A stretch of 64,000 nt of DNA from Corallium rubrum (taxonomy: Eukaryota; Cnidaria; Anthozoa; Scleralcyonacea; Coralliidae): contig OZ036006.1 in assembly GCA_964035015.1 (NCBI GenBank), positions 12,360,316-12,424,315 of the forward strand, read 5' to 3'. The notes under the pieces are model-generated. The model had not been told where the DNA came from, did no database searches, and worked only from the letters and a program-made list of their open reading frames with translations. How positions within the stretch are numbered: position 1 is the stretch's first letter; each line of letters begins with the position of its first letter. Made by a program: the position numbers and the translations under genes. Of this stretch, positions 1 to 64,000 are shown piece by piece.

Positions 1-1248
1 AAAATATCAGTGAAATGTATGTTAATTACTATATATCATACATGAGAAGCCAGCTAGCTGCTATTATCTTATTTGAAAACGAGACATGTTTTAAAAAATG
101 AGGCAATATAGCTTCCCAAACAAACAGGGGCGTTGCTAGGGGAGATTTTTCCAAAGGTTGATTTTCTAATTTTCTCAAAACCAAAAGTTAGTTGTCAATT
201 GCTTGAAGATTTGTTTGGTATATATAATGTAACTGCTATTGGATAAGTGGCTTAATTTGCCCAAGTCTTGAATTTTAGTAAATAGACTCAGGAGCAGATT
301 AAGCATGAGTGGGCCCCCAAGCAAGTCCAAGAGAAAGTAAAAAAATCAGAGGAAATTAACAATTTGATTTCATTGCACAAGAATTGTAGTAGGGCTGGCC
401 TGCACCCCACTACATATTTGATATGTCCTATGGCACTGTGCAACCCCCCCCAAAAAAAAACCCCAAAAACAACAAAAAAACAAAAACAAAAACAACCAAC
501 AAAAAACAATGTGTGGTCGAGTGGTCCCGAAAAACATGGGGCCTTAAATAACCATATTAAAAAAAAACAACAAAAATTTGTGGGTCCCATCAAAAATACT
601 AGGCCCCTGGCAGTTGCCAAAGTGCCCCCCCCCCCTTGAACCACCACTAATTAAGCTCAACTTTCAGTCTCACCCAATAAACCATTTACATGTTGATGTA
701 CAAAGGCATTGGGTGACTACAACTACCAGAATGCTTTGGCAGTATTCTAGGGTTTTCGATTAAAGGGATGACTCAAAAGAACTCATCCAATCCTTTTGTG
801 GCTTTTCCAAAATATGTTGTCAAATTTGTTCCCCCCCCCCCCCCCTCCCGAATTTGTCAACAAGTTTCAGTGAGTCTCACGATTTTAGCAATCTGTTCCA
901 TACCCTAACTACAACATAAACCCTAACCCTAATCAGAAATCTGGTTTACCACCTAGGTTTTTGAAAAAAAAACATATTGATGACATATTTTGGAAAATAT
1001 AGTCCCTTTGAGTCACCCTTTTAGCTGAAACTGTAGAATACTGGTGAAGCATTCTGGTAGTTTTACTCACCCAGTGCCATATCACACCATTGTGCAAATG
1101 GCCAATAGCAAATTCTTGACTCAGGCTGTATTTTGCCATCATGGCAGGCTTAGATGAATCCAATAAGTTATTTGGTCATGTTGATTGGTTAGGTATATAC
1201 AAAAGAATATTATATTAGATGCTATAAGCAGTGCACTGGGGCTGGACA
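1..1248. other. Gene-free repeat-rich stretch
   Basis: No credible coding region. Poly-A/poly-C low-complexity tracts occur around 447-500, 627-637 and 830-845. A dispersed repeat with the core 'accagaatgc' occurs at about 695-760 and again in inverted orientation at about 1024-1100; a third relative lies at 27885-27925. This looks like a decayed inverted-repeat element. The start (about 30-110) resembles 25820-25930, another dispersed repeat. Confidence 0.5.
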
Positions 1249-2116
1249 TTATACTAGTGCTCTAAAAAACCCCTGGAGGAATTCAATTGTCCTTTTGCTA
1301 ATTGCATCCAGTGCTGGAAAATGTCCAGCAGTGCCGGCAGCACCCGTACGGAAATGGCAGCGCTGCATGGTAACTGCATTTTGACTTTTTCTTGACTGTA
1401 AATCCGCTGCAGATGCGCTGCACAGTATGCGCTGCACTTTTTGTCGATATTGAATGCAACTGCAGCGCATTGATATAGATCTACACAAAAATAAAGCGCT
1501 GCATACGCGCTGCATTTTGACTTCAGCGCTGCATTTTCACTGCATTTTGACTTCAGTAATCAGTACTGCATTTGCGCTGTATTTTGACTTACAAGTTTGA
1601 TTATATTATAGCCTTTAGCACCTCTGTTGTATGTCAGTCGGCTTCAGTAGCTGTCAACTTTTACGCGTCTACTTGTAAGAACAGAACAAATAACGAACAA
1701 ATTGTTGGATATGAAAGAAGCAAGAATAAAGCAACTATAGAAAAAACTAATTGACCTCGACTGGGATTCGAAGTGCATTTACCTTCGGTTTACTAGCCGC
1801 TTGAACGGTAGTAGTTCAGAGCATCGGATTTAGGAAGCCAGCTGTGGGATATTTTGAGTCTCAGCCGTTGTCAGCAAGTAGAGTTTTCTTTACTTGCCCA
1901 GTAGTTGCTTTATACTGTTGCGTTAATATGTCTTGACCTTATAATACTAATTTTTTCCAAATTCTCAATTCTCAATTATATTAAACTAAAGACACGCGCA
2001 TCACAAAACCAAGTCACAGAACCATCAGAACGTATTCTATTATTTAATATCAGTGTTCGCGTCTTACTGAGACAATCAGACAGAGCATTTGAACAAACTC
2101 CATTAAACGTTTATAG

Positions 2117-3222
2117 TAAAGGTGTGCATCGGATCGGATTGACCTCTTTGAATCCGAAGGTTTGTCTAAGTACTCAATCCGAATCCGATCCGATCTGATT
2201 AAAAAAAAATTAATCCGATCCGATCCAATCCGAAAAAAATATATTAGATCCGATCCGATCCGATCCGACTTGATGCTGAAAATTTGTAATCCGATCCGAT
2301 CCGGACGCGTAAATTTTGATCCGAATCCGATCCGAATCCGATCGGATTCGGATCGGATTTGAAGTTCAAACTTTGAACGAAACGTATGTCTAACATTTGT
2401 AGAGTTTTACTCAAGAAATTCAGCGATGTTTGCCCTTTTGCTAGTTTCAACTTGTCCCTAGCGCAGATGTGCTTGTTTAATTGAGCGTTCCCTTTCGATG
2501 AACTATACTTGTAAATGGTAAAGCATTTATGACAAGCTGCCATTTCGTGATAAATCACCCCATCAACTTTTGGGAAGCCGAAGAATTTCCAACATTCGGA
2601 TCGCTTCTTTTTGTCCTCGACAGTCGTTATCACAACGCGTTTTGACTTCTCTCGTAGTAGTTTTTCGACCATATCTTTATTTAGTAGTTTAGCAGATGCA
2701 TTTGGTTGTACCGCCTCAATAGTTTCAGCCATATTATAATAAAATGCGATCTAAAATTCCACGTGTGCGCTTTTACGAAGTCTATATACTCTACAATCTA
2801 CAATAACAACGAGCATTGTAGCCGGAAAGGCGGAAAACACATCAACTTGTCAAATGTCAAGTGCCAAGTTAATTATAATTGTCAATTTGTCATAGACATA
2901 GTTTTTATTTTGTCGTCGCCTCAAAGTCCTGACGCCAGGGCGATTGTGATTTGTGAACGGGAAAAGCCAAAACGTAGTTCCTTGCGAGTTTAATGATTTT
3001 CAATGACAAAATCTAACTGAGTGTTTCTCAATACGCGGAAAAACGAATCCGATCCAATCCGGGGAAAAACCCGCAAAATCCGATCCGATCCGATCCGACA
3101 TAAAAGCAATAAAATCCGATCCGATCCGATCCGATCCGGACGCGTAAATTTTGATCCGAATCCGATCGGACCGGATCGGATCGGATTCGGACTCGGATTC
3201 GGATCGGATTCGCACACCTTTA
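2117..3222. mobile_element. hAT-type DNA transposon, deleted, with 8-bp TSD
   Basis: The termini are perfect inverted repeats TAAAGGTGTGC...GCACACCTTTA, flanked by identical 8-bp direct repeats gtttatag (2109-2116 and 3223-3230). An 8-bp target duplication is the hallmark of hAT elements. Both ends carry dense subterminal 'ccgatccgat' repeats (2165-2360 and 3045-3215), possibly transposase binding sites. The interior retains only a BED zinc-finger coding segment on the - strand; the hAT catalytic RNase-H domain and dimerisation region are missing, so the 1.1-kb copy is non-autonomous. Confidence 0.85.
2244..2732 (-). pseudogene. BED-type zinc-finger fragment of hAT transposase
   Basis: Starting at the ATG at 2732, about 115 residues look genuine: a basic N-terminus, then a BED finger with W/F aromatic residues ('CWKFFGF'), a CHKC pair and a distal H-x3-C ('LNKHIC'). 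BED fingers give hAT transposases their DNA binding. The last about 45 residues are translation of the subterminal ccgat repeats and are not meaningful. A full transposase would need another 450 or more residues with the DDE and hATC regions, which are absent. It could still make a short DNA-binding repressor, but no evidence shows expression. Confidence 0.6.
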
Positions 3223-3230
3223 GTTTATAG

Positions 3231-4160
3231 TGTTAAACACGAAAACGCGACTATATACATACAGACAAAACTTTACCTCTGAATGGCGCCGATTGTCCTA
3301 TTGTTTATTGTGCTTCTTTGTAAACGTTTAAGAGAATATCAGCAGAGTGAGAGCTGCAGCTTTAAATGCAAGTACCAGCGCCCTTCTTCTTTCTTTAAGA
3401 CATTCACCAAACAAGTTCAGTTGAATCCCCAAGACTCAAGAGAAGCAGTTAACGCGCAAACGATCAACGGCTTTATCTTTACGCACAATATTTAAATGTT
3501 CAAGTGCAGGCGCCAAAAATGCTATCAGTTGACACTTGACCAAATAACGATATTGAATTACTCATTATTGTAGCAAGCATCTCTGACGGGTATAGTATAT
3601 TTTATTTAGTCTTATGCTTTATAGATATTATTGGGTTAGTTAGATTGCAGATGCGACAACTGCTACTGCTACAAGTCTCAGAACGTCCTTAAATAATATT
3701 CAATGGTAATAATTGTTTGAAAGAGAGTAAGTTATCTTCTGGCATCAGCAAAGTATTTTTGCTATTTCCGGCCAAGGTTCGAGGCTATCTAGGCGATAAA
3801 ACTGTAAAAGCTGCATGGGCTACATCAGACAACTGTAAAAAGCAATTCAAAAGCATTTCTCATCAGTTTACCATTTGCACAAAACGGCTCATTCTTTGCT
3901 CCAAATTACGGTAAGTTTCAGGTTTTTGAACAGCGACTCGCTGCGAGAGCTATATAGTTTATTAGTATTGACTCACTGCGTAAAATTTAAAAATTAAACG
4001 AGACTTATAGACCTTTTAAAGACCTTGTAAGACAAAGCGTTTTCGTTAACCCATTTAATAAATTCTCGACAGTTTTGCTAAGATAAGCGCGCGGTGCGTG
4101 GTGGCGTTTTGCATGTTGTGAAACACGTTTGCGGCACCAATTAAATTATCTAAGTCGATC
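3231..4160. other. Non-coding stretch between hAT copy and right TIR
   Basis: Only short chance reading frames. No recognisable domain, RNA gene or tandem array. Probably internal sequence of the surrounding transposon. Confidence 0.35.
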
Positions 4161-4914
4161 AGTATCGAACATGCAGCGCTGGATCGCAACTTTGCGTTGC
4201 AGATTAGCTGCATATTGAATGCACACCGAATTTGAAAACTTTGTTTGACTGCGCATTCAATGTGCAGCGCTTTGCGTAAGTGATTTCATCAATTTGTAAT
4301 GCAGACGCGCTGCAGTTTAAATGCATTTTGACTTACAGTCAAGAAAAATTACATCTGCAGCTATTCTGCAGCGCTGCCATTTCGGTACGGGCACTGCTGA
4401 CAGGAAATGTTTTGTAAACGTTGTTTGCAGGAAATGTTTTGCATCTTGCAGGAAATATATTGTCAGTTTTTTTAATCTAAATCATAGTTTAAAGATAAAT
4501 TTCCTATTCTTCAAAAAATCGAAAAGCACAATGAATCACACAATTTTGATGGGCATCACTTTTGATCGAATATCAAGTTTCATATTCGATGACTCATCTT
4601 TCTATATTCTTGCCAAACCCAGCTAGTTCGCTACTTCAAAGTATGTATAGATACTGCATTCAGATAAATTATGGTTTTGAGATACAAACTTGCAAGTCTT
4701 GTGGTATCACAACTTATAAAATTGAAAAATTCTATGAGGCAGGAAATCGTTAATTTAGTTTAGCAGGAAATATTTATTTTTGGATTTTGCTGCCAGGAAG
4801 AAAAATGCTTCATCTATGACTGATTGCATCTCTTACAGGATCAAAGTGAAAATATGTAACAAGAAAAAAAAGTACTGTAATTACTTAATACCTGACGTGT
4901 ATAAATATAATACA

Positions 4915-5004
4915 GTGGAACCTCACCATATGACCACCTCATTATTACGACCACATTTTTTTGGCCTGATGGTGGTCGTATCAATGAGGTTCCACTTATA
5001 TCCA
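4915..5004. repeat. Palindromic MITE-like element, Tigger/pogo-like ends
   Basis: The segment begins with 'cagtggaacctc' and ends with the reverse complement 'gaggttccact', with ggtcg/cgacc blocks between, giving a 90-bp hairpin. CAGTNGAACCTC-like ends are common in pogo/Tigger-type transposons of the Tc1-mariner group. A related single end is at 26868-26935. Family assignment is by resemblance only. Confidence 0.5.
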
Positions 5005-5403
5005 ACTAGGATTTGGCTCAATTGACAAAATATTTGTTGCCATATCTTGTTTACATTCTGTTAATGTACAGCAATTACATATATTATATACATGTTTATT
5101 GTTGAAATTAAATAATTAATTACAAATATGTACTGGTGTGCACTCCCAGGTAGGGGAATTTGTCACCTTTCCACTGCCCAGGGGTGGGAGGGGGGGTGAT
5201 GGTCATGTTTGGAATTGACTCATGCAGAAGGTCCTGTTTACATGAAGTGGATTGAGTGTTCAAGTCAGATCTCACATGTTGTTTCTCCTTGTTGTGTTTA
5301 AATACATGAAGAAGATTGAAAATTTTCGATCTGATCGAAATGAATTGAGATTCAAGCAAGGATCCGAGGATTGACTTGAATGTCTCCAATCTGATTTATC
5401 TAA

Positions 5404-5971
5404 AGGCCCTGTTATGTGGTACAATTTTCAATGCAACTTGTCTTTTAATGCCGTTGTGAGACACGTTGCATGAACCATGAACCATTGCACTGTGTAGCAT
5501 GCTGTGCAATGGTCAAAATTGTTGTGAGACAAGTTGCAGTAATCATTGTACCCAGTGTTGCAACTGTAATGCTGCATGAGTCATTATTGTGAGACAAGTT
5601 GCATGACAACTTGAACCATGTAACTGTGATGCTGTGCAATGGTCAAAATCACTGTGAGACAAGTTGCATGAACCATTGCACCATGTAACATGCTGTCCAA
5701 TGGTCAAAATTGTTGTGAGGCAAGTTGCAGCAATCGTTGCACTCGGTGTTGTAACTGTAATGCACCTATCAATTGAAAGCCCGACTCCCCCCACCCCGGG
5801 ACATGGTGGGGGAAATGTGGGGAATTTTATAGCATTTGAAAGCATTTTATGCAAAATCAAATTTTAGCAAATCAAATCCCCACCCACCCCCGGGGTGGGG
5901 GTGGGGAGTCAGGCTTTCAACTGACTCATTGTGAGACAAGTTGCATGAAAAATTGCACTGTGTAACAGGGC
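5404..5971. mobile_element. Foldback/MITE with internal tandem repeat
   Basis: The ends are inverted repeats 'aaggccctgtta' (left) and 'taacagggcctt' (right), extending imperfectly for about 45 bp. The interior is a degenerate tandem array of a roughly 60-110 bp unit containing 'gtgagacaagttgca' and 'ttgcactgtgtaacatgctg'. There is no protein-coding capacity. A G/C-rich inverted segment around 5785-5815 and 5880-5915 forms a further hairpin. Target duplication is unclear. Confidence 0.55.
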
Positions 5972-6441
5972 CTTAAACACAGTTTGACTTGAAAATGACT
6001 TGATACGCATGAGTGAAGTTGGTGCGTGTCGTGCTAAATAGCAGACATTTAGGGAAGCACGGAAAATAGTGTTCCAAAACTGAAAACAATGTTCCAAGCA
6101 AGGTCGGATTCTCCATGTAAACATGTTGGTTGGACTGCTAATCCGCTTCATGTAACAAGGCACAAAAAATAAAACGATTTCCAAACTAGAACTATCTATT
6201 TCGCTACGCAATATTTACCAATTAACGTCTTTCTGGTTTATCCACTGCTAATCAGAGTACTTCGGGGTAGTATTAAGTACATAAACATTATAGTTGTCAA
6301 GATGCCAACAAACTTGAAAGCAGCCCGATATAAACGACGCATTTTAAATCGATTCGACGACAGCACAATGACTTGAAATACAGTATTAAACTGTTAACTT
6401 CTTAACCAACAGCTGCAGTGGTTTCATAAGTCATTCTACAC
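5972..6441. other. Non-coding flank of the large transposon
   Basis: No coding region, RNA gene or tandem repeat could be supported here. This is the 5' chromosomal flank of the large element inserted at 6450. Confidence 0.4.
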
Positions 6442-6449
6442 ACTCTTCT

Positions 6450-6836
6450 ACGGTGGCCCACAACTGTCACGGCAAAAGCAAAAGACTCACGCAAAAGCAA
6501 AAGGCTCACGGCAAAACCAAAAGGCTCACGGCAAAACCAAAAGGCTCACGGCAAAACCAAAAGGCCCACGGCAAAACCAAAAGGCTCACGGCAAAACCAA
6601 AAGCCTCACGGCAAAACCAAAAGGCTCACGGCAAAAGCAAAAGACTCACGGCAAAAGCAAATCCAATTTGTGGTCAGCGGTTTGGTCGGCGGTTTTACTA
6701 GTTTTGTCCACTGACTTCGAACGAATTTTTCACTCTTCAGTCTTCGTTTTATCACTGTTAGTAATGTTTTGTTCAAACTGTGGAAAGCAGTTTGCACAAG
6801 AAGATAAATTCTGCTCTGGCTGTGGAAAAGGTATGC
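6450..6836 (+). repeat. Left TIR with 20-bp minisatellite and zinc-ribbon exon
   Basis: From outside in: about 25 bp of unique terminus, about ten 20-bp units of the type 'cggcaaaaccaaaaggctca' (6470-6660), then about 175 bp that match the right TIR almost base for base, running through the zinc-ribbon exon and stopping just past its splice donor. The repeat units probably bind transposase (inference). The TIR must also hold the promoter, since it lies upstream of the first exon. Confidence 0.85.
6764..6830 (+). CDS. Exon 1 (zinc ribbon) of the HECT gene
   Basis: A 67-bp exon from ATG (6764) to a consensus donor AAAAG|GTATGC. It encodes 22 residues with two CxxC pairs (C3, C6, C17, C20) in the pattern FCSNCGKQF...FCSGCGK, a short zinc ribbon. 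It ends in phase 1. The HECT reading frame about 1.5 kb downstream has two in-phase acceptors (AG at 8325 or 8343). The counterpart in the right TIR (23719-23785) has the same length and phase and differs at two residues. The joining to the HECT exon is inferred from phase and position; a cDNA would settle it. Confidence 0.65.
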
Positions 6837-8192
6837 AATAATAGTTTTCCTTCTCATAAATATAAATACATTATACATATATAAAAAGAAAAAAGTTCAG
6901 GTGCGTAACAGTTAATCTAAATTTTAAATCATGATATATTAACTCTTGTATTATTATTATATTAACGGTTTGTAACTATAAATCTATTACGCGCACTTTT
7001 GGGTTTGTTTGGGTAGTGTATCAGACGTATCAGTCAACTCCAAACTGTGCCCACCCCCAGACAGTCCCCAGACCACCCCCAGGCATTCATCATTTTTGCT
7101 AATGCAAGGGGGGTGGGGGCTATCACCGAAAATGCATAACATGGGTTGGGAATACTGATCTTAGTGCTAATTCGGTAATTCCCCACCAATCAGTGAATCT
7201 AATGTACTGGTTGATTACCCCACTTCCAGGATGTGAATTAATAAGATGTATTAGCGCATACTTCTTAATTTGCAATTGCCAATGGCACTGGTGCTTATAC
7301 CAATACATGAAGATAATTCTCCATCCCTAAACTTTTTTTCAAGTCCTCCACTAACATCCCAATTTTTTATTGTTAGTCATTCACTTCTTCTGATCCTTTT
7401 CTTTGAATGCATTGAGCTCATTCATATATATTTTCCTGGGCCTATTTTAACTATATAACTATTTTAACTAATAAAAAAATTGGTTCCCCCCAGCAAAAAG
7501 TCCCTTTACCCCAGGATAAAATGTGTATGGATAAACAAGTCAGTTGAATAGTTTCAGTTGTTACAAAGGTACACAGATAAATCTTTATATTAATTTAGCT
7601 AAATAGTCTTTTTTTTGATAAGGTGTATGTGGTGATGAAATATCATTTTATAGTTCCTCACAACATTTTCCATATTATATTTGAAAGTAAACATGCTGAG
7701 TTCTGACACAAAGTGAAACAGTCAGAAATGTGTTGTTTTTATGACACCCTCAGAATGCAGGAAATGGCATTTCCGATACTCTAAATTTCAAAAACTTTTT
7801 TTTGGGGGGGCATGGTCCCGGACCCCCCTAGAAGAGTCCCTTTTTGTGAACCCCCCCCCCCTGAGAAATCCTTACATTTTCCAAGCACAAATCATGCTAT
7901 GAACGAATTTCCTCTCATAGACATACTGTAGTTTTGTATATTCAATTTGAGTCAAATCCCCGTGGTCTGAGTACAATCTCTAGCCCAGGGTGCTTATATA
8001 CTTATACAAGTATACATGTACATGTCAAGAAAATTTTCACCCCCTGCAACTATTGTAAGGCAAATGCCCCATGGGTGTCCCAGGGGTCAGGTCACCCTTG
8101 GAATGGACTTGTGCATTACAATGTACCTTGAAGTTCTCTCATGATATTAAGGCATAAATGCGCAGCATGCTGTTTTCAGTAAATATTTTAAG

Positions 8193-8223
<31 letters not shown>

Positions 8224-8325
8224 GTATATACAGTACTTTATGTAGGGGATTAGAGAAAAAACACAGTAGCCAAAGTCAGCAAAATACATGTATGATGAAT
8301 TCAGTTAGTACTTGCTTATATTTAG
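6837..8325 (+). other. Putative intron between zinc-ribbon exon and HECT exon
   Basis: No coding signal. It holds poly-G/poly-C stretches (7801-7862) and a (TA)n-rich microsatellite at about 8190-8230. The preferred acceptor is after 'tatatttag' at 8325, preceded by a modest pyrimidine tract; an alternative in-phase acceptor is after 'caaatcaag' at 8343. Confidence 0.4.
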
Positions 8326-10373
8326 AAATTTGTGCAAATCAAGTCAGAAAAGTTGAGGGCTCAAGCTCTGATGCCTGTCCATCTACCAGTGTGCCTATAA
8401 AATCATTTGCCAGCTATAAGCAAAGTAAAGGTAAAGAGTGGAAATCTAAAGTATCAAAGTCCAGTAATGAAGGGAAGAAAAAAGTTCAAGATGTTGTGGT
8501 TAATATAGGTCTTATGGAGTGGCATGAAAAAGAGCAGATACTCAAGGCAAGACGAGGGAAAAAAGTACCCATAAGAATACCACCAACAATAAATTACTGT
8601 ACATTGCGGGAAGAAGCTGAAAAAAACTGGAGAAACTTTCACAGTAATTTGTATGATGAGAGTCAGTTGTACCACCTTGTATACATGTATGAAGATGGAC
8701 AGAAGGCTGTGTTTCTCCCTGGTTTGAAGAAAGAATCGTTTACATTAAGCAGATATCAAGAAGAGATAGGAAAAGACTTTAAACGGATAACTCTATTCCT
8801 TTGCTCAAACCATGATTTTCAGATAGCAGAAGGTTGTTGTGATGATGAAGATCTCAGTGATTTGAAAACTGAAACTGATAACACTAGTGTTGTCTGGAAT
8901 GATATCTCTCCTAGTAACCAGAATGCTCTACTGGAAAATGATTGCCTACAGAATAATAACCCCAGCAAACGACTTAGATTCAACAGTCCAATAAGTACCT
9001 GTATAGACCTAGCAACAACTCCTACAGTGGATGAAAATGACACTTTACAAGATGATCCAAGTCAATCCAGCCAGCTTGAACTTGATCAGCAGCTTGCTAG
9101 TTATATTCAAGAAATGTATGACACCCAAGATTCTGTAGCTCATGAACAAGAGAAGAGTCCAGCTGTTAACATAACTGATTCATCTTCACTTGTAAAAGCT
9201 TTGGCTGCGAAGGTAGATGAGTTTGGCCAACTGTTCATTGTTGTCAGAAGAGGTGCCTCATTAAACAGAGTGCTTTCTATCTGGAATAGAGAAGTGAAAA
9301 AGAACCCAGCCTCAGTGAACCAGGTTGTAAGAGTCCGTTTTATCGGTGAACAGGGAATTGATTCAGGTGCCATGTCAAAAGAGTTCTTTACAATAACCCT
9401 TCCCAACATTGGCTCTGCCTTGTTCCCCAGTGGACAACCAGTGGATTCAACACTTCATGTCCAAAATGGGAACTTCAAAGCATGTGGAGAGATTGTAGCT
9501 ACAAGTCTTGCTCAAGGTGGACCCGCACCACATTTCCTTGAAGAAAGTGTATATGGTCTAATGGTGAATCCAAATGTGCCACTTCAGGAACTTGACCCTG
9601 AAAGGCATTTAACATCAACAGACAGGGTCCTGTTAAATTCTATTGGAAAGGATGTAGCTTCACACATTGACACCATAATTGAACATGGTTATACAGGGAG
9701 CATTGATGATTCTCATGTTGATGAGATTATAAAATCTGTTGTCATCAGCATTGTAACCAAGCGGTTGGTTTATCTGAAAGAGTTCATGGATGGGCTTGAT
9801 GCTTACGGCCTAGGTAGGATTATATCAACCTACCCAGAAGCTTGCAAAGCCATGTTCATGCAAGATGCCCAAAGTGCTGGTGCTGTTGATGCTAACTACT
9901 TGATTTCAATTCTACAGCCAGAATATTCAGAGCAAGGTAGCACGAGAAAAGAAATAGAAGAGTCCATGATGGATTTTCTTCAAGATTTCCTGTTTCACCT
10001 TGAAGATGAGCGAGAAGTGAATGTTTCTGGCTACGCTGAGGTTTTTGCAAGCTGTGATGATTCTAGCACAGGCATAGAAGTTTCCCAAGTAAAGGAACAG
10101 TTGCTTAATTTCCCTGATTGTACTCCTGCAGGCATTATGGGCTGGCTGACTGGCCAGAAGCACAGGCCTATCAGTGGAGAACTAGTTAAAATTACTGTGA
10201 AATTTAATCACGACTGCACTGTCCATAACCCTCAGCATCGCATCTGTTTCCCTGTTGTTGGAGCTTGTGCAAAAGAAGTCACATTTCCTGTTACTCATAT
10301 GAAAACTGCTGAAGAGTTTAATGAAGTTCTTATGATGGCCATCTGCAAAGGACAGTCTTTTGGTAAAGCATGA
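8326..10373 (+). CDS. HECT-domain E3 ubiquitin ligase, transposon cargo
   Basis: Long intact frame, about 680 residues with no internal stop. Residues are counted here from the in-frame ATG at 8292. The first 300 residues are low-complexity and acidic/Ser-rich, with a conserved 'YHLVYMYEDGQKAVFLPG'-like block. The C-terminal 370 are a HECT domain: the N-lobe signature RVRFIGEQGIDSGAMSKEFF at about 348-367, then a C-lobe ending in FPVVGAC..VTFPV, where Cys659 sits at the position of the thioester cysteine (STC in relatives). HECT ligases accept ubiquitin on this Cys and pass it to substrate. It is like the G2E3-type proteins that are multicopy in cnidarian and fish genomes. True start is most likely the zinc-ribbon exon at 6764. 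The Polinton inserted 43 bp after the stop, so the 3'UTR and poly(A) signal are displaced. Confidence 0.85.
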
Positions 10374-10416
10374 TGCATGATCCATATGCACTTTTGGTAA
10401 AGCATGATGCATGATC
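10358..10416 (+). repeat. 34-bp tandem duplication at HECT 3' end / Polinton target site
   Basis: The last codons, stop and following bases of the HECT gene (10358-10391, beginning cttttggtaaagc) are repeated at 10392. The second unit is broken by the Polinton after 'atgatc', and its remainder 'catatgca' follows the second TSD copy at 20636. Removing the Polinton and one atgatc exactly restores the second unit, which is strong evidence for the insertion boundaries. Confidence 0.85.
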
Positions 10417-10460
10417 AGTAGATAACCCCCCCCCATATACCGACGGAAGTAGTTAATATT

Positions 10461-10545
10461 CAGCGTGACTCACGCATGACTCACGCACCATGACTCACGC
10501 ATGACTCACGCATGACTCACGCATGACTCACGCCTGTGACATGTT
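10461..10545 (+). repeat. 11-bp tandem repeat near Polinton terminus (left)
   Basis: Seven or so units of 'catgactcacg' with one variant spacer. The same array is mirrored at about 20495-20582. It sits about 45 bp from the element end, where integrase or replication proteins would be expected to bind (inference). Confidence 0.75.
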
Positions 10546-10802
10546 TGGACAAGACTGGAATAATTATACTATACATGAAGTTATATACGCTCGGTGATTT
10601 CGTATTGTTGCTACTTTTCCTAAAGTGTTTTACTTGTGGAGTTTACTGTCTGCGATATAGTGTTTTCTTGGGAGATATTTTCGAAGATATTTTTGTCTGA
10701 TTTTAAGGTAAGATATTTTGCACTTATTCGTTTTATATTGCCTGACGACGTTCACTGTGTATTTTATCAGAGTTTAATATACGTTTTGTTTCATTGACAG
10801 CA

Positions 10803-13068
10803 ATGGATCTTACCGATGTAATCAGAGGTTGTACAACCGTCGAAGAAATAGAGGCGCTGGAATGGCTGTTTGATTTCGAGGAGAGGCATAAGCAAGCAGC
10901 CTTGTTTCAACGTATCATTATATTGTCGAATGCCTTGGAGCGTGATTTGGAGAACGAACGTTGTGGGATTTCTACGGTGTTAATGGATGGTTGGTCGGAC
11001 GAGCAACGCGAATCCTTCAAGCGAGATTGGAACGATGATTCGTTTTTGGCCGAGATGGACGACGGCGGTCAGGCCCCCGAACCGGCGATACCCTCGTTAA
11101 TGGATGGTTGGTCGAACGAGCAACACGAATCCTTCAGAATGGATTGGAACGATGATTCATTTATGGCCGAACTAGAGGATATTTCTGATGTCTCTGGTGA
11201 ACCGTCGATACCCGAGGTATCTATCCAGACCGGAGAAGGAAGCCGAAAACGAGCCGCTAAACCAAGTACGGAATCAATACCAAGTAAGAGATCTAAAACT
11301 GTTCCGTTATTTACGATAAAATCTGTTAAGCAAGTACGCGTGAAAAAGTTTAAGACCACGGGCCTTGATTATCGCGTTCAGTTTGGCGATTTACAAGTCC
11401 AAGGTTTGCCTGATGTCCTGAGGCAGTTACACAACGTGTTTGCAAGTCTGCTTGATCGCGTAACCGATGGTATTGCTATGCATGATCAGGTCAGGTTTAT
11501 TATGCATTCGCCTCAACTCGAATATCCCATTTTATTAGCATTTATGTCTCGTGAGAGATTAACAGTCGAGAGAATCTTGGCCGAGATCGAAAGAGTAATT
11601 CAGTCGAATGATTCGTTTAAGTTAGATGATTCGATTACCGTCAATATAATCCATGTCGAAATGCCACACGGCGGAACGGGAAGAAAGCGAAAGATTGCTA
11701 ACCTCGATAAGTATCTTACTAACAAAAGAGCCATCGTCCGAATTCAGAACAAGGACGATCTTTGTCTTAGTCGTGCCATTGTCGTAGCCAAAGCCAAAGT
11801 TGACAACGATGAACGGTACTCTCATATTTCGTATTCTCGAAGGCCGTTGCAAGGCAATCTTGCTCGTGAGTTACATCAAAATGCCGGCGTACCACTCGGA
11901 CAGTGCGGTATCGAAGAAGTGAAAAAAGTTTCAAGTCTATTTGACCGATTACCAGTTAAACATTGTCTCGAAAGAACATCTGAATGCACTTATTTACTCT
12001 GGCCCTGAGGCACCGAAGCGTATTTATCTCTACTCCCACGATAACCACTATGATGTAATTACAAGCATGCCAGCTTTCCTCGCTCGTAAGAAGTACTGTC
12101 ATACGTGTAAGAAGGGGTATGATAAAGTGGAAGACCACCTCTGTGGCGATACGTGCAAGTTATGCTACACGCAAAACTGTCCGATTACAAGCTGGGTATT
12201 TTGCAACGATTGCGCTCGATTTTTCAAGAGCCAGGAGTGTTTCGACAGGCACAAAGAAACCGTGGGCGAAAAGCGTTCAATTTGTGCATCGGTCGTAAAG
12301 TGTCAACACTGCAAACAGGTGGTGAAACGAGCTAATCAACACCCTCAGAGACATCACTGCGGTCTTGTTCGTTGTACAGTTTGTCAAGAGTACGTGGTCC
12401 CTGAAGACCACCAGTGCTATATTCAACAGGCGAAGAAAAGAAAAACCACTCGCGAAGCGCAATCGGACACGAACGATTTAGTAGATGATGAGGCGGACGT
12501 AGGGGAAGAAGCCAGCGACAACGAAGGCGAAGAAGGCGGTTATAACCAATTATTTTTCTTTGATTTTGAATGCGTGCAAGAAGGCGGCGAACACGTACCG
12601 AATTTATGCGTTGTTCACGACGAAAGCGGGCAAGAGTGGGTGTTTAGCGGCGAAAATACACGGGACGAATTTTGTGAATGGTTATTTCAAGACCACAATT
12701 CGAACAGTCTAGTGATGGCTCATAATTTCCAGGGATATGACGGGTATTTCATCCTACAATATCTCCAGGGTTACGCGTATGAAATGAACAATGGTAAAAC
12801 GTGTTGTAAAATACGAGGTATAACTTTAAATTTCCAAACATTGGAGAAAATTAATTTTAATGTTATGTGTGATCTCGTGTATCTAAATATCATGTGTGAT
12901 ATGGAAAGCACAGGTCCACCGAAAGTCGCTGTAGATATACCATTCAAAATTACTAGGGACACTCGCACGAAGCAAGTTATCACAAAACAACAACACAAAG
13001 ATTATAGGATAGTGTACAATAAACGAATAATTGTAGATAATTTCAACACCATTCCGTACGGTTACTAA
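10803..13068 (+). pseudogene. Polinton DNA polymerase B, internally deleted, frameshifted (left arm)
   Basis: Protein-primed family-B polymerase remnant. Preceded by a likely 5'UTR intron (donor AAG|GTAAG at 10708, acceptor TGACAG at 10800). The N-terminal 400 residues contain a direct duplication of a 'LMDGWS..Q.ESF' block, then a Cys/His-rich region, then exonuclease motif I (FFFDFEC, about residue 583) and motif II (AHNFQGYDGYF). The frame then jumps to a typical C-terminal tail ending in PYGY. Exo III, TPR and all palm motifs are gone, so it cannot polymerise. This copy has six A's near 11925 where the right arm has five, shifting the frame. Confidence 0.85.
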
Positions 13069-13228
13069 TTTTTGCACATGAGATCTGTAAATAAGTGTAA
13101 ATAGTTTAGAGATTTTAACTTTGTGTGCTGATAATTAATAATTTTAACTTTGTGTGCTTGTAAATAGGAAATTTAATAATATATCTTTTATTAACACTAC
13201 CAGTTGTCTTATTTTGAAGAAAAATCAT

Positions 13229-13302
13229 TGCCAGGTGTGGGATTCGAACCCACGTCTTCTGGGACTTTAAACCCAGCGCCTTAACCATTCGGCCACCCTC
13301 GC
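13229..13302 (-). tRNA. tRNA-like gene, left arm
   Basis: Mirror copy of the tRNA-like sequence at 17733-17806, identical over its length; see that entry for the structure. Here it lies on the - strand, so it is convergent with the polymerase gene, about 160 bp past the polymerase stop codon, just before the minisatellite. Confidence 0.6.
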
Positions 13303-13384
13303 GCTTACATTCAAGGTTCTATATTTTCTCTTTATAAAAAAAAATCGGATCATGGGGTTCCTTGAGGGATCAGAAAGGGTATAT

Positions 13385-14028
13385 GCCTTAGGATTCAATC
13401 TTAGGATTCAATGATTCAATGATTCAATCTTAGGATTCAATGATTCAATCTTAGGATTCAATGATTCAATCTTAGGATTCAATGATTCAATCTTAGGATT
13501 CAATGATTCAATCTTAGGATTCAATGATTCAATCTTAGGATTCAATGATTCAATCTTAGGATTCAATGATTCAATCTTAGGATTCAATGTTTCAATGATT
13601 CAGTCTTAGGATTCAATGATTCAATCTTAGGATTCAATGATTCAATCTTAGGATTCAATGATTCAATCTTAGGATTCAATGATTCAATGATTCAGTCTTA
13701 GGATTCAATGATTCAATCTTAGGATTCAATGATTCAATCTTAGGATTCAATGATTCAATCTTAGGATTCAATGATTCAATGATTCAGTCTTAGGATTCAA
13801 TGATTCAATCTTAGGATTCAATGATTCAATCTTAGGATTCAATGATTCAATCTTAGGATTCAATGATTCAATGATTCAGTCTTAGGATTCAATGATTCAA
13901 TCTTAGGATTCAATGATTCAATCTTAGGATTCAATGATTCAATCTTAGGATTCAATGATTCAGTCTTAGGATTCAATGATTCAATCTTAGGATTCAATGA
14001 TTCAGTCTTAGGATTCAATGATTCAGTC
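13385..14028 (+). repeat. 21-bp minisatellite, left arm
   Basis: About 30 units of ttaggattcaatgattcaatc and shortened forms lacking the middle block. Higher-order blocks recur in which an extra 'attcaatg' is inserted every four or five units. The array separates the polymerase/tRNA half from the ATPase half of the arm. The mirrored right array (about 17010-17655) differs slightly in unit order. Confidence 0.9.
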
Positions 14029-14029
14029 T

Positions 14030-14064
14030 TATAAAAAGCAGTTGCGTGAAAGAGTGACATCAGT
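14030..14064 (+). promoter_or_regulatory. TATA box and initiator for the ATPase gene
   Basis: TATAAAAA at 14030-14037 is followed about 30 bp later by a TCAGT initiator (14060-14064). Transcription starting there would leave the first ATG (14067) only about 5 nt from the cap, so the second ATG at 14091 is favoured. Confidence 0.6.
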
Positions 14065-14090
14065 TTATGATTGACAGTCACTGGGTGAAC

Positions 14091-14891
14091 ATGTCTTACG
14101 TTTGTGAAGTCTGCGAAAAATCATTCGCTACATCAAGTAACCGTCTACGCCATATGAGATCTTTTCATCACAAAAGGTCTATCAGTGATAGGGCAACAAC
14201 ATCTGCCCCATTTACCGCTATGACAACTACATTCACCCCTGAGAGTCAAAAAACGTACTCGATACAACTGACACATCCGTTTGGACTCTTGGTCTCTGGA
14301 GGCACCAAAAGTGGGAAAACAACTTTTGTCAAACAGTTATTGGTTTATGCTAGCATTATGATCGACCCACCTCCGGAAAACATCGTGTATTTTTATTCAG
14401 AATATCAAGATACGTTTGGCGAAATAGAAACCCTAATTCCAGGGATTCAGTTTGTCCAAGGTTTGCCCCAATCGATGTTGGATAGTATTAATCCCCAAAT
14501 AAGGAATTTGTACATCATTGACGATATGATGGGAGAGAAAGACGCAGAAATTGCTAAACTTTTTACGAAAAAATCGCACCATGGGAATCTCAGTGTAATT
14601 TATATCGTGCAAAACTTATTTCATCAAAGCAAAGATCATCGGACCATTTCCCTGAACGCCAGTTATTTATGTCTGACGAAAAACGTTCGAGATGCAAGTC
14701 AAGTGACTCATCTGGCTAAACAGTTGTATCCTAGCAACACCAAATTTTTTCAACAGGCTTATCAGATGGCGACTAAAGAGCCCTATTCCTACCTGTTTGT
14801 CGATCTCACTCCGACATGTCCCGATGAAATCCGAGTAAGATCCGGGATCTTTCCGACTGACACCCACTACGTGTACCAGCCCAGAGTATAA
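14091..14891 (+). CDS. Polinton packaging ATPase with N-terminal C2H2 finger
   Basis: A FtsK/A32-like genome-packaging ATPase, 266 residues from the ATG at 14091 (274 from 14067). Counting from 14067: a C2H2 zinc finger (C13, C16, H29, H34), Walker A GGTKSGKT at 78-85, and Walker B LYIIDD at 148-153, with hydrophobic beta-strands before each. These enzymes pump DNA into capsids in Polintons, adintoviruses and NCLDV. The gene is intact and identical in both arms although the element has no capsid genes, so it may be unconstrained now or act in trans with a helper. The stop codon overlaps the TATA box of the next gene. Confidence 0.9.
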   Translation: MSYVCEVCEKSFATSSNRLRHMRSFHHKRSISDRATTSAPFTAMTTTFTPESQKTYSIQLTHPFGLLVSGGTKSGKTTFVKQLLVYASIMIDPPPENIVYFYSEYQDTFGEIETLIPGIQFVQGLPQSMLDSINPQIRNLYIIDDMMGEKDAEIAKLFTKKSHHGNLSVIYIVQNLFHQSKDHRTISLNASYLCLTKNVRDASQVTHLAKQLYPSNTKFFQQAYQMATKEPYSYLFVDLTPTCPDEIRVRSGIFPTDTHYVYQPRV

Positions 14892-14922
14892 AAGGGGCTG
14901 TTCAGTGACAATGCGATCATTT
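14887..14922 (+). promoter_or_regulatory. TATA box and initiator for the small basic gene
   Basis: TATAAAA at 14887-14893 overlaps the ATPase stop codon (TAA 14889-14891). A TCATTT initiator lies at 14917-14922, about 30 bp downstream, and the ATG follows at 14927. TATA plus initiator spacing matches that of the ATPase gene, implying separate short transcripts for each late-type gene. Confidence 0.6.
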
Positions 14923-14926
14923 GACC

Positions 14927-15256
14927 ATGTCTGCTTGTATAAGAAGGAACTGCGATGTTTTAAAAGTATTGGCAAAGTGTAATCCTCAAGTGCGAAACGC
15001 AATTATAAAAGCTGCCGACGACGATTTATTAGAAGCCATTAGACAGTGTCTTTTGAACGTGTGGTGTGAAACAATTAAGATTACTCCGAAAACAGCAAGG
15101 AAACTAGCCCCTTATAACGATCATATTAAGTTTGTTGCTGATAAACGTCATCCAGTAGCAAAAAGAAAGAAAGTTATTCTACAAGAAGGTGAAGGTTTTT
15201 TACCGTTTCTCTTAGCTCCGGTACTTGAACAACTAGCGAGTTTTTTAACCAAATAA
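14927..15256 (+). CDS. Small basic Polinton protein (pX/core-like)
   Basis: A 109-residue protein: helical N-terminal half with acidic patch, a Lys/Arg stretch (RHPVAKRKK) and then a hydrophobic C-terminus with 'GEGFLPFLLAPVL'. Short proteins with this order, basic stretch then 'GGFLP.LL' hydrophobic tail, are recurrent in Polintons and adintoviruses, where a DNA-core or membrane-active virion role is suspected; function is not established and my match is from memory of the pattern. Both arms keep an intact copy differing at two residues (V/L and D/N). Confidence 0.6.
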   Translation: MSACIRRNCDVLKVLAKCNPQVRNAIIKAADDDLLEAIRQCLLNVWCETIKITPKTARKLAPYNDHIKFVADKRHPVAKRKKVILQEGEGFLPFLLAPVLEQLASFLTK

Positions 15257-15286
15257 TGGAACACGTCCGGAGATTGGTGTTTTCCA

Positions 15287-15560
15287 TTGATAGAGACCAT
15301 ATACACAGACGCCATCGCCACTGAAATCGAGAAATTATGCGAAGAAAACTGTTGTGGTTGTAAGATTGATCACCCCAGTCAACGCCAGCATGATTGCCTC
15401 ATGATGACCGAGGAAGAAAGATGGGAATTGTACTGCAAAGATGCCATTGCATTTGTAAATGATAAACGATTGATTTGGGACGAGTTTATTGAAGCGACAA
15501 GAGTACTGAAGATCAGGTGCCATAAAGACGCTCTTGAACGTTTAAGACATTTAGAAAACA
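15287..15560 (+). CDS. Polinton Cys-rich protein, truncated at the palindrome apex (left arm)
   Basis: The frame encodes a Cys cluster (CEENCCGCKIDHPSQ) and 'HDCLMMTEEERWELY', a combination seen in small proteins of cnidarian Polintons. It continues through the 78-bp apex as plausible protein ('WDEFIEATRVLK') and then runs into the inverted right arm, where it becomes the antisense of itself. No ATG precedes it in frame; the upstream ATG at 15256 opens a different short frame, so the start may lie on an unseen exon or be lost. Probably non-functional. Confidence 0.5.
15483..15560. other. 78-bp asymmetric apex of the palindrome
   Basis: The arms are complementary up to 15482 and from 15561 (gggacg / cgtccc). 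The 78 bp between are single-copy and read as continuation of the left-arm gene, so they come from the parent genome beyond the fold point. This is the product expected when a displaced strand folds back and primes on itself. Confidence 0.75.
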
Positions 15561-15756
15561 CGTCCCAAATCAATCGTTTATCATTTACAAATGCAATGGC
15601 ATCTTTGCAGTACAATTCCCATCTTTCTTCCTCGGTCATCATGAGGCAATCATGCTGGCGTTGACTGGGGTGATCAATCTTACAACCACAACAGTTTTCT
15701 TCGCATAATTTCTCGATTTCAGTGGCGATGGCGTCTGTGTATATGGTCTCTATCAA
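15561..15756 (-). CDS. Polinton Cys-rich protein, truncated (right arm)
   Basis: Mirror copy of the left-arm frame, carrying the same Cys cluster and HDCLMM block, reading toward the apex. After the arm boundary the frame enters the apex in antisense, so the C-terminus differs from the left copy and is artificial. Confidence 0.5.
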
Positions 15757-15786
15757 TGGAAAACACCAATCTCCGGACGTGTTCCA

Positions 15787-16116
15787 TTATTTGGTTAAAA
15801 AACTCGCTAGTTGTTCAAGTACCGGAGCTAAGAGAAACGGTAAAAAACCTTCACCTTCTTGTAGAATAACTTTCTTTCTTTTTGCTACTGGATGACGTTT
15901 ATTAGCAACAAACTTAATATGATCGTTATAAGGGGCTAGTTTCCTTGCTGTTTTCGGAGTAATCTTAATTGTTTCACACCACACGTTCAAAAGACACTGT
16001 CTAATGGCTTCTAATAAATCGTCGTCGGCAGCTTTTATAATTGCGTTTCGCAGTTGAGGATTACACTTTGCCAATACTTTTAAAACATCGCAGTTCCTTC
16101 TTATACAAGCAGACAT
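15787..16116 (-). CDS. Small basic Polinton protein (right arm)
   Basis: Intact 109-residue mirror copy of the gene at 14927-15256. It differs by a leucine in place of valine early on and by asparagine in place of aspartate in the basic region. Its TATA box again overlaps the stop codon of the neighbouring ATPase gene. Confidence 0.6.
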   Translation of the reverse strand: MSACIRRNCDVLKVLAKCNPQLRNAIIKAADDDLLEAIRQCLLNVWCETIKITPKTARKLAPYNDHIKFVANKRHPVAKRKKVILQEGEGFLPFLLAPVLEQLASFLTK

Positions 16117-16151
16117 GGTCAAATGATCGCATTGTCACTGAACAGCCCCTT

Positions 16152-16952
16152 TTATACTCTGGGCTGGTACACGTAGTGGGTGTCAGTCGGAAAGATCCCG
16201 GATCTTACTCGGATTTCATCGGGACATGTCGGAGTGAGATCGACAAACAGGTAGGAATAGGGCTCTTTAGTCGCCATCTGATAAGCCTGTTGAAAAAATT
16301 TGGTGTTGCTAGGATACAACTGTTTAGCCAGATGAGTCACTTGACTTGCATCTCGAACGTTTTTCGTCAGACATAAATAACTGGCGTTCAGGGAAATGGT
16401 CCGATGATCTTTGCTTTGATGAAATAAGTTTTGCACGATATAAATTACACTGAGATTCCCATGGTGCGATTTTTTCGTAAAAAGTTTAGCAATTTCTGCG
16501 TCTTTCTCTCCCATCATATCGTCAATGATGTACAAATTCCTTATTTGGGGATTAATACTATCCAACATCGATTGGGGCAAACCTTGGACAAACTGAATCC
16601 CTGGAATTAGGGTTTCTATTTCGCCAAACGTATCTTGATATTCTGAATAAAAATACACGATGTTTTCCGGAGGTGGGTCGATCATAATGCTAGCATAAAC
16701 CAATAACTGTTTGACAAAAGTTGTTTTCCCACTTTTGGTGCCTCCAGAGACCAAGAGTCCAAACGGATGTGTCAGTTGTATCGAGTACGTTTTTTGACTC
16801 TCAGGGGTGAATGTAGTTGTCATAGCGGTAAATGGGGCAGATGTTGTTGCCCTATCACTGATAGACCTTTTGTGATGAAAAGATCTCATATGGCGTAGAC
16901 GGTTACTTGATGTAGCGAATGATTTTTCGCAGACTTCACAAACGTAAGACAT
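16152..16952 (-). CDS. Polinton packaging ATPase (right arm)
   Basis: Intact mirror copy of the left-arm ATPase, with the C2H2 finger, Walker A GGTKSGKT and Walker B LYIIDD unchanged. The start is taken at the second ATG (16952) for the promoter-distance reason given for the left copy; an upstream in-frame ATG is at 16976. No differences from the left copy were noticed at protein level. Confidence 0.9.
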   Translation of the reverse strand: MSYVCEVCEKSFATSSNRLRHMRSFHHKRSISDRATTSAPFTAMTTTFTPESQKTYSIQLTHPFGLLVSGGTKSGKTTFVKQLLVYASIMIDPPPENIVYFYSEYQDTFGEIETLIPGIQFVQGLPQSMLDSINPQIRNLYIIDDMMGEKDAEIAKLFTKKSHHGNLSVIYIVQNLFHQSKDHRTISLNASYLCLTKNVRDASQVTHLAKQLYPSNTKFFQQAYQMATKEPYSYLFVDLTPTCPDEIRVRSGIFPTDTHYVYQPRV

Positions 16953-17009
16953 GTTCACCCAGTGACTGTCAATCATAAACTGATGTCACTCTTTCACGCA
17001 ACTGCTTTT

Positions 17010-17655
17010 TATAAGACTGAATCATTGAATCCTAAGACTGAATCATTGAATCCTAAGATTGAATCATTGAATCCTAAGACTGAATCATTGAATCCTAAGA
17101 TTGAATCATTGAATCCTAAGATTGAATCATTGAATCCTAAGATTGAATCATTGAATCCTAAGACTGAATCATTGAATCCTAAGATTGAATCATTGAATCC
17201 TAAGATTGAATCATTGAATCCTAAGATTGAATCATTGAATCCTAAGACTGAATCATTGAATCATTGAATCCTAAGATTGAATCATTGAATCCTAAGATTG
17301 AATCATTGAATCCTAAGATTGAATCATTGAATCCTAAGACTGAATCATTGAATCATTGAATCCTAAGATTGAATCATTGAATCCTAAGATTGAATCATTG
17401 AATCCTAAGATTGAATCATTGAATCCTAAGACTGAATCATTGAAACATTGAATCCTAAGATTGAATCATTGAATCCTAAGATTGAATCATTGAATCCTAA
17501 GATTGAATCATTGAATCCTAAGATTGAATCATTGAATCCTAAGATTGAATCATTGAATCCTAAGATTGAATCATTGAATCCTAAGATTGAATCATTGAAT
17601 CCTAAGATTGAATCATTGAATCATTGAATCCTAAGATTGAATCCTAAGGCATATA
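17010..17655. repeat. 21-bp minisatellite, right arm
   Basis: Mirror of the left array, here reading 'gattgaatcattgaatccta'. Unit order is nearly but not exactly the reverse complement of the left array, as expected from slippage after the palindrome formed. Confidence 0.9.
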
Positions 17656-17732
17656 CCCTTTCTGATCCCTCAAGGAACCCCATGATCCGATTTTTTTTTA
17701 TAAAGAGAAAATATAGAACCTTGAATGTAAGC

Positions 17733-17806
17733 GCGAGGGTGGCCGAATGGTTAAGGCGCTGGGTTTAAAGTCCCAGAAGACGTGGGTTCGAATCCCACAC
17801 CTGGCA
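17733..17806 (+). tRNA. tRNA-like gene (Leu/Ser-like D arm), right arm
   Basis: 74 nt. D arm GGCCGAATGGTTAAGGC; anticodon stem CTGGG/CCCAG is perfect; T arm GTGGG TTCGAAT CCCAC is perfect; variable loop is 5 nt (class I size). The anticodon loop is TTTAAAGT, 8 nt instead of 7, which would place UAA (Leu) or AAA at the anticodon. The acceptor stem pairs at only 5 of 7 positions (GCGAGGG with ACCTGGC). CCA is not encoded. A TTTTT tract follows within 5 nt, a good Pol III terminator. It may be a real but odd tRNA, a +1 frameshift-type tRNA, or a tRNA-shaped Pol III transcript. Identical in both arms. Confidence 0.6.
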
Positions 17807-17966
17807 ATGATTTTTCTTCAAAATAAGACAACTGGTAGTGTTAATAAAAGATATATTATTAAATTTCCTATTTACAAGCACACAAAGTTAAAATTATTAA
17901 TTATCAGCACACAAAGTTAAAATCTCTAAACTATTTACACTTATTTACAGATCTCATGTGCAAAAA

Positions 17967-20231
17967 TTAGTAACCGTACGGAATGGTGTTGAAATTATCT
18001 ACAATTATTCGTTTATTGTACACTATCCTATAATCTTTGTGTTGTTGTTTTGTGATAACTTGCTTCGTGCGAGTGTCCCTAGTAATTTTGAATGGTATAT
18101 CTACAGCGACTTTCGGTGGACCTGTGCTTTCCATATCACACATGATATTTAGATACACGAGATCACACATAACATTAAAATTAATTTTCTCCAATGTTTG
18201 GAAATTTAAAGTTATACCTCGTATTTTACAACACGTTTTACCATTGTTCATTTCATACGCGTAACCCTGGAGATATTGTAGGATGAAATACCCGTCATAT
18301 CCCTGGAAATTATGAGCCATCACTAGACTGTTCGAATTGTGGTCTTGAAATAACCATTCACAAAATTCGTCCCGTGTATTTTCGCCGCTAAACACCCACT
18401 CTTGCCCGCTTTCGTCGTGAACAACGCATAAATTCGGTACGTGTTCGCCGCCTTCTTGCACGCATTCAAAATCAAAGAAAAATAATTGGTTATAACCGCC
18501 TTCTTCGCCTTCGTTGTCGCTGGCTTCTTCCCCTACGTCCGCCTCATCATCTACTAAATCGTTCGTGTCCGATTGCGCTTCGCGAGTGGTTTTTCTTTTC
18601 TTCGCCTGTTGAATATAGCACTGGTGGTCTTCAGGGACCACGTACTCTTGACAAACTGTACAACGAACAAGACCGCAGTGATGTCTCTGAGGGTGTTGAT
18701 TAGCTCGTTTCACCACCTGTTTGCAGTGTTGACACTTTACGACCGATGCACAAATTGAACGCTTTTCGCCCACGGTTTCTTTGTGCCTGTCGAAACACTC
18801 CTGGCTCTTGAAAAATCGAGCGCAATCGTTGCAAAATACCCAGCTTGTAATCGGACAGTTTTGCGTGTAGCATAACTTGCACGTATCGCCACAGAGGTGG
18901 TCTTCCACTTTATCATACCCCTTCTTACACGTATGACAGTACTTCTTACGAGCGAGGAAAGCTGGCATGCTTGTAATTACATCATAGTGGTTATCGTGGG
19001 AGTAGAGATAAATACGCTTCGGTGCCTCAGGGCCAGAGTAAATAAGTGCATTCAGATGTTCTTTCGAGACAATGTTTAACTGGTAATCGGTCAAATAGAC
19101 TTGAAACTTTTTCACTTCTTCGATACCGCACTGTCCGAGTGGTACGCCGGCATTTTGATGTAACTCACGAGCAAGATTGCCTTGCAACGGCCTTCGAGAA
19201 TACGAAATATGAGAGTACCGTTCATCGTTGTCAACTTTGGCTTTGGCTACGACAATGGCACGACTAAGACAAAGATCGTCCTTGTTCTGAATTCGGACGA
19301 TGGCTCTTTTGTTAGTAAGATACTTATCGAGGTTAGCAATCTTTCGCTTTCTTCCCGTTCCGCCGTGTGGCATTTCGACATGGATTATATTGACGGTAAT
19401 CGAATCATCTAACTTAAACGAATCATTCGACTGAATTACTCTTTCGATCTCGGCCAAGATTCTCTCGACTGTTAATCTCTCACGAGACATAAATGCTAAT
19501 GAAATGGGATATTCGAGTTGAGGCGAATGCATAATAAACCTGACCTGATCATGCATAGCAATACCATCGGTTACGCGATCAAGCAGACTTGCAAACACGT
19601 TGTGTAACTGCCTCAGGACATCAGGCAAACCTTGGACTTGTAAATCGCCAAACTGAACGCGATAATCAAGGCCCGTGGTCTTAAACTTTTTCACGCGTAC
19701 TTGCTTAACAGATTTTATCGTAAATAACGGAACAGTTTTAGATCTCTTACTTGGTATTGATTCCGTACTTGGTTTAGCGGCTCGTTTTCGGCTTCCTTCT
19801 CCGGTCTGGATAGATACCTCGGGTATCGACGGTTCACCAGAGACATCAGAAATATCCTCTAGTTCGGCCATAAATGAATCATCGTTCCAATCCATTCTGA
19901 AGGATTCGTGTTGCTCGTTCGACCAACCATCCATTAACGAGGGTATCGCCGGTTCGGGGGCCTGACCGCCGTCGTCCATCTCGGCCAAAAACGAATCATC
20001 GTTCCAATCTCGCTTGAAGGATTCGCGTTGCTCGTCCGACCAACCATCCATTAACACCGTAGAAATCCCACAACGTTCGTTCTCCAAATCACGCTCCAAG
20101 GCATTCGACAATATAATGATACGTTGAAACAAGGCTGCTTGCTTATGCCTCTCCTCGAAATCAAACAGCCATTCCAGCGCCTCTATTTCTTCGACGGTTG
20201 TACAACCTCTGATTACATCGGTAAGATCCAT
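17967..20231 (-). CDS. Polinton DNA polymerase B, internally deleted but open (right arm)
   Basis: 754 residues in one open frame from the ATG at 20231. Duplicated 'LMDGWS' blocks lie near residues 60 and 100; a basic NLS-like stretch (GSRKRAAK, PSKRSK) near 145-165; Cys/His-rich putative zinc region at about 430-560; exonuclease motifs I (DFE) and II (NFQGYD) at about 583 and 640. Then comes an in-frame jump to the thumb-end tail with 'YRIVYNKR' and PYGY. Full Polinton polymerases are over 1,000 residues; exo III, TPR insertions and palm motifs A-C are absent. That both ends survive in frame could be chance or selection for a truncated product, for instance a terminal-protein/exonuclease fragment. 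Confidence 0.85.
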   Translation of the reverse strand: MDLTDVIRGCTTVEEIEALEWLFDFEERHKQAALFQRIIILSNALERDLENERCGISTVLMDGWSDEQRESFKRDWNDDSFLAEMDDGGQAPEPAIPSLMDGWSNEQHESFRMDWNDDSFMAELEDISDVSGEPSIPEVSIQTGEGSRKRAAKPSTESIPSKRSKTVPLFTIKSVKQVRVKKFKTTGLDYRVQFGDLQVQGLPDVLRQLHNVFASLLDRVTDGIAMHDQVRFIMHSPQLEYPISLAFMSRERLTVERILAEIERVIQSNDSFKLDDSITVNIIHVEMPHGGTGRKRKIANLDKYLTNKRAIVRIQNKDDLCLSRAIVVAKAKVDNDERYSHISYSRRPLQGNLARELHQNAGVPLGQCGIEEVKKFQVYLTDYQLNIVSKEHLNALIYSGPEAPKRIYLYSHDNHYDVITSMPAFLARKKYCHTCKKGYDKVEDHLCGDTCKLCYTQNCPITSWVFCNDCARFFKSQECFDRHKETVGEKRSICASVVKCQHCKQVVKRANQHPQRHHCGLVRCTVCQEYVVPEDHQCYIQQAKKRKTTREAQSDTNDLVDDEADVGEEASDNEGEEGGYNQLFFFDFECVQEGGEHVPNLCVVHDESGQEWVFSGENTRDEFCEWLFQDHNSNSLVMAHNFQGYDGYFILQYLQGYAYEMNNGKTCCKIRGITLNFQTLEKINFNVMCDLVYLNIMCDMESTGPPKVAVDIPFKITRDTRTKQVITKQQHKDYRIVYNKRIIVDNFNTIPYGY

Positions 20232-20494
20232 TGCTGTCAATGAAACAAAACGTATATTAAACTCTGATAAAATACACAGTGAACGTCGTCAGGCAATATA
20301 AAACGAATAAGTGCAAAATATCTTACCTTAAAATCAGACAAAAATATCTTCGAAAATATCTCCCAAGAAAACACTATATCGCAGACAGTAAACTCCACAA
20401 GTAAAACACTTTAGGAAAAGTAGCAACAATACGAAATCACCGAGCGTATATAACTTCATGTATAGTATAATTATTCCAGTCTTGTCCAAACATG

Positions 20495-20582
20495 TCACAG
20501 GCGTGAGTCATGCGTGAGTCATGCGTGAGTCATGCGTGAGTCATGCGTGAGTCATGGTGCGTGAGTCATGCGTGAGTCACGC
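20495..20582 (-). repeat. 11-bp tandem repeat near Polinton terminus (right)
   Basis: Mirror of 10461-10545: units of 'cgtgagtcatg', about seven copies, close to the right end of the element. Confidence 0.75.
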
Positions 20583-20635
20583 TGAATATTAACTACTTCC
20601 GTCGGTATATGGGGGGGGGGTTATCTACTATGATC

Positions 20636-22213
20636 CATATGCAATGCACTGTTGATTATTTTAATTTTATGTGTTGTTGTTTTACTCTAGAGATTTTGAT
20701 ACCAAATCTCTAGAGATTTTGATACCAAAATTTTATTTTAAAAGATTATTAGCAATACCTAGTTTGTTAATTTACTTGTGAACTCTAGATCTCTGAAGGA
20801 TAGATACAGTGCAAATCTATTTTCATGTTAAAATTACATGTATTGTACTGTAAGTGTATAGGTTACATATATATTTATATTACTGTTGGTAGTATTTTTA
20901 CTGTTTAGTTAAGTACTATTTTTATGTTGCAATAGTACTATTATAATAATTATATTATTACTGTTATGCAATACATATTATTGGAACAGGGTTGGGCACA
21001 AAGTTTTGTCTGAATTACACCAGAATTGTTTCAATGGTTATTTTACAGGTTATTTTAACTTTACTTAACAGTTGTTCAGATGCAAAAGGAACTTACCGTA
21101 CTGTACACCATCAGATTAGACTGTTCTTTTTACTAGCTTCTTTAAAATGGTTTTTAAAATTCAGAAATTTTCAAAAATTTTCTGAATTTCAAAACGAACA
21201 GTCTAATCTGATGGTGTACAGTACGGTAAGTTCCTTTTGCATGTGAACAACTGTTAACATTAAAATAACCTGTAAAATAACCATTGAAACAACCTGTTAT
21301 GCTTAAGGAAAATTTAATTCTGATACATCATACATCCTGGTCTGAAAACACAAAAACATGAAAAAATAAGCCACACAAATTTATGTTACTTGAACTGGTA
21401 ACTGGCATATCACTTACTGCATTAAATAATGGACATGTATCATGTGACTTTTTCCATGTTTGAGTATTTTACCCTGACCTAGTTTTCTTCAGACACCTTT
21501 ATGACTAGTTTGGTCTGATTACTGATACAAATCCAGGCCCTACATAAGTGTCCACAAGTGCTCAAAAATGGACTACTGTATTATCATTTATGCTAAAGTT
21601 GCCTACATGTAGGAATACATATTAGTGATATTACTGTAATTATGCTCCTGAATTCATGCCTGAAATTATGCTGGATGGTATAATGTACTTGAGCAAGCCC
21701 AGTAGCCGACCAATAATTCTGTAGTTTAAAGAGGACTTAAATTACTGTTCGACTTACTACCAGTGCCCAGGCTCTAAGGTACAGTAGGCATAAGGGTGAG
21801 GACCTTGTTCTACACACAGTTTGTCATGACATCACATTTTAAGACTAAGAATTAACCATTTCATTGTTACTAATCCAAACTCTAATTCTACAGCTAATCC
21901 TTATACTAACCCTATAATTATTAGCTTTGATTGAAGCAGATTTTTAATTTCACAGTATCAACTGAGTACAATGAAACCTTTCCTGTATGCATAAGTTCTG
22001 AATTAATACTGTGGGCTGCTATGATACATAATCATCTACATGTATATGTACCTTATTAGTACAATAAACTTGAAGACAACTCAGTCAAAAAAGCCATCAC
22101 TTCTTAAAACATAAGTATTCAACGCATAAGTAAACTTGGAACCTTTTTTTTTGGGGGGGGGGGGACTTTAGAATGATGTTTACAAGTACTTAAATGTAAT
22201 GAAATGTAGTTGT
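20636..22213. other. Transposon interior with a foldback element, no gene
   Basis: This is DNA of the DDE transposon between the HECT 3' end and the transposase 3' end. About 21026-21300 is a near-perfect inverted repeat (arms about 110-130 bp: 'tgtttcaatggttatttta' at left, its complement at right) with a smaller palindrome in its loop, so it is a nested MITE. The rest is AT-rich with a duplicated 'ctctagagattttgatacca' block at 20686-20727. No coding region seen. Confidence 0.6.
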
Positions 22214-23434
22214 TTAGACACCATTTTCAGCTACCACCATAAGTCTTCGGTAGAGTCTGTCTGCTTCTTGCCAGTCATTTGGCAGGTTGATTCCAAGAGT
22301 TCTTCTGGCATAATTAAAATAATCTTGATATTCATTAACATTATTCACCTGAACTATGTGTTCATACATATAATCAATTTCTGATTGGGGAACATTGAGC
22401 AGAAGGTTTCCAACAGCACCATGATGCTCAGGTAAAAAGAACAGTGAATCTGGTCGGCCAGGTACTGTATTGTACCTGGATTTCCTAATTCTATGGCTGT
22501 TCCAGTGCTCTTTAACAACATCCAGGTCCCCCTGAACAATCTGTGAGAAACAATACCAGAGGCATTCCATGCTTAGCTCAGAAGAAGTGTCTAAGGCACC
22601 CTCAGACTCCAAATCTTTGAAAAAATTTCTCAAACCATGCCGACCTACTTCGAGCATAAAATGACCACCACCCTTCAATTCTCTGGTTTCGAGGAGATGA
22701 TACACAACGATGAGCATCAGGATTATCTCTGAAGTAACACTGCATTGATGCTGCCAATCCATTTTCAGTACCCAGATCTGTAATCAACTGTATAGGACAT
22801 CCTTTAAGTTCATTAACAGTATTCAAGAAATATACTGCAATGTTGTCTGGTGAATTGTTGGAGCGGGTCAATTTAAGCCACAAAATTTTTCTACTAAAGC
22901 CATCAATGGCTCCATGTATTGGAAAGCCAAATGGTTTCAGTTTGTCATACCCATCCATGTGCCAAGAATGATTTGGACCTGGATTACTATATGACCTTCT
23001 CTTTAACCGGTGGGCTTTCCTCAGCTTGGTACCTTCAGGATCTAACTCTTTTAGCATATCTTGTACAATTATACGTGGAACATGCAATCCTTCAATCTCT
23101 AACATGTGCCAGACTGACCTGTAGCCCCCACATGATCCAGGACCATTAATAATTTCACTCACACGTTGTCTAACCATCTCTATAATGTTGGCAGAATCAT
23201 CATTGTTCAAGAACCCTCTTCTACTAAGTCCATATGCTTTCAACCGTCTCAAGAGCGTACTGTAACTCATTTCTAGTTTATGGCGATTAGCAAGCAGAAG
23301 AATAATTTCTTCATAACTAAAGCCACGTTGAAAGTAATACTTGATAATAGACTGTTGTTCATCAACCTCAATATCACTACTTGAATCTTCACTGCTTGAA
23401 TCGCCATAGCTTGTATCTTGATGTTCACTTAAGT
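22214..23434 (-). pseudogene. DDE transposase (integrase-like), main exon, one frameshift
   Basis: Exon from an acceptor 'ttgctatag' (first base 23434) to the TAA at 22214-22216, about 406 codons. An N-terminal acidic Ser/Asp stretch is followed by a helix-turn-helix-like region (YEEIILLLANRHKL...LLRRLKAYGLSRRG) and an rve-type catalytic core: D in WHMDGYDKL, D in ITDLGTEN, E in RIEGWW, spaced D-33-E. Around 22615-22635, in a run of T's and A's, the frame changes: the upstream frame stops while the next continues with the expected 'NFFKDLESEG' and 'MECLWYCFS' region. One base lost or gained explains it; it may be a sequencing error or a real lesion. Confidence 0.8.
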
Positions 23435-23713
23435 CTATAGCAATTTGAAAAGTGACAGAAACAATGTCAAAAGTGGTTAAAGAGGTATGAACTATCATGT
23501 AAAGTGCTGAGACACCAATGAGGCAACAATAAGGCTACTTAAGTACAGTAATTCTATATTTTCCCAACATGATAATACTTTAACACGGTGACTATTATTG
23601 TAAGAGAAGATAAAGAGAGAGCAATAAATTGTTTGACTATTAACAATGGCAAGAAAAATATTTTAGAGAACAAGTCCCCTTGGCCTGGCAGTTGAAGAAA
23701 GGAAAATTAATAA

Positions 23714-24240
23714 CATACCTTTTCCACAGTCAGAGCAGAATTTATCTTCGTGTGCAAACTGCTTTCCACAGTTTGAACAAAACATTACTAACAGTGATAA
23801 AACGAAGACTGAAGAGTGAAAAATTCGTTCGAAGTCAGTGGACAAAACTAGTAAAACCGCTGACCAAACCGCTGACCACAAATTGGATTTGCTTTTGCCG
23901 TGAGCCTTTTGCTTTTGCCGTGAGCCTTTTGGTTTTGCCGTGAGCCTTTTGGTTTTGCCGTGAGCCTTTTGCTTTTGCCGTGAGCCTTTTGCTTTTGCCG
24001 TGATGCTTTTGCTTTTGCCGTGAGCCTTTTGCTTTTGCCGTGATGCTTTTGCTTTTGCCGTGAGTCTTTTGCTTTTGCCGTGAGTCTTTTGCTTTTGCCG
24101 TGAGTCTTTTGCTTTTGCCGTGATGCTTTTGCTTTTGCCGTGAGTCTTTTGCTTTTGCCGTGAGTCTTTTGCTTTTGCCGTGAGTCTTTTGCTTTTGCCG
24201 TGAGTCTTTTGCTTTTGCCGTGACAGTTGTGGGCCACCGT
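23714..24240 (-). repeat. Right TIR with 20-bp minisatellite
   Basis: Inverted copy of the left TIR, longer because it has about 17 units of the 20-bp repeat (23886-24225) rather than ten. Unit variants alternate (gagcc, gagtc, gatgc), suggesting higher-order duplication. Homology ends right after the exon 1 splice donor. Confidence 0.85.
23719..23785 (-). CDS. Exon 1 (zinc ribbon) of the transposase gene
   Basis: 67-bp exon, ATG at 23785, donor AAAAG|GTATG. It encodes MFCSNCGKQFAHEDKFCSDC with two CxxC pairs. It ends in phase 1 with a G; joined to the acceptor at 23434 it gives a G+AC (Asp) codon and continues in the transposase frame (LSEHQDT...). The intron is 284 bp. The exon lies inside the right TIR and is the counterpart of 6764-6830. 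The predicted protein is about 428 residues. Confidence 0.75.
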
Positions 24241-24248
24241 ACTCTTCT

Positions 24249-25160
24249 CCTCTGTGTTTTATGAGTCAGTATGTCACCTACATTGGATGCATTAGCCTGC
24301 GATCTGGCGAAGATGCTTAGGTTGCAAGCCCGAGTTCCGAGAAATTTCAAGGCCTATGAATAACAAAGTAACGAACGTTTTTCGTTTTTCAGTTTTTCGT
24401 TTTCTTGCTCCGTTGTTGAGATATTTCAGTTTATGATAAGTTGTACACTTGTACGTATACATGTAGTGCATTGTTTGATATGCAAATTAAACCTGTTGAC
24501 GTCACATGTGCATTAGGAGTTACTGGAGGACATCTGCCCAGTGTTTGGATATCCTGATGAAACACTCCTCGCCCAACTTTGTCATGAAGTGCCCTTTTGC
24601 AACAGAAAAGTGCCCTCTTTATGACAAAACATGTGTTTCAAGTGTCCTTTGAACAAAGTCCCCTTTTGAAGCTGTGCTCCTCCAAGATCCCACCCCCCGG
24701 GGGGAGTGAACGTCTGCACGCAGGCTAAGATCAAACTTGCTTCCTACGCCACTGGGTTAATAATATATCTTTGCTCTTATCTAACATTTAAGAAATAGAA
24801 AACATTTTCCGTGTTTCTATTTAACATTTAGACAACGATCCCGAATTTTGGTGATTACATGGAGATTTTCAGCTGAATTTTAATTTCAGCTCGGCTATGT
24901 CAACAAATGCATGTTAAAACGAATTTCCGATTGCCTAGAGAGAATATCATCCGATTTCTAGCCCGTACGCGTAGTTCGCGTTACCCGGACAGTCGGGCTG
25001 AACTAAACGGGTGAACGATGCCGATCGTACATTCATTGCGCAGTCGTAAAACAATAATTCTTCGAATTCCTACGTGTTATTGAGTAAAATTTTGGTTTTA
25101 TAAATCCTCTGCGGAGGAGAGAGGTTTTAGCCCGGGTTGAAATCATTCATGTAATCGCAT
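24249..25160. other. Non-coding flank of the large transposon
   Basis: No gene seen. Contains a short homopurine/pyrimidine 'gtttttcgtttttcag' stretch near 24380 and a G/C-richer patch at 24960-25000. Confidence 0.35.
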
Positions 25161-25164
25161 TCGC

Positions 25165-25605
25165 GGAATAGACGACTTTCACGATCATGCGCAGTAGCAA
25201 CAAATATTCAAATTTTCGTCGGAGATAAAAACAACTGTTTTAGCTGGAACGAGCATATTGAAAATAGTAGAAGTGCAAAGTTTGAAACGAATTGCTTAAC
25301 AAATGGAAAACGTTTCACAAGCGGAAAGTTGACCATTCCAACAGGGATTTATATGTGATTTAATAGGGATTTTGGCTTGGCGGGCGGGAGTTGCACGCCA
25401 AGCCAAAATCCCTATTAAATCCCTAGTGGAGAGCAAAACTTACGAAGAGCGTAGCTTTCGCACTATTTGTCCGATTTATTTTAAACTTTGCACTTTTACT
25501 ATTTTTAATATGATCTTTCCAGCTAAAACAGTTGTATTTACCTCCGATGAAAATTTGAAGTAAAGTTGCTACTGCGCATGAGCCTGAAAGTCGTCTATTG
25601 CATGC
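25165..25605. mobile_element. Long foldback (MITE-like) element
   Basis: The ends 'aatagacgactttca' and 'tgaaagtcgtctatt' begin inverted arms of about 170 bp (about 85% identity), and the centre (25357-25425) is itself a near-perfect hairpin of 'gatttaatagggattttggc' type. No coding capacity. A clean target duplication is not visible; the flanks 'gcattcgcgg' and 'gcatgcattg' are only partly alike. Confidence 0.65.
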
Positions 25606-27860
25606 ATTGTCCAAGAAAGGAACCAACGACCGCAGTGCATCGCGGTAAGTTAGTTACGCAATTCACGCCCCAGGCCAGACATGAAGAAAGGCGTTCGCGT
25701 TCAGAAATATTTTGAAAGTTATCGTTGAACGTTGGTTTAATACTTCTAAATGCGTTGTCTTCGGTAAGTACATTCAGTATTATTTTGCCTGTCTATTCAT
25801 GTACATCAAGTGTCTATAATATATATCATACACGAGAAACCCGTTTTATTATCTGATTTGAAAACACCGAGAAGTCTGTTCACTCTGTTGAAAATAACGA
25901 GGCGATAGACGAGCTTCTCAAATAAAGGAATTTGTTTGTAAAGAGAAATTTGAGGTAAAAGTTGTCCTGTTGCTGGTAAATGTTGCAATAAACTTCCATA
26001 AATTGTCTTGGTAACTGATTCCTATGTAAAATGGTTTGAGAAATATATTCTGCCGTGGCGGAACGTCAACAGTTCAACTGCGGAAGCTTTGTTCTATATT
26101 TCCTCCGGAGCGAGGGGCTATAGGAACCCAAAACGATATATATCTCGACAGTGAAATAAAGGTAGTGTGCTGCGTAGGCAGTGTTGAAATACAAATCGAA
26201 ATATAGTAAGGTTTGAGTGCTGCGAAATTATTGGAAGTAGATTTCTAACGTTTCGAGCGAAGACCCTTCGAGAAATACCTGCTTGTGCGAACGAAACCTC
26301 TTCAATCTGATAAAAGTGGCTGTTGAATTTTGTTTCATTACGTTGTCCTTCGCTGTCTTGTTCGTTAGAAAAGATTTGACTGCGTTGGCATCTAGAAGGC
26401 GGGAGTAGGAACGATTTCTGCTAGCAATTTTACCGTCTTATTTTCTACAAAATGCATTGAGCATTATTTACTAACTAGAAATACATGAATGCAACACTTC
26501 TACATGCTTTTTTGAAACACCCCCCACCCACCGACCCTCTGATTAAAATAAGCACTCCTGATTATACAGCCAATATAAAAACAAACAAATATAAAAACAA
26601 ATGATATTAAATCCTTGGAATATTAAATTATAGAATTTATGGATAGGTCGATAGGATGACAAAACTGATTTAAATCATTTAATGAAAGTTGAACATATCA
26701 AAGCAAAACTTAGATTTCATTATTAAATTCTGGTTGTAAAAAATATATTGTTTTTAGGTTTCAAAAGGGATTATTTCTAGCAAGCCTTTAAATGGCTTCT
26801 CTATGCATGTACATTTTGCAAAGGCAGAATTAAAAGTTGACAGCTCAAAAACTACATTTACAGTAGAACTTGAGTTTTACGACACCCCTTTTAACGACCA
26901 CCTGCTGTTTACGACCACTTTTTAGTGCAAAGTTTTGCAGAAACTTGCAGTATTGTGATGGTGGCGAAAATTCACACCATACATACATACATAGTGTAAA
27001 CTTTTCCAGGGGTGTGCCAAGTTTAGCGACATATAAGTTGTCGTGCTTGGATGAATAATATCGTTGTCAATAGGTACTTTAAAGAGTTTCACTGATAACT
27101 AAGACAATTCAGTAAAGTATCTGTGGATATCTCTTGAAAAACTTAAGTCAAATATTACATTTTAATCTTGAAGTATGTCGAGTCTAAAATCAGAATATAA
27201 TGTTTTCCTCTGGGTGTTTTCCCCCGGTTTATATAGAAATCTTACTGTGCACGCGCGAAACTAAATTTTACAGCAAAAGTGAATACCATATAATGGCGGG
27301 GACACAAGAAGGTGCGACCGACAAGCGATTAATAGAGAGGAGGCGATGAATTTTCTTGTCAAAATAAGGACTATGTGGTCTAATTAAATATGGTCTGAGT
27401 GAAAGGATTATATTGTCACATGTATTTCGAGGTAAGCATATGTTCAGTAGTTTTTATTAGTTTATATTTCACTGTTGACGAATCGCACCCAGCCGCCCAA
27501 CTGCTAATTTTGAAATTTATAGAGTCAAACTAGAGATTTTCCTAAGGGTGGTATGATATTAGCCGCTCAGGTATGATGAACGAAGGGCGCTGAGTGCATA
27601 AACTTTCTTAGACGATAAACTCAGTACAATCATCGTCTTTTGTTTTGGTCGCTTGTGCTGCCGTGTTTAACACAATTCATCTTTTTTTCGCCTCTTTCAC
27701 TCGGGCTACTGGTTAATTGGGAAAATTGCAGTAGACGGTTGAGTCCACGAAGGTGTCAAAGATAAATGGAACTAAGTGTTTTCGAGGCAATCACAGTATA
27801 TACACTAAAATTCTAACACATTGGTCATAGACAAAATACAGTGCCCGATACACAAACAAA
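25606..27860. other. Gene-free stretch with old repeat remnants
   Basis: Holds a relative of the window's first 110 bp (25820-25930) and a single pogo/Tigger-like end at 26868-26935 ('cagtagaacttgag', then 'acgaccac' blocks). No supported coding exon or RNA gene. Confidence 0.35.
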
Positions 27861-28477
27861 ATAGACCATTTGCATGAGGACATAGGATGACATTGGGTGA
27901 CTACAACCACCAGAATGCCAGTCATCGTGGAAATGGCTTATTCTCAATACACAACTGCGTGAGTACGAGACTACACATCGAGAATAATTTTGAACAAACA
28001 ATTGTCAACAGTTGGGAATTCCAGAAAACGCTGAGGGTGGGGGTACCATGGGTGCCAGAAGCTTTTTGACGTTCGTGAGGGATTACCGGGGCATGCGAGA
28101 CAGCCATCACTTCACTGCCTGGCTTCCTTGCATGCCCCAATTATGCCCCACGAGCGTCGTAAAACCTCTTACACCCAGTGTGCATGTGTGAAAGAGTTCC
28201 TAAACAGAAAGTTGTAGGTTGCAGATCAAAATTTGAATAGCCATTATCAAGTTCCACTTTACTCGTAGACTAATAGAAGTCAATGACAGTGTCATATTTT
28301 TATTGATTGACAATTACAAAATTATGCTTATAACCTATGTCATCCATGGAACTGATAGAAGGTCTTCAAAATGATAGAAGTTATTACAACTTACTGAAAT
28401 TATTGTGAGCATGTTTTTCACTAAAAAAGTTGTCAACCACATAACTGACCAACAACTATGTCTTTGAACACTTCCAA

Positions 28478-29350
28478 ATTCACTTCAAACAACACAACCA
28501 AAGGTATCAGGAGAAGAAAAAACTCGTGACTCATGCATGAAAATCAGCACACAGGCTTTTGGGAAATATGATGTCAGAAGATACTATACCAGTGTAAGAA
28601 AATAATGAGAATATAGTGGCCAAACTGGTGTACCAAAACAATGAAATGGTGGGTATACTGGTGTACCAAATCAATGAAATGGTGGGTATACTGGTGTACC
28701 AAAACATTGATTTGGCAGCCATACTGGTGTGCCAAAAACATTGAAATGGTGGCCATACTGGTGTACAAAAACATTGAAATGATCGAGCCATATTGGTGTA
28801 CCAAACAATAATACACACTTGATGAAAGTACAGTAATGTATAAACTGTTTAATAACATCGACTTTTAGTGCAAGACATCAGTACAATAATAAACAATAAA
28901 AGCAAAAATAAAGCAAACCACAAATATTAATAACTTACAGTTACCTCAATACATTTAAGCTTTAATACATAAGCTTACAGCATTCACAGATACAAGTCAG
29001 TTCAGCTAAATGACAACTTCGATGAAGATGTAAAACACAGCATGTTTACCTTTCACTTGCAAGTTGGCTTTATCAGCTTTCTTTGTTCTTTGATTTACAG
29101 CACTTGAGCAACATTTTTCAGTACCATTTAATTAATAACACATGTAAATTGATCGAGAATTTTCGTAAAAGTTTGATCGAGTAGTACTACACATTTCAGC
29201 GTACGGTTATCGACATCGCGGACCAACCTAGGTCTACTATAGTATAAAAGCATGGCGAGCGTGTTTATCATTAAAACACAAATTCACTTCGAGCAACACA
29301 ACCAAAGGCGTCAGGAGAAGAAAAAACTCGCCACTCCTGCACGAAAATCC
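28478..29350. repeat. Diverged direct duplication around a 33-bp minisatellite
   Basis: About 80 bp at 28478-28560 (from 'cttcaaacaacacaacc' through 'ggagaagaaaaaactcg') recur at 29270-29350 with about 85% identity. Between them lies a 33-bp tandem array. Confidence 0.55.
28575..28815. repeat. 33-bp minisatellite
   Basis: About seven units containing 'atactggtgtaccaaaac', diverged from each other by 10-20%. Open frames across it are a by-product of the 33-bp (in-frame) unit. Confidence 0.8.
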
Positions 29351-29423
29351 GCCATGATGAAACATCAGCATTTGAGCTGTGACGTCAGAAGTGTCACATA
29401 CCTCAGTTTCGCAAAGCCTGTCG

Positions 29424-30310
29424 GGGCAATATCGCGACCCCCCACAGGTTGCTGAAGTTAAGGTACTTGGGGTCAAAGTTGATCAATGTTTAATTTGGGA
29501 TAAACATGTTGACCATATCGCGAAGAAAATAACTTCAGGAATTGGAGTAATTAGACGGATAAAACAGTTTGTTGATAGAAATACACTAATTTCTGTCTTT
29601 AATTCTCTAGTCCAGCCTCATTTTAATTGCTGCAGTGAAGAATGGGATTCCCTAGGCCTATGTCAAGCCAAAAGATTACAAAAATTGCAAAACAGGGCCG
29701 CAAGACTCATTATGAATATGCCAAATGATGTTAATCATCTGGAGGCCTTAAATGCTTTAGGTTGGGAAACTCTCAAAGTTCAACGAATGAAAACCAAGGC
29801 AAAACAAATGTGCAAGGTTCTGCATGATATGACACCATAGTCAATCGAGATATGGTCTGGAAACTCAGCGAAAGTCTTTGGTCTATCTTTTTGTTCGCCT
29901 TTATGCATTTTTGTGCACGGTGCACGGTCACTGAACACATTGTATTTTAGTATAATGAACGAATTGTCCAATAGCAACGATTCCGTTCAATCACTCAACC
30001 GTGCTATTTAAATATTAATAAACCTAAAACAAAGGATGTGCACGGTGTAAGGTACGGTTCAACATAAAATCACAGCTCATTATAGGCGCTTTGAAGTTTG
30101 CCGAGTTTCCAGACCATATCTCGATTGACTATGATGACACCAAGTTGTCTTGCGGACATATTTACATATACAAATGAGATTATGGATTATGATCTCAGGG
30201 GTTCCAAGACTTCACTTCAGCTACCATTTCCCAAAACAGAAAGTTTGAAGAAGAGCTTTAGTTATAGTGGGGAAAAAGTGTGGAATTCTTTACCGTCCGT
30301 ATTAAGAGAA
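29424..30310 (+). pseudogene. LINE reverse transcriptase C-terminus, split by a MITE
   Basis: 5'-truncated non-LTR retrotransposon. The residues after the RT palm are recognisable: 'LGVKVDQCLIWDKHVDHI', 'QPHFNCCSEEW', 'LQKLQNRAARLI', and after the MITE the terminal '[20 protein letters not shown]' and '[15 protein letters not shown]'. Removing the MITE (29836-30133) and one TSD copy restores a continuous frame (..[12 protein letters not shown]..). The 3' end runs into a (TATC)n microsatellite, the usual tail of CR1/L2-type elements. The catalytic YxDD and endonuclease are not present. Confidence 0.85.
29836..30133. mobile_element. 298-bp MITE inside the LINE
   Basis: TIRs of about 40 bp beginning CATAGTCAATCGAGATATGG and ending with the complement; flanked by atgacac (29829-29835 and 30134-30140), a 7-bp duplication (it can be drawn as 9 bp with shorter TIRs). 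No coding capacity. It contains a small internal 'gtgcacggtgcacggt' duplication. Confidence 0.85.
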
Positions 30311-30322
30311 TGCCCGTCTTTT

Positions 30323-30788
<466 letters not shown>

Positions 30789-30794
30789 GGTTGT

Positions 30795-31200
30795 GCTGCC
30801 TTCGGCAGCAACAAATAAACAGGAAGTTGACTTCTCACAAATGTAAAGAATTTAAGAATTTTTTAAATGATATAAGAAATGAGATATATATCAAATAAAA
30901 GCTATTGAAAGATGCTATTTGGAGTAGAAATTCCTAGTTTTTAGCTAAACGGGAAATATTTTTAAAATGGGGAAATGTCGGTCATTTGATTCATTGCGTG
31001 AATGTGTTTATATGGCTGATTCATATAAACACATTCACACAATGAATCAAATGACCGATTTAAGAATATTTCCCTAGAAATTTCTACTCCAAATAGCATT
31101 TTTCAATAGCTTCTGTTTGATACATATCTAATTTCTTATATCATTTAAAAAATTCTAAAATTCTCTATTAACACTTGTGAGAAGTCAACTTCCTGTTTAT
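30795..31200. mobile_element. Foldback element
   Basis: Inverted arms of about 190 bp: 'aaacaggaagttgacttctc' at 30818 pairs with 'gagaagtcaacttcctgttta' at 31181, and the centre near 31015 is a perfect palindrome around 'tgtgtttatatgg'. A short hairpin with GAA apex (30795-30809) sits just outside. A single-arm relative lies at about 32155-32330. Confidence 0.7.
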
Positions 31201-32667
31201 TTGTAATATTTTATATTTCGAACAGCGGTTCGCAGATTTTGGACATTTTAACGAGTTTTACTTAACGGAGAAACTTGAACTATACATCAAATGAAAGCTC
31301 ATTCAACATGTGATAACATACGTACACAATATATTTTAGTGATGAGTGGTTCTAAAATTACTAGCCATCTTGTTCCACAACTGACAAGATGCCGTGTGCA
31401 AATATTATGCCATGCCACTTCACACTCACCTCTTTTCTCCTCGGAATCATTCAAAAGTCGTCAACATGAAAGCCCATCGGCATCGGAGTTCAAAATATCA
31501 CAACCCTGCATTAAATAACTATATAAAAGTCATAAAAATACCAAGTTGAGAGCGTCTGATGCGATATTTTGCAGAAACACCAGGCCTAAGTTACTAATTA
31601 AAAGGGATTAGCCAATGGGACTTTTGCGTACATTCTGTACGCATATTAGTCCAAAAAGTTACTGCTTCAGTAGCGGACTCTCTTTCAACTCCGCCCACTC
31701 CGCGCCCGCGCCTCCCAGAGAGCCTGCTTCGCAGGCTAATACCCTTATAAATTACGTTGTTTATCTTCCCCAGTACCATTATAATTCGGCATGGGTGAAT
31801 GTCGGCATTACATAAAAAAAGTTTTACGTGGTACAATTTACTCATCAGGCTATAAGGGTATTTATTATATGGCAGCAGCGCTGAGAGGTCCGAATACGGA
31901 AATCCTGTAATTTGATTGGTTCATAAGCGGTCGGATATTTCCCGTATCCACCCGCTCAGAGCGGAATCTGCCGTTCGGGACCGTAAGTTTTATAAACAAA
32001 ATGGCAGTCATGTCAGTATATGCAACAAGATGGATTATAATTTCAGAACTACTCATTGTTGAAATATGTCGTGCCGGTACGAGTTTCCATGTTTTTTGAA
32101 AGTTTTTAAAATGTCCGAAACGTTCGTAACATTGTTCGTAATAATATAACATTCACTTCTCACAAGTATTAGAACTTCAGATGATTTTTTATTCAACTAC
32201 TTAACGTACAATCTTGAGCAATATGTCAAACAAAAGCAATTGAAAAGTACTATTTGGGGTACAAAGTTCAGGATTCCAGCTCAACGGAAAGTACTTTAAA
32301 AATAGGAAAATGTCTGCCATTTTCGTTTAGTTCGCAAGAAAGATTGGATCGAGTTTTCACAGAACGTTCACAACATTTATTGCCATATAATAAACTACTT
32401 ATTGACCTCGCTTGTTCGGTCTGTACTAGTGAAATATCGGACCTCTGTTTTTTGCACATACCTCAACTCGCTGCGCTCGTCTCGGTCCGTACTAAAAAAA
32501 CATCGGTCCGATATTTCACTAGTACAGACCTCACGCTCGGTCAATGAGTAGTTAATATCCAAAGTTTTTTAATAGACTTTAATAGACTTTAATGGACTTT
32601 TGTGGGGAGTCCTTTTCTTTCTCGATAGGATTGTTTATTAAAAAATATTGTATTATTCTTTTTTTAG
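31201..32667. other. Gene-free stretch with hairpins upstream of the ZU5 gene
   Basis: Contains a 17-bp hairpin at 31721-31737 with a GAA loop, a foldback of about 145 bp at 32401-32545 (arms 'tctgtactagtgaaatatcgga'-type), and a half copy of the 30795-31200 element. No exon preceding the first ZU5 exon was identified, though one must exist because that exon opens in phase 2. Confidence 0.45.
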
Positions 32668-33002
32668 GATCAAGATCGATGAACAAGGAGGATGTGTTGC
32701 CTTTTCAGCTGCTAATGCTTTTCTCCAGTTTCCTCCCGAGGCCGTTTCAGAGCCAGTAACCTTAACATGTACTCGCGTGAGGTACAAAAACTGCGCTGTA
32801 AAGGCGAAAAAAGGAGATGCATTCTGTAGCAGGATTTTTAAGATTGAACCGGAAGGTATCGATTTTAAAAAACCAGTCACAGTTCTTCTCGCCCACTCGG
32901 GGGCTGAAGATGGAGCCTATGCGGACTATTATGATCTAGTCGTACAAAAGTTGAAAGGAGAATGCGAAGATATAAAGACCGAAAGGATGAGTAAATCTGA
33001 AG
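32668..33002 (+). CDS. ZU5 gene, exon A (first ZU5-like domain)
   Basis: Bounded by acceptor tttttttag|G and donor GAAG|GTACTT (phase 2 in, phase 1 out). It encodes about 111 residues with the ZU5 pattern: 'GGCVAFSAANAFLQFPPEAV' then 'RIFKIEPEGIDFKKPVTVLL'. ZU5 domains occur in ankyrins, UNC5 netrin receptors and PIDD, usually followed by UPA and death domains. The N-terminal exons lie upstream and were not found. Identification is by motif memory. Confidence 0.75.
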
Positions 33003-33702
33003 GTACTTCATTAGATTAAAGTGCGTGCACGTGCTTTGAAAATTTAAGTTTGTCTTACTTAAAAGAATTTCTAAAATAATGAAGAGCTTTTTTGGTCATT
33101 TCCCAAAAGAGTTGAACAGTGGTGTCAGGTTAGGAACCCTAGGACGCTTAGGATCGTTTGGATTTAAGCGCAGATTTTATGCTTTGTAGCGTAGGCACAA
33201 TGAATTTGTCCTTCTGACGATCCCAAGAACACTAGCACTCAATACTCTTTACCAGTCTTTAACTCTTTTCGATAATTGCACATCTATGACGTCATATGAT
33301 TTACTTAACATAATGGGAAATTATGGATAAATATCTTTACAGTTATTGAACTAAAACACTTGCAACTTGGCCTTTTTATACAAAACCCCAAATGGAAGAA
33401 CATTTTTTAAGTTATAATGTTGCTATAGTAGTATAGTTTTCAGTTACCTTTGCGAAAATTTTAATTGTTTGCAGTAGAACGGATTGCTTGATATTAAGAA
33501 TTACTCCACATGTCTGTCAATATTATCCGCTGCATGCTTCTACTTCCACACGGATAGCGTTGACATAAAGGGGAATAATTCTTGATTTCATACTAAGTGT
33601 CAACAATTAACTTTTTTAGTGCTCGTCTTTATATCATGTTTTGCAGCTCGACATGTACATTTCTTATAACGCGACATATTTAGGGGTTTTTTTCTCATCT
33701 AG

Positions 33703-33938
33703 ATCTTCCACCGGAATTGGTTTCAAATTTCAATGACGTAATTGAAGATTTGCCTTTTGCAAAAGCGACTATTGTGGAAACCTGTACATTGGTGGTTGCC
33801 GGCAGGATCAGATCTGAAGAGATTGTAATACAACCGACAGAAACTTGTGTTTACTCTAAGTCGTATGGAAACGAGAGTAAACTGAAAATAACTTTTCCAG
33901 CTGGCGCGGTAAAAGAAAAATGCTCTTTGAGTGTCCAA
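33703..33938 (+). CDS. ZU5 gene, exon B (start of second ZU5-like domain)
   Basis: Acceptor ctcatctag, donor CAA|GTACGT; enters in phase 1 and leaves in phase 0. Encodes 'DLPPELVSNF' then 'SKLKITFPAGAVKEKCSLSV', the opening strand and 'FPAGAV' turn of a ZU5 fold. A MITE lies only 12 bp beyond the exon end, in the intron. Confidence 0.75.
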
Positions 33939-33950
33939 GTACGTCTACCT

Positions 33951-34564
33951 CAGTGAACTCGATCACGTCTCGATGTAAGTTAAAATGTGATAACTGGAAC
34001 GCTAACGTCCAGTCATTCGTGGGACAAAAATTGAGGCAAAGTTCTCGGCCTCTGCGCGGTTTGCAGGTAGGTTTCAATCTCCCACAAAATGCTTTTTACA
34101 CGGTCACCGCTCTTGAGCCTGAGCGAACCGCGAACGCTCGAAAAGGTTTGAAAAATTATTAATAGAATCATTTTATCACGCTTTGCTGAACGTGCATTCT
34201 AAATTTTAATTGGTTGTGCTTATTTATTTGTTGCTATAGTAAAAGTCGTTGCCTTTACAAAACGTGCACGAAGTTTGGACTTCTATACAGTAAATAAAAC
34301 AAGAACAACACTGCACAACAACGGGAAACCATTAAATGAACGTTTAGTATAACGAAATAATTTGATAAATATTTTTTTCAAACCTTTTTTTGAGCCTTCG
34401 CAGTTCGCTCAAGACGGGCGACCGTGTAAAAACATTTTGAGGGAGACTGAAACCTACCTGCAAACCGCGCAGGAGCCTGGAACTTTTTGCCTCACCTTTT
34501 GGTTTACGCGTCAGCGTTCTGGTTATCTCTAGTTATCACATTTTAACTTACATTGAGTTCACTG
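33951..34564. mobile_element. 614-bp MITE with 8-bp TSD at a splice donor
   Basis: TIRs begin CAGTGAACTC and end GAGTTCACTG; inverted similarity extends about 190 bp. Flanking 8-mers gtctacct (33943-33950 and 34565-34572) are identical, as for hAT-derived MITEs. It inserted 12 bp inside the intron after exon B, leaving the donor GTACGT intact. Confidence 0.85.
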
Positions 34565-34572
34565 GTCTACCT

Positions 34573-36070
34573 AAGCTATTGAAAGCACCGACATGTTTAA
34601 AGTGCCCCTAACCAAAATTTTTCTCTTTAGATTGGAAGTACCCTAAAACAATAAAGACTATCGTTGAAAGTTTAGGGAAATGTATTTTTTGTTTATAGTT
34701 TTGAGTTTCTGAGTATTTTGTAATATGCATATGATGACGTCAAATTAAGTCAATCAAAATTGTGCATGTTTTAATATCATCAAAATTATAGATCGAAATT
34801 TCTCAAAACTTTGCATTATTTACAAACCATAGCAATAAATTAGAAACCAACACAATTGTTTTTATTCCGTGCTGACCATTTTGGAGGTGGTAATAGTGGT
34901 GGAACGTTCTACGAACTTGACTAGTGCGAAACTAAAATATATTAGAAAACAAAGATTTCTTGAATAATTATTATTTTTTTATTATTTATTAATGTTAAAA
35001 CACGGTAACCCATCAATAGGTAAGAAGGTTGCTTTTGATGGGGCTGTGACTGACTATTTGATCTGACTATTTACAGATAATGTAAACTATTTACAACTAA
35101 GGATGTCAACATATATCCAAGTAAAATACAAAATAGTATGGAATTCCACATCAATTGTAGTTTTTAGGCAAGGAATTCCACATCATGGCACCTTGATACT
35201 CTAGGGATCTTTTAATGGCCTTTGTGTTTGGTTTAGGAAGATACAGATTGCTATTGTTACTTCTTAAATCATAGCAATCCCGATTTGATAGATTAAATAA
35301 ATGGCTTAATTTTAAATTTTTATGTACACATTTACTAAAGAGGAATTTATAGGTCTGAGAAAGAATTGGTTGCCGTGCCGACTAGATATGTTGAACTATC
35401 TTTTTCAGTTTAGTGATCTGTAAATAGGTGCACTAAAATTTTGAAAAGTTTTGGTGAAAAATTTTGATCATTTGCACAATGTTAAAACTTCCACAGCTCT
35501 GTTTTCTTTATTTACGACATCACATGCATTACAAAATTCTCAAGAACTATCTCTTTCAACTCTAACGGCCTTCGATTTCAGTGATGAGTAAAATTGCGTG
35601 GCGTTTGCAAGCGTAAAATACTAAAAGGGGATTCGAGGTTGAGAGGGTTAATTAAGAACAAAAACCGATATTGTCGAACTTCTTCATAATTTAACGACAT
35701 TCTTCGTAATTCTAAAAACAACTCTTGTTTTAGACAAATTTTTTAAAACTAAAGTTAAAACAAATATTCCATTGTCCATAAATAAAAATACAATATAATA
35801 ATGTCATTTAAATAATACAAGCCCTCATCTGGTACCATTAATATTTTTCTTATCTGTGGCATATTTTCTGTTAGTCCTGACATTTTTGCTAACCGAAATT
35901 ATTATCATGAATAAGACATGTAGTTCCTCAGCTGGTTTAGCTTTTTAGTTATTCTGAGTAAATTTTACCATGTCGTGTTTTTGAAGTACTTTCTAAATTG
36001 TACGTTATTAGTGTTTTCAGCTGGAGTTGATAAAGTTTTTTCGTATGTTTTTGCTGTACAAGCTATATCC
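34573..36070. other. Intron sequence of the ZU5 gene
   Basis: AT-rich, no coding exon or structured RNA recognised. Confidence 0.4.
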
Positions 36071-36074
36071 AAAA

Positions 36075-36205
36075 TACTTAGAGCGTCCGGATGGCATTCG
36101 GAAGGCTGTGGGATCGAGTCCCGTCTGGAGCTCAGAGTCTTTTTTTGTGTTTAAAGTGTCACTGAGACGAAAAATCGACCACAAAGTTTTGCGAAAATTT
36201 AACTT
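36075..36205 (+). mobile_element. tRNA-derived SINE fragment
   Basis: 'agcgtccggatggcattcgg' followed by 'gtgggatcgagtcccgtctgg' matches the anticodon and T arms of an Ala-type tRNA, including a Pol III B box (ggatcgagtcc). A poly-T tract and a non-tRNA body with 'gtgtcactgagacgaaa' follow; the latter motif recurs at 36807. The A box half is truncated. A 28-bp neighbour 'tttttgctgtacaagc' is found on both sides (36040 and 36778). Confidence 0.5.
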
Positions 36206-37008
36206 CGACGAACTTTATTGAGATTTAAATAGCCCGGACATGTACAAAATTTAAATCGATATAAACAAATAGGTTTAAAGTTATAAATGTTTGAAATGCT
36301 GAAAATTGTGTCCGCCATTAAAATTTTCTTCACGGTGAATATTGATATCTGGGAAGTGTTGTGACGTCATAGTCTTAACCTAAACTTGCGTCACACAAGG
36401 TGTTTTGTTGGGTTGAGACTCTGACGTCACAGACATCCTAGACTCAGTCTCGATACATGCACTTTAGGCTTGCTTACGCAGCATTCTATTTTTTTACAAT
36501 CATCAGCTAATTGGAATTTTTATTTGAAATTGCAACCTTTTAAAGTTTTTAAACCCATTTCTTCCTAGAAGGTTCGGTCCCTTTGGCTAACTACTTTTAT
36601 CTGCAGTCATTACGGGAAAATATCACATACTTATTGGGGTCTTGACAGCACCAAACAAGCACGCAGAGCAAGCGTCACTCGCGATATCAATCAATTAATC
36701 AATCAACCAATCAATCAAGCAATTAATAAATCACCAGATTAAGAAAAGAATAATTTAGAAAACTTTTTCGTATATGTTTTTGCTGTACAAGCAGTTGTAA
36801 GTTAAAGTGTCACTGAGACGAAATTTTTACCCCTACTTTTCTCTCAGTATTTTGAATATAGCAAAGTGGAAATGTGGCAACCTGCCGAGATTATAGTGAA
36901 ATGTCACATTTTACTTTGATGAAGGGCTTCGTCTAAAGGAAGTGGTTTAAGCAGGAATACACTACAGACGTTTTTTATACTTGTTTATATTTTTTTTATT
37001 TAATTCAG
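36206..37008. other. Intron sequence of the ZU5 gene
   Basis: Contains the second copies of the SINE-associated motifs (36767-36830). Short 'aatcaatcaaccaatcaatc' repeats at 36690-36735. Otherwise nothing recognisable; ends in a good pyrimidine tract before exon C. Confidence 0.4.
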
Positions 37009-37349
37009 TTATTTCCAGCTGATGAGATCCTGGATAAGAATACGTGTCGTAATGAAGATCTGATTCGCTTTCCGATCATCAAAGTGTCTGGACAAGAGAA
37101 ACCTTTCCTAACGCTTGTTGACGTAGAGCTAATTTATTCCCACGATGACGTAGCTGATCTGACAGAGACGTTTTTCCCTATTGGCCAGACGTTTCCCTTT
37201 TCAGATAAATATGGAGTGTTGCTTCGCAATCACAAAGATTCCCAGGCCAAACACAAATGGAAAAAAGCAAAAGATGACAAGAATGCAGAGATAACGCGCA
37301 TGCAAAAGAACACACTCAAAATTACGTTTTCTGTGGAGCATTTTTGCAA
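37009..37349 (+). CDS. ZU5 gene, exon C (rest of second ZU5, HFC motif)
   Basis: Acceptor taattcag, donor GCAA|GTAAAT; phase 0 in, phase 2 out. Joined to exon B it reads ..SLSVQ-LFPADEILDKNT.., completing the second ZU5-like domain. The exon ends in 'KITFSVEHFCK'. In PIDD and UNC5CL the same place carries HFS, the self-cleavage site, with cleavage between F and S. Here Ser is Cys, which could still be a nucleophile. Whether it cleaves is unknown. Confidence 0.75.
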
Positions 37350-37379
37350 GTAAATGTAGCGACATTGGTGGTTTTGTTG

Positions 37380-37595
37380 CCCACGATTGCAGAGATGCGC
37401 AACTTGCAATTGTTCAGCGCAATTTGTAGTTGTTCCGCGCAACTTAAATTGTTACGCACAACTTGTAGTAGTTCCGCGCAACTTGTGTAGTTGTTCCGCG
37501 CAACTTGTAGTTATTCCGTACACTTGTTACGCACAACTTGTAGTTGTTCCGCCCAACTTGCAATTGTTTTACGCAATAATAACTTTAGCCTTTTA
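37380..37595 (+). repeat. Degenerate tandem repeat, about 18-27 bp
   Basis: Repeats of 'gttccgcgcaacttgtagtt' with variable truncations (about 9 units), directly after exon C. It has an open frame by chance. Confidence 0.75.
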
Positions 37596-37954
37596 ATATA
37601 AAAAGGCGATCTTTGACTCTGTGTCTGTGAATGAAGAAAATTAAAATCAAATGAAGTTGAATCACTTTGTTGAGACTTGAGAAACGTTATGTGACCGGCC
37701 CAGCTGGGCGTCAAACCCAATGTCTCTATTATTTGAAAATTATGGGTTTTCTTTTTGTATCATATTCTTTAAGAGGCATCGATATTTTGAGTTTTCCTTA
37801 ACCTATTACTGCTATACTTCCTTTAAATATCAAACAACAAAACACTGGAAGTCGCTAGCAAACGATTTTGTATTAGCTACTACTGCGTTCAAGAACTTTA
37901 AGAAGAAAATGCGGAAATATAATTTTAATTTAATTAACTACTCTAATAATGCAC

Positions 37955-38028
37955 AATGCAATGCAGCAATGCAATGCAATGCGATGCGATGCGATGCAAT
38001 GCAATGCAATGCAATGCAAACAAAATCT
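37955..38028 (+). repeat. (AATGC)n/(GATGC)n microsatellite
   Basis: About 14 pentamer units, with central GATGC variants. Confidence 0.85.
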
Positions 38029-38118
38029 TTTTTGCATGGTTAAGTTACTGACTGACATACACTCAGTATAATTGTATAACAGTATTAAACAGTGAAGTTT
38101 ATTAACAATCTATTTTAG

Positions 38119-38421
38119 AAGGTCTGCTATTGTCAAAAAACGTGAAAAGGTAAATCTCGAAAACATCGAGGAGAATAACAGTTCTGGGTATTTGTCATCA
38201 ATACCTCGTAATGCAATTGTATTAGCAGTACAGGATATTGACGATGAAGCAAATACACTGACTACAGTGTTGGCGTCTAAAACCGATTTGAAAGACGTGG
38301 AACGCAAGTGGGCCGGATGCAAAGGAATAGGATTTGAAAGACGTCTTAGATGTGACGATAGTGTATATTTTTGTGTGTGGTATGAACAGGAGCATTTGTA
38401 TCTGAAAGATGACTTTTTAAG
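38119..38421 (+). CDS. ZU5 gene, exon D (UPA-like region)
   Basis: Acceptor tctattttag, donor TTAAG|GTAACG; phase 2 in and out. Encodes about 101 residues: 'NAIVLAVQDIDDEANTLTTVL', 'WAGCKGIGFERRLRCDDSVYF'. Its place directly after ZU5-HFC and its strand-rich composition suggest the UPA domain that follows ZU5 in PIDD, UNC5 and ankyrin; sequence similarity is weak, so this is inference from order. Confidence 0.65.
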
Positions 38422-38599
38422 GTAACGACTTTTGAGTGTGTTTTTTTTTTAGTTCTTTCTGAATAAATGATAGGAGGGAAGGAGGATAATGACGACGACG
38501 GTTTAAATCGATAATTTTGGACGATAAAGCCGCGCCTTTCAATTAGATTTTTAGCAGGTGTTCAATGAAGCTTGCACTTTGGTCATCTTTTTCTTCCTT

Positions 38600-39045
38600 A
38601 AAGGACATTGGCAACGAAAATTAAGTTTGTCTAATTTGAAAGAACTCATAAAATTGTAATAGAAGATCCTTTACAATCTTTTCGTATCATTCCTTCGTTT
38701 TCAAGATATTTCAATTTGTTTAATATGTACATGAATGGTCTCTGGCGTCATGAACAGGGTACAGTATTTTCACACGTAGAAAAGTCTAAATTTGTTCAAC
38801 GAAATCACTTGAAACTGTGCACATAAAAGAGCCTTGTGACACTGAACATTTCATAACGATGTTGCTTTGTGTAAAAATACTGTACCCTGTTCATGACGTC
38901 AGAGCCTATCTCATTTACATATTAAACAAATTTAAATATCTTGAAAACGAAGAAAATACGAAAAAGTTGTAAAAGATCTTCTATTACAATTTTACGGGTT
39001 GTTTCAAATTAAACAAACTTAATATTTATTGCCAATACCCTTTGA
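38600..39045. mobile_element. Foldback MITE in intron D
   Basis: Arms of about 200 bp: 'ggacattggcaacgaaaatt' at left pairs with 'tattgccaatacccttt' at right, and 'aacagggtacagtatttt' pairs with its complement near 38875. Lies within the 672-bp intron between exons D and E. No coding capacity. Confidence 0.7.
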
Positions 39046-39093
39046 TTTCTGTGAAGACTGACAGTTTTTTTTAATTATTCTTTTTTAATTTAG

Positions 39094-39283
39094 GTTTATT
39101 CCTGACAACATTACTGAAAAGCCTAACGCCATTGATGTTGGAATCAACTTGAGTAAAAAGTTTTTGCGTTTTTCGTGGGAGAGATGTAAAAAGGAAAACC
39201 ATGAAACGAAAGAGATGAACGTAGATACGGTTACTAAAATACAAATACAAACTAGGAATTCCACCACGACCTCAGGAAATCAG
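39094..39283 (+). CDS. ZU5 gene, exon E
   Basis: Acceptor tttaatttag, donor ATCAG|GTACGT; phase 2 in, phase 0 out. Encodes 'FIPDNITEKPNAIDVGINLS' and a charged tail, probably the end of the UPA-like region. The frame stays open past the donor into LINE sequence. The phase-0 exit matches the phase-0 entry of exon F at 56880. Confidence 0.65.
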
Positions 39284-39289
39284 GTACGT

Positions 39290-39992
39290 CATATTCTAAT
39301 CAAACGACTTGGGCTAAGCTTAACTGGGAGTCTGGGTTCATCTTTTGGGCCCCTCTTATGGAACTTGTTTCAAAACGATATGGCCTTTCACGTTAAAGAT
39401 GCTAACCTAACCATGTATGCCGATGACCATCGAATGTACAAAACGGAAAAAGACCACGACACAGTCCGGACAAGCTCACAAACACAAACTCATACTGCTT
39501 TGTCCTGGTATAAGAACAATTACCTTTTAGCCAACCCAGACAAGTTCCAAGCACTAATTATTAACCCAAGAGATGTAGACGCGGTCAAGAATGACGAAGA
39601 TATGTATATAGACAATCAAGTTATTAAAAGAAAACAAGACAAATTAAGTTCTTAGGAGTTCAATCAGACGAAAAATTGGACTTTAGTAGTCACAAGTGAG
39701 CTATGTACCAAGGCTGGTAAAAAAGTCGGAGTACTTGTACGACTTACTACGTAATTTAATTCCAAGAAACGCTAAGCTTCTGTTGTATAAGTCGCCCATC
39801 TTGCCTCACTTAACATATTGTCATCTAGTGTGGCATTTTTGTAAATCCTCGGATAGAAGGAAGCTCAAACGCGTTCAAGAGCGAGCGTTAAGGGCTGTAT
39901 ACAGATCTAAGTCAGAATCATATCAGGAACTCCTTAATCGTGCTCAGCTACCAACATTGTACATTAGGCGATTGCAGGATATTGCAACTTGA
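39290..39992 (+). pseudogene. LINE reverse transcriptase fragment in intron E
   Basis: Non-LTR RT palm: 'GSSFGPLLWNLFQNDM' (the GSxLGPLLF motif) and 'MYADDHRMY' with the catalytic YADD; then 'PHLTYCHLVWHFC' and 'RALRAVY' further on in another frame, so at least one frameshift near 39655. No endonuclease, 5'-truncated. It begins within a few bases of the exon E donor. Confidence 0.8.
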
Positions 39993-42486
39993 TGTACAAG
40001 GTTAAACATGAGCTCGTAACTACTAATGTTTCAGAATTATTTAAATTAAAAATATACGACACTCACTTAGGAACAGTGATTTCGATATACCTCGTTTTCA
40101 AACTGTTTGTTATGGTAAGCATTCTATATCCTATTTGGGACCTTTTATATGGTCAAAATTAAGTACCATTTTAAGAGCTTCAGAGAGTCTGACCAATTTT
40201 AAATAAACGATAAAAAAGATAGATTTAACTAGTTTACTAGAGAACAATTCAAATTGTTGTACTCTCTGTAAGTTATGATGCATATATCTATTTTGTTAAT
40301 TTTGATTTATTGCCTATTTACTTTATATACTTTATGTAATACATGTATTATATACATAGTATTTTATTTATATAATCATAGATAGTGTCCACAATTAGTT
40401 GTTAACTAGCGAAATACATTGACACTTGAAGTTATTATTATGGTTTTGTCTTTATCTGTATACTTCCCTGGGCTTTATACAGATAAATACCGTGCATTTA
40501 TAATGAGCAATTTAATTCAATTAATTCGGTTTATATGGGAGATAAAGACTTAATTACCGAGGAGGAGGTTTGGGCCTCGGTAACTATAACTTTAACTTAG
40601 TTACCGACTTCGAGGTAATTAACTGATTTAGTTTATTCATGATACAGACGATATTTGTCGTTATTTACCAAAAAAATAGTATTCTGGGCGCAGTTTCAAA
40701 GCGATATAGTAGGTCATTTAATATGGAAGGTCAATAACCTATATATTAACCGCGGCACATGACCCCATATCAAAGATAATTTATGCATGAATAAACTAAG
40801 TAAGAGTTATATATCGAGGATGGAGGCTTTATGCCAGATACATACCCCGGGTGGCCGTAAAGCCACATCCGAGGTATATAACTTACTTATTTAATAGTTG
40901 AAGAGGTTTTCTAAATACATCAATTACCAAATGTGTCTATGCATCGTGTGTGTAAAGGCTGACAATTTTTTACGGTAACCATCTTTATTTGAAATGCAAT
41001 CGCCATTTATATATCTAAATGTCCTTCAGTGTAAATCATTATGCAAAAGTAAGACAGATTGTTTTGTTTTAAATAACAATTTAATATGACCGGTACAATG
41101 ATTATCATTTATCTAATGTAAATTCTCGCAATAAACTATTATTGGATAGTTGTCCATATAAACAACAACAGTGTAGACATGCGCAATGATTTAGTATTAG
41201 TCCCACATTTTATGTTCTAGGCAAACTGTAATAAATTCTTGAGATGACAGACCAGTTACGCAATGAAAGTTTGCCTCTCGTATAGGGCGCTGCCAGTACA
41301 AGCGGATTCAGTCGCTACTTCGAGATAGGCAAACGCAGTGTACTCTACTGAGATGGTTTGGGCAAGATCCCGTTGCATTGAGCAATGATATTACTTATTT
41401 GCAAATTCACGGGATGTATCTATTAGACAACGAGCCCGAGTTTTCTATGAGCGAATAGTCAACGAGGCGAAGCCGAGTTGACTATGGCTCATAGAAAACG
41501 AGGGCGAGTTGTCTAATTGTTTTAGTATAAATTTACCAGCAAAAGTTAAATAAATTCTCGAACATAACATATTCTTTGAGGCTCGTTTAATACATTTTTT
41601 AACTGCCAACAACAAACGTTCAACAGTCATTTCGGACATCTCCTTGGCCCGTACAGTAACCGATGGAAAAGTAAAGTTTTCTTGCATAATTTAGCATGGA
41701 TTTTCATGTACAATATTGAAACAATATATATCTACTCCTTTGATTTGTAAAAGTGACAAAAAGTTGAAAGAAACATTCAATTTAGCATATAGTTTACATC
41801 ACGAAATCTTGTCAACAGCAAGCGTAATTTTGAAACGTGTTTTGTTTCCAGTTATTTCGTTTTAAACGAACACAGATAAACAATTTAACACTCTTACCAT
41901 TAATAATTTCCATTCTAACCATTTTGTAGCCGGTTTTTTTTCTGTAGAACGTATTGCTTCGCCTAAATCTTCAATTTCTTCTTTCATTTGCATACTCCGT
42001 TGTAGTTTCGGCGCCATTGTTGCTTAACAGAACAACCGCTGGCTCTAATGATCATTGTTCGTGCTATACTACGCATTTTGTCATTGGTCATTTTTTTTAA
42101 AAGAATGACTTTCATTGGTTTATCCCAGAGGTTTATATCACTAATTATAAACTCCTGCAATAGCCAATGAAATTCGAGGATTTGCATTATAAACTTGTAA
42201 ATTTATACTAAATACAGATATATACCTCTTGAAGAGATATATATGTAAGAGATAAAGCCCGAGAACGAGGGCTGTATGCTATATACAGCCCCGAGGACGC
42301 GAAGCGTCCGATGGCTGTATATCGCATACAGCCCGACGTTCGAGGGATTTATCTGACTTAATTTATTATTGAGGAGGTTTTCCAACAAACTTTTGTTTTT
42401 TTTTCTACCTTGGACAAAGATTTTCCTAGTTTTTTTCTTCATTTCTTATCTAATTAGTATTCAAGGGCTGTATGCTATATACAGCC
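39993..42486. other. Intron sequence with several hairpin palindromes
   Basis: No exon seen. Contains foldbacks at about 40541-40625, 40794-40893, 41424-41515 (arms of about 35 bp, apex ggcgaagcc) and 42248-42357 (apex ggacgcgaagcgtcc). A 'catatataccgg...' AT-rich repeat family occurs at both ends. Confidence 0.5.
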
Positions 42487-43852
42487 CGCGGTACATCAAA
42501 GAAAACCGACTCAATAATAAATTAAATCTGTATATATACCTCTTCAAGAGGCATATATCTGTATATATACCTCATACCAGATATTTAACATAGATACATC
42601 CCTACAAACCGACTCAACTATTAAATAAAGAGCCTTACCAACTGCAAAAATGTCGTCATGCGTCCACATCGCATGTTATAATATGCAATTTTTCGAGTGA
42701 ACCACATGATATTTTGTATTTGAAAGAATATTTTGTCTTGAGAGTTTTCATTAGTAACTGCTTCAGCGGAAAACGTTTGATTATGCTAAGGCTGCGTATA
42801 CACGGTAGCAGATGAGTTCGAGACCGGTCTCGAATTCTTCCAAATTCGCCGTGTAAACAGGCGGAACCTTACTAATTCGAGAACGGTTCCGAATTCGTCC
42901 GGTTCCGTGTAAACGGGGTCTTTAAAACGTATAAAGTCGATTACACAATAAACGGCCGGCCAACCTTGATAAAAATGTCTCAAAAACACCGTTGACGGCA
43001 TTTTTTGTTACAAGCAGGCAACCATGCTAAATCATAACGGATAGTGTATACTTTGAAGGTGAGGGGTGTTGGCAGCCGTAATTATTGATTTATATACTAA
43101 AATTTAGAGCTTTTTGAAAGCACAATGTGATGGATGGGATATCTGTAAAGTGCTGCCTATTTACGTTTGTGTTTTATTTGAATTAGCTAAATTCAGAATC
43201 GAATACTGTCCAATCAGCGTACCTCTAGTTTTGCTTATCCTAATTCACATAACTCATAATCATAAACAAACAAGAAATATGGCGTGAATACACCTAAATA
43301 TAATACTTCGAAGAAAGGCCACAAAAAGGTAAGCTTGCCAAGAATCAGAAATTTTTTAGATCTGGTAGATTCAGGAAAGTGTCATATTCGTAAATTACTT
43401 CGTTTATTTTGGTAATTTGCCTATGCCGCCATCTATCTACTGTTATAAAGCTGAGCTCTTGTACTATAGTATAGTATTGCTCATATCCTTAGACATTCAA
43501 CTCACCGGTTCAACAGTACCATCTTGTGATACACGGAAGGCAATTGGCCTAGTCATCTTGATCAATGTCTAAGCTACATTTCTATGCTGGTTGCCTGCTT
43601 GTAACAAACAGTTTCAGATTGTTGTGGCTGTTCTTCTAAGTGTTATATTTAGGCGAATTTGCGCCATGTTTCTTGTTTGTTTATAATTGTGAGCTATGCG
43701 AATTAGAATAATCAGAACTTCAGGCAAGCTGAGTGGATAGCATTCTGAATTTGTAATTCAAATAATACACAAACGTAAATAGGCATCATTTTACAGATAT
43801 CCCATCCATCACATTGTGCTTTCAAAAAGCTCGAAATTTTAGTATATAAATC
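42487..43852 (+). repeat. 1.35-kb direct repeat, copy 1
   Basis: Matches 47622-48970 in the same orientation at about 98-99% identity, starting at 'cgcggtacatcaaagaaaac'. It includes a foldback MITE (43081-43857, arms about 250 bp around 'gatggatgggatatctgtaaa'). It is not an LTR: there is no TG...CA, primer-binding site or gag-pol between copies. Confidence 0.85.
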
Positions 43853-43857
43853 AATAG
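43081..43857. mobile_element. Foldback MITE inside the direct repeat
   Basis: Left end 'attgatttatatactaaaat' pairs with 'attttagtatataaatcaat' at right. Present in the second repeat copy too (48221-48972), where the extreme right end is lost. Confidence 0.7.
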
Positions 43858-46800
43858 ATAGATAGATATTTGGTGCACATTCTAACTTGATTGGTTGAAG
43901 TTTATAACATTAATTACATTAATTAGTCCTTTTGCAGCATGTTGGTAATATAAAACAGAATGAGGCCTAGTTGTGTCTAATTTATTATATAAATTATTGA
44001 TGAAAGCTCAAACAACAACAAAAATGTAATAATAAAAAAATGTAATATTTGGAAGTAAAAAAATAAGCGAAAAAACACCACCACCCCCTACACGATAATC
44101 CAATTATATCAGGTTGATTGGCATATATAGTGTCGTTTGATATATGCTTTGAAATTTAAAAAAACAGTGTATTTTTATTGACAGATCATGTGTTTCATTT
44201 GTATGAAGGATTCGTTGCTTTTGAGAAAGTTTTTGAAATGCTTCTCAAAAGAAGGACAATGAGCCAATCGGCCACTTTTGTGGGAGTTAATAAACATAAT
44301 CTGCAATCGTATAATGTGGTTTTTATTTAATTAACATAAATGAATGTCTTTCGTTTCCCGGGTGGGGAACGTGGGCTCTAGGAACGAGATTGCTTGTATC
44401 AAAACCCATTCATGTGACATAATGCAGCTGTCTGATTGAGTAAAATTTCATGAATAATTAAGATCTATTTTTGTGAGACTTCTCGTGTATCGACTCTTTC
44501 AAGGTGCTATGCGACTTTAAAAGGAGAATCTCGTTCCAGACTGATACATGACGTTTTTCTTATAAATTAATAGAATTTTTCATTAAACCTACAACTTATC
44601 ATATCACTTTATAAAAGAAAAAAACATATAGTTGAGATAGTGACAGTTTTTGGGGCGTTCATTGTAGAAATTTTTATGACTGTAGGCTCAGCCATGCCAA
44701 CAGTCTGGTCAAATCAATTATAGATACATTTAAAAAAGGTCAGCGGTTACTGCTATGGTAAAAAGGATTATTTTATTACTGTCATTGGCAAAGGGACCTA
44801 CAGTCCAGTCATATGATGGTTTTAACATGTATTTAAACCGCCAATTGTCCCGATTAAATGCAATGTGTAAATGTAGCCCTAAGGAGGGTGAATACTTTAT
44901 GTTGATGTTATAGTGTTAACTTTTGTAATAACATTTTTATATCACTGCTGATATAGGCGTTTTAGTTACACCGAATTACCAATCCAGGATTCATCCTGCC
45001 GACGAAAGTCAAAACGAGGTAGAGTTTTAAGACACTGTAGTTTATATGCTTGAAATTATCCTTTAAAGTATTAAATGCTTTGTTTTGAACATACGCTTTT
45101 TTATTAAGTTCGTTCGTTCGTTCGTTCGTTCGTTCGTTCGTTCGTTCGTTCGTTCGTTCGTTCGTTCGTTCGTTCGTTCGTTCGTTCGTTCGTTCGTTCG
45201 TTCGTTCGTTCGTTCGTTCGTTCGTTCGTTCGTTCGTTCGTTCGTTCGTTCGTTCGTTCGTTCGTTCGTTCGTTCGTTCGTTCGTTCGTTCGTTCGTTCG
45301 TTCGTTCGTTCGTTCGTTCGTTCGTTCGTTCGTTCGTTCGTTCGTTCGTTCGTTCGTTCGTTCGTTCGTTCGTTCGTTCGTTCGTTCGTTCGTTCGTTCG
45401 TTCGTTCGTTCGTTCGTTCGTTCGTTCGTTCGTTCGTTCGTTCGTTCGTTCGTTCGTTCGTTCGTTCGTGCCTATGACATGAAAAAATGGTATACGATTT
45501 TTTTGTATTAAGTGAAAGATATACCTGTGAAAGGTAATCTCACGAAATTTTGCATCATTTTGTTGCATATTTTTCGAACTACGACTCTTCGAAGTTCACC
45601 TGAAACGACTCGAAGAGTGCGAAATTCCATCGCGCGGTCAGACCGGCTTATGACGTAGGCGTGTGGACACATCTCAAGTTGACTAAACAAAATAACAGTC
45701 GAGCAAATTGGGATGGCTATGATTCTGAATAAAACCACTTTATTTTAGCGTTATAGTGAAATTCTATATTACCGATGTTTTGATGACCTCTGGATATTCG
45801 TTTTTCCATTGAATCGCGAGTACAAACACTACTAGTAAGAGTGAAGTTAGGTCAAGCAAAAACGTTTTGTTTACTTTTTGATCAGCGTTTGAATAAACGT
45901 CGTCGCCGTAAAAATGTTGAAGTGATCGCAGCAACGTCGTTGAACAGACCATTATAAAGGGTAGAATGTTGGTCTAAGAATTACGTTGTTTTGCGTGCAA
46001 TCTTTGTGCAATTTTATTGTCGGTCTGGTCATGGGATTTGCTAAAGTTAGTATGTTATACTATATTACTATAACAATAATCACTTAGATATCAGTTTAGC
46101 AGTCATGTTACAGAGAACTGGTTTTCACTATAAATAAGATGTCTTTATAGTAATGTTAATGTTGGTCTTGAATGTATACACTATTTACTGTACAGTTGTC
46201 CGCATTCGATCCATGCATATATGTTCAACTTAATCTCTAGCGCGAGTTTCTTTACATATTATCAGTCAGTAATATTAGGTATTTGGTTAACAAAGGTCTG
46301 GCACGCGAATGCATGACCAACACAGTTTTGTCGCCTGCGCAAATTATGTCGTGATTGATCAAACTAGCTGAAATTGCATGAGTCGCTGAAATGTGGGAAT
46401 GGATATATAAACGGTAACTCAGCTGAGCAAATTAGTCATAATAATAGGACCAAGAACCAGAGCGGAAATATTGTAACGCTAGACGACTCGAACTATAAAT
46501 GTCGTACTGATCGACGTTTCGTATATCACAACAATCAGGTGGAATAGTATATTTTAGGGAACGGCCAATAAAATATATAAGATTATGTTTCGCCGCTATG
46601 ATTATGGACTATGCCCCAAACCCAGCCTTCGAAAGGACGATATTGTGGTATGGATCAGCCGAAAAATGATTTGCATGCACCAGAGCAATTTTGGACAGGT
46701 TTCACTGAGAAAACGAGAGCAGAAGAACGGAACGGAAATTATGTATGATGTACAAAAATCATTTGCCTAGGCATCGTCCGTCCCGACTTTGGACGCACGT

Positions 46801-47621
46801 CACATCTTTGCTTGCATTTTAAAGACTTTGTGTTATCCGCAGTACTATTTACTTTATAATATTACGGGAATCTAGGTAAGACCCAACGTAATTTATCTGT
46901 ACCCAGAAGCGAACACTATTGTATTGGAGTATTTCGGCAGTCGGCACACATGTGAATATTCGCTTGGGATGTGTGAATATATTGTATATTATATATAATA
47001 GAAACATATAGAATAGAAAATATTGTTGTTTTAGTTCTATTCGTTTTGTTAATACTCGGCAATATTCAGAATAATTTACTATTATTAACTGTAAGACTGC
47101 CAAATCTTTGGACAATATTTCCCGAAGGAATGTAACATCATCGACGAACCTCATCGACGATTGCCTCTCGACTGCATCATGATCTGATGGTTCATCACTA
47201 TCAGCATCAACCAGAAACTGCTGCTTAATCATATCATTTGATTCTTCGTCTTCTATAGTAGCTGGTGAAACAAAATATTCGTTTTCTGACTCGTTTTCCA
47301 AAGCCCTATCTTGCTGTATTTACCTGTATCACCACAGTGAAATTTACGATGAGTCCACACGCCTACGTCATCGCGGCCTAAACTCGGTCCCAGACTTTTC
47401 GTACTTTTTATTCGAAAATATGGCAAAATTGGCAACTTCAACGCGTTGTAACTTGAAAAATATTCATCAGAATTACGCCAAACTTTCTGAGACTATTATT
47501 TGGCTGAACATCTTTCAGTCTGTGTAAAAAATGCCATACTCATTTTTTCATGTCATAGGCACTTTAACAATAACAATGTTTAACAATGTTTATTTATGCA
47601 CGGGATATAACCTGTATATAC
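43858..47621. other. DNA between the direct-repeat copies, no clear gene
   Basis: Apart from the (TTCG)n tract there is no recognised gene. On the - strand 46849-47301 encodes an acidic Ser/Asp-rich stretch ('ATIEDEESNDMIKQQFLVDA'), with a possible donor and upstream piece at 47290-47440. Function unknown; coding status doubtful. Confidence 0.4.
45108..45468 (+). repeat. (TTCG)n microsatellite, about 360 bp
   Basis: About 90 uninterrupted copies of TTCG with no visible substitution. Long peptide frames across it on both strands are artefacts. Confidence 0.97.
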
Positions 47622-48970
47622 ACCGCGGTACATCAAAGAAAACCGACTCGAATCGTGATATAAATCTGTATATATACCTCTTCAAGAGGCATATATCTGT
47701 ATATATACCTCATACCAGATATTTAACATAGATACATCCCTACAAACCGACTCAACTATTAAATAAAGAGCCTTACCAACTGCAAAAATGTCGTCATGCG
47801 TCCACATCGCATGTTATAATATGCAATTTTTCGAGTGAACCACATGATATTTTGTATTTGAAAGAATATTTTGTCTTGAGAGTTTTCATTAGTAACTGCT
47901 TCAGCGGAAAACGTTTGATTATGCTAAGGCTGCGTATACACGGTAGCAGATGAGTTCGAGACCGGTCTCGAATTCTTCCAAATTCGCCGTGTAAACAGGC
48001 GGAACCTTACTAATTCGAGAACGGTTCCGAATTCGTCCGGTTCCGTGTAAACGGGGTCTTTAAAACGTATAAAGTCGATTACACAATAAACGGCCGGCCA
48101 ACCTTGATAAAAATGTCTCAAAAACACCGTTGACGGCATTTTTTGTTACAAGCAGGCAACCATGCTAAATCATAACGGATAGTGTATACTTTGAAGGTGA
48201 GGGGTGTTGGCAGCCGTAATTATTGATTTATATACTAAAATTTAGAGCTTTTTGAAAGCACAATGTGATGGATGGGATATCTGTAAAGTGCTGCCTATTT
48301 ACGTTTGTGTTTTATTTGAATTAGCTAAATTCAGAATCGAATACTGTCCAATCAGCGTACCTCTAGTTTTGCTTATCCTAATTCACATAACTCATAATCA
48401 TAAACAAACAAGAAATATGGCGTGAATACACCTAAATATAATACTTCGAAGAAAGGCCACAAAAAGGTAAGCTTGCCAAGAATCGGAAATTTTTTAGATC
48501 TGGTAGATTCAGGAAAGTGTCATATTCGTAAATTACTTCGTTTATTTTGGTAATTTGCCTATGCCACCATCTATCTACTGTTATAAAGCTGAGCTCTTGT
48601 ACTATAGTATAGTATTGCTCATATCCTTAGACATTCAACTCACCGGTTCAACAGTACCATCTTGTGATACACGGAAGGCAATTGGCCTAGTCATCTTGAT
48701 CAATGTCTAAGCTACATTTCTATGCTGGTTGTCTGCTTGTAACAAACAGTTTCAGATTGTTGTGGCTGTTCTTCTAAGTGTTATATTTAGGCGAATTTGC
48801 GCCATGTTTCTTGTTTGTTTATAATTGTGAGCTATGCGAATTAGAATAATCAGAACTTCAGGTAAGCTGAGTGGATAGCATTCTGAATTTGTAATTCAAA
48901 TAATACACAAACGTAAATAGGCATCATTTTACAGATATCCCATCCATCACATTGTGCTTTCAAAAAGCTC
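47622..48970 (+). repeat. 1.35-kb direct repeat, copy 2
   Basis: Near-identical to 42487-43852 (differences include a/g at about 48484 and c/t at 48731). It abuts the 5' side of the Penelope-like element at about 48972, so it may be part of that element's terminal repeat or an independent segmental copy. Confidence 0.8.
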
Positions 48971-49339
48971 GAAAAAAAGGGGCCATCTCCACCAAAATCT
49001 CTCATACGCGCCGTCAAGAGCTTGAAAAAACGTGATAATATTAGGGACCTTAAGATGCTAGGACGACGACGGCGGTTAAAAAGCAATTCAAATTTTAGCA
49101 TTAAAAAGAAGTCACGGTTAACTGACTACTGTATTCAATACTTGAAGCTTGTTTTATAATTTTCAAAGTGTTAAAACGGTTGCAGTGTCTGTGTTAAGGC
49201 AATCTCAGTCAACAGTTCTCATCACCCCACGAGTCAACGTCGTCCTGAAGACGTGAAAATGGTCTGAGTGGCGTTGTATACAGAGCGAGGACGGTGTTGA
49301 GATTACTCTTGGGACTAGAAATTATTCATTATCTTTGTT

Positions 49340-50215
49340 TTGCAAGAAGAATGCTTTTGTTTGAAGGACGCCGTCCTCGAAGTTGCCGTCCTAGATCTTA
49401 AGGTCCCTATTGTTGTTACAAAACCTGACAAAGGGAATGGCGTCGTGGTTATGGATAAAGGAACATATCTTGAACTTCTTAAGAACGCTTCAGTCAACAA
49501 AACTGATAAGTTTATTCCTGTGAGCCTTGAAAGACCAAAATCAAAAGGACGGCCTCCAAAGCACTACCATCCACTCCTCCAAAAAGAAAGAAGTGTAACA
49601 TCGACTCTCAAGAAGATTTTGCCGAAAGAAATTGCCGACCAACTGTGTCCACAAGGTTCGAGACTGGCTCACCTATATCTATGGTCTCCCAAGATGCATA
49701 AAGAAATTCTTGAGATGCGCCCAATTCTGTCAGCTACTGATGCCTACAACTTCAAGTTAGCTAAATGGTTGGATGAGAAACTGAAGCCATTGGTTACCAA
49801 CGAATACACCATAAATAACATTTTTCAGTTTGCCGAAGAAATACAAAGAAAGCAAGTTAATGCGTCCGACGTCCTTGTAGCATATGACGTAGTGGCTTTA
49901 TTTACCAACGTTCCGGTGGATGAGACCATTCGTATTCCGGTTGAAAAAGCATTTGAAGACGAATGGTTTAATAAGACGCATAAGACCACCTTGGAGAAAG
50001 AGGAATTGACCAAACTCCTTGAAATCGCAACCAAAAATCTGCTGTTTCAGTGTTACATGGTCAACTGTACGAGCAGATAGACAGTGAAGCCATTGCATGG
50101 ATCACCCTTGGGTCCCCTCATGGCTAATGCTATAATGTGCTCGATAGAGGAAAAACTTGAAAAAGAAGGAAAACTTCCAAACAACTACAAGCGATACGTC
50201 GACGACACCTTCCCC
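49340..50215 (+). pseudogene. PLE reverse transcriptase, N-terminal part
   Basis: Recognisable PLE blocks: 'VTKPDKGNGVVVMDK', 'YLWSPKMHKEILEMRPILS', 'AYDVVALFTNVPVDETI', 'GSPLGPLMANAIM' and the catalytic 'RYVDDTF'. The first frame stops near 50080 and the following blocks are in other frames, so there are at least two frameshifts between 50060 and 50130. Interrupted straight after the YVDD motif by the insertion. Confidence 0.8.
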
Positions 50216-51046
50216 TTACGAAAATTTCATATGTAAATTTTTCACATATGAAATTTCCACATATGGAATTGGAACCTTTTCACATATGAAATTTCAACAT
50301 ATGAAATACAGTTCCACATATGAAATTTCCACATATGAAATATAGTTCCACATATGAAATCACCACATATGGAATTGGAACCTTTTCACATATGAAATTT
50401 CCACATATGAAATATAGTTCCACATATGAAATATAGTTCCACATATGAAATCACCACATATGGAATTGGAACCTTTTCACATATGAAATTTCCCACATAT
50501 GAAATTTTCATATATGGAATAAAATATTTTCAGATATTCAATTATTAAAATCCAATTTATGGGAAATTAGACATTAGAATATGCAGAATGTGCAAAACTT
50601 GAACTTTACAAAACAATTGAATACCATATTAACACATTCAATATTGTTTGTTTTTAGACTAATTTAATTTTAGAAATATATTATCAATTTACATCGAAAT
50701 TCTAGAATTTAAAGTTAAATTCACCTGGCCCAGCTATGCAAAAGGCAATTACAATATAGCACTAGTTGTACATTTTGTACGAGTATAAATTCAGCTCATT
50801 TTATCAAACGTTGAACTTTTTGAGGTTTTCAACAGTAAGCTTATAGTTATGTACCAGACAATAAATAATCAGCAAATGTTCAATATGATTACTGGTCTGG
50901 TAACAAACAATTGCACTGTAGAAAGGTAACCTACTTTTGAACAACTGGCCCATTGTGTTTACCACAAAATAATGTACACGTTAAATGTAAAATATTTAAA
51001 TAAATAAATAAATAAATATACCGGTTTATATGACTGTAAAAACAAA

Positions 51047-51171
51047 CTATTTTAGTCCTTCCTCTAAACGTCTTTTTCTTTTACACGCTTCCTTCTCATC
51101 TTTAATTTTTTGGGTAATTGCATTCCGGACAGCAGTAGGAGTCACTCCCGGATAAGCATTGACAACATAAC
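51047..51171 (-). CDS. Putative terminal exon of an unknown gene
   Basis: Between acceptor 'atttcacag' and a TAG there are 41 clean codons: 'VNAYPGVTPTAVRNAITQKI' then a Lys/Arg-rich tail. It looks coding by composition and by the neat acceptor and stop. The 'TPTAVRNAI' helix followed by a basic tail recalls the end of BEN or similar DNA-binding domains, but I do not recognise it securely. Upstream exons should lie on the - strand toward 54660, where a frame starting with ATG ('MEADNISCQGEMDC') is a candidate. Confidence 0.4.
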
Positions 51172-52090
51172 CTGTGAAATATACAGTACGATTCATACAT
51201 ATATCAGGGAAAACAGCATTAAATTTTTCATATTACATGATCTCATTCCCAAAAATAACAATTGTATAACCTTGGCAATCATGTAATTACAAACTGATAG
51301 CAAGTCATGTCAGGATATTAGTGATTAAATGTCCATCTAGCCTCAGGATAGTCTGCAAGCAAACTTTTCCCCACCCCTGGAGAACGGTACAACAATAATC
51401 TCTCACCCACCCTGGCATGGGTGAGAGACTGTCCGCTATCACAGATTAGCCTTGGGAGAAGTCCCTCAAATATACATGCTCATTTGGCTGGCTCAGACAG
51501 GAATAAGTAATAATCACTTGACCCAACACCATTGTTACCAACCCCTTAGAGAGTAAAATCATCTGCTGGAGTGTGAATTAATGTCAATATTAAACTTTAT
51601 AATTACGAAATATATTTAGATACTATCTTCCATCATACACTGTATCACAGATGGGCTCTCAGATGTGATGACCTACTAGCTGACTAGCTTCCCATTCCCT
51701 CCAAAGGTCACATGCTCATACATTCCTCCTAACTACAAGATTGCAGTTACCGAACAAACAATTTGGACAGAAAATTCTACTTTCCTAGCAGAATTCTTGT
51801 ATTTTTGAACACAATTAGAATATAGGGATGTTCAGTAATGTATAAGGAATATGCAGTATCTGTATATCACTAAAATTATACCAATATTATAAGTATGACA
51901 TTATACCAGTTTGAGTCTTATATTTTATTAAACCGGTCAACTTTCTAAAATATCCAGATGTGTGATATGTGTTCTTAGCATATCAATGATACTGAGTTTT
52001 GGTTCACGAAATGTTAGAGAGTGCTCAATATCATATAGATAGAGCAAAATATAAAGCATGAAGTATAGTTACCTTAAAGTTTTCGCTACC
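51172..52090. other. Non-coding interior of the CATATG element
   Basis: A G/C-rich hairpin around 51385-51430 ('ctctcacccaccctggcatg') is the only structure seen. Confidence 0.35.
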
Positions 52091-52097
52091 AGAGGTA

Positions 52098-52388
<291 letters not shown>

Positions 52389-52432
52389 CTACAGACGGTA
52401 CCGTTTCGGCCTTTTGGGCCTCATCAGTGTAG
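52389..52432 (-). ncRNA. Hammerhead ribozyme, type I (unit 1)
   Basis: On the - strand: stem I CUACA/UGUAG; core CUGAUGA; stem II GGCC-CAAAA-GGCC; core GAAA; stem III as the self-complementary CGGUACCG; then U-C with cleavage predicted after C. All conserved core bases are present. Stem III is so short that a dimeric fold may be the active form, as proposed for Penelope and retrozyme hammerheads. Confidence 0.85.
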
Positions 52433-52619
52433 TGCTGATGAGCAGGATGAAGATAACTGCTATTTACAGTCACCCTTGATGCCACACAAAATGTGGGACA
52501 TCAAAACCATGTCAGAGCGCTCAAACTGCAAGCAGTGAGCGTGCGCACAATGCGTAAGCGACAATGGCTCATCCTGTAGAGTGCTCAATATGACCTAAAG
52601 GTCATAGAGCGATATCTAA

Positions 52620-52663
52620 CTACAGACGGTACCGTTTCGGCCTTTTGGGCCTCATCAGTGTAG
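52620..52663 (-). ncRNA. Hammerhead ribozyme, type I (unit 2)
   Basis: Identical to unit 1 in all core and stem positions. Confidence 0.85.
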
Positions 52664-52850
52664 TGCTGATGAGCAGGATGAAGATAACTGCTATTTACAG
52701 TCACCCTTGATGCCACACAAAATGTGGGACATCAAAACCATGTCAGAGCGCTCAAACTGCAAGCAGTGAGCGTGCGCACAATGCGTAAGCGACAATGGCT
52801 CATCCTGTAGAGTGCTCAATATGACCTAAAGGTCATAGAGCGATATCTAA

Positions 52851-52894
52851 CTACAGACGGTACCGTTTCGGCTTTTTGGGCCTCATCAGTGTAG
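52851..52894 (-). ncRNA. Hammerhead ribozyme, type I (unit 3)
   Basis: Same core; one base change in stem II (C to T on the + strand), which breaks the inner stem pair closing the loop but leaves the catalytic core and stems I and III unchanged. Likely less stable. Confidence 0.75.
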
Positions 52895-53159
52895 TGCTGA
52901 TGAGCAGGATGAAGATAACTGCTATTTACAGTCACCCTTGATGCCACACAAAATGTGGGACATCAAAACCATGTCAGAGCGCTCAAACTGCAAGCAGTGA
53001 GCGTGCGCACAATGCGTAAGCGACAATGGCTCATCCTGTAGAGCGCTCAATATGACCTAAAGGTCATAGAGCGATATCTAACTACAGCATACAGCATCAG
53101 TGTACAGCATCTCAGTATACAGCATCAGTGTCACTTTAAAAAAGACATACAGTTAGACC

Positions 53160-53440
53160 AATATTTAAATAATTATTGAGTCGGTTTTCTTTGTTCTTCC
53201 GAGGGCTTTATTTTCGCATAAAGCCCTTGAATACTAATTAGAAAAGAAATGAAGAAAAAAACTAGGAAAATCTTTGTCGAAGGTAGAAAAAATAGACAAA
53301 ACTTTGTTGGAAAACCTCCTCAATAATTATTTAAGTCAGATAAATCCCTCGAACGTCGGGATTTATGCTATATAAAGCCCTCGGACGCTGTGCGTCCTCG
53401 GGTATTTATAATAGTATAAATCCCTCGTTCTCGTGCTTTA
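53160..53440 (-). repeat. Dispersed repeat 'accgactcaataat' family
   Basis: Inverted relative of 42240-42520; other pieces at 47622-47660 and 62205-62385. Shared blocks: 'gagtcggttttctttg' and 'aaaacctcctcaat'. The copies contain hairpins whose loop is near 'gacgcgaagcgtc' (here mutated to gacgctgtgcgtc). Confidence 0.6.
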
Positions 53441-53647
53441 TCCTATACGTAACCTGCTAATAGTATTTTGAGATATAAACATGCCTATTGTAGATCATTA
53501 TGTCATTAATCAATAAATAAACTACCAGTATTATTTAAGGATTTCACTTACCAATATAGACAGCAAGTTGAATGGTTGAACACAACTGAACATGGTAACT
53601 CTACCCTATGGACTAGAAAACAAGAGAAAATAATATATGAATGAATA

Positions 53648-53765
53648 AGCAAACAAACAAACAAACAAACAAACAAACAAACAAACAAACAAACAAACAA
53701 ACAAACAAACAAACAAACAAACAAACAAACAAACAAACAAACAAACAAACAAACAAACAAACAAA
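53648..53765 (+). repeat. (AAAC)n microsatellite
   Basis: About 29 pure units of caaa. Confidence 0.95.
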
Positions 53766-55065
53766 ACAAAACATACTTTACTGTTAGTCTGTTTAATACC
53801 AACAATTTAATATTTCATATACTGTAATCACAAATAACTTTTACCTCAAAATCTGAATGCTTTAGTTTTACATAAGATAATCCTTATCATGAAAGCAACG
53901 GTGGCTAAAGAATGGTAAAAAAAGAAAAAATGATTTGAGAGTTTGTTAGGAACCACAATTGACTATTACTGTAAAATTGTGAAGACAAGAAGAGATTTTA
54001 TAAAGCCAATATTGTTGACGACAAAAGATGATGACTTTAATAATAAACATTGACTTCAACTACACTAACTTCGATCAGCATAAAATGGTTTGTATTGGAC
54101 AATCAAACAGGAAATTGACAACGAGAGCCAGAGAAAATTTCACATTACAATAAGTAGGACGATAGAAAACAAACGATTACTGAATTTATAGCTTTACCTT
54201 TCTGGTAGCCTCGTGCGAGCGAAGCTTCTAGGACTTTCTTGGTTCAACTCGATTTCCATGGCTTTTAGTTAAATCTTTCCGTAGAAGAACATGTTATTTC
54301 GGTGAAGACTGTCTTCCTGATCTCTTCGCAAACAAAAAGTCTTATTTCCAAGGGTTTATGTAGCTCACCGTCAGTCCATCACAAGTGAATTTCAAACGTG
54401 GCGCACTGACTGAGATGGGATGACGCTATCCCAAGTATCAATGCGCGCTCGCTGCGCGGAGCATGCGCGGTATCGTGGCTACGACACTGGCTAGAGGGGG
54501 CCTCTGCACTGGTGACGGCGTAATTAATCTTGCAAGCACATAACAGTGGTAGAATCATGTGAAACAACTTTAAGATTGATTGAATTGCAAGTTGAACATA
54601 AGTATGTAGTTTTTCAGAACAGTCCATCTCTCCCTGGCAAGATATGTTGTCAGCTTCCAAATCTGATTATTTCCTAAGATTAATAGGTACTTGTATTATA
54701 TATTTACAATTTTGAGCGTGGTTATTCGCAAGATCGTAATTCTGTATCAAAGAATAGTTGAGTTTTAGTCTAGGTTAGCGAAAACTTAACTGATTATACA
54801 ATTTTATTTTCTTGCATAAATTTAAAACTTTGGTGAGCTAAGAAACTATTGTCGAATATGATATCTTGAGATAACCATATAGCAAATATTGCAAATACTG
54901 ATCTGTTACAGAAGTTATAAATAAACATGTGCATATTTCTGTTTTTAGCTTAATAAAGTCAAGTTCCCTGTTTTTGTAACTATTTTTTACTGCAGCAAAG
55001 CATTCGCTATCATAGTAGTATAAATTGGTAATAATTACAAAGTGATTTATTTCATGATTTTTTTC
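53766..55065. other. Right interior of the CATATG element
   Basis: Mostly featureless. A - strand frame begins at an ATG at 54658 (MEADNISCQGEMDC...) within a G/C-richer patch (54430-54520); it is a candidate first exon for the terminal exon at 51047-51171, but unproven. Confidence 0.3.
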
Positions 55066-55487
55066 CACATATGAAACTTAACTTTTACATATGAAATTTT
55101 TTATTTCATATGTGAACAATTTTTCATATATGAAATTTTTATTTCATATGTGAAAATTGTTGTCACATTAATTACAAAGTGAATTATTTCATATGTGATT
55201 TTTCCCCACATATGAAACTTAACTTTCAGATGTGAAATTTTTTATTTCATATGTGAACAATTTTTCATATATGAAATTTTTTATTTCATATGTGAAAATT
55301 GTTATCACATATGAAATGAACAAAATTCATATGTGAAATTGTTCATTTAACATATGAAATATGGCATTTCATATGTGGAATTGTTTTCCACATATGAAAT
55401 TCGTCATTTCACATATGAAATAGTTCATTTCATATATGAAATTCCAACTTCATATGTGAAATGACATATGAAATTTTCGTAAGAGCT

Positions 55488-56368
55488 GCCTGGCTCCGGA
55501 CGTTGCCTCTGCCAACAGTTTTCATCAAACTTTAAACAACGCGCATCCATCTATCACTTTTACGATGGAATTGCAAAGTGAAGGTCAGCTTTCGTTTCTG
55601 GGTATGTTATTAACGAAAGACAGTTCCAGAATCCTAACCCAAGTCTACAGAGAGAGTTCAAATACAGGTTTCCTGCTGCATTATCAAAGTCATGTTGACA
55701 AACGGCATAAGACAGATCTGCTCAAGACAATGCTAAACCGTGCAAGGCGATTGTCATCAACACCAGAACTCCTGAAAGAAGAATATGAAAGAATTCGTGC
55801 GATGTTTACCCATCTAAAGTATCCACCAGCCTTATTAAATTCAGTCATCAGTAGTTTCCTGCAGCACGGGGAAAACCCTCGCACACAAAGAAGCGATGAC
55901 GGCGACCAAACCGTGGCTATTGCCCTACCTTTCAAAGATCAGAAGTCAGCAGACGCAGTAAGAAAAAAACTGTCAGACTTGAGCAATAAGTTGGAGTGTA
56001 CAGTTCGTCCGATTTTTAAGAGCAACAAGTTAGAAGAGGAAGTGAAAACTCGAGAATCCAAGCCATCTTTGTTATCCCAACAGAGCATAGTTTATAAATT
56101 TAAATGTGATCAGTGCGAAGCTGATTGTGTTGGGTATACAAATCGGCATTTGTATCAGCGCATGGAGGAGCACAAAAACTCGTCAATCGGCAAACATGTG
56201 AAAGATGTCCACAAGAAGAATGTAGACAATTTAAAAACAATGTTCACCGTTCTTCGGAAGTGTAAAGGAAAATTTGACTGCCTGGTGCATGAAATGCTTT
56301 TTATGAGAGACTTAAAACCGTCCTTGAACTCCCAGTCGGACTCAATTAAGTCAAAGCTTTTTATGTAG
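55488..56368 (+). pseudogene. PLE RT C-terminus and GIY-YIG endonuclease
   Basis: Open frame, about 290 residues. It picks up after the YVDD motif ('APDVASANSFHQTLNNAHPS', 'TMELQSEGQLSFLGM'), then the thumb, then 'SIVYKFKCDQCEADCVGYTN' and 'YQRMEEHKNSSIGKHV', which is the GIY-YIG core with preceding CxxC. The Gly and Tyr of the second half-motif (VGYTN) are kept, while the first tyrosine is replaced by Cys (DCVG instead of xYVG). Stop at 56366-56368. Intact in itself but cut off from its N-terminus. Confidence 0.85.
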
Positions 56369-56559
56369 ATATATTGTTAATTTTATTCCTATTATTTATT
56401 CATAACTTATTTGCATTAACAATTTGTATATAAATCCTAAGTTCTTTTTAGTTATTTTACTTGATAATGATGTTAGAACTGATGATGTTAGAACTTTTCT
56501 TATTAAAAGTTTTAAACAAAAATTGCTTATCAATAATATTATATCATTTATATTATTTA

Positions 56560-56568
56560 TTTATTTAC

Positions 56569-56619
<51 letters not shown>

Positions 56620-56657
56620 TTGATTTATTTATTTATTTATTGATTTATTTATTTATA
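56560..56657 (+). repeat. (TTTA)n microsatellite
   Basis: About 24 units of TTTA with a few TTGA variants, near the PLE 3' end. Confidence 0.9.
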
Positions 56658-56879
56658 AGATGTGTAGTATGGATATGTAGATATAGACGTCGATATGAAG
56701 ATAGAGAAATAAAAATAAAGATATTAAACGAGAGGACACTCAGATCGTAGATACTTCCGTCAGGGTATTATTAATGATGTTTATAGGGAGTCGAGTTATA
56801 TCGCTAGGTCGGTCTGTCAGACACTGACTAATAACTTGGTAAATAGATAATCTGACATTATCTTGTTTTTGCACTGTAG

Positions 56880-58293
56880 GTTGTTAATATCATAAAAAGC
56901 AATTGCGAAGTGTTTGAAGAGAAATTGCAAGCCCAAGTTAAAGATAAGTTAAAAATAAACGGAGACCTGATAGAACAGCCTAGAGGTGGGAAAGCAACGA
57001 AAGTTGTTGATGTCGCTGGTAAAGGGACCACCGTAGTGGCCAGCCTTGCATGTGGTATTACTCTTGCCTTAGGCATCCCTACTCTTGGAGCAGGCTCATT
57101 TGCTGCAGCAGCTGTTGCAGCTACGGTTCTTGTTGTTACACAAATTGACAAGAGGCGAAAGAAGGCAGGTGCCAAAGTGATCCAAAGTATATCAACGGAG
57201 GTGGTATCGTCTGTCTTGGAATGTATCGTGAAAGAAGTTGGTAAAGAACTGAGTCGCATTTACGAGTACCAGTTGTTTATGCTGAAAGATGAAAGGCAAC
57301 TAGAGATTTTGGCGCACCACGCTGTGAAATTAATGTTCGATCTGGACGTTGACGAAACTTTCGAAAGGAACACTCTTCTGAGAAAAGTTCTGGAGGGGAA
57401 AAAAGACAATACAGAGTTGTTGACAACGAGGGATGGGGAAAGGAATTGGCGCGTCCAAGATGTATTTCGGAAAGTTGGTTTACGCAAAGCGGTTCCGACG
57501 TTTGTCAATTGAAATAGAGTTAAATTCGAGTATTTTGTAAAACCTCATCATGCCTGCAATGTACAAAGGTATGGTTACCGAGATCAAATGCTCAATGGAA
57601 TGAAATGTCCAACGTCGCGCGTTGAACCAAGTGCAAAGATAGAGAAAAACATCTCTCGTAACGCTTGTGCAGATTGTTGTACCCTTTCAAAATGTATCAT
57701 CGGATTACGCTTTGACTACTTTATAGCGTCAGACGTTGACAAAGATTACACTATAAAGTGTCCGGAAGCAAGGAAATACCAACCCTTACATTGCTTGGTG
57801 CAGTCTCCGAATGTTTTGGAGCGTTTTGCGTGTAGTATTAAAAACACAGCTCTTGACGAAAACAAGCATTCGTTTGAGAATTATGTCTGTGAAATGTACA
57901 CTGATCGGCCTTTAAACTCGACCTCGAAGCCTGTCTATCGACCACAGTCCTCTTCGCAAGTTCCAGATTTGACCCAAGCTAACCTTCGAGGATGTGACTT
58001 TAGCCATGCCAACTTTACAGGTTCCCAACTGGATAGATGTAATTTTACTGAGTGCACAATATTCTTTGGAACATTTGAAAACGCAAACTTAACTGGCTCA
58101 ACGTTTATTGAAACCCACATCTCTCACTGCATCTTGGCGTCTGCCCAAGTCCAATGCTGCGAGTGGACTAAAGTCAAAGTTCTACACTCGTGTGTGTGTG
58201 ATGCTCGTAATATAAGAAACGGCAAAAGTCCTTGTGGTGGCAATGACTGGACTGGGACGCACGTGAGTGAAACTATTACTGAAGATTCAGCGG
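56880..58293 (+). CDS. ZU5 gene, exon F: hydrophobic segment and pentapeptide repeats
   Basis: Acceptor gcactgtag (phase 0), donor GCGG|GTAAGT (phase 1); 471 codons, open except a single TGA at 57510-57512 (codon 211). N-terminal part: amphipathic charged stretch, then a Gly/Ala-rich hydrophobic span ('VVASLACGITLALGIPTLGA', then an Ala/Val stretch) able to form a helical hairpin, then a charged helical region. C-terminal part: Cys-rich segment, then pentapeptide repeats ('LTQANLRGCDFSHANFTGSQ' and onward), which form a right-handed quadrilateral beta-helix. Phase agrees with exon E. The TGA may be a real mutation, read-through, or a sequencing error; alternatively it ends the gene and a second gene begins at 57588. 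Confidence 0.7.
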
Positions 58294-59640
58294 GTAAGTA
58301 CTTCGCTTTATTATATTATTTGTTTCGCAAGAACGTTTTGGATATAGGCCGTTATTAAAAAAATTAATAACCCTGTACTTCTCAAATTTAAAAAAATGTG
58401 AAACGTCCAATCAACAATTCGTAAATTGGTACGCCATCTTTTACACGCGAAAATGTAACCAATCAAAATCCTGCTAAAAATACGAAAGTGAAGCAAGAAC
58501 CTGTTATTGAATGTACGAGAAATGTGCCTTGGGATCAAGGGCTGACTGTTTACCTGTAGAATGTAAATGCCGAAAAACACCGGTCGTTTTGTTGCCCTTG
58601 TTTAAAGATTTTGTTAACAGCAAACTTAGCTAAATGTATATCGTCAAGTCTTAATATAAAGTTTAAATGGCACAAAACGGGGAGAATTTCGAGACGACAA
58701 GTTTACAGTATTACGTGTCTTCAGTTTTGACAAAGACTGAAGAAATACTATTTAGAGTATGTTTTGCTAATTTTGGACGAATCACTATTGCTTTTATGGA
58801 TCTAAGAGGAAGTAGGCATTTTAGAGAAAATATAATACCTAAGCTCGGCATACAATGAAACAAGTTTCCGAAACACATTTTCGAAAGAGTTTCCGAAACA
58901 TATTTCAAAAAAGAGAACAGTGTTCTAATCAGGGAAACTTGGTTTCTGAAACAATGTTTCATACACTGGTGACTTTTATTTCTGAAACCGCGTGTTTCGG
59001 TATCTTGTTACGGAAATTTTGTCTATAGTGTGTATGCCGGACCATGCGGCCAGAAAAAAGTAAATTGTGTTTTAAAAGACATGGCTTTTTTACTGTTTTT
59101 TGAGTTAATAAGGTGGTCGCCATGGCAAAAGCTAAACAAAAATGTAATTCTTTGTAATGCATGCTTTGATAGCCTAACAGCGATACAGCGATGAGTTTTG
59201 TTGTCACATTTATATTTCATCTATTTTATTGTTGTTATTTATTTTCTAAGAAAAACAAAATTTTTATGTACCTTCAAAATGTGCTTTTAAAAAACATTTT
59301 TAAAGTATATTTCAAAAGTGATTAATAATTCATGAGGAAATCACAAAGGAAATCCGTAACATGTCCGCGTCTTTTTATATGCTGGGGATATGCCTACCGT
59401 TTTAGGTAAATTTCTTGCTGGATTTTACGGTTAAGATAAAATTAAGATTGCACAAGGTCAATCTTCAATTTTTTTTTCGTCAATCAACTTTCGAAATGGT
59501 TTGTTTTTGAAGTCGTCAAATTCACCTGAATGAACTGATACAACACTTGTGCTTGTTTATTAAACGGTACATTTCTTTTGAGCTCCATTAGTAAAAAGAC
59601 ACATTGCATGCCTAGCTTACCCGTTCTTGAGTTATGACTT
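58294..59640. other. Intron or 3' flank, no further exon recognised
   Basis: Contains imperfect inverted 'gtttccgaaac'/'gtttctgaaac' motifs (58861-59005), a probable small foldback. No supported coding exon follows the donor at 58294 within the window. Confidence 0.4.
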
Positions 59641-59647
59641 TTTGCAA

Positions 59648-59905
59648 ATTGAGCTATGACGTCACAACAAAACAAAACAAAACAAAACAAAACAAAACAA
59701 AACAAAACAAAACAAAACAAAACAAAACAAAACAAAACAAAACAAAACAAAACAAAACAAAACAAAACAAAACAAAACAAAACAAAACAAAACAAAACAA
59801 AACAAAACAAAACAAAACAAAACAAAACAAAACAAAACAAAACAAAACAAAACAAAACAAAACAAAACAAAACAAAACAAAACAGAAAACGTCTGGGGGA
59901 ATGTA

Positions 59906-59940
<35 letters not shown>

Positions 59941-59985
59941 CCCCAGATGTTTTCTGTTTTGTTGTGACTTCAGTCGGGAGATCAG
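59648..59985. repeat. Foldback element with one arm expanded as (AAAAC)n
   Basis: Left 'tgacgtcacaacaaaac' followed by about 44 AAAAC units, then 'agaaaacgtctgggggaat', (TA)n, and the inverted 'attcccccagatgttttct' followed by 'gttttgttgtgac'. The right arm has just one pentamer unit while the left has expanded to about 220 bp. Confidence 0.8.
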
Positions 59986-60061
59986 TGTTTATCATGTTCG
60001 TAAAAGGAGGTTTGAAACTGATATCTATATACTTCTTCAGAGTATACAAGAATTAGAATAT

Positions 60062-61240
60062 GCTATCAGTATTTATTTCAATTTGCCAATCTCCAGGGAA
60101 TTAATTAACGGCAAATATGCCAGTGGAAATGCCTGACTTTCATTAACAGTGTTCTTATCCAAAAAAGTATGTAAAGATTCAAGAAAAAGTTGTTGACGTC
60201 TATTGTCAATGTTATGTTCTAAAATGTCCACGTAGGCAGGATGAATATCGTGATCCATTGTTTTGGCGTGTTGTTTTACCGCCGATTCGTTCTTTGCTCT
60301 CGTTCCGGGTTTATGCTCAGCCCCCCGGGAATTCCATGACCGCTTAGTCTCTCAGACATAAGTGAAAGGACACGATTTGCATTTAACTTTGTAAACAATC
60401 CCTTTCCATTGCGACGTTGTTGGTCGATCTTTTGGTTTTCTAAAAATATCACCCAAGGCCCGGACAGGTTTAAAAGCTGTTTTTATATTTGCAAAGTCAC
60501 GCATACGAACAAATATCTTGATTTTGACTCACATAGTCCATCGCAAAGCAAACGAGCTGTTGTGAAAACACTCATGGACAGAGCAAATTCCTTACCTTCA
60601 AGTACAGAATTACAACAAAGTGAGAAACAACGAGTGATCAACGATCTGGAAATAAATGGATATAAAACAGAATTCATCGACAATGCATGTGCATTGCCCC
60701 CGAATAGAACTAGTTTGCAAGCACAAGAAGACCCGAAGGGTTTCGTCGTCATCCCATATGTTAGAGGTGTCTCGGAGCAGATTCGACGAACTGTGAACAA
60801 TGCAAATACAAAAACAGCTTTTAAACCTGTCCGGACCTTGGGTGATATTTTTAGAAAACCAAAAAATCGACCAACAACGTCGCAATGGAGAGCAATTGTT
60901 TACAAAGTTAAATGCAAATCGTGTTCTTTCACTTATGTCGGAGAGAGTAAGCGGTCATGGAATTCCTGGGGGGCTGAGCATAAACCCGGAACGAGAGCAA
61001 AGAACGAATCGGCGATAAAACAACAAGCCGAAACAATGGATCACGATATTCATCCTGCCTACGTGGACATTTTAGAACATACAGTAACATTGACATAACA
61101 TTGAATCTTTACATACTTTTGTTGATCAGAACACTGATAATGAAAGTCAGGCATTTCCACTGGCATATTTGCCGTTAATTAATTCCCTGGAGATTGGCAA
61201 ATTGAAATAAATAGTGATAGCATATTCTAATTCTTGTATA
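60062..61240 (+). mobile_element. 5'-truncated PLE with inverted 5' copy
   Basis: 60062-60495 is the reverse complement of the 3' portion 60800-61240 (about 95% identity); the rest, 60500-61240, is a PLE 3' end in + orientation. Inverted, truncated leader copies are typical of Penelope insertions. The short spacer and near identity imply a recent event. Confidence 0.75.
60480..61098 (+). pseudogene. PLE RT C-terminus and GIY-YIG endonuclease (second copy)
   Basis: Residues include 'YLDFDSHSPSQSKRAVVKTL' (end of RT), 'DIFRKPKNRP' and 'VYKVKCKSCSFTYVGESKRS' with the xYVG half of GIY-YIG and the CxxC before it, then 'AEHKPG'. The N-terminal RT half is absent. The frame enters from the inverted copy, so the first about 24 residues are artificial. 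The nuclease is more canonical than in the copy at 55488 (Tyr retained). Confidence 0.75.
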
Positions 61241-61337
61241 CTCTGAAGAAGATCACAGCATTTGGTCGAAAATTTTAGCACTTTTTAATATTTCTAAACT
61301 TTTTATGGATCAGTTTCAAACCTCCTTTTACGAATAT

Positions 61338-61664
61338 ATATGTAGTATTTACAATATGAGTGGCCGTGTTGTATTGGATATACAAGGTCGAGCCGAAGGC
61401 GAGAGCTTGTCATATCCAATACAACACGGACACGAATATTGTAAATAGCTTAAAATACTCCAAGTCTTTGATGTTAATATGAGTAATATTTGTTCGGATT
61501 AATTCAGAAAAAGCTCATTTTCAATGTTTTAGAGCGGAGATGGACCTAATATACAACCACTAGTGGTTGTATATCTGATACAAGCACGTGTGGTTTGTAT
61601 CAGATATACAACCTCCTTCACGGTCATGATTTCTTTTGTGTTTTCTTCATGAATTATTAATGAG

Positions 61665-61712
<48 letters not shown>

Positions 61713-61725
61713 AATTATTAATGAG

Positions 61726-61765
<40 letters not shown>

Positions 61766-61778
61766 AATTATTAATGAG

Positions 61779-61821
<43 letters not shown>

Positions 61822-62144
61822 ATTTACAATATGAGTGGCCGTGTTGTATTGGATATACAAACTCGAGCCGAAGGCGAGAGCTTGTCATATCCAATACAAC
61901 ACGGACACGAATATTGTAAATAGCTTAAAAGACGCCGAGTCTTTGATGTTAATATGAGTAATATTTGTTCAGATTAATTCAGAAAAAGCTCAATTTCAAT
62001 GTTTTAGAGCGGAGATAGACCTGATATACAACCACTAGTGGTTGTATATCTGATACAACCACGTGTGGTTTGTATCAGATATACAACCTCCTTCACGGTC
62101 ATGATTTCTTTTGTGTTTTCTTCATGAATTATTAATGAGTATTT

Positions 62145-62150
<6 letters not shown>
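61338..62150 (+). repeat. Tandem duplication of a hairpin-rich 480-bp unit
   Basis: 61338-61680 and 61817-62150 are about 97% identical direct copies. Each has two palindromes: one with arms 'cgtgttgtattggatataca' and apex gccgaaggc, the other a set of 'gtggttgtatatctgataca' inverted pairs. (TA)n tracts separate the copies together with 'tgaattattaatgagtatta' repeats. Confidence 0.85.
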
Positions 62151-62203
<53 letters not shown>

Positions 62204-62204
62204 C

Positions 62205-62385
62205 TTATATCCCAAGTTCGAGGTATATAACCGACTTATATCACGATTGAGGAGGTTTTCGAACAAGGTTTCGTCAATTTCGAAGAGTTTCGATCAAGAT
62301 TTTTCGAATTTTGTCGACAAGTTTTATCTAATTATTTATACGGTACATCAAAGAAAACCGACTCAATCGTGATAGTAACCCAAGT
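62205..62385 (+). repeat. Dispersed repeat 'accgactcaatcgtgata' family
   Basis: Inverted pair 'ccgacttatatcacgattgag' and 'ccgactcaatcgtgata' flanking 'gaggaggttttcgaacaag'. Related to 42360-42520 and 53160-53350. Confidence 0.6.
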
Positions 62386-63280
62386 TTGTATTTCTGTCTT
62401 ACTACTCCGCTCTACCTCGGTATTGAGCACTCTACTCATATGTTTTCGAACTTGCTACTTATATATATATATATATATATATAATATAGCTACTAATGAT
62501 ATATAAGCTATCTTGCAATCTGATTGGCTGCATTACTAACTGTATACCAGCTCATATACAGCGAGTAGTGAAAAACAAAATGGCGGCGTAGTTTTCTTAA
62601 ATTATTGCAGATGAAACTGGCTGGGTTTTTCAACGTATAGCTCAGAAAAACTTGAGCTAAGAAGGGGAAACTAACATTTAACACAAAATACATAACCCAA
62701 ATGCACAATTTACAAAGTTAAGATGGTAAATCCACTTTAAAAATCGTTTATCGTTAGAAACAAAACCCGTTTTGAATTGTCAGGTTGACAATAATGTTTT
62801 GTCAGACAAATTAAAATCCACAAGAATTGAACTAACAACACATATTTATGAGTACAACCATTATTATTACTCAGCAAAGTGGGTTTTTGAAGTAATAAAT
62901 CATTCAGATGGATAAAACTGTTATTCTTTCACGTTAGAAATCTTGAAAAACAACGCGTAATTTTCGCTATTTATAATTATATTTTTAGCTTCTTTGTCCA
63001 TTTAAAAAGCCAAAGATTAACAACCACGACAGATTAAGAAATAAACCACCCACCTTTTGACTTTTCAAAGCTGTTTTTATTCTTCATTCAATCTTTTCAG
63101 CGTATTTTTTGGCTCTGAGAGAAAAGTCTGAAGCTGTTTTCAACTTAGCAAGAAACTTGACAACATAAACTACAATACGCATGACGGAAGCTCATATGTG
63201 GCGGATATTCAATTAATATAATTTATTGCAATAAATCAACAATTTTGCATATTCTGATATTCAATTTTGCATATTTTGAT
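62386..63280. other. Gene-free stretch
   Basis: Short (TA)n at 62460-62485; otherwise AT-rich sequence with no supported exon or RNA gene. Confidence 0.4.
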
Positions 63281-63288
63281 ATTCGCTC

Positions 63289-63358
63289 TCGTCGTATATG
63301 AACTCATAGCCAACTCGGCGAAGCGCCTCGTTGGCTATGAGCTCATATACGACTCGAG
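63289..63358. repeat. Perfect-arm hairpin with GCGAAGC apex
   Basis: Arms 'cgtatatgaactcatagcca' / complement, with apex around ggcgaagcgcc (63317-63328). Confidence 0.8.
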
Positions 63359-63373
63359 CTCATGGTATAATTG

Positions 63374-63765
<392 letters not shown>

Positions 63766-64000
63766 GCCATCTGATTGGTTGTTAAGATTCAAAGGCCCAA
63801 TTAACGAATGGAAGCTAAAAGACAAACATGAAAACACAACGAGCCAAAACTCAATTTAACTTTCTAGGTCTAAGCAACAGAACAGATTGTCCCAACAGTT
63901 TTCAAACGAAACTCTCTGAAATATACGAACAATAAATAAATAGTGCAGTGAAATTGATGCTATGATATTTGCCTAATTTACATATTGAGTGCCCAATCAG

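What the first reader, a model, noticed from the sequence alone, without database searches (positions are those of the whole stretch)
10417..20629. An integrated 'snap-back' Polinton: two half-genomes fused tail to tail
Seen: AG...CT termini, a 6-bp TSD (atgatc), arms of 5.06 kb that are reverse complements at over 99%, and a 78-bp unpaired apex that continues the left-arm gene. Removing the element and one TSD restores a 34-bp tandem unit exactly. Known: Polintons replicate by a protein-primed polymerase, and protein-primed viruses such as adenoviruses produce palindromic defective genomes. Inference: a displaced strand folded back, was copied into a linear palindrome with two good ends, and was integrated by a helper's integrase. 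It would be a defective-interfering form of a transposon/virus, still bearing two packaging ATPase genes.
Basis: partly seen in the sequence, partly recalled or inferred. Interest (0 to 1): 0.92.

Follow-up and report, generated by a model that had tools for sequence, protein, structure and literature searches.

The report
Mirror-image Polintons formed by fold-back copying
A large virus-like transposon in this animal genome has been copied into a mirror image of its own end, and the window's example appears to be one of about a hundred such mirror copies in the same genome assembly, which would make a replication accident known from a few viruses visible as a common inherited form.

Summary
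At 10417-20629 lie two 5.07-kb arms (3 substitutions, 4 indels apart), a 78-bp loop and perfect 6-bp target duplications; the empty site is restored exactly. The loop continues the left-arm gene, and a 4-bp inverted match marks the turn. The arm is no plain half-genome: the polB core is deleted and a jump brings in a gene that elsewhere lies beside an element's end. The window's own 474-Mb genome holds full-length relatives (13.2-14.4 kb) and many mirror elements. Thirteen were seen wholly or partly in sequence, nine with perfect TSDs (window included); eight turn inside or between tandem arrays. By coordinates, end genes lie in convergent pairs 36, 49 and 11 times against 0-1 in each other orientation; integrase and capsid genes pair once each. 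Two copies share an arm-specific 33-bp difference in flipped orientation, so one mirror form was itself copied and inserted twice. Best reading: protein-primed copying folds back, and a helper's integrase inserts the two-ended product. New: palindromic derivatives as a recurrent, mobile, integrated class. Interference and packaging are untested; reads were unavailable. The boldest reading, satellites keeping their own ATPase, stays open.

The parts
10357..10390 (.). first copy of the host 34-bp tandem unit
10411..10416 (.). target site duplication ATGATC, left
10417..15482 (+). left arm of the palindrome (5066 bp)
10466..10533 (.). subterminal 11-bp tandem repeats (left); one unit fewer than on the right
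10746..13068 (+). polB remnant, left arm (open frames 10746-12008 and 11923-13068; frame broken by an extra A near 11922)
12767..12771 (+). deletion junction inside polB: 2054 bp of the full-length relative C82 missing, with 3 extra bases
13229..13302 (-). tRNA-like gene carried by the element
13392..14031 (.). 21-bp minisatellite; in element C12 the palindrome turns inside an array of this unit
14058..14891 (+). packaging ATPase with N-terminal C2H2 finger (277 aa), left arm
14909..15256 (+). 115-aa protein, here called pX (label is mine), left arm
15281..15286 (+). jump junction: C82-type sequence to the left, end-proximal 'apex' gene to the right; about 1 bp of overlap
15287..15560 (+). fragment of the end-proximal apex gene, running on into the loop
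15483..15560 (+). unpaired 78-bp loop; turn at a 4-bp inverted match GACG (15479-15482) / CGTC (15561-15564)
15561..20629 (-). right arm of the palindrome (5069 bp)
15787..16134 (-). pX, right arm
16152..16985 (-). packaging ATPase, right arm
17012..17643 (.). 21-bp minisatellite, right arm
17733..17806 (+). tRNA-like gene, right arm
17967..20288 (-). polB remnant, right arm, one open frame of 773 aa joining the N-terminal region and exonuclease motif to the C-terminal tail
20501..20579 (.). subterminal 11-bp tandem repeats, right
20630..20635 (.). target site duplication ATGATC, right

Best explanation
The element is a palindromic, non-autonomous Polinton. During protein-primed, strand-displacing copying of a Polinton, the growing 3' end folds back at a short inverted match (here 4 bp, 78-nt loop; elsewhere often inside a tandem array) and copies its own strand, or the displaced one, back to the starting end. 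The product is a linear molecule with two identical genuine ends. Integrase made in trans by a full-length element joins it to the host with a 6-bp duplication. Such molecules can be copied again: at least one mirror form inserted twice. SHOWN: structure, TSDs, loop origin, turn points, recurrence, lack of an integrase or capsid gene in the parts of the mirror elements that were seen (short integrase-like stretches apart), open integrase genes elsewhere in the genome. INFERRED: the replication mechanism (from the polymerase family and the geometry), trans integration, and which strand served as template.
For: Arms, loop, TSD and empty site. The loop is parental sequence read from the left; the C1 copy departs right after ACACGTC. 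Window arm against full-length C82: 0 substitutions in 1230 bp and 7 in 2050 bp (left arm; right arm 2 and 6). 13 mirror elements seen wholly or in part (window, C18, C20, C30, C13:16.19, C8:7.08, C1:16.15, C25:14.1, C8:47.7, C8:16.6, C12, C28, C8:8.29): 9 of 13 with a perfect 6-bp TSD, one with 5 of 6 bases, one with none visible, two with the left end not fetched. Turn inside or between tandem arrays in 8 of 13 (C1, C25:14.1, C18, C20, C30, C13:16.19, C8:47.7, C12); the other 5 have loops of 78 bp to 1.68 kb. Idealised 120-nt single strands of the 30-bp and GC-rich units fold 12 and 7 s.d. below shuffled ones. Census: convergent neighbour pairs 36 (APEX), 49 (YEEM), 11 (polB N-terminus) against 0-1 in every other orientation; shuffled strands give at most 18 and 25 for the first two in 2000 shuffles. 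Of 57 polB loci, 22 lie in the 11 pairs and none of these has an integrase in the ordinary layout; of the 35 unpaired, 25 have. C18 and C20 share a 33-bp arm difference in flipped orientation. In six elements the arms differ by 0-4 substitutions in the 1.2-2.2 kb compared, against 24-28 (C8/C1) or 52-56 (C30/C18, C20) between elements.
Against: No reads were available, so the assembly cannot be checked directly. No replication intermediate was observed. A 4-bp inverted match with a 78-nt loop is weak by itself, since one is expected often by chance. Arms are not alike everywhere: C8:8.29 has 25 mismatches in 1069 aligned bases, C13:16.19 12 in 2254, C28 12 in 1757. The 11-bp array at the turn of C8:47.7 does not fold on itself (0 kcal/mol, like its shuffles), and the 21-bp array only weakly (about 2 s.d.). 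One element (C8:48.57) has inverted flanks and no direct TSD and does not fit; C8:16.6 shows no TSD. The integrase-side mirror elements lack the integrase-to-protease block, which needs a second event besides the fold-back.
Confidence: 0.77

Rival explanations
1. Breakage and fold-back: a double-strand break in free or excised Polinton DNA is resected, the 3' strand anneals to itself at a short inverted repeat, fill-in gives a hairpin-capped half molecule, and replication opens it into a palindrome (as recalled for Tetrahymena rDNA palindromes).
For: Predicts the same short inverted match, the same loop and the same symmetric ends; breaks in hairpin-forming arrays are plausible.
Against: Nothing here separates it cleanly from polymerase fold-back; it needs breaks that the data do not show.
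Confidence: 0.15
2. Assembly artefact (chimeric or inverted reads, or collapse through shared terminal repeats).
For: Reads were not available; C8:48.57 has inverted flanks as an artefact might.
Against: Unique flanks on both sides with matching 6-bp TSDs in 9 of 13 elements; unpaired loops with a definite polarity; arm-specific differences, one of them shared by two insertions in opposite orientation; orientation bias over 96 pairs while integrase and capsid genes show one pair each.
Confidence: 0.04
3. Post-integration duplication, or recombination between neighbouring inverted elements.
For: C8:48.57 looks like this; the arms of C8:8.29 are 95.5% alike over 1.07 kb, no closer than some separate elements.
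Against: TSDs bracket the whole palindrome in 9 of 13; in the six elements compared the two arms are much closer to each other than to other elements; the C18/C20 pair shows the palindrome moved as a unit.
Confidence: 0.04

Closest known systems
Polinton/Maverick transposons (polintoviruses, adintoviruses)
   Same: 6-bp TSD, inverted termini beginning AG; the full-length relative C82 has polB, rve integrase with chromodomain and an A32-like ATPase
   Different: the window element has no integrase or capsid gene, its polB core is deleted, and apart from the loop its whole length is one inverted repeat
Palindromic subgenomic DNAs of phage phi29 and symmetric or incomplete adenovirus genomes (recalled; searches brought no held paper on them)
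   Same: two-ended palindromes from protein-primed replicons, turning at short inverted repeats
   Different: those are extrachromosomal; here the products sit in chromosomes with TSDs, and at least one form inserted twice
Copy-back defective viral genomes of RNA viruses (PMC11077978, search listing only)
   Same: polymerase turns back and gives complementary ends
   Different: RNA, not integrated
Foldback elements and long-TIR MITEs (recalled)
   Same: long inverted arms, moved in trans
   Different: here the arms carry Polinton genes and the ends of a protein-primed replicon; full-length relatives are in the same genome

Membership tests
Polinton/Maverick | 6-bp target site duplication | tested here: met
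   ATGATC both sides; PMC8097293 passages give 6-bp TSDs
Polinton/Maverick | terminal inverted repeats with AG...CT ends | tested here: met
   the repeat is the whole arm
Polinton/Maverick | protein-primed family B polymerase | tested here: not met
   N-terminal part and tail present, catalytic core deleted; the C82 gene matches Pfam PF03175 (7.9e-45)
Polinton/Maverick | rve-type integrase | tested here: not met
   C82 integrase has no tblastn match in 10417-20629 at E 1e-3; present in C82
Polinton/Maverick | capsid proteins and protease | tested here: not met
   the C82 proteins that I take for these (by position and recall; no Pfam match) have no tblastn match in the element
Polinton/Maverick | packaging ATPase | tested here: met
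   Pox_A32 5.5e-06; both arms
Non-autonomous Polinton derivative | shares ends and sequence with full-length elements of the same genome | tested here: met
Defective-interfering genome of a protein-primed replicon | palindrome of one genome end with a small asymmetric turn | tested here: met
Defective-interfering genome of a protein-primed replicon | replicates at the expense of a helper | not testable with these tools
   no infection or expression data
Defective-interfering genome of a protein-primed replicon | multiplies after it has formed | tested here: inconclusive
   met for C18/C20 (shared arm-specific 33-bp difference, different TSDs); not shown for the window copy

The most novel reading that the evidence does not exclude
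The mirror elements of the integrase-side end are a long-lived class of palindromic satellites of Polintons. They carry no integrase, capsid or polymerase gene but keep their own packaging ATPase under purifying selection, perhaps to claim the helper's capsid, and their two arms evolve in concert because a replication round can fold back and rebuild one arm from the other.
Probability: 0.3. Interest if true: 0.93.

Novelty: new variant of a known kind. Interest (0 to 1): 0.86.

Why it matters
Polintons are thought to replicate as free, protein-primed linear DNA, a stage that is hard to observe. Fold-back palindromes with genuine ends are the kind of by-product such replication should leave, and here about a hundred seem to sit in one genome assembly, with turn points that can be read. 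They make the replication model testable from sequence (where it pauses, which end it starts from, how often), they raise the question whether Polintons have satellites, and they warn that repeat-based annotation can discard such elements: one published pipeline for Polinton-like viruses kept only those with 6-80 kb between repeats of 100 bp-8 kb (PMC12220804, passage).

Tried and rejected
Relatives in IMG/VR contigs: 4 scans of 8, no relative. Genome contigs of bacteria and archaea: one distant polB on a Solemya velum gill symbiont scaffold, not useful.

Rejected: 'an ATPase gene is retained in every palindrome'; C8:16.6 has only about its first 45 codons, at the turn. Rejected: 'mirror elements are the majority' from the end-similarity set. 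That set was the best 40 of 499 candidates, and the genome also holds 70 integrase rows at 96-100% identity, 63 of them without a stop. Rejected: 'the 454-aa ATPase is a fusion unique to derivatives'; it occurs in at least 93 copies, so its origin is open. Weakened: purifying selection on the mirror elements. The C30-C18 and C30-C13:16.19 comparisons show an excess of silent changes (12:5 and 16:7, P 5e-5 in a neutral simulation), but most of the silent ones lie between codons 133 and 177, which looks like a conversion tract from a diverged copy; C18-C13:16.19 is 5:4, P 0.058. My first reading of a 4-5 bp overlap at 15281-15286 (note) was wrong: recounting one search gives about 1 bp. A 5-bp match at the turn (note) became 4 bp once the C1 copy was seen.

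Literature: 10 of 10 searches used. None of the titles or abstract openings listed concerned palindromic Polintons; several lists were cut (for example 20 of 44 papers), and only open-licence papers are held, so this does not show that nothing is in print. 'Palindrom' has 0 occurrences in the main text of PMC8097293, PMC12220804, PMC10120064 and PMC2836005. Papers were seen as listings or passages only, none in full; of PMC3511435 the abstract and passages.

It brought out a result that I had not seen: 19-23-aa integrase-like stretches in C1, C8:7.08 and both arms of C25:14.1 (E 5e-5 to 6e-4), probably scars of the lost block.
Full report
WHAT IS THERE. The window holds a 10,213-bp element at 10417-20629 made of two inverted arms (10417-15482 and 15561-20629) and a 78-bp loop. 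The arms differ by 3 substitutions and 4 indels. The ends are AGTAGATAAC and its complement, ATGATC is duplicated at both sides, and joining the flanks restores the second copy of a 34-bp host repeat letter for letter.

WHAT THE ARM ENCODES. From the end inward: a polB remnant, a tRNA-like gene, a 21-bp minisatellite, a packaging ATPase (Pox_A32, 5.5e-06), a 115-aa protein called pX here, and a piece of a gene called APEX here. APEX, YEEM and pX are my labels. The polB frame joins the N-terminal region and the exonuclease motif directly to the C-terminal tail; 2054 bp of a full-length relative are missing, with 3 extra bases at the joint. Both arms share this, so it preceded the mirroring or was copied across afterwards. 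The integrase and the putative capsid and protease genes of that relative have no match in the element at E 1e-3. At 15281-15286 the sequence leaves the C82 type and enters a gene that in other elements lies next to an element end.

THE TURN. Relatives of the APEX protein align with the left-arm frame through the loop as far as ENTS; the right-arm reading does not resemble them there. The genomic copy in C1 carries the same bases up to ACACGTC and then goes on differently, whereas the window switches to the complement of its own left arm after CGTC. The loop is therefore parental DNA read from the left, and the turn has a 4-bp inverted match.

FULL-LENGTH RELATIVES. The window lies in a 474-Mb genome (312 contigs) that could be searched. 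C82 (13.28 kb, TSD CATACC) and C13 at 9.6 Mb (13.2 kb, TSD TATATC) are non-palindromic and carry integrase, ATPase and polB; Pfam finds rve and chromodomain in the C82 integrase. C310 (14.4 kb, TSD GATAAT) shares only about 120 bp between its ends. Capsid and protease genes are named by position and recall: Pfam gave no match. The window's left arm is identical to C82 over 1230 bp around the ATPase and differs at 7 of 2050 positions in polB.

OTHER MIRROR ELEMENTS SEEN IN SEQUENCE. An end search listed the best 40 of 499 candidates. Of the elements from it and that I followed inward, 13 are palindromic or have long inverted arms: the window, C18, C20, C30, C13:16.19, C8:7.08, C1:16.15, C25:14.1, C8:47.7, C8:16.6, C12, C28, C8:8.29 (C12, C25:14.1, C1 and C28 seen in part). 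One (C8:48.57) has inverted arms but also inverted flanks. Three are full length. C56 could not be judged (run of N), and the other single ends were not followed inward. Perfect 6-bp TSDs: 9 of 13; C8:47.7 has 5 of 6 bases if its left end is read with an extra AGT; C8:16.6 has none visible; the left ends of C1 and C28 were not fetched. Loops: window 78 bp, C8:16.6 about 114 bp, C8:8.29 1.14 kb, C28 1.54 kb, C8:7.08 1.68 kb; the other 8 turn inside or between tandem arrays. C12 turns inside an array of the same 21-bp unit that the window carries between polB and ATPase. Idealised single strands of the 30-bp and GC-rich units fold 12 and 7 s.d. better than shuffles, the 21-bp unit about 2, the 11-bp unit of C8:47.7 not at all; the script failed before the GAG-type unit, which has only A and G and cannot pair with itself. 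In the parts seen, none of the 13 shows an integrase or capsid gene; three of one family keep an integrase-like stretch of 19-23 aa.

CENSUS BY COORDINATES. If an end is mirrored, the gene next to it must lie in convergent pairs. Neighbouring rows 1.5-15 kb apart: APEX 36 convergent, 0 divergent, 1 and 1 same-strand (136 loci); YEEM 49, 1, 0, 0 (150 loci); polB N-terminus 11, 0, 0, 0 (57 loci). With strands shuffled among loci the convergent count averaged 9.5 (at most 18) for APEX and 12.7 (at most 25) for YEEM in 2000 shuffles; polB was not shuffled. Controls: integrase 1, 0, 0, 0 (113 loci); capsid gene 1, 0, 0, 0 (94 loci). That makes 85 loci mirrored at the integrase-side end and 11 at the polB end. 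Seven of the 85 (C30, C18, C20, C13:16.19, C8:16.6, C8:48.57, C8:8.29) and two of the 11 (window, C12) were seen in sequence, and all nine have inverted arms. Of the 22 paired polB loci none has an integrase in ordinary layout and none a capsid gene within 12 kb; of the 35 unpaired, 25 have the integrase. The searches score only the best candidates, so these are lower bounds, and no share of all Polintons can be given: 70 integrase rows at 96-100% identity exist as well, 63 without a stop.

MOVEMENT AS PALINDROMES. C18 and C20 are 99.6% identical over 4.96 kb with different TSDs (GTTGTT, GCTTGC). A 33-bp stretch is present in C18's left and C20's right arm and absent from the other two. The simplest reading is that the arms had already diverged when the palindrome was copied and inserted in opposite orientations. 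In six elements (window, C18, C20, C30, C8:7.08, C1) the arms differ by 0-4 substitutions in the 1.2-2.2 kb compared, while C30 differs from C18/C20 by 52-56 in about 2.15 kb and C8 from C1 by 24-28 in 1.9 kb. Other elements are less even: C13:16.19 12 mismatches in 2254, C28 12 in 1757, C8:8.29 25 in 1069. Where arms are nearly identical, either the lineage was mirrored recently or arms are kept alike by repeated fold-back or gene conversion; C8:8.29 may simply be older.

MECHANISM. A Polinton-derived polymerase displaces strands strongly (PMC3511435, abstract and passages). Fold-back of a growing end at an inverted match or array, followed by copying back to the protein-capped end, gives a linear DNA with two genuine ends; trans-acting integrase would insert it with a 6-bp TSD. 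The paired ends, short matches, arrays at many turns, TSDs and lack of integrase genes all fit. Phi29 palindromic subgenomic DNAs and symmetric adenovirus genomes are recalled parallels; the searches brought no held paper on them. Break-induced fold-back predicts nearly the same products and remains the main rival.

SATELLITES? A 454-aa ATPase relative was listed in 93 copies, 84 of 93 rows without a stop, with 15 divergent pairs and none of another orientation. Only 1 of 93 lies within 12 kb of a C82-type integrase, 0 near a C82-type capsid gene, 0 near polB. Between elements in which no integrase gene was seen, dN/dS is 0.15-0.30 (C30, C18, C13:16.19 and the atypical C8:48.57; dS up to 0.50) and 0.16 for C8 against C1. 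Against this: the list favours intact copies, silent changes cluster in a likely conversion tract, and elements with more divergent helper genes could be the true home of this ATPase; the Pfam polymerase search meant to test that did not complete. I keep it as the most novel open reading.

HOST. The named relatives of the neighbouring HECT-like ORF are anthozoan cnidarians but for one bacterial MAG, and named polB relatives include Dendronephthya, Paramuricea and Exaiptasia. The host is probably an anthozoan; this is inference.

VERDICT. The finding is real and larger than stated: a new variant of known kinds (non-autonomous Polintons; palindromic genomes of protein-primed replicons), recurrent and mobile in one animal genome.

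Noticed in passing
G000, 93 places: A 454-aa ATPase relative occurs in at least 93 copies (84 of 93 rows without a stop; best 93 of 2215 candidates, so intact ones are favoured), with 15 divergent neighbour pairs. 1 of 93 has a C82-type integrase within 12 kb, 0 of 93 a C82-type capsid gene or polB N-terminus.
   Followed up: partly
L014:5975-6043, L015:4939-5001, L059:1720-1776 and 4718-4774: Integrase-like stretches of 19-23 aa in three mirror elements of one family (E 5e-5 to 6e-4), probably scars of the lost integrase-to-protease block.
   Followed up: no
L057:2930-3090: C8:16.6 turns about 45 codons into an ATPase gene with a C2H2 finger, with an unpaired centre of about 114 bp (gene recognised by eye).
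   Followed up: partly
G000:C8:48566500-48574400 (L055, L030, L052): An element whose inverted arms run on into about 1.1 kb of inverted flanking minisatellite, with no direct TSD: post-integration rearrangement or assembly error.
   Followed up: partly
G000, rows: 17 YEEM gene rows (64-81% identity) list the same stops (2 TGA, 1 TAG, 2 TAA), several of them in convergent pairs, as if a dead-gene version had been amplified in trans. Stop positions were not compared.
   Followed up: no
window 13229-13302 and 17733-17806; L061:596-669 and 1522-1595; L013:438-511: A tRNA-like gene with an unusual anticodon loop is carried between polB and the minisatellite in the window, in both arms of C12 and in full-length C82.
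   Followed up: partly
G000:C20:3481327-3484454 and C30:408884-414367: The only convergent integrase pair and the only convergent capsid-gene pair.
   Followed up: no
G000: A second integrase family 58-59% identical to the C82 one, 16 rows.
   Followed up: no
G000:C1:16134400-16153778 (L022, L014): One mirror element whose left arm is interrupted by about 10 kb of other DNA.
   Followed up: partly
G000:C56:4548200-4553300 (L017): A run of N next to another element end; gap or withheld, left alone.
   Followed up: no
window 8292-10373: A HECT-domain-like open frame ends 43 bp before the insertion; its named database relatives are all anthozoan cnidarians but for one bacterial MAG, so the host is probably an anthozoan, unless the ORF is itself mobile.
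   Followed up: partly
window 22214-23498: Two overlapping ORFs matching an integrase core domain (rva_4): another mobile element 1.6 kb from the palindrome.
   Followed up: no
L001 (Solemya velum gill symbiont scaffold, 3.8 kb): A Polinton-type polB (27% identity) in a bacterial genome record, possibly host contamination.
   Followed up: no
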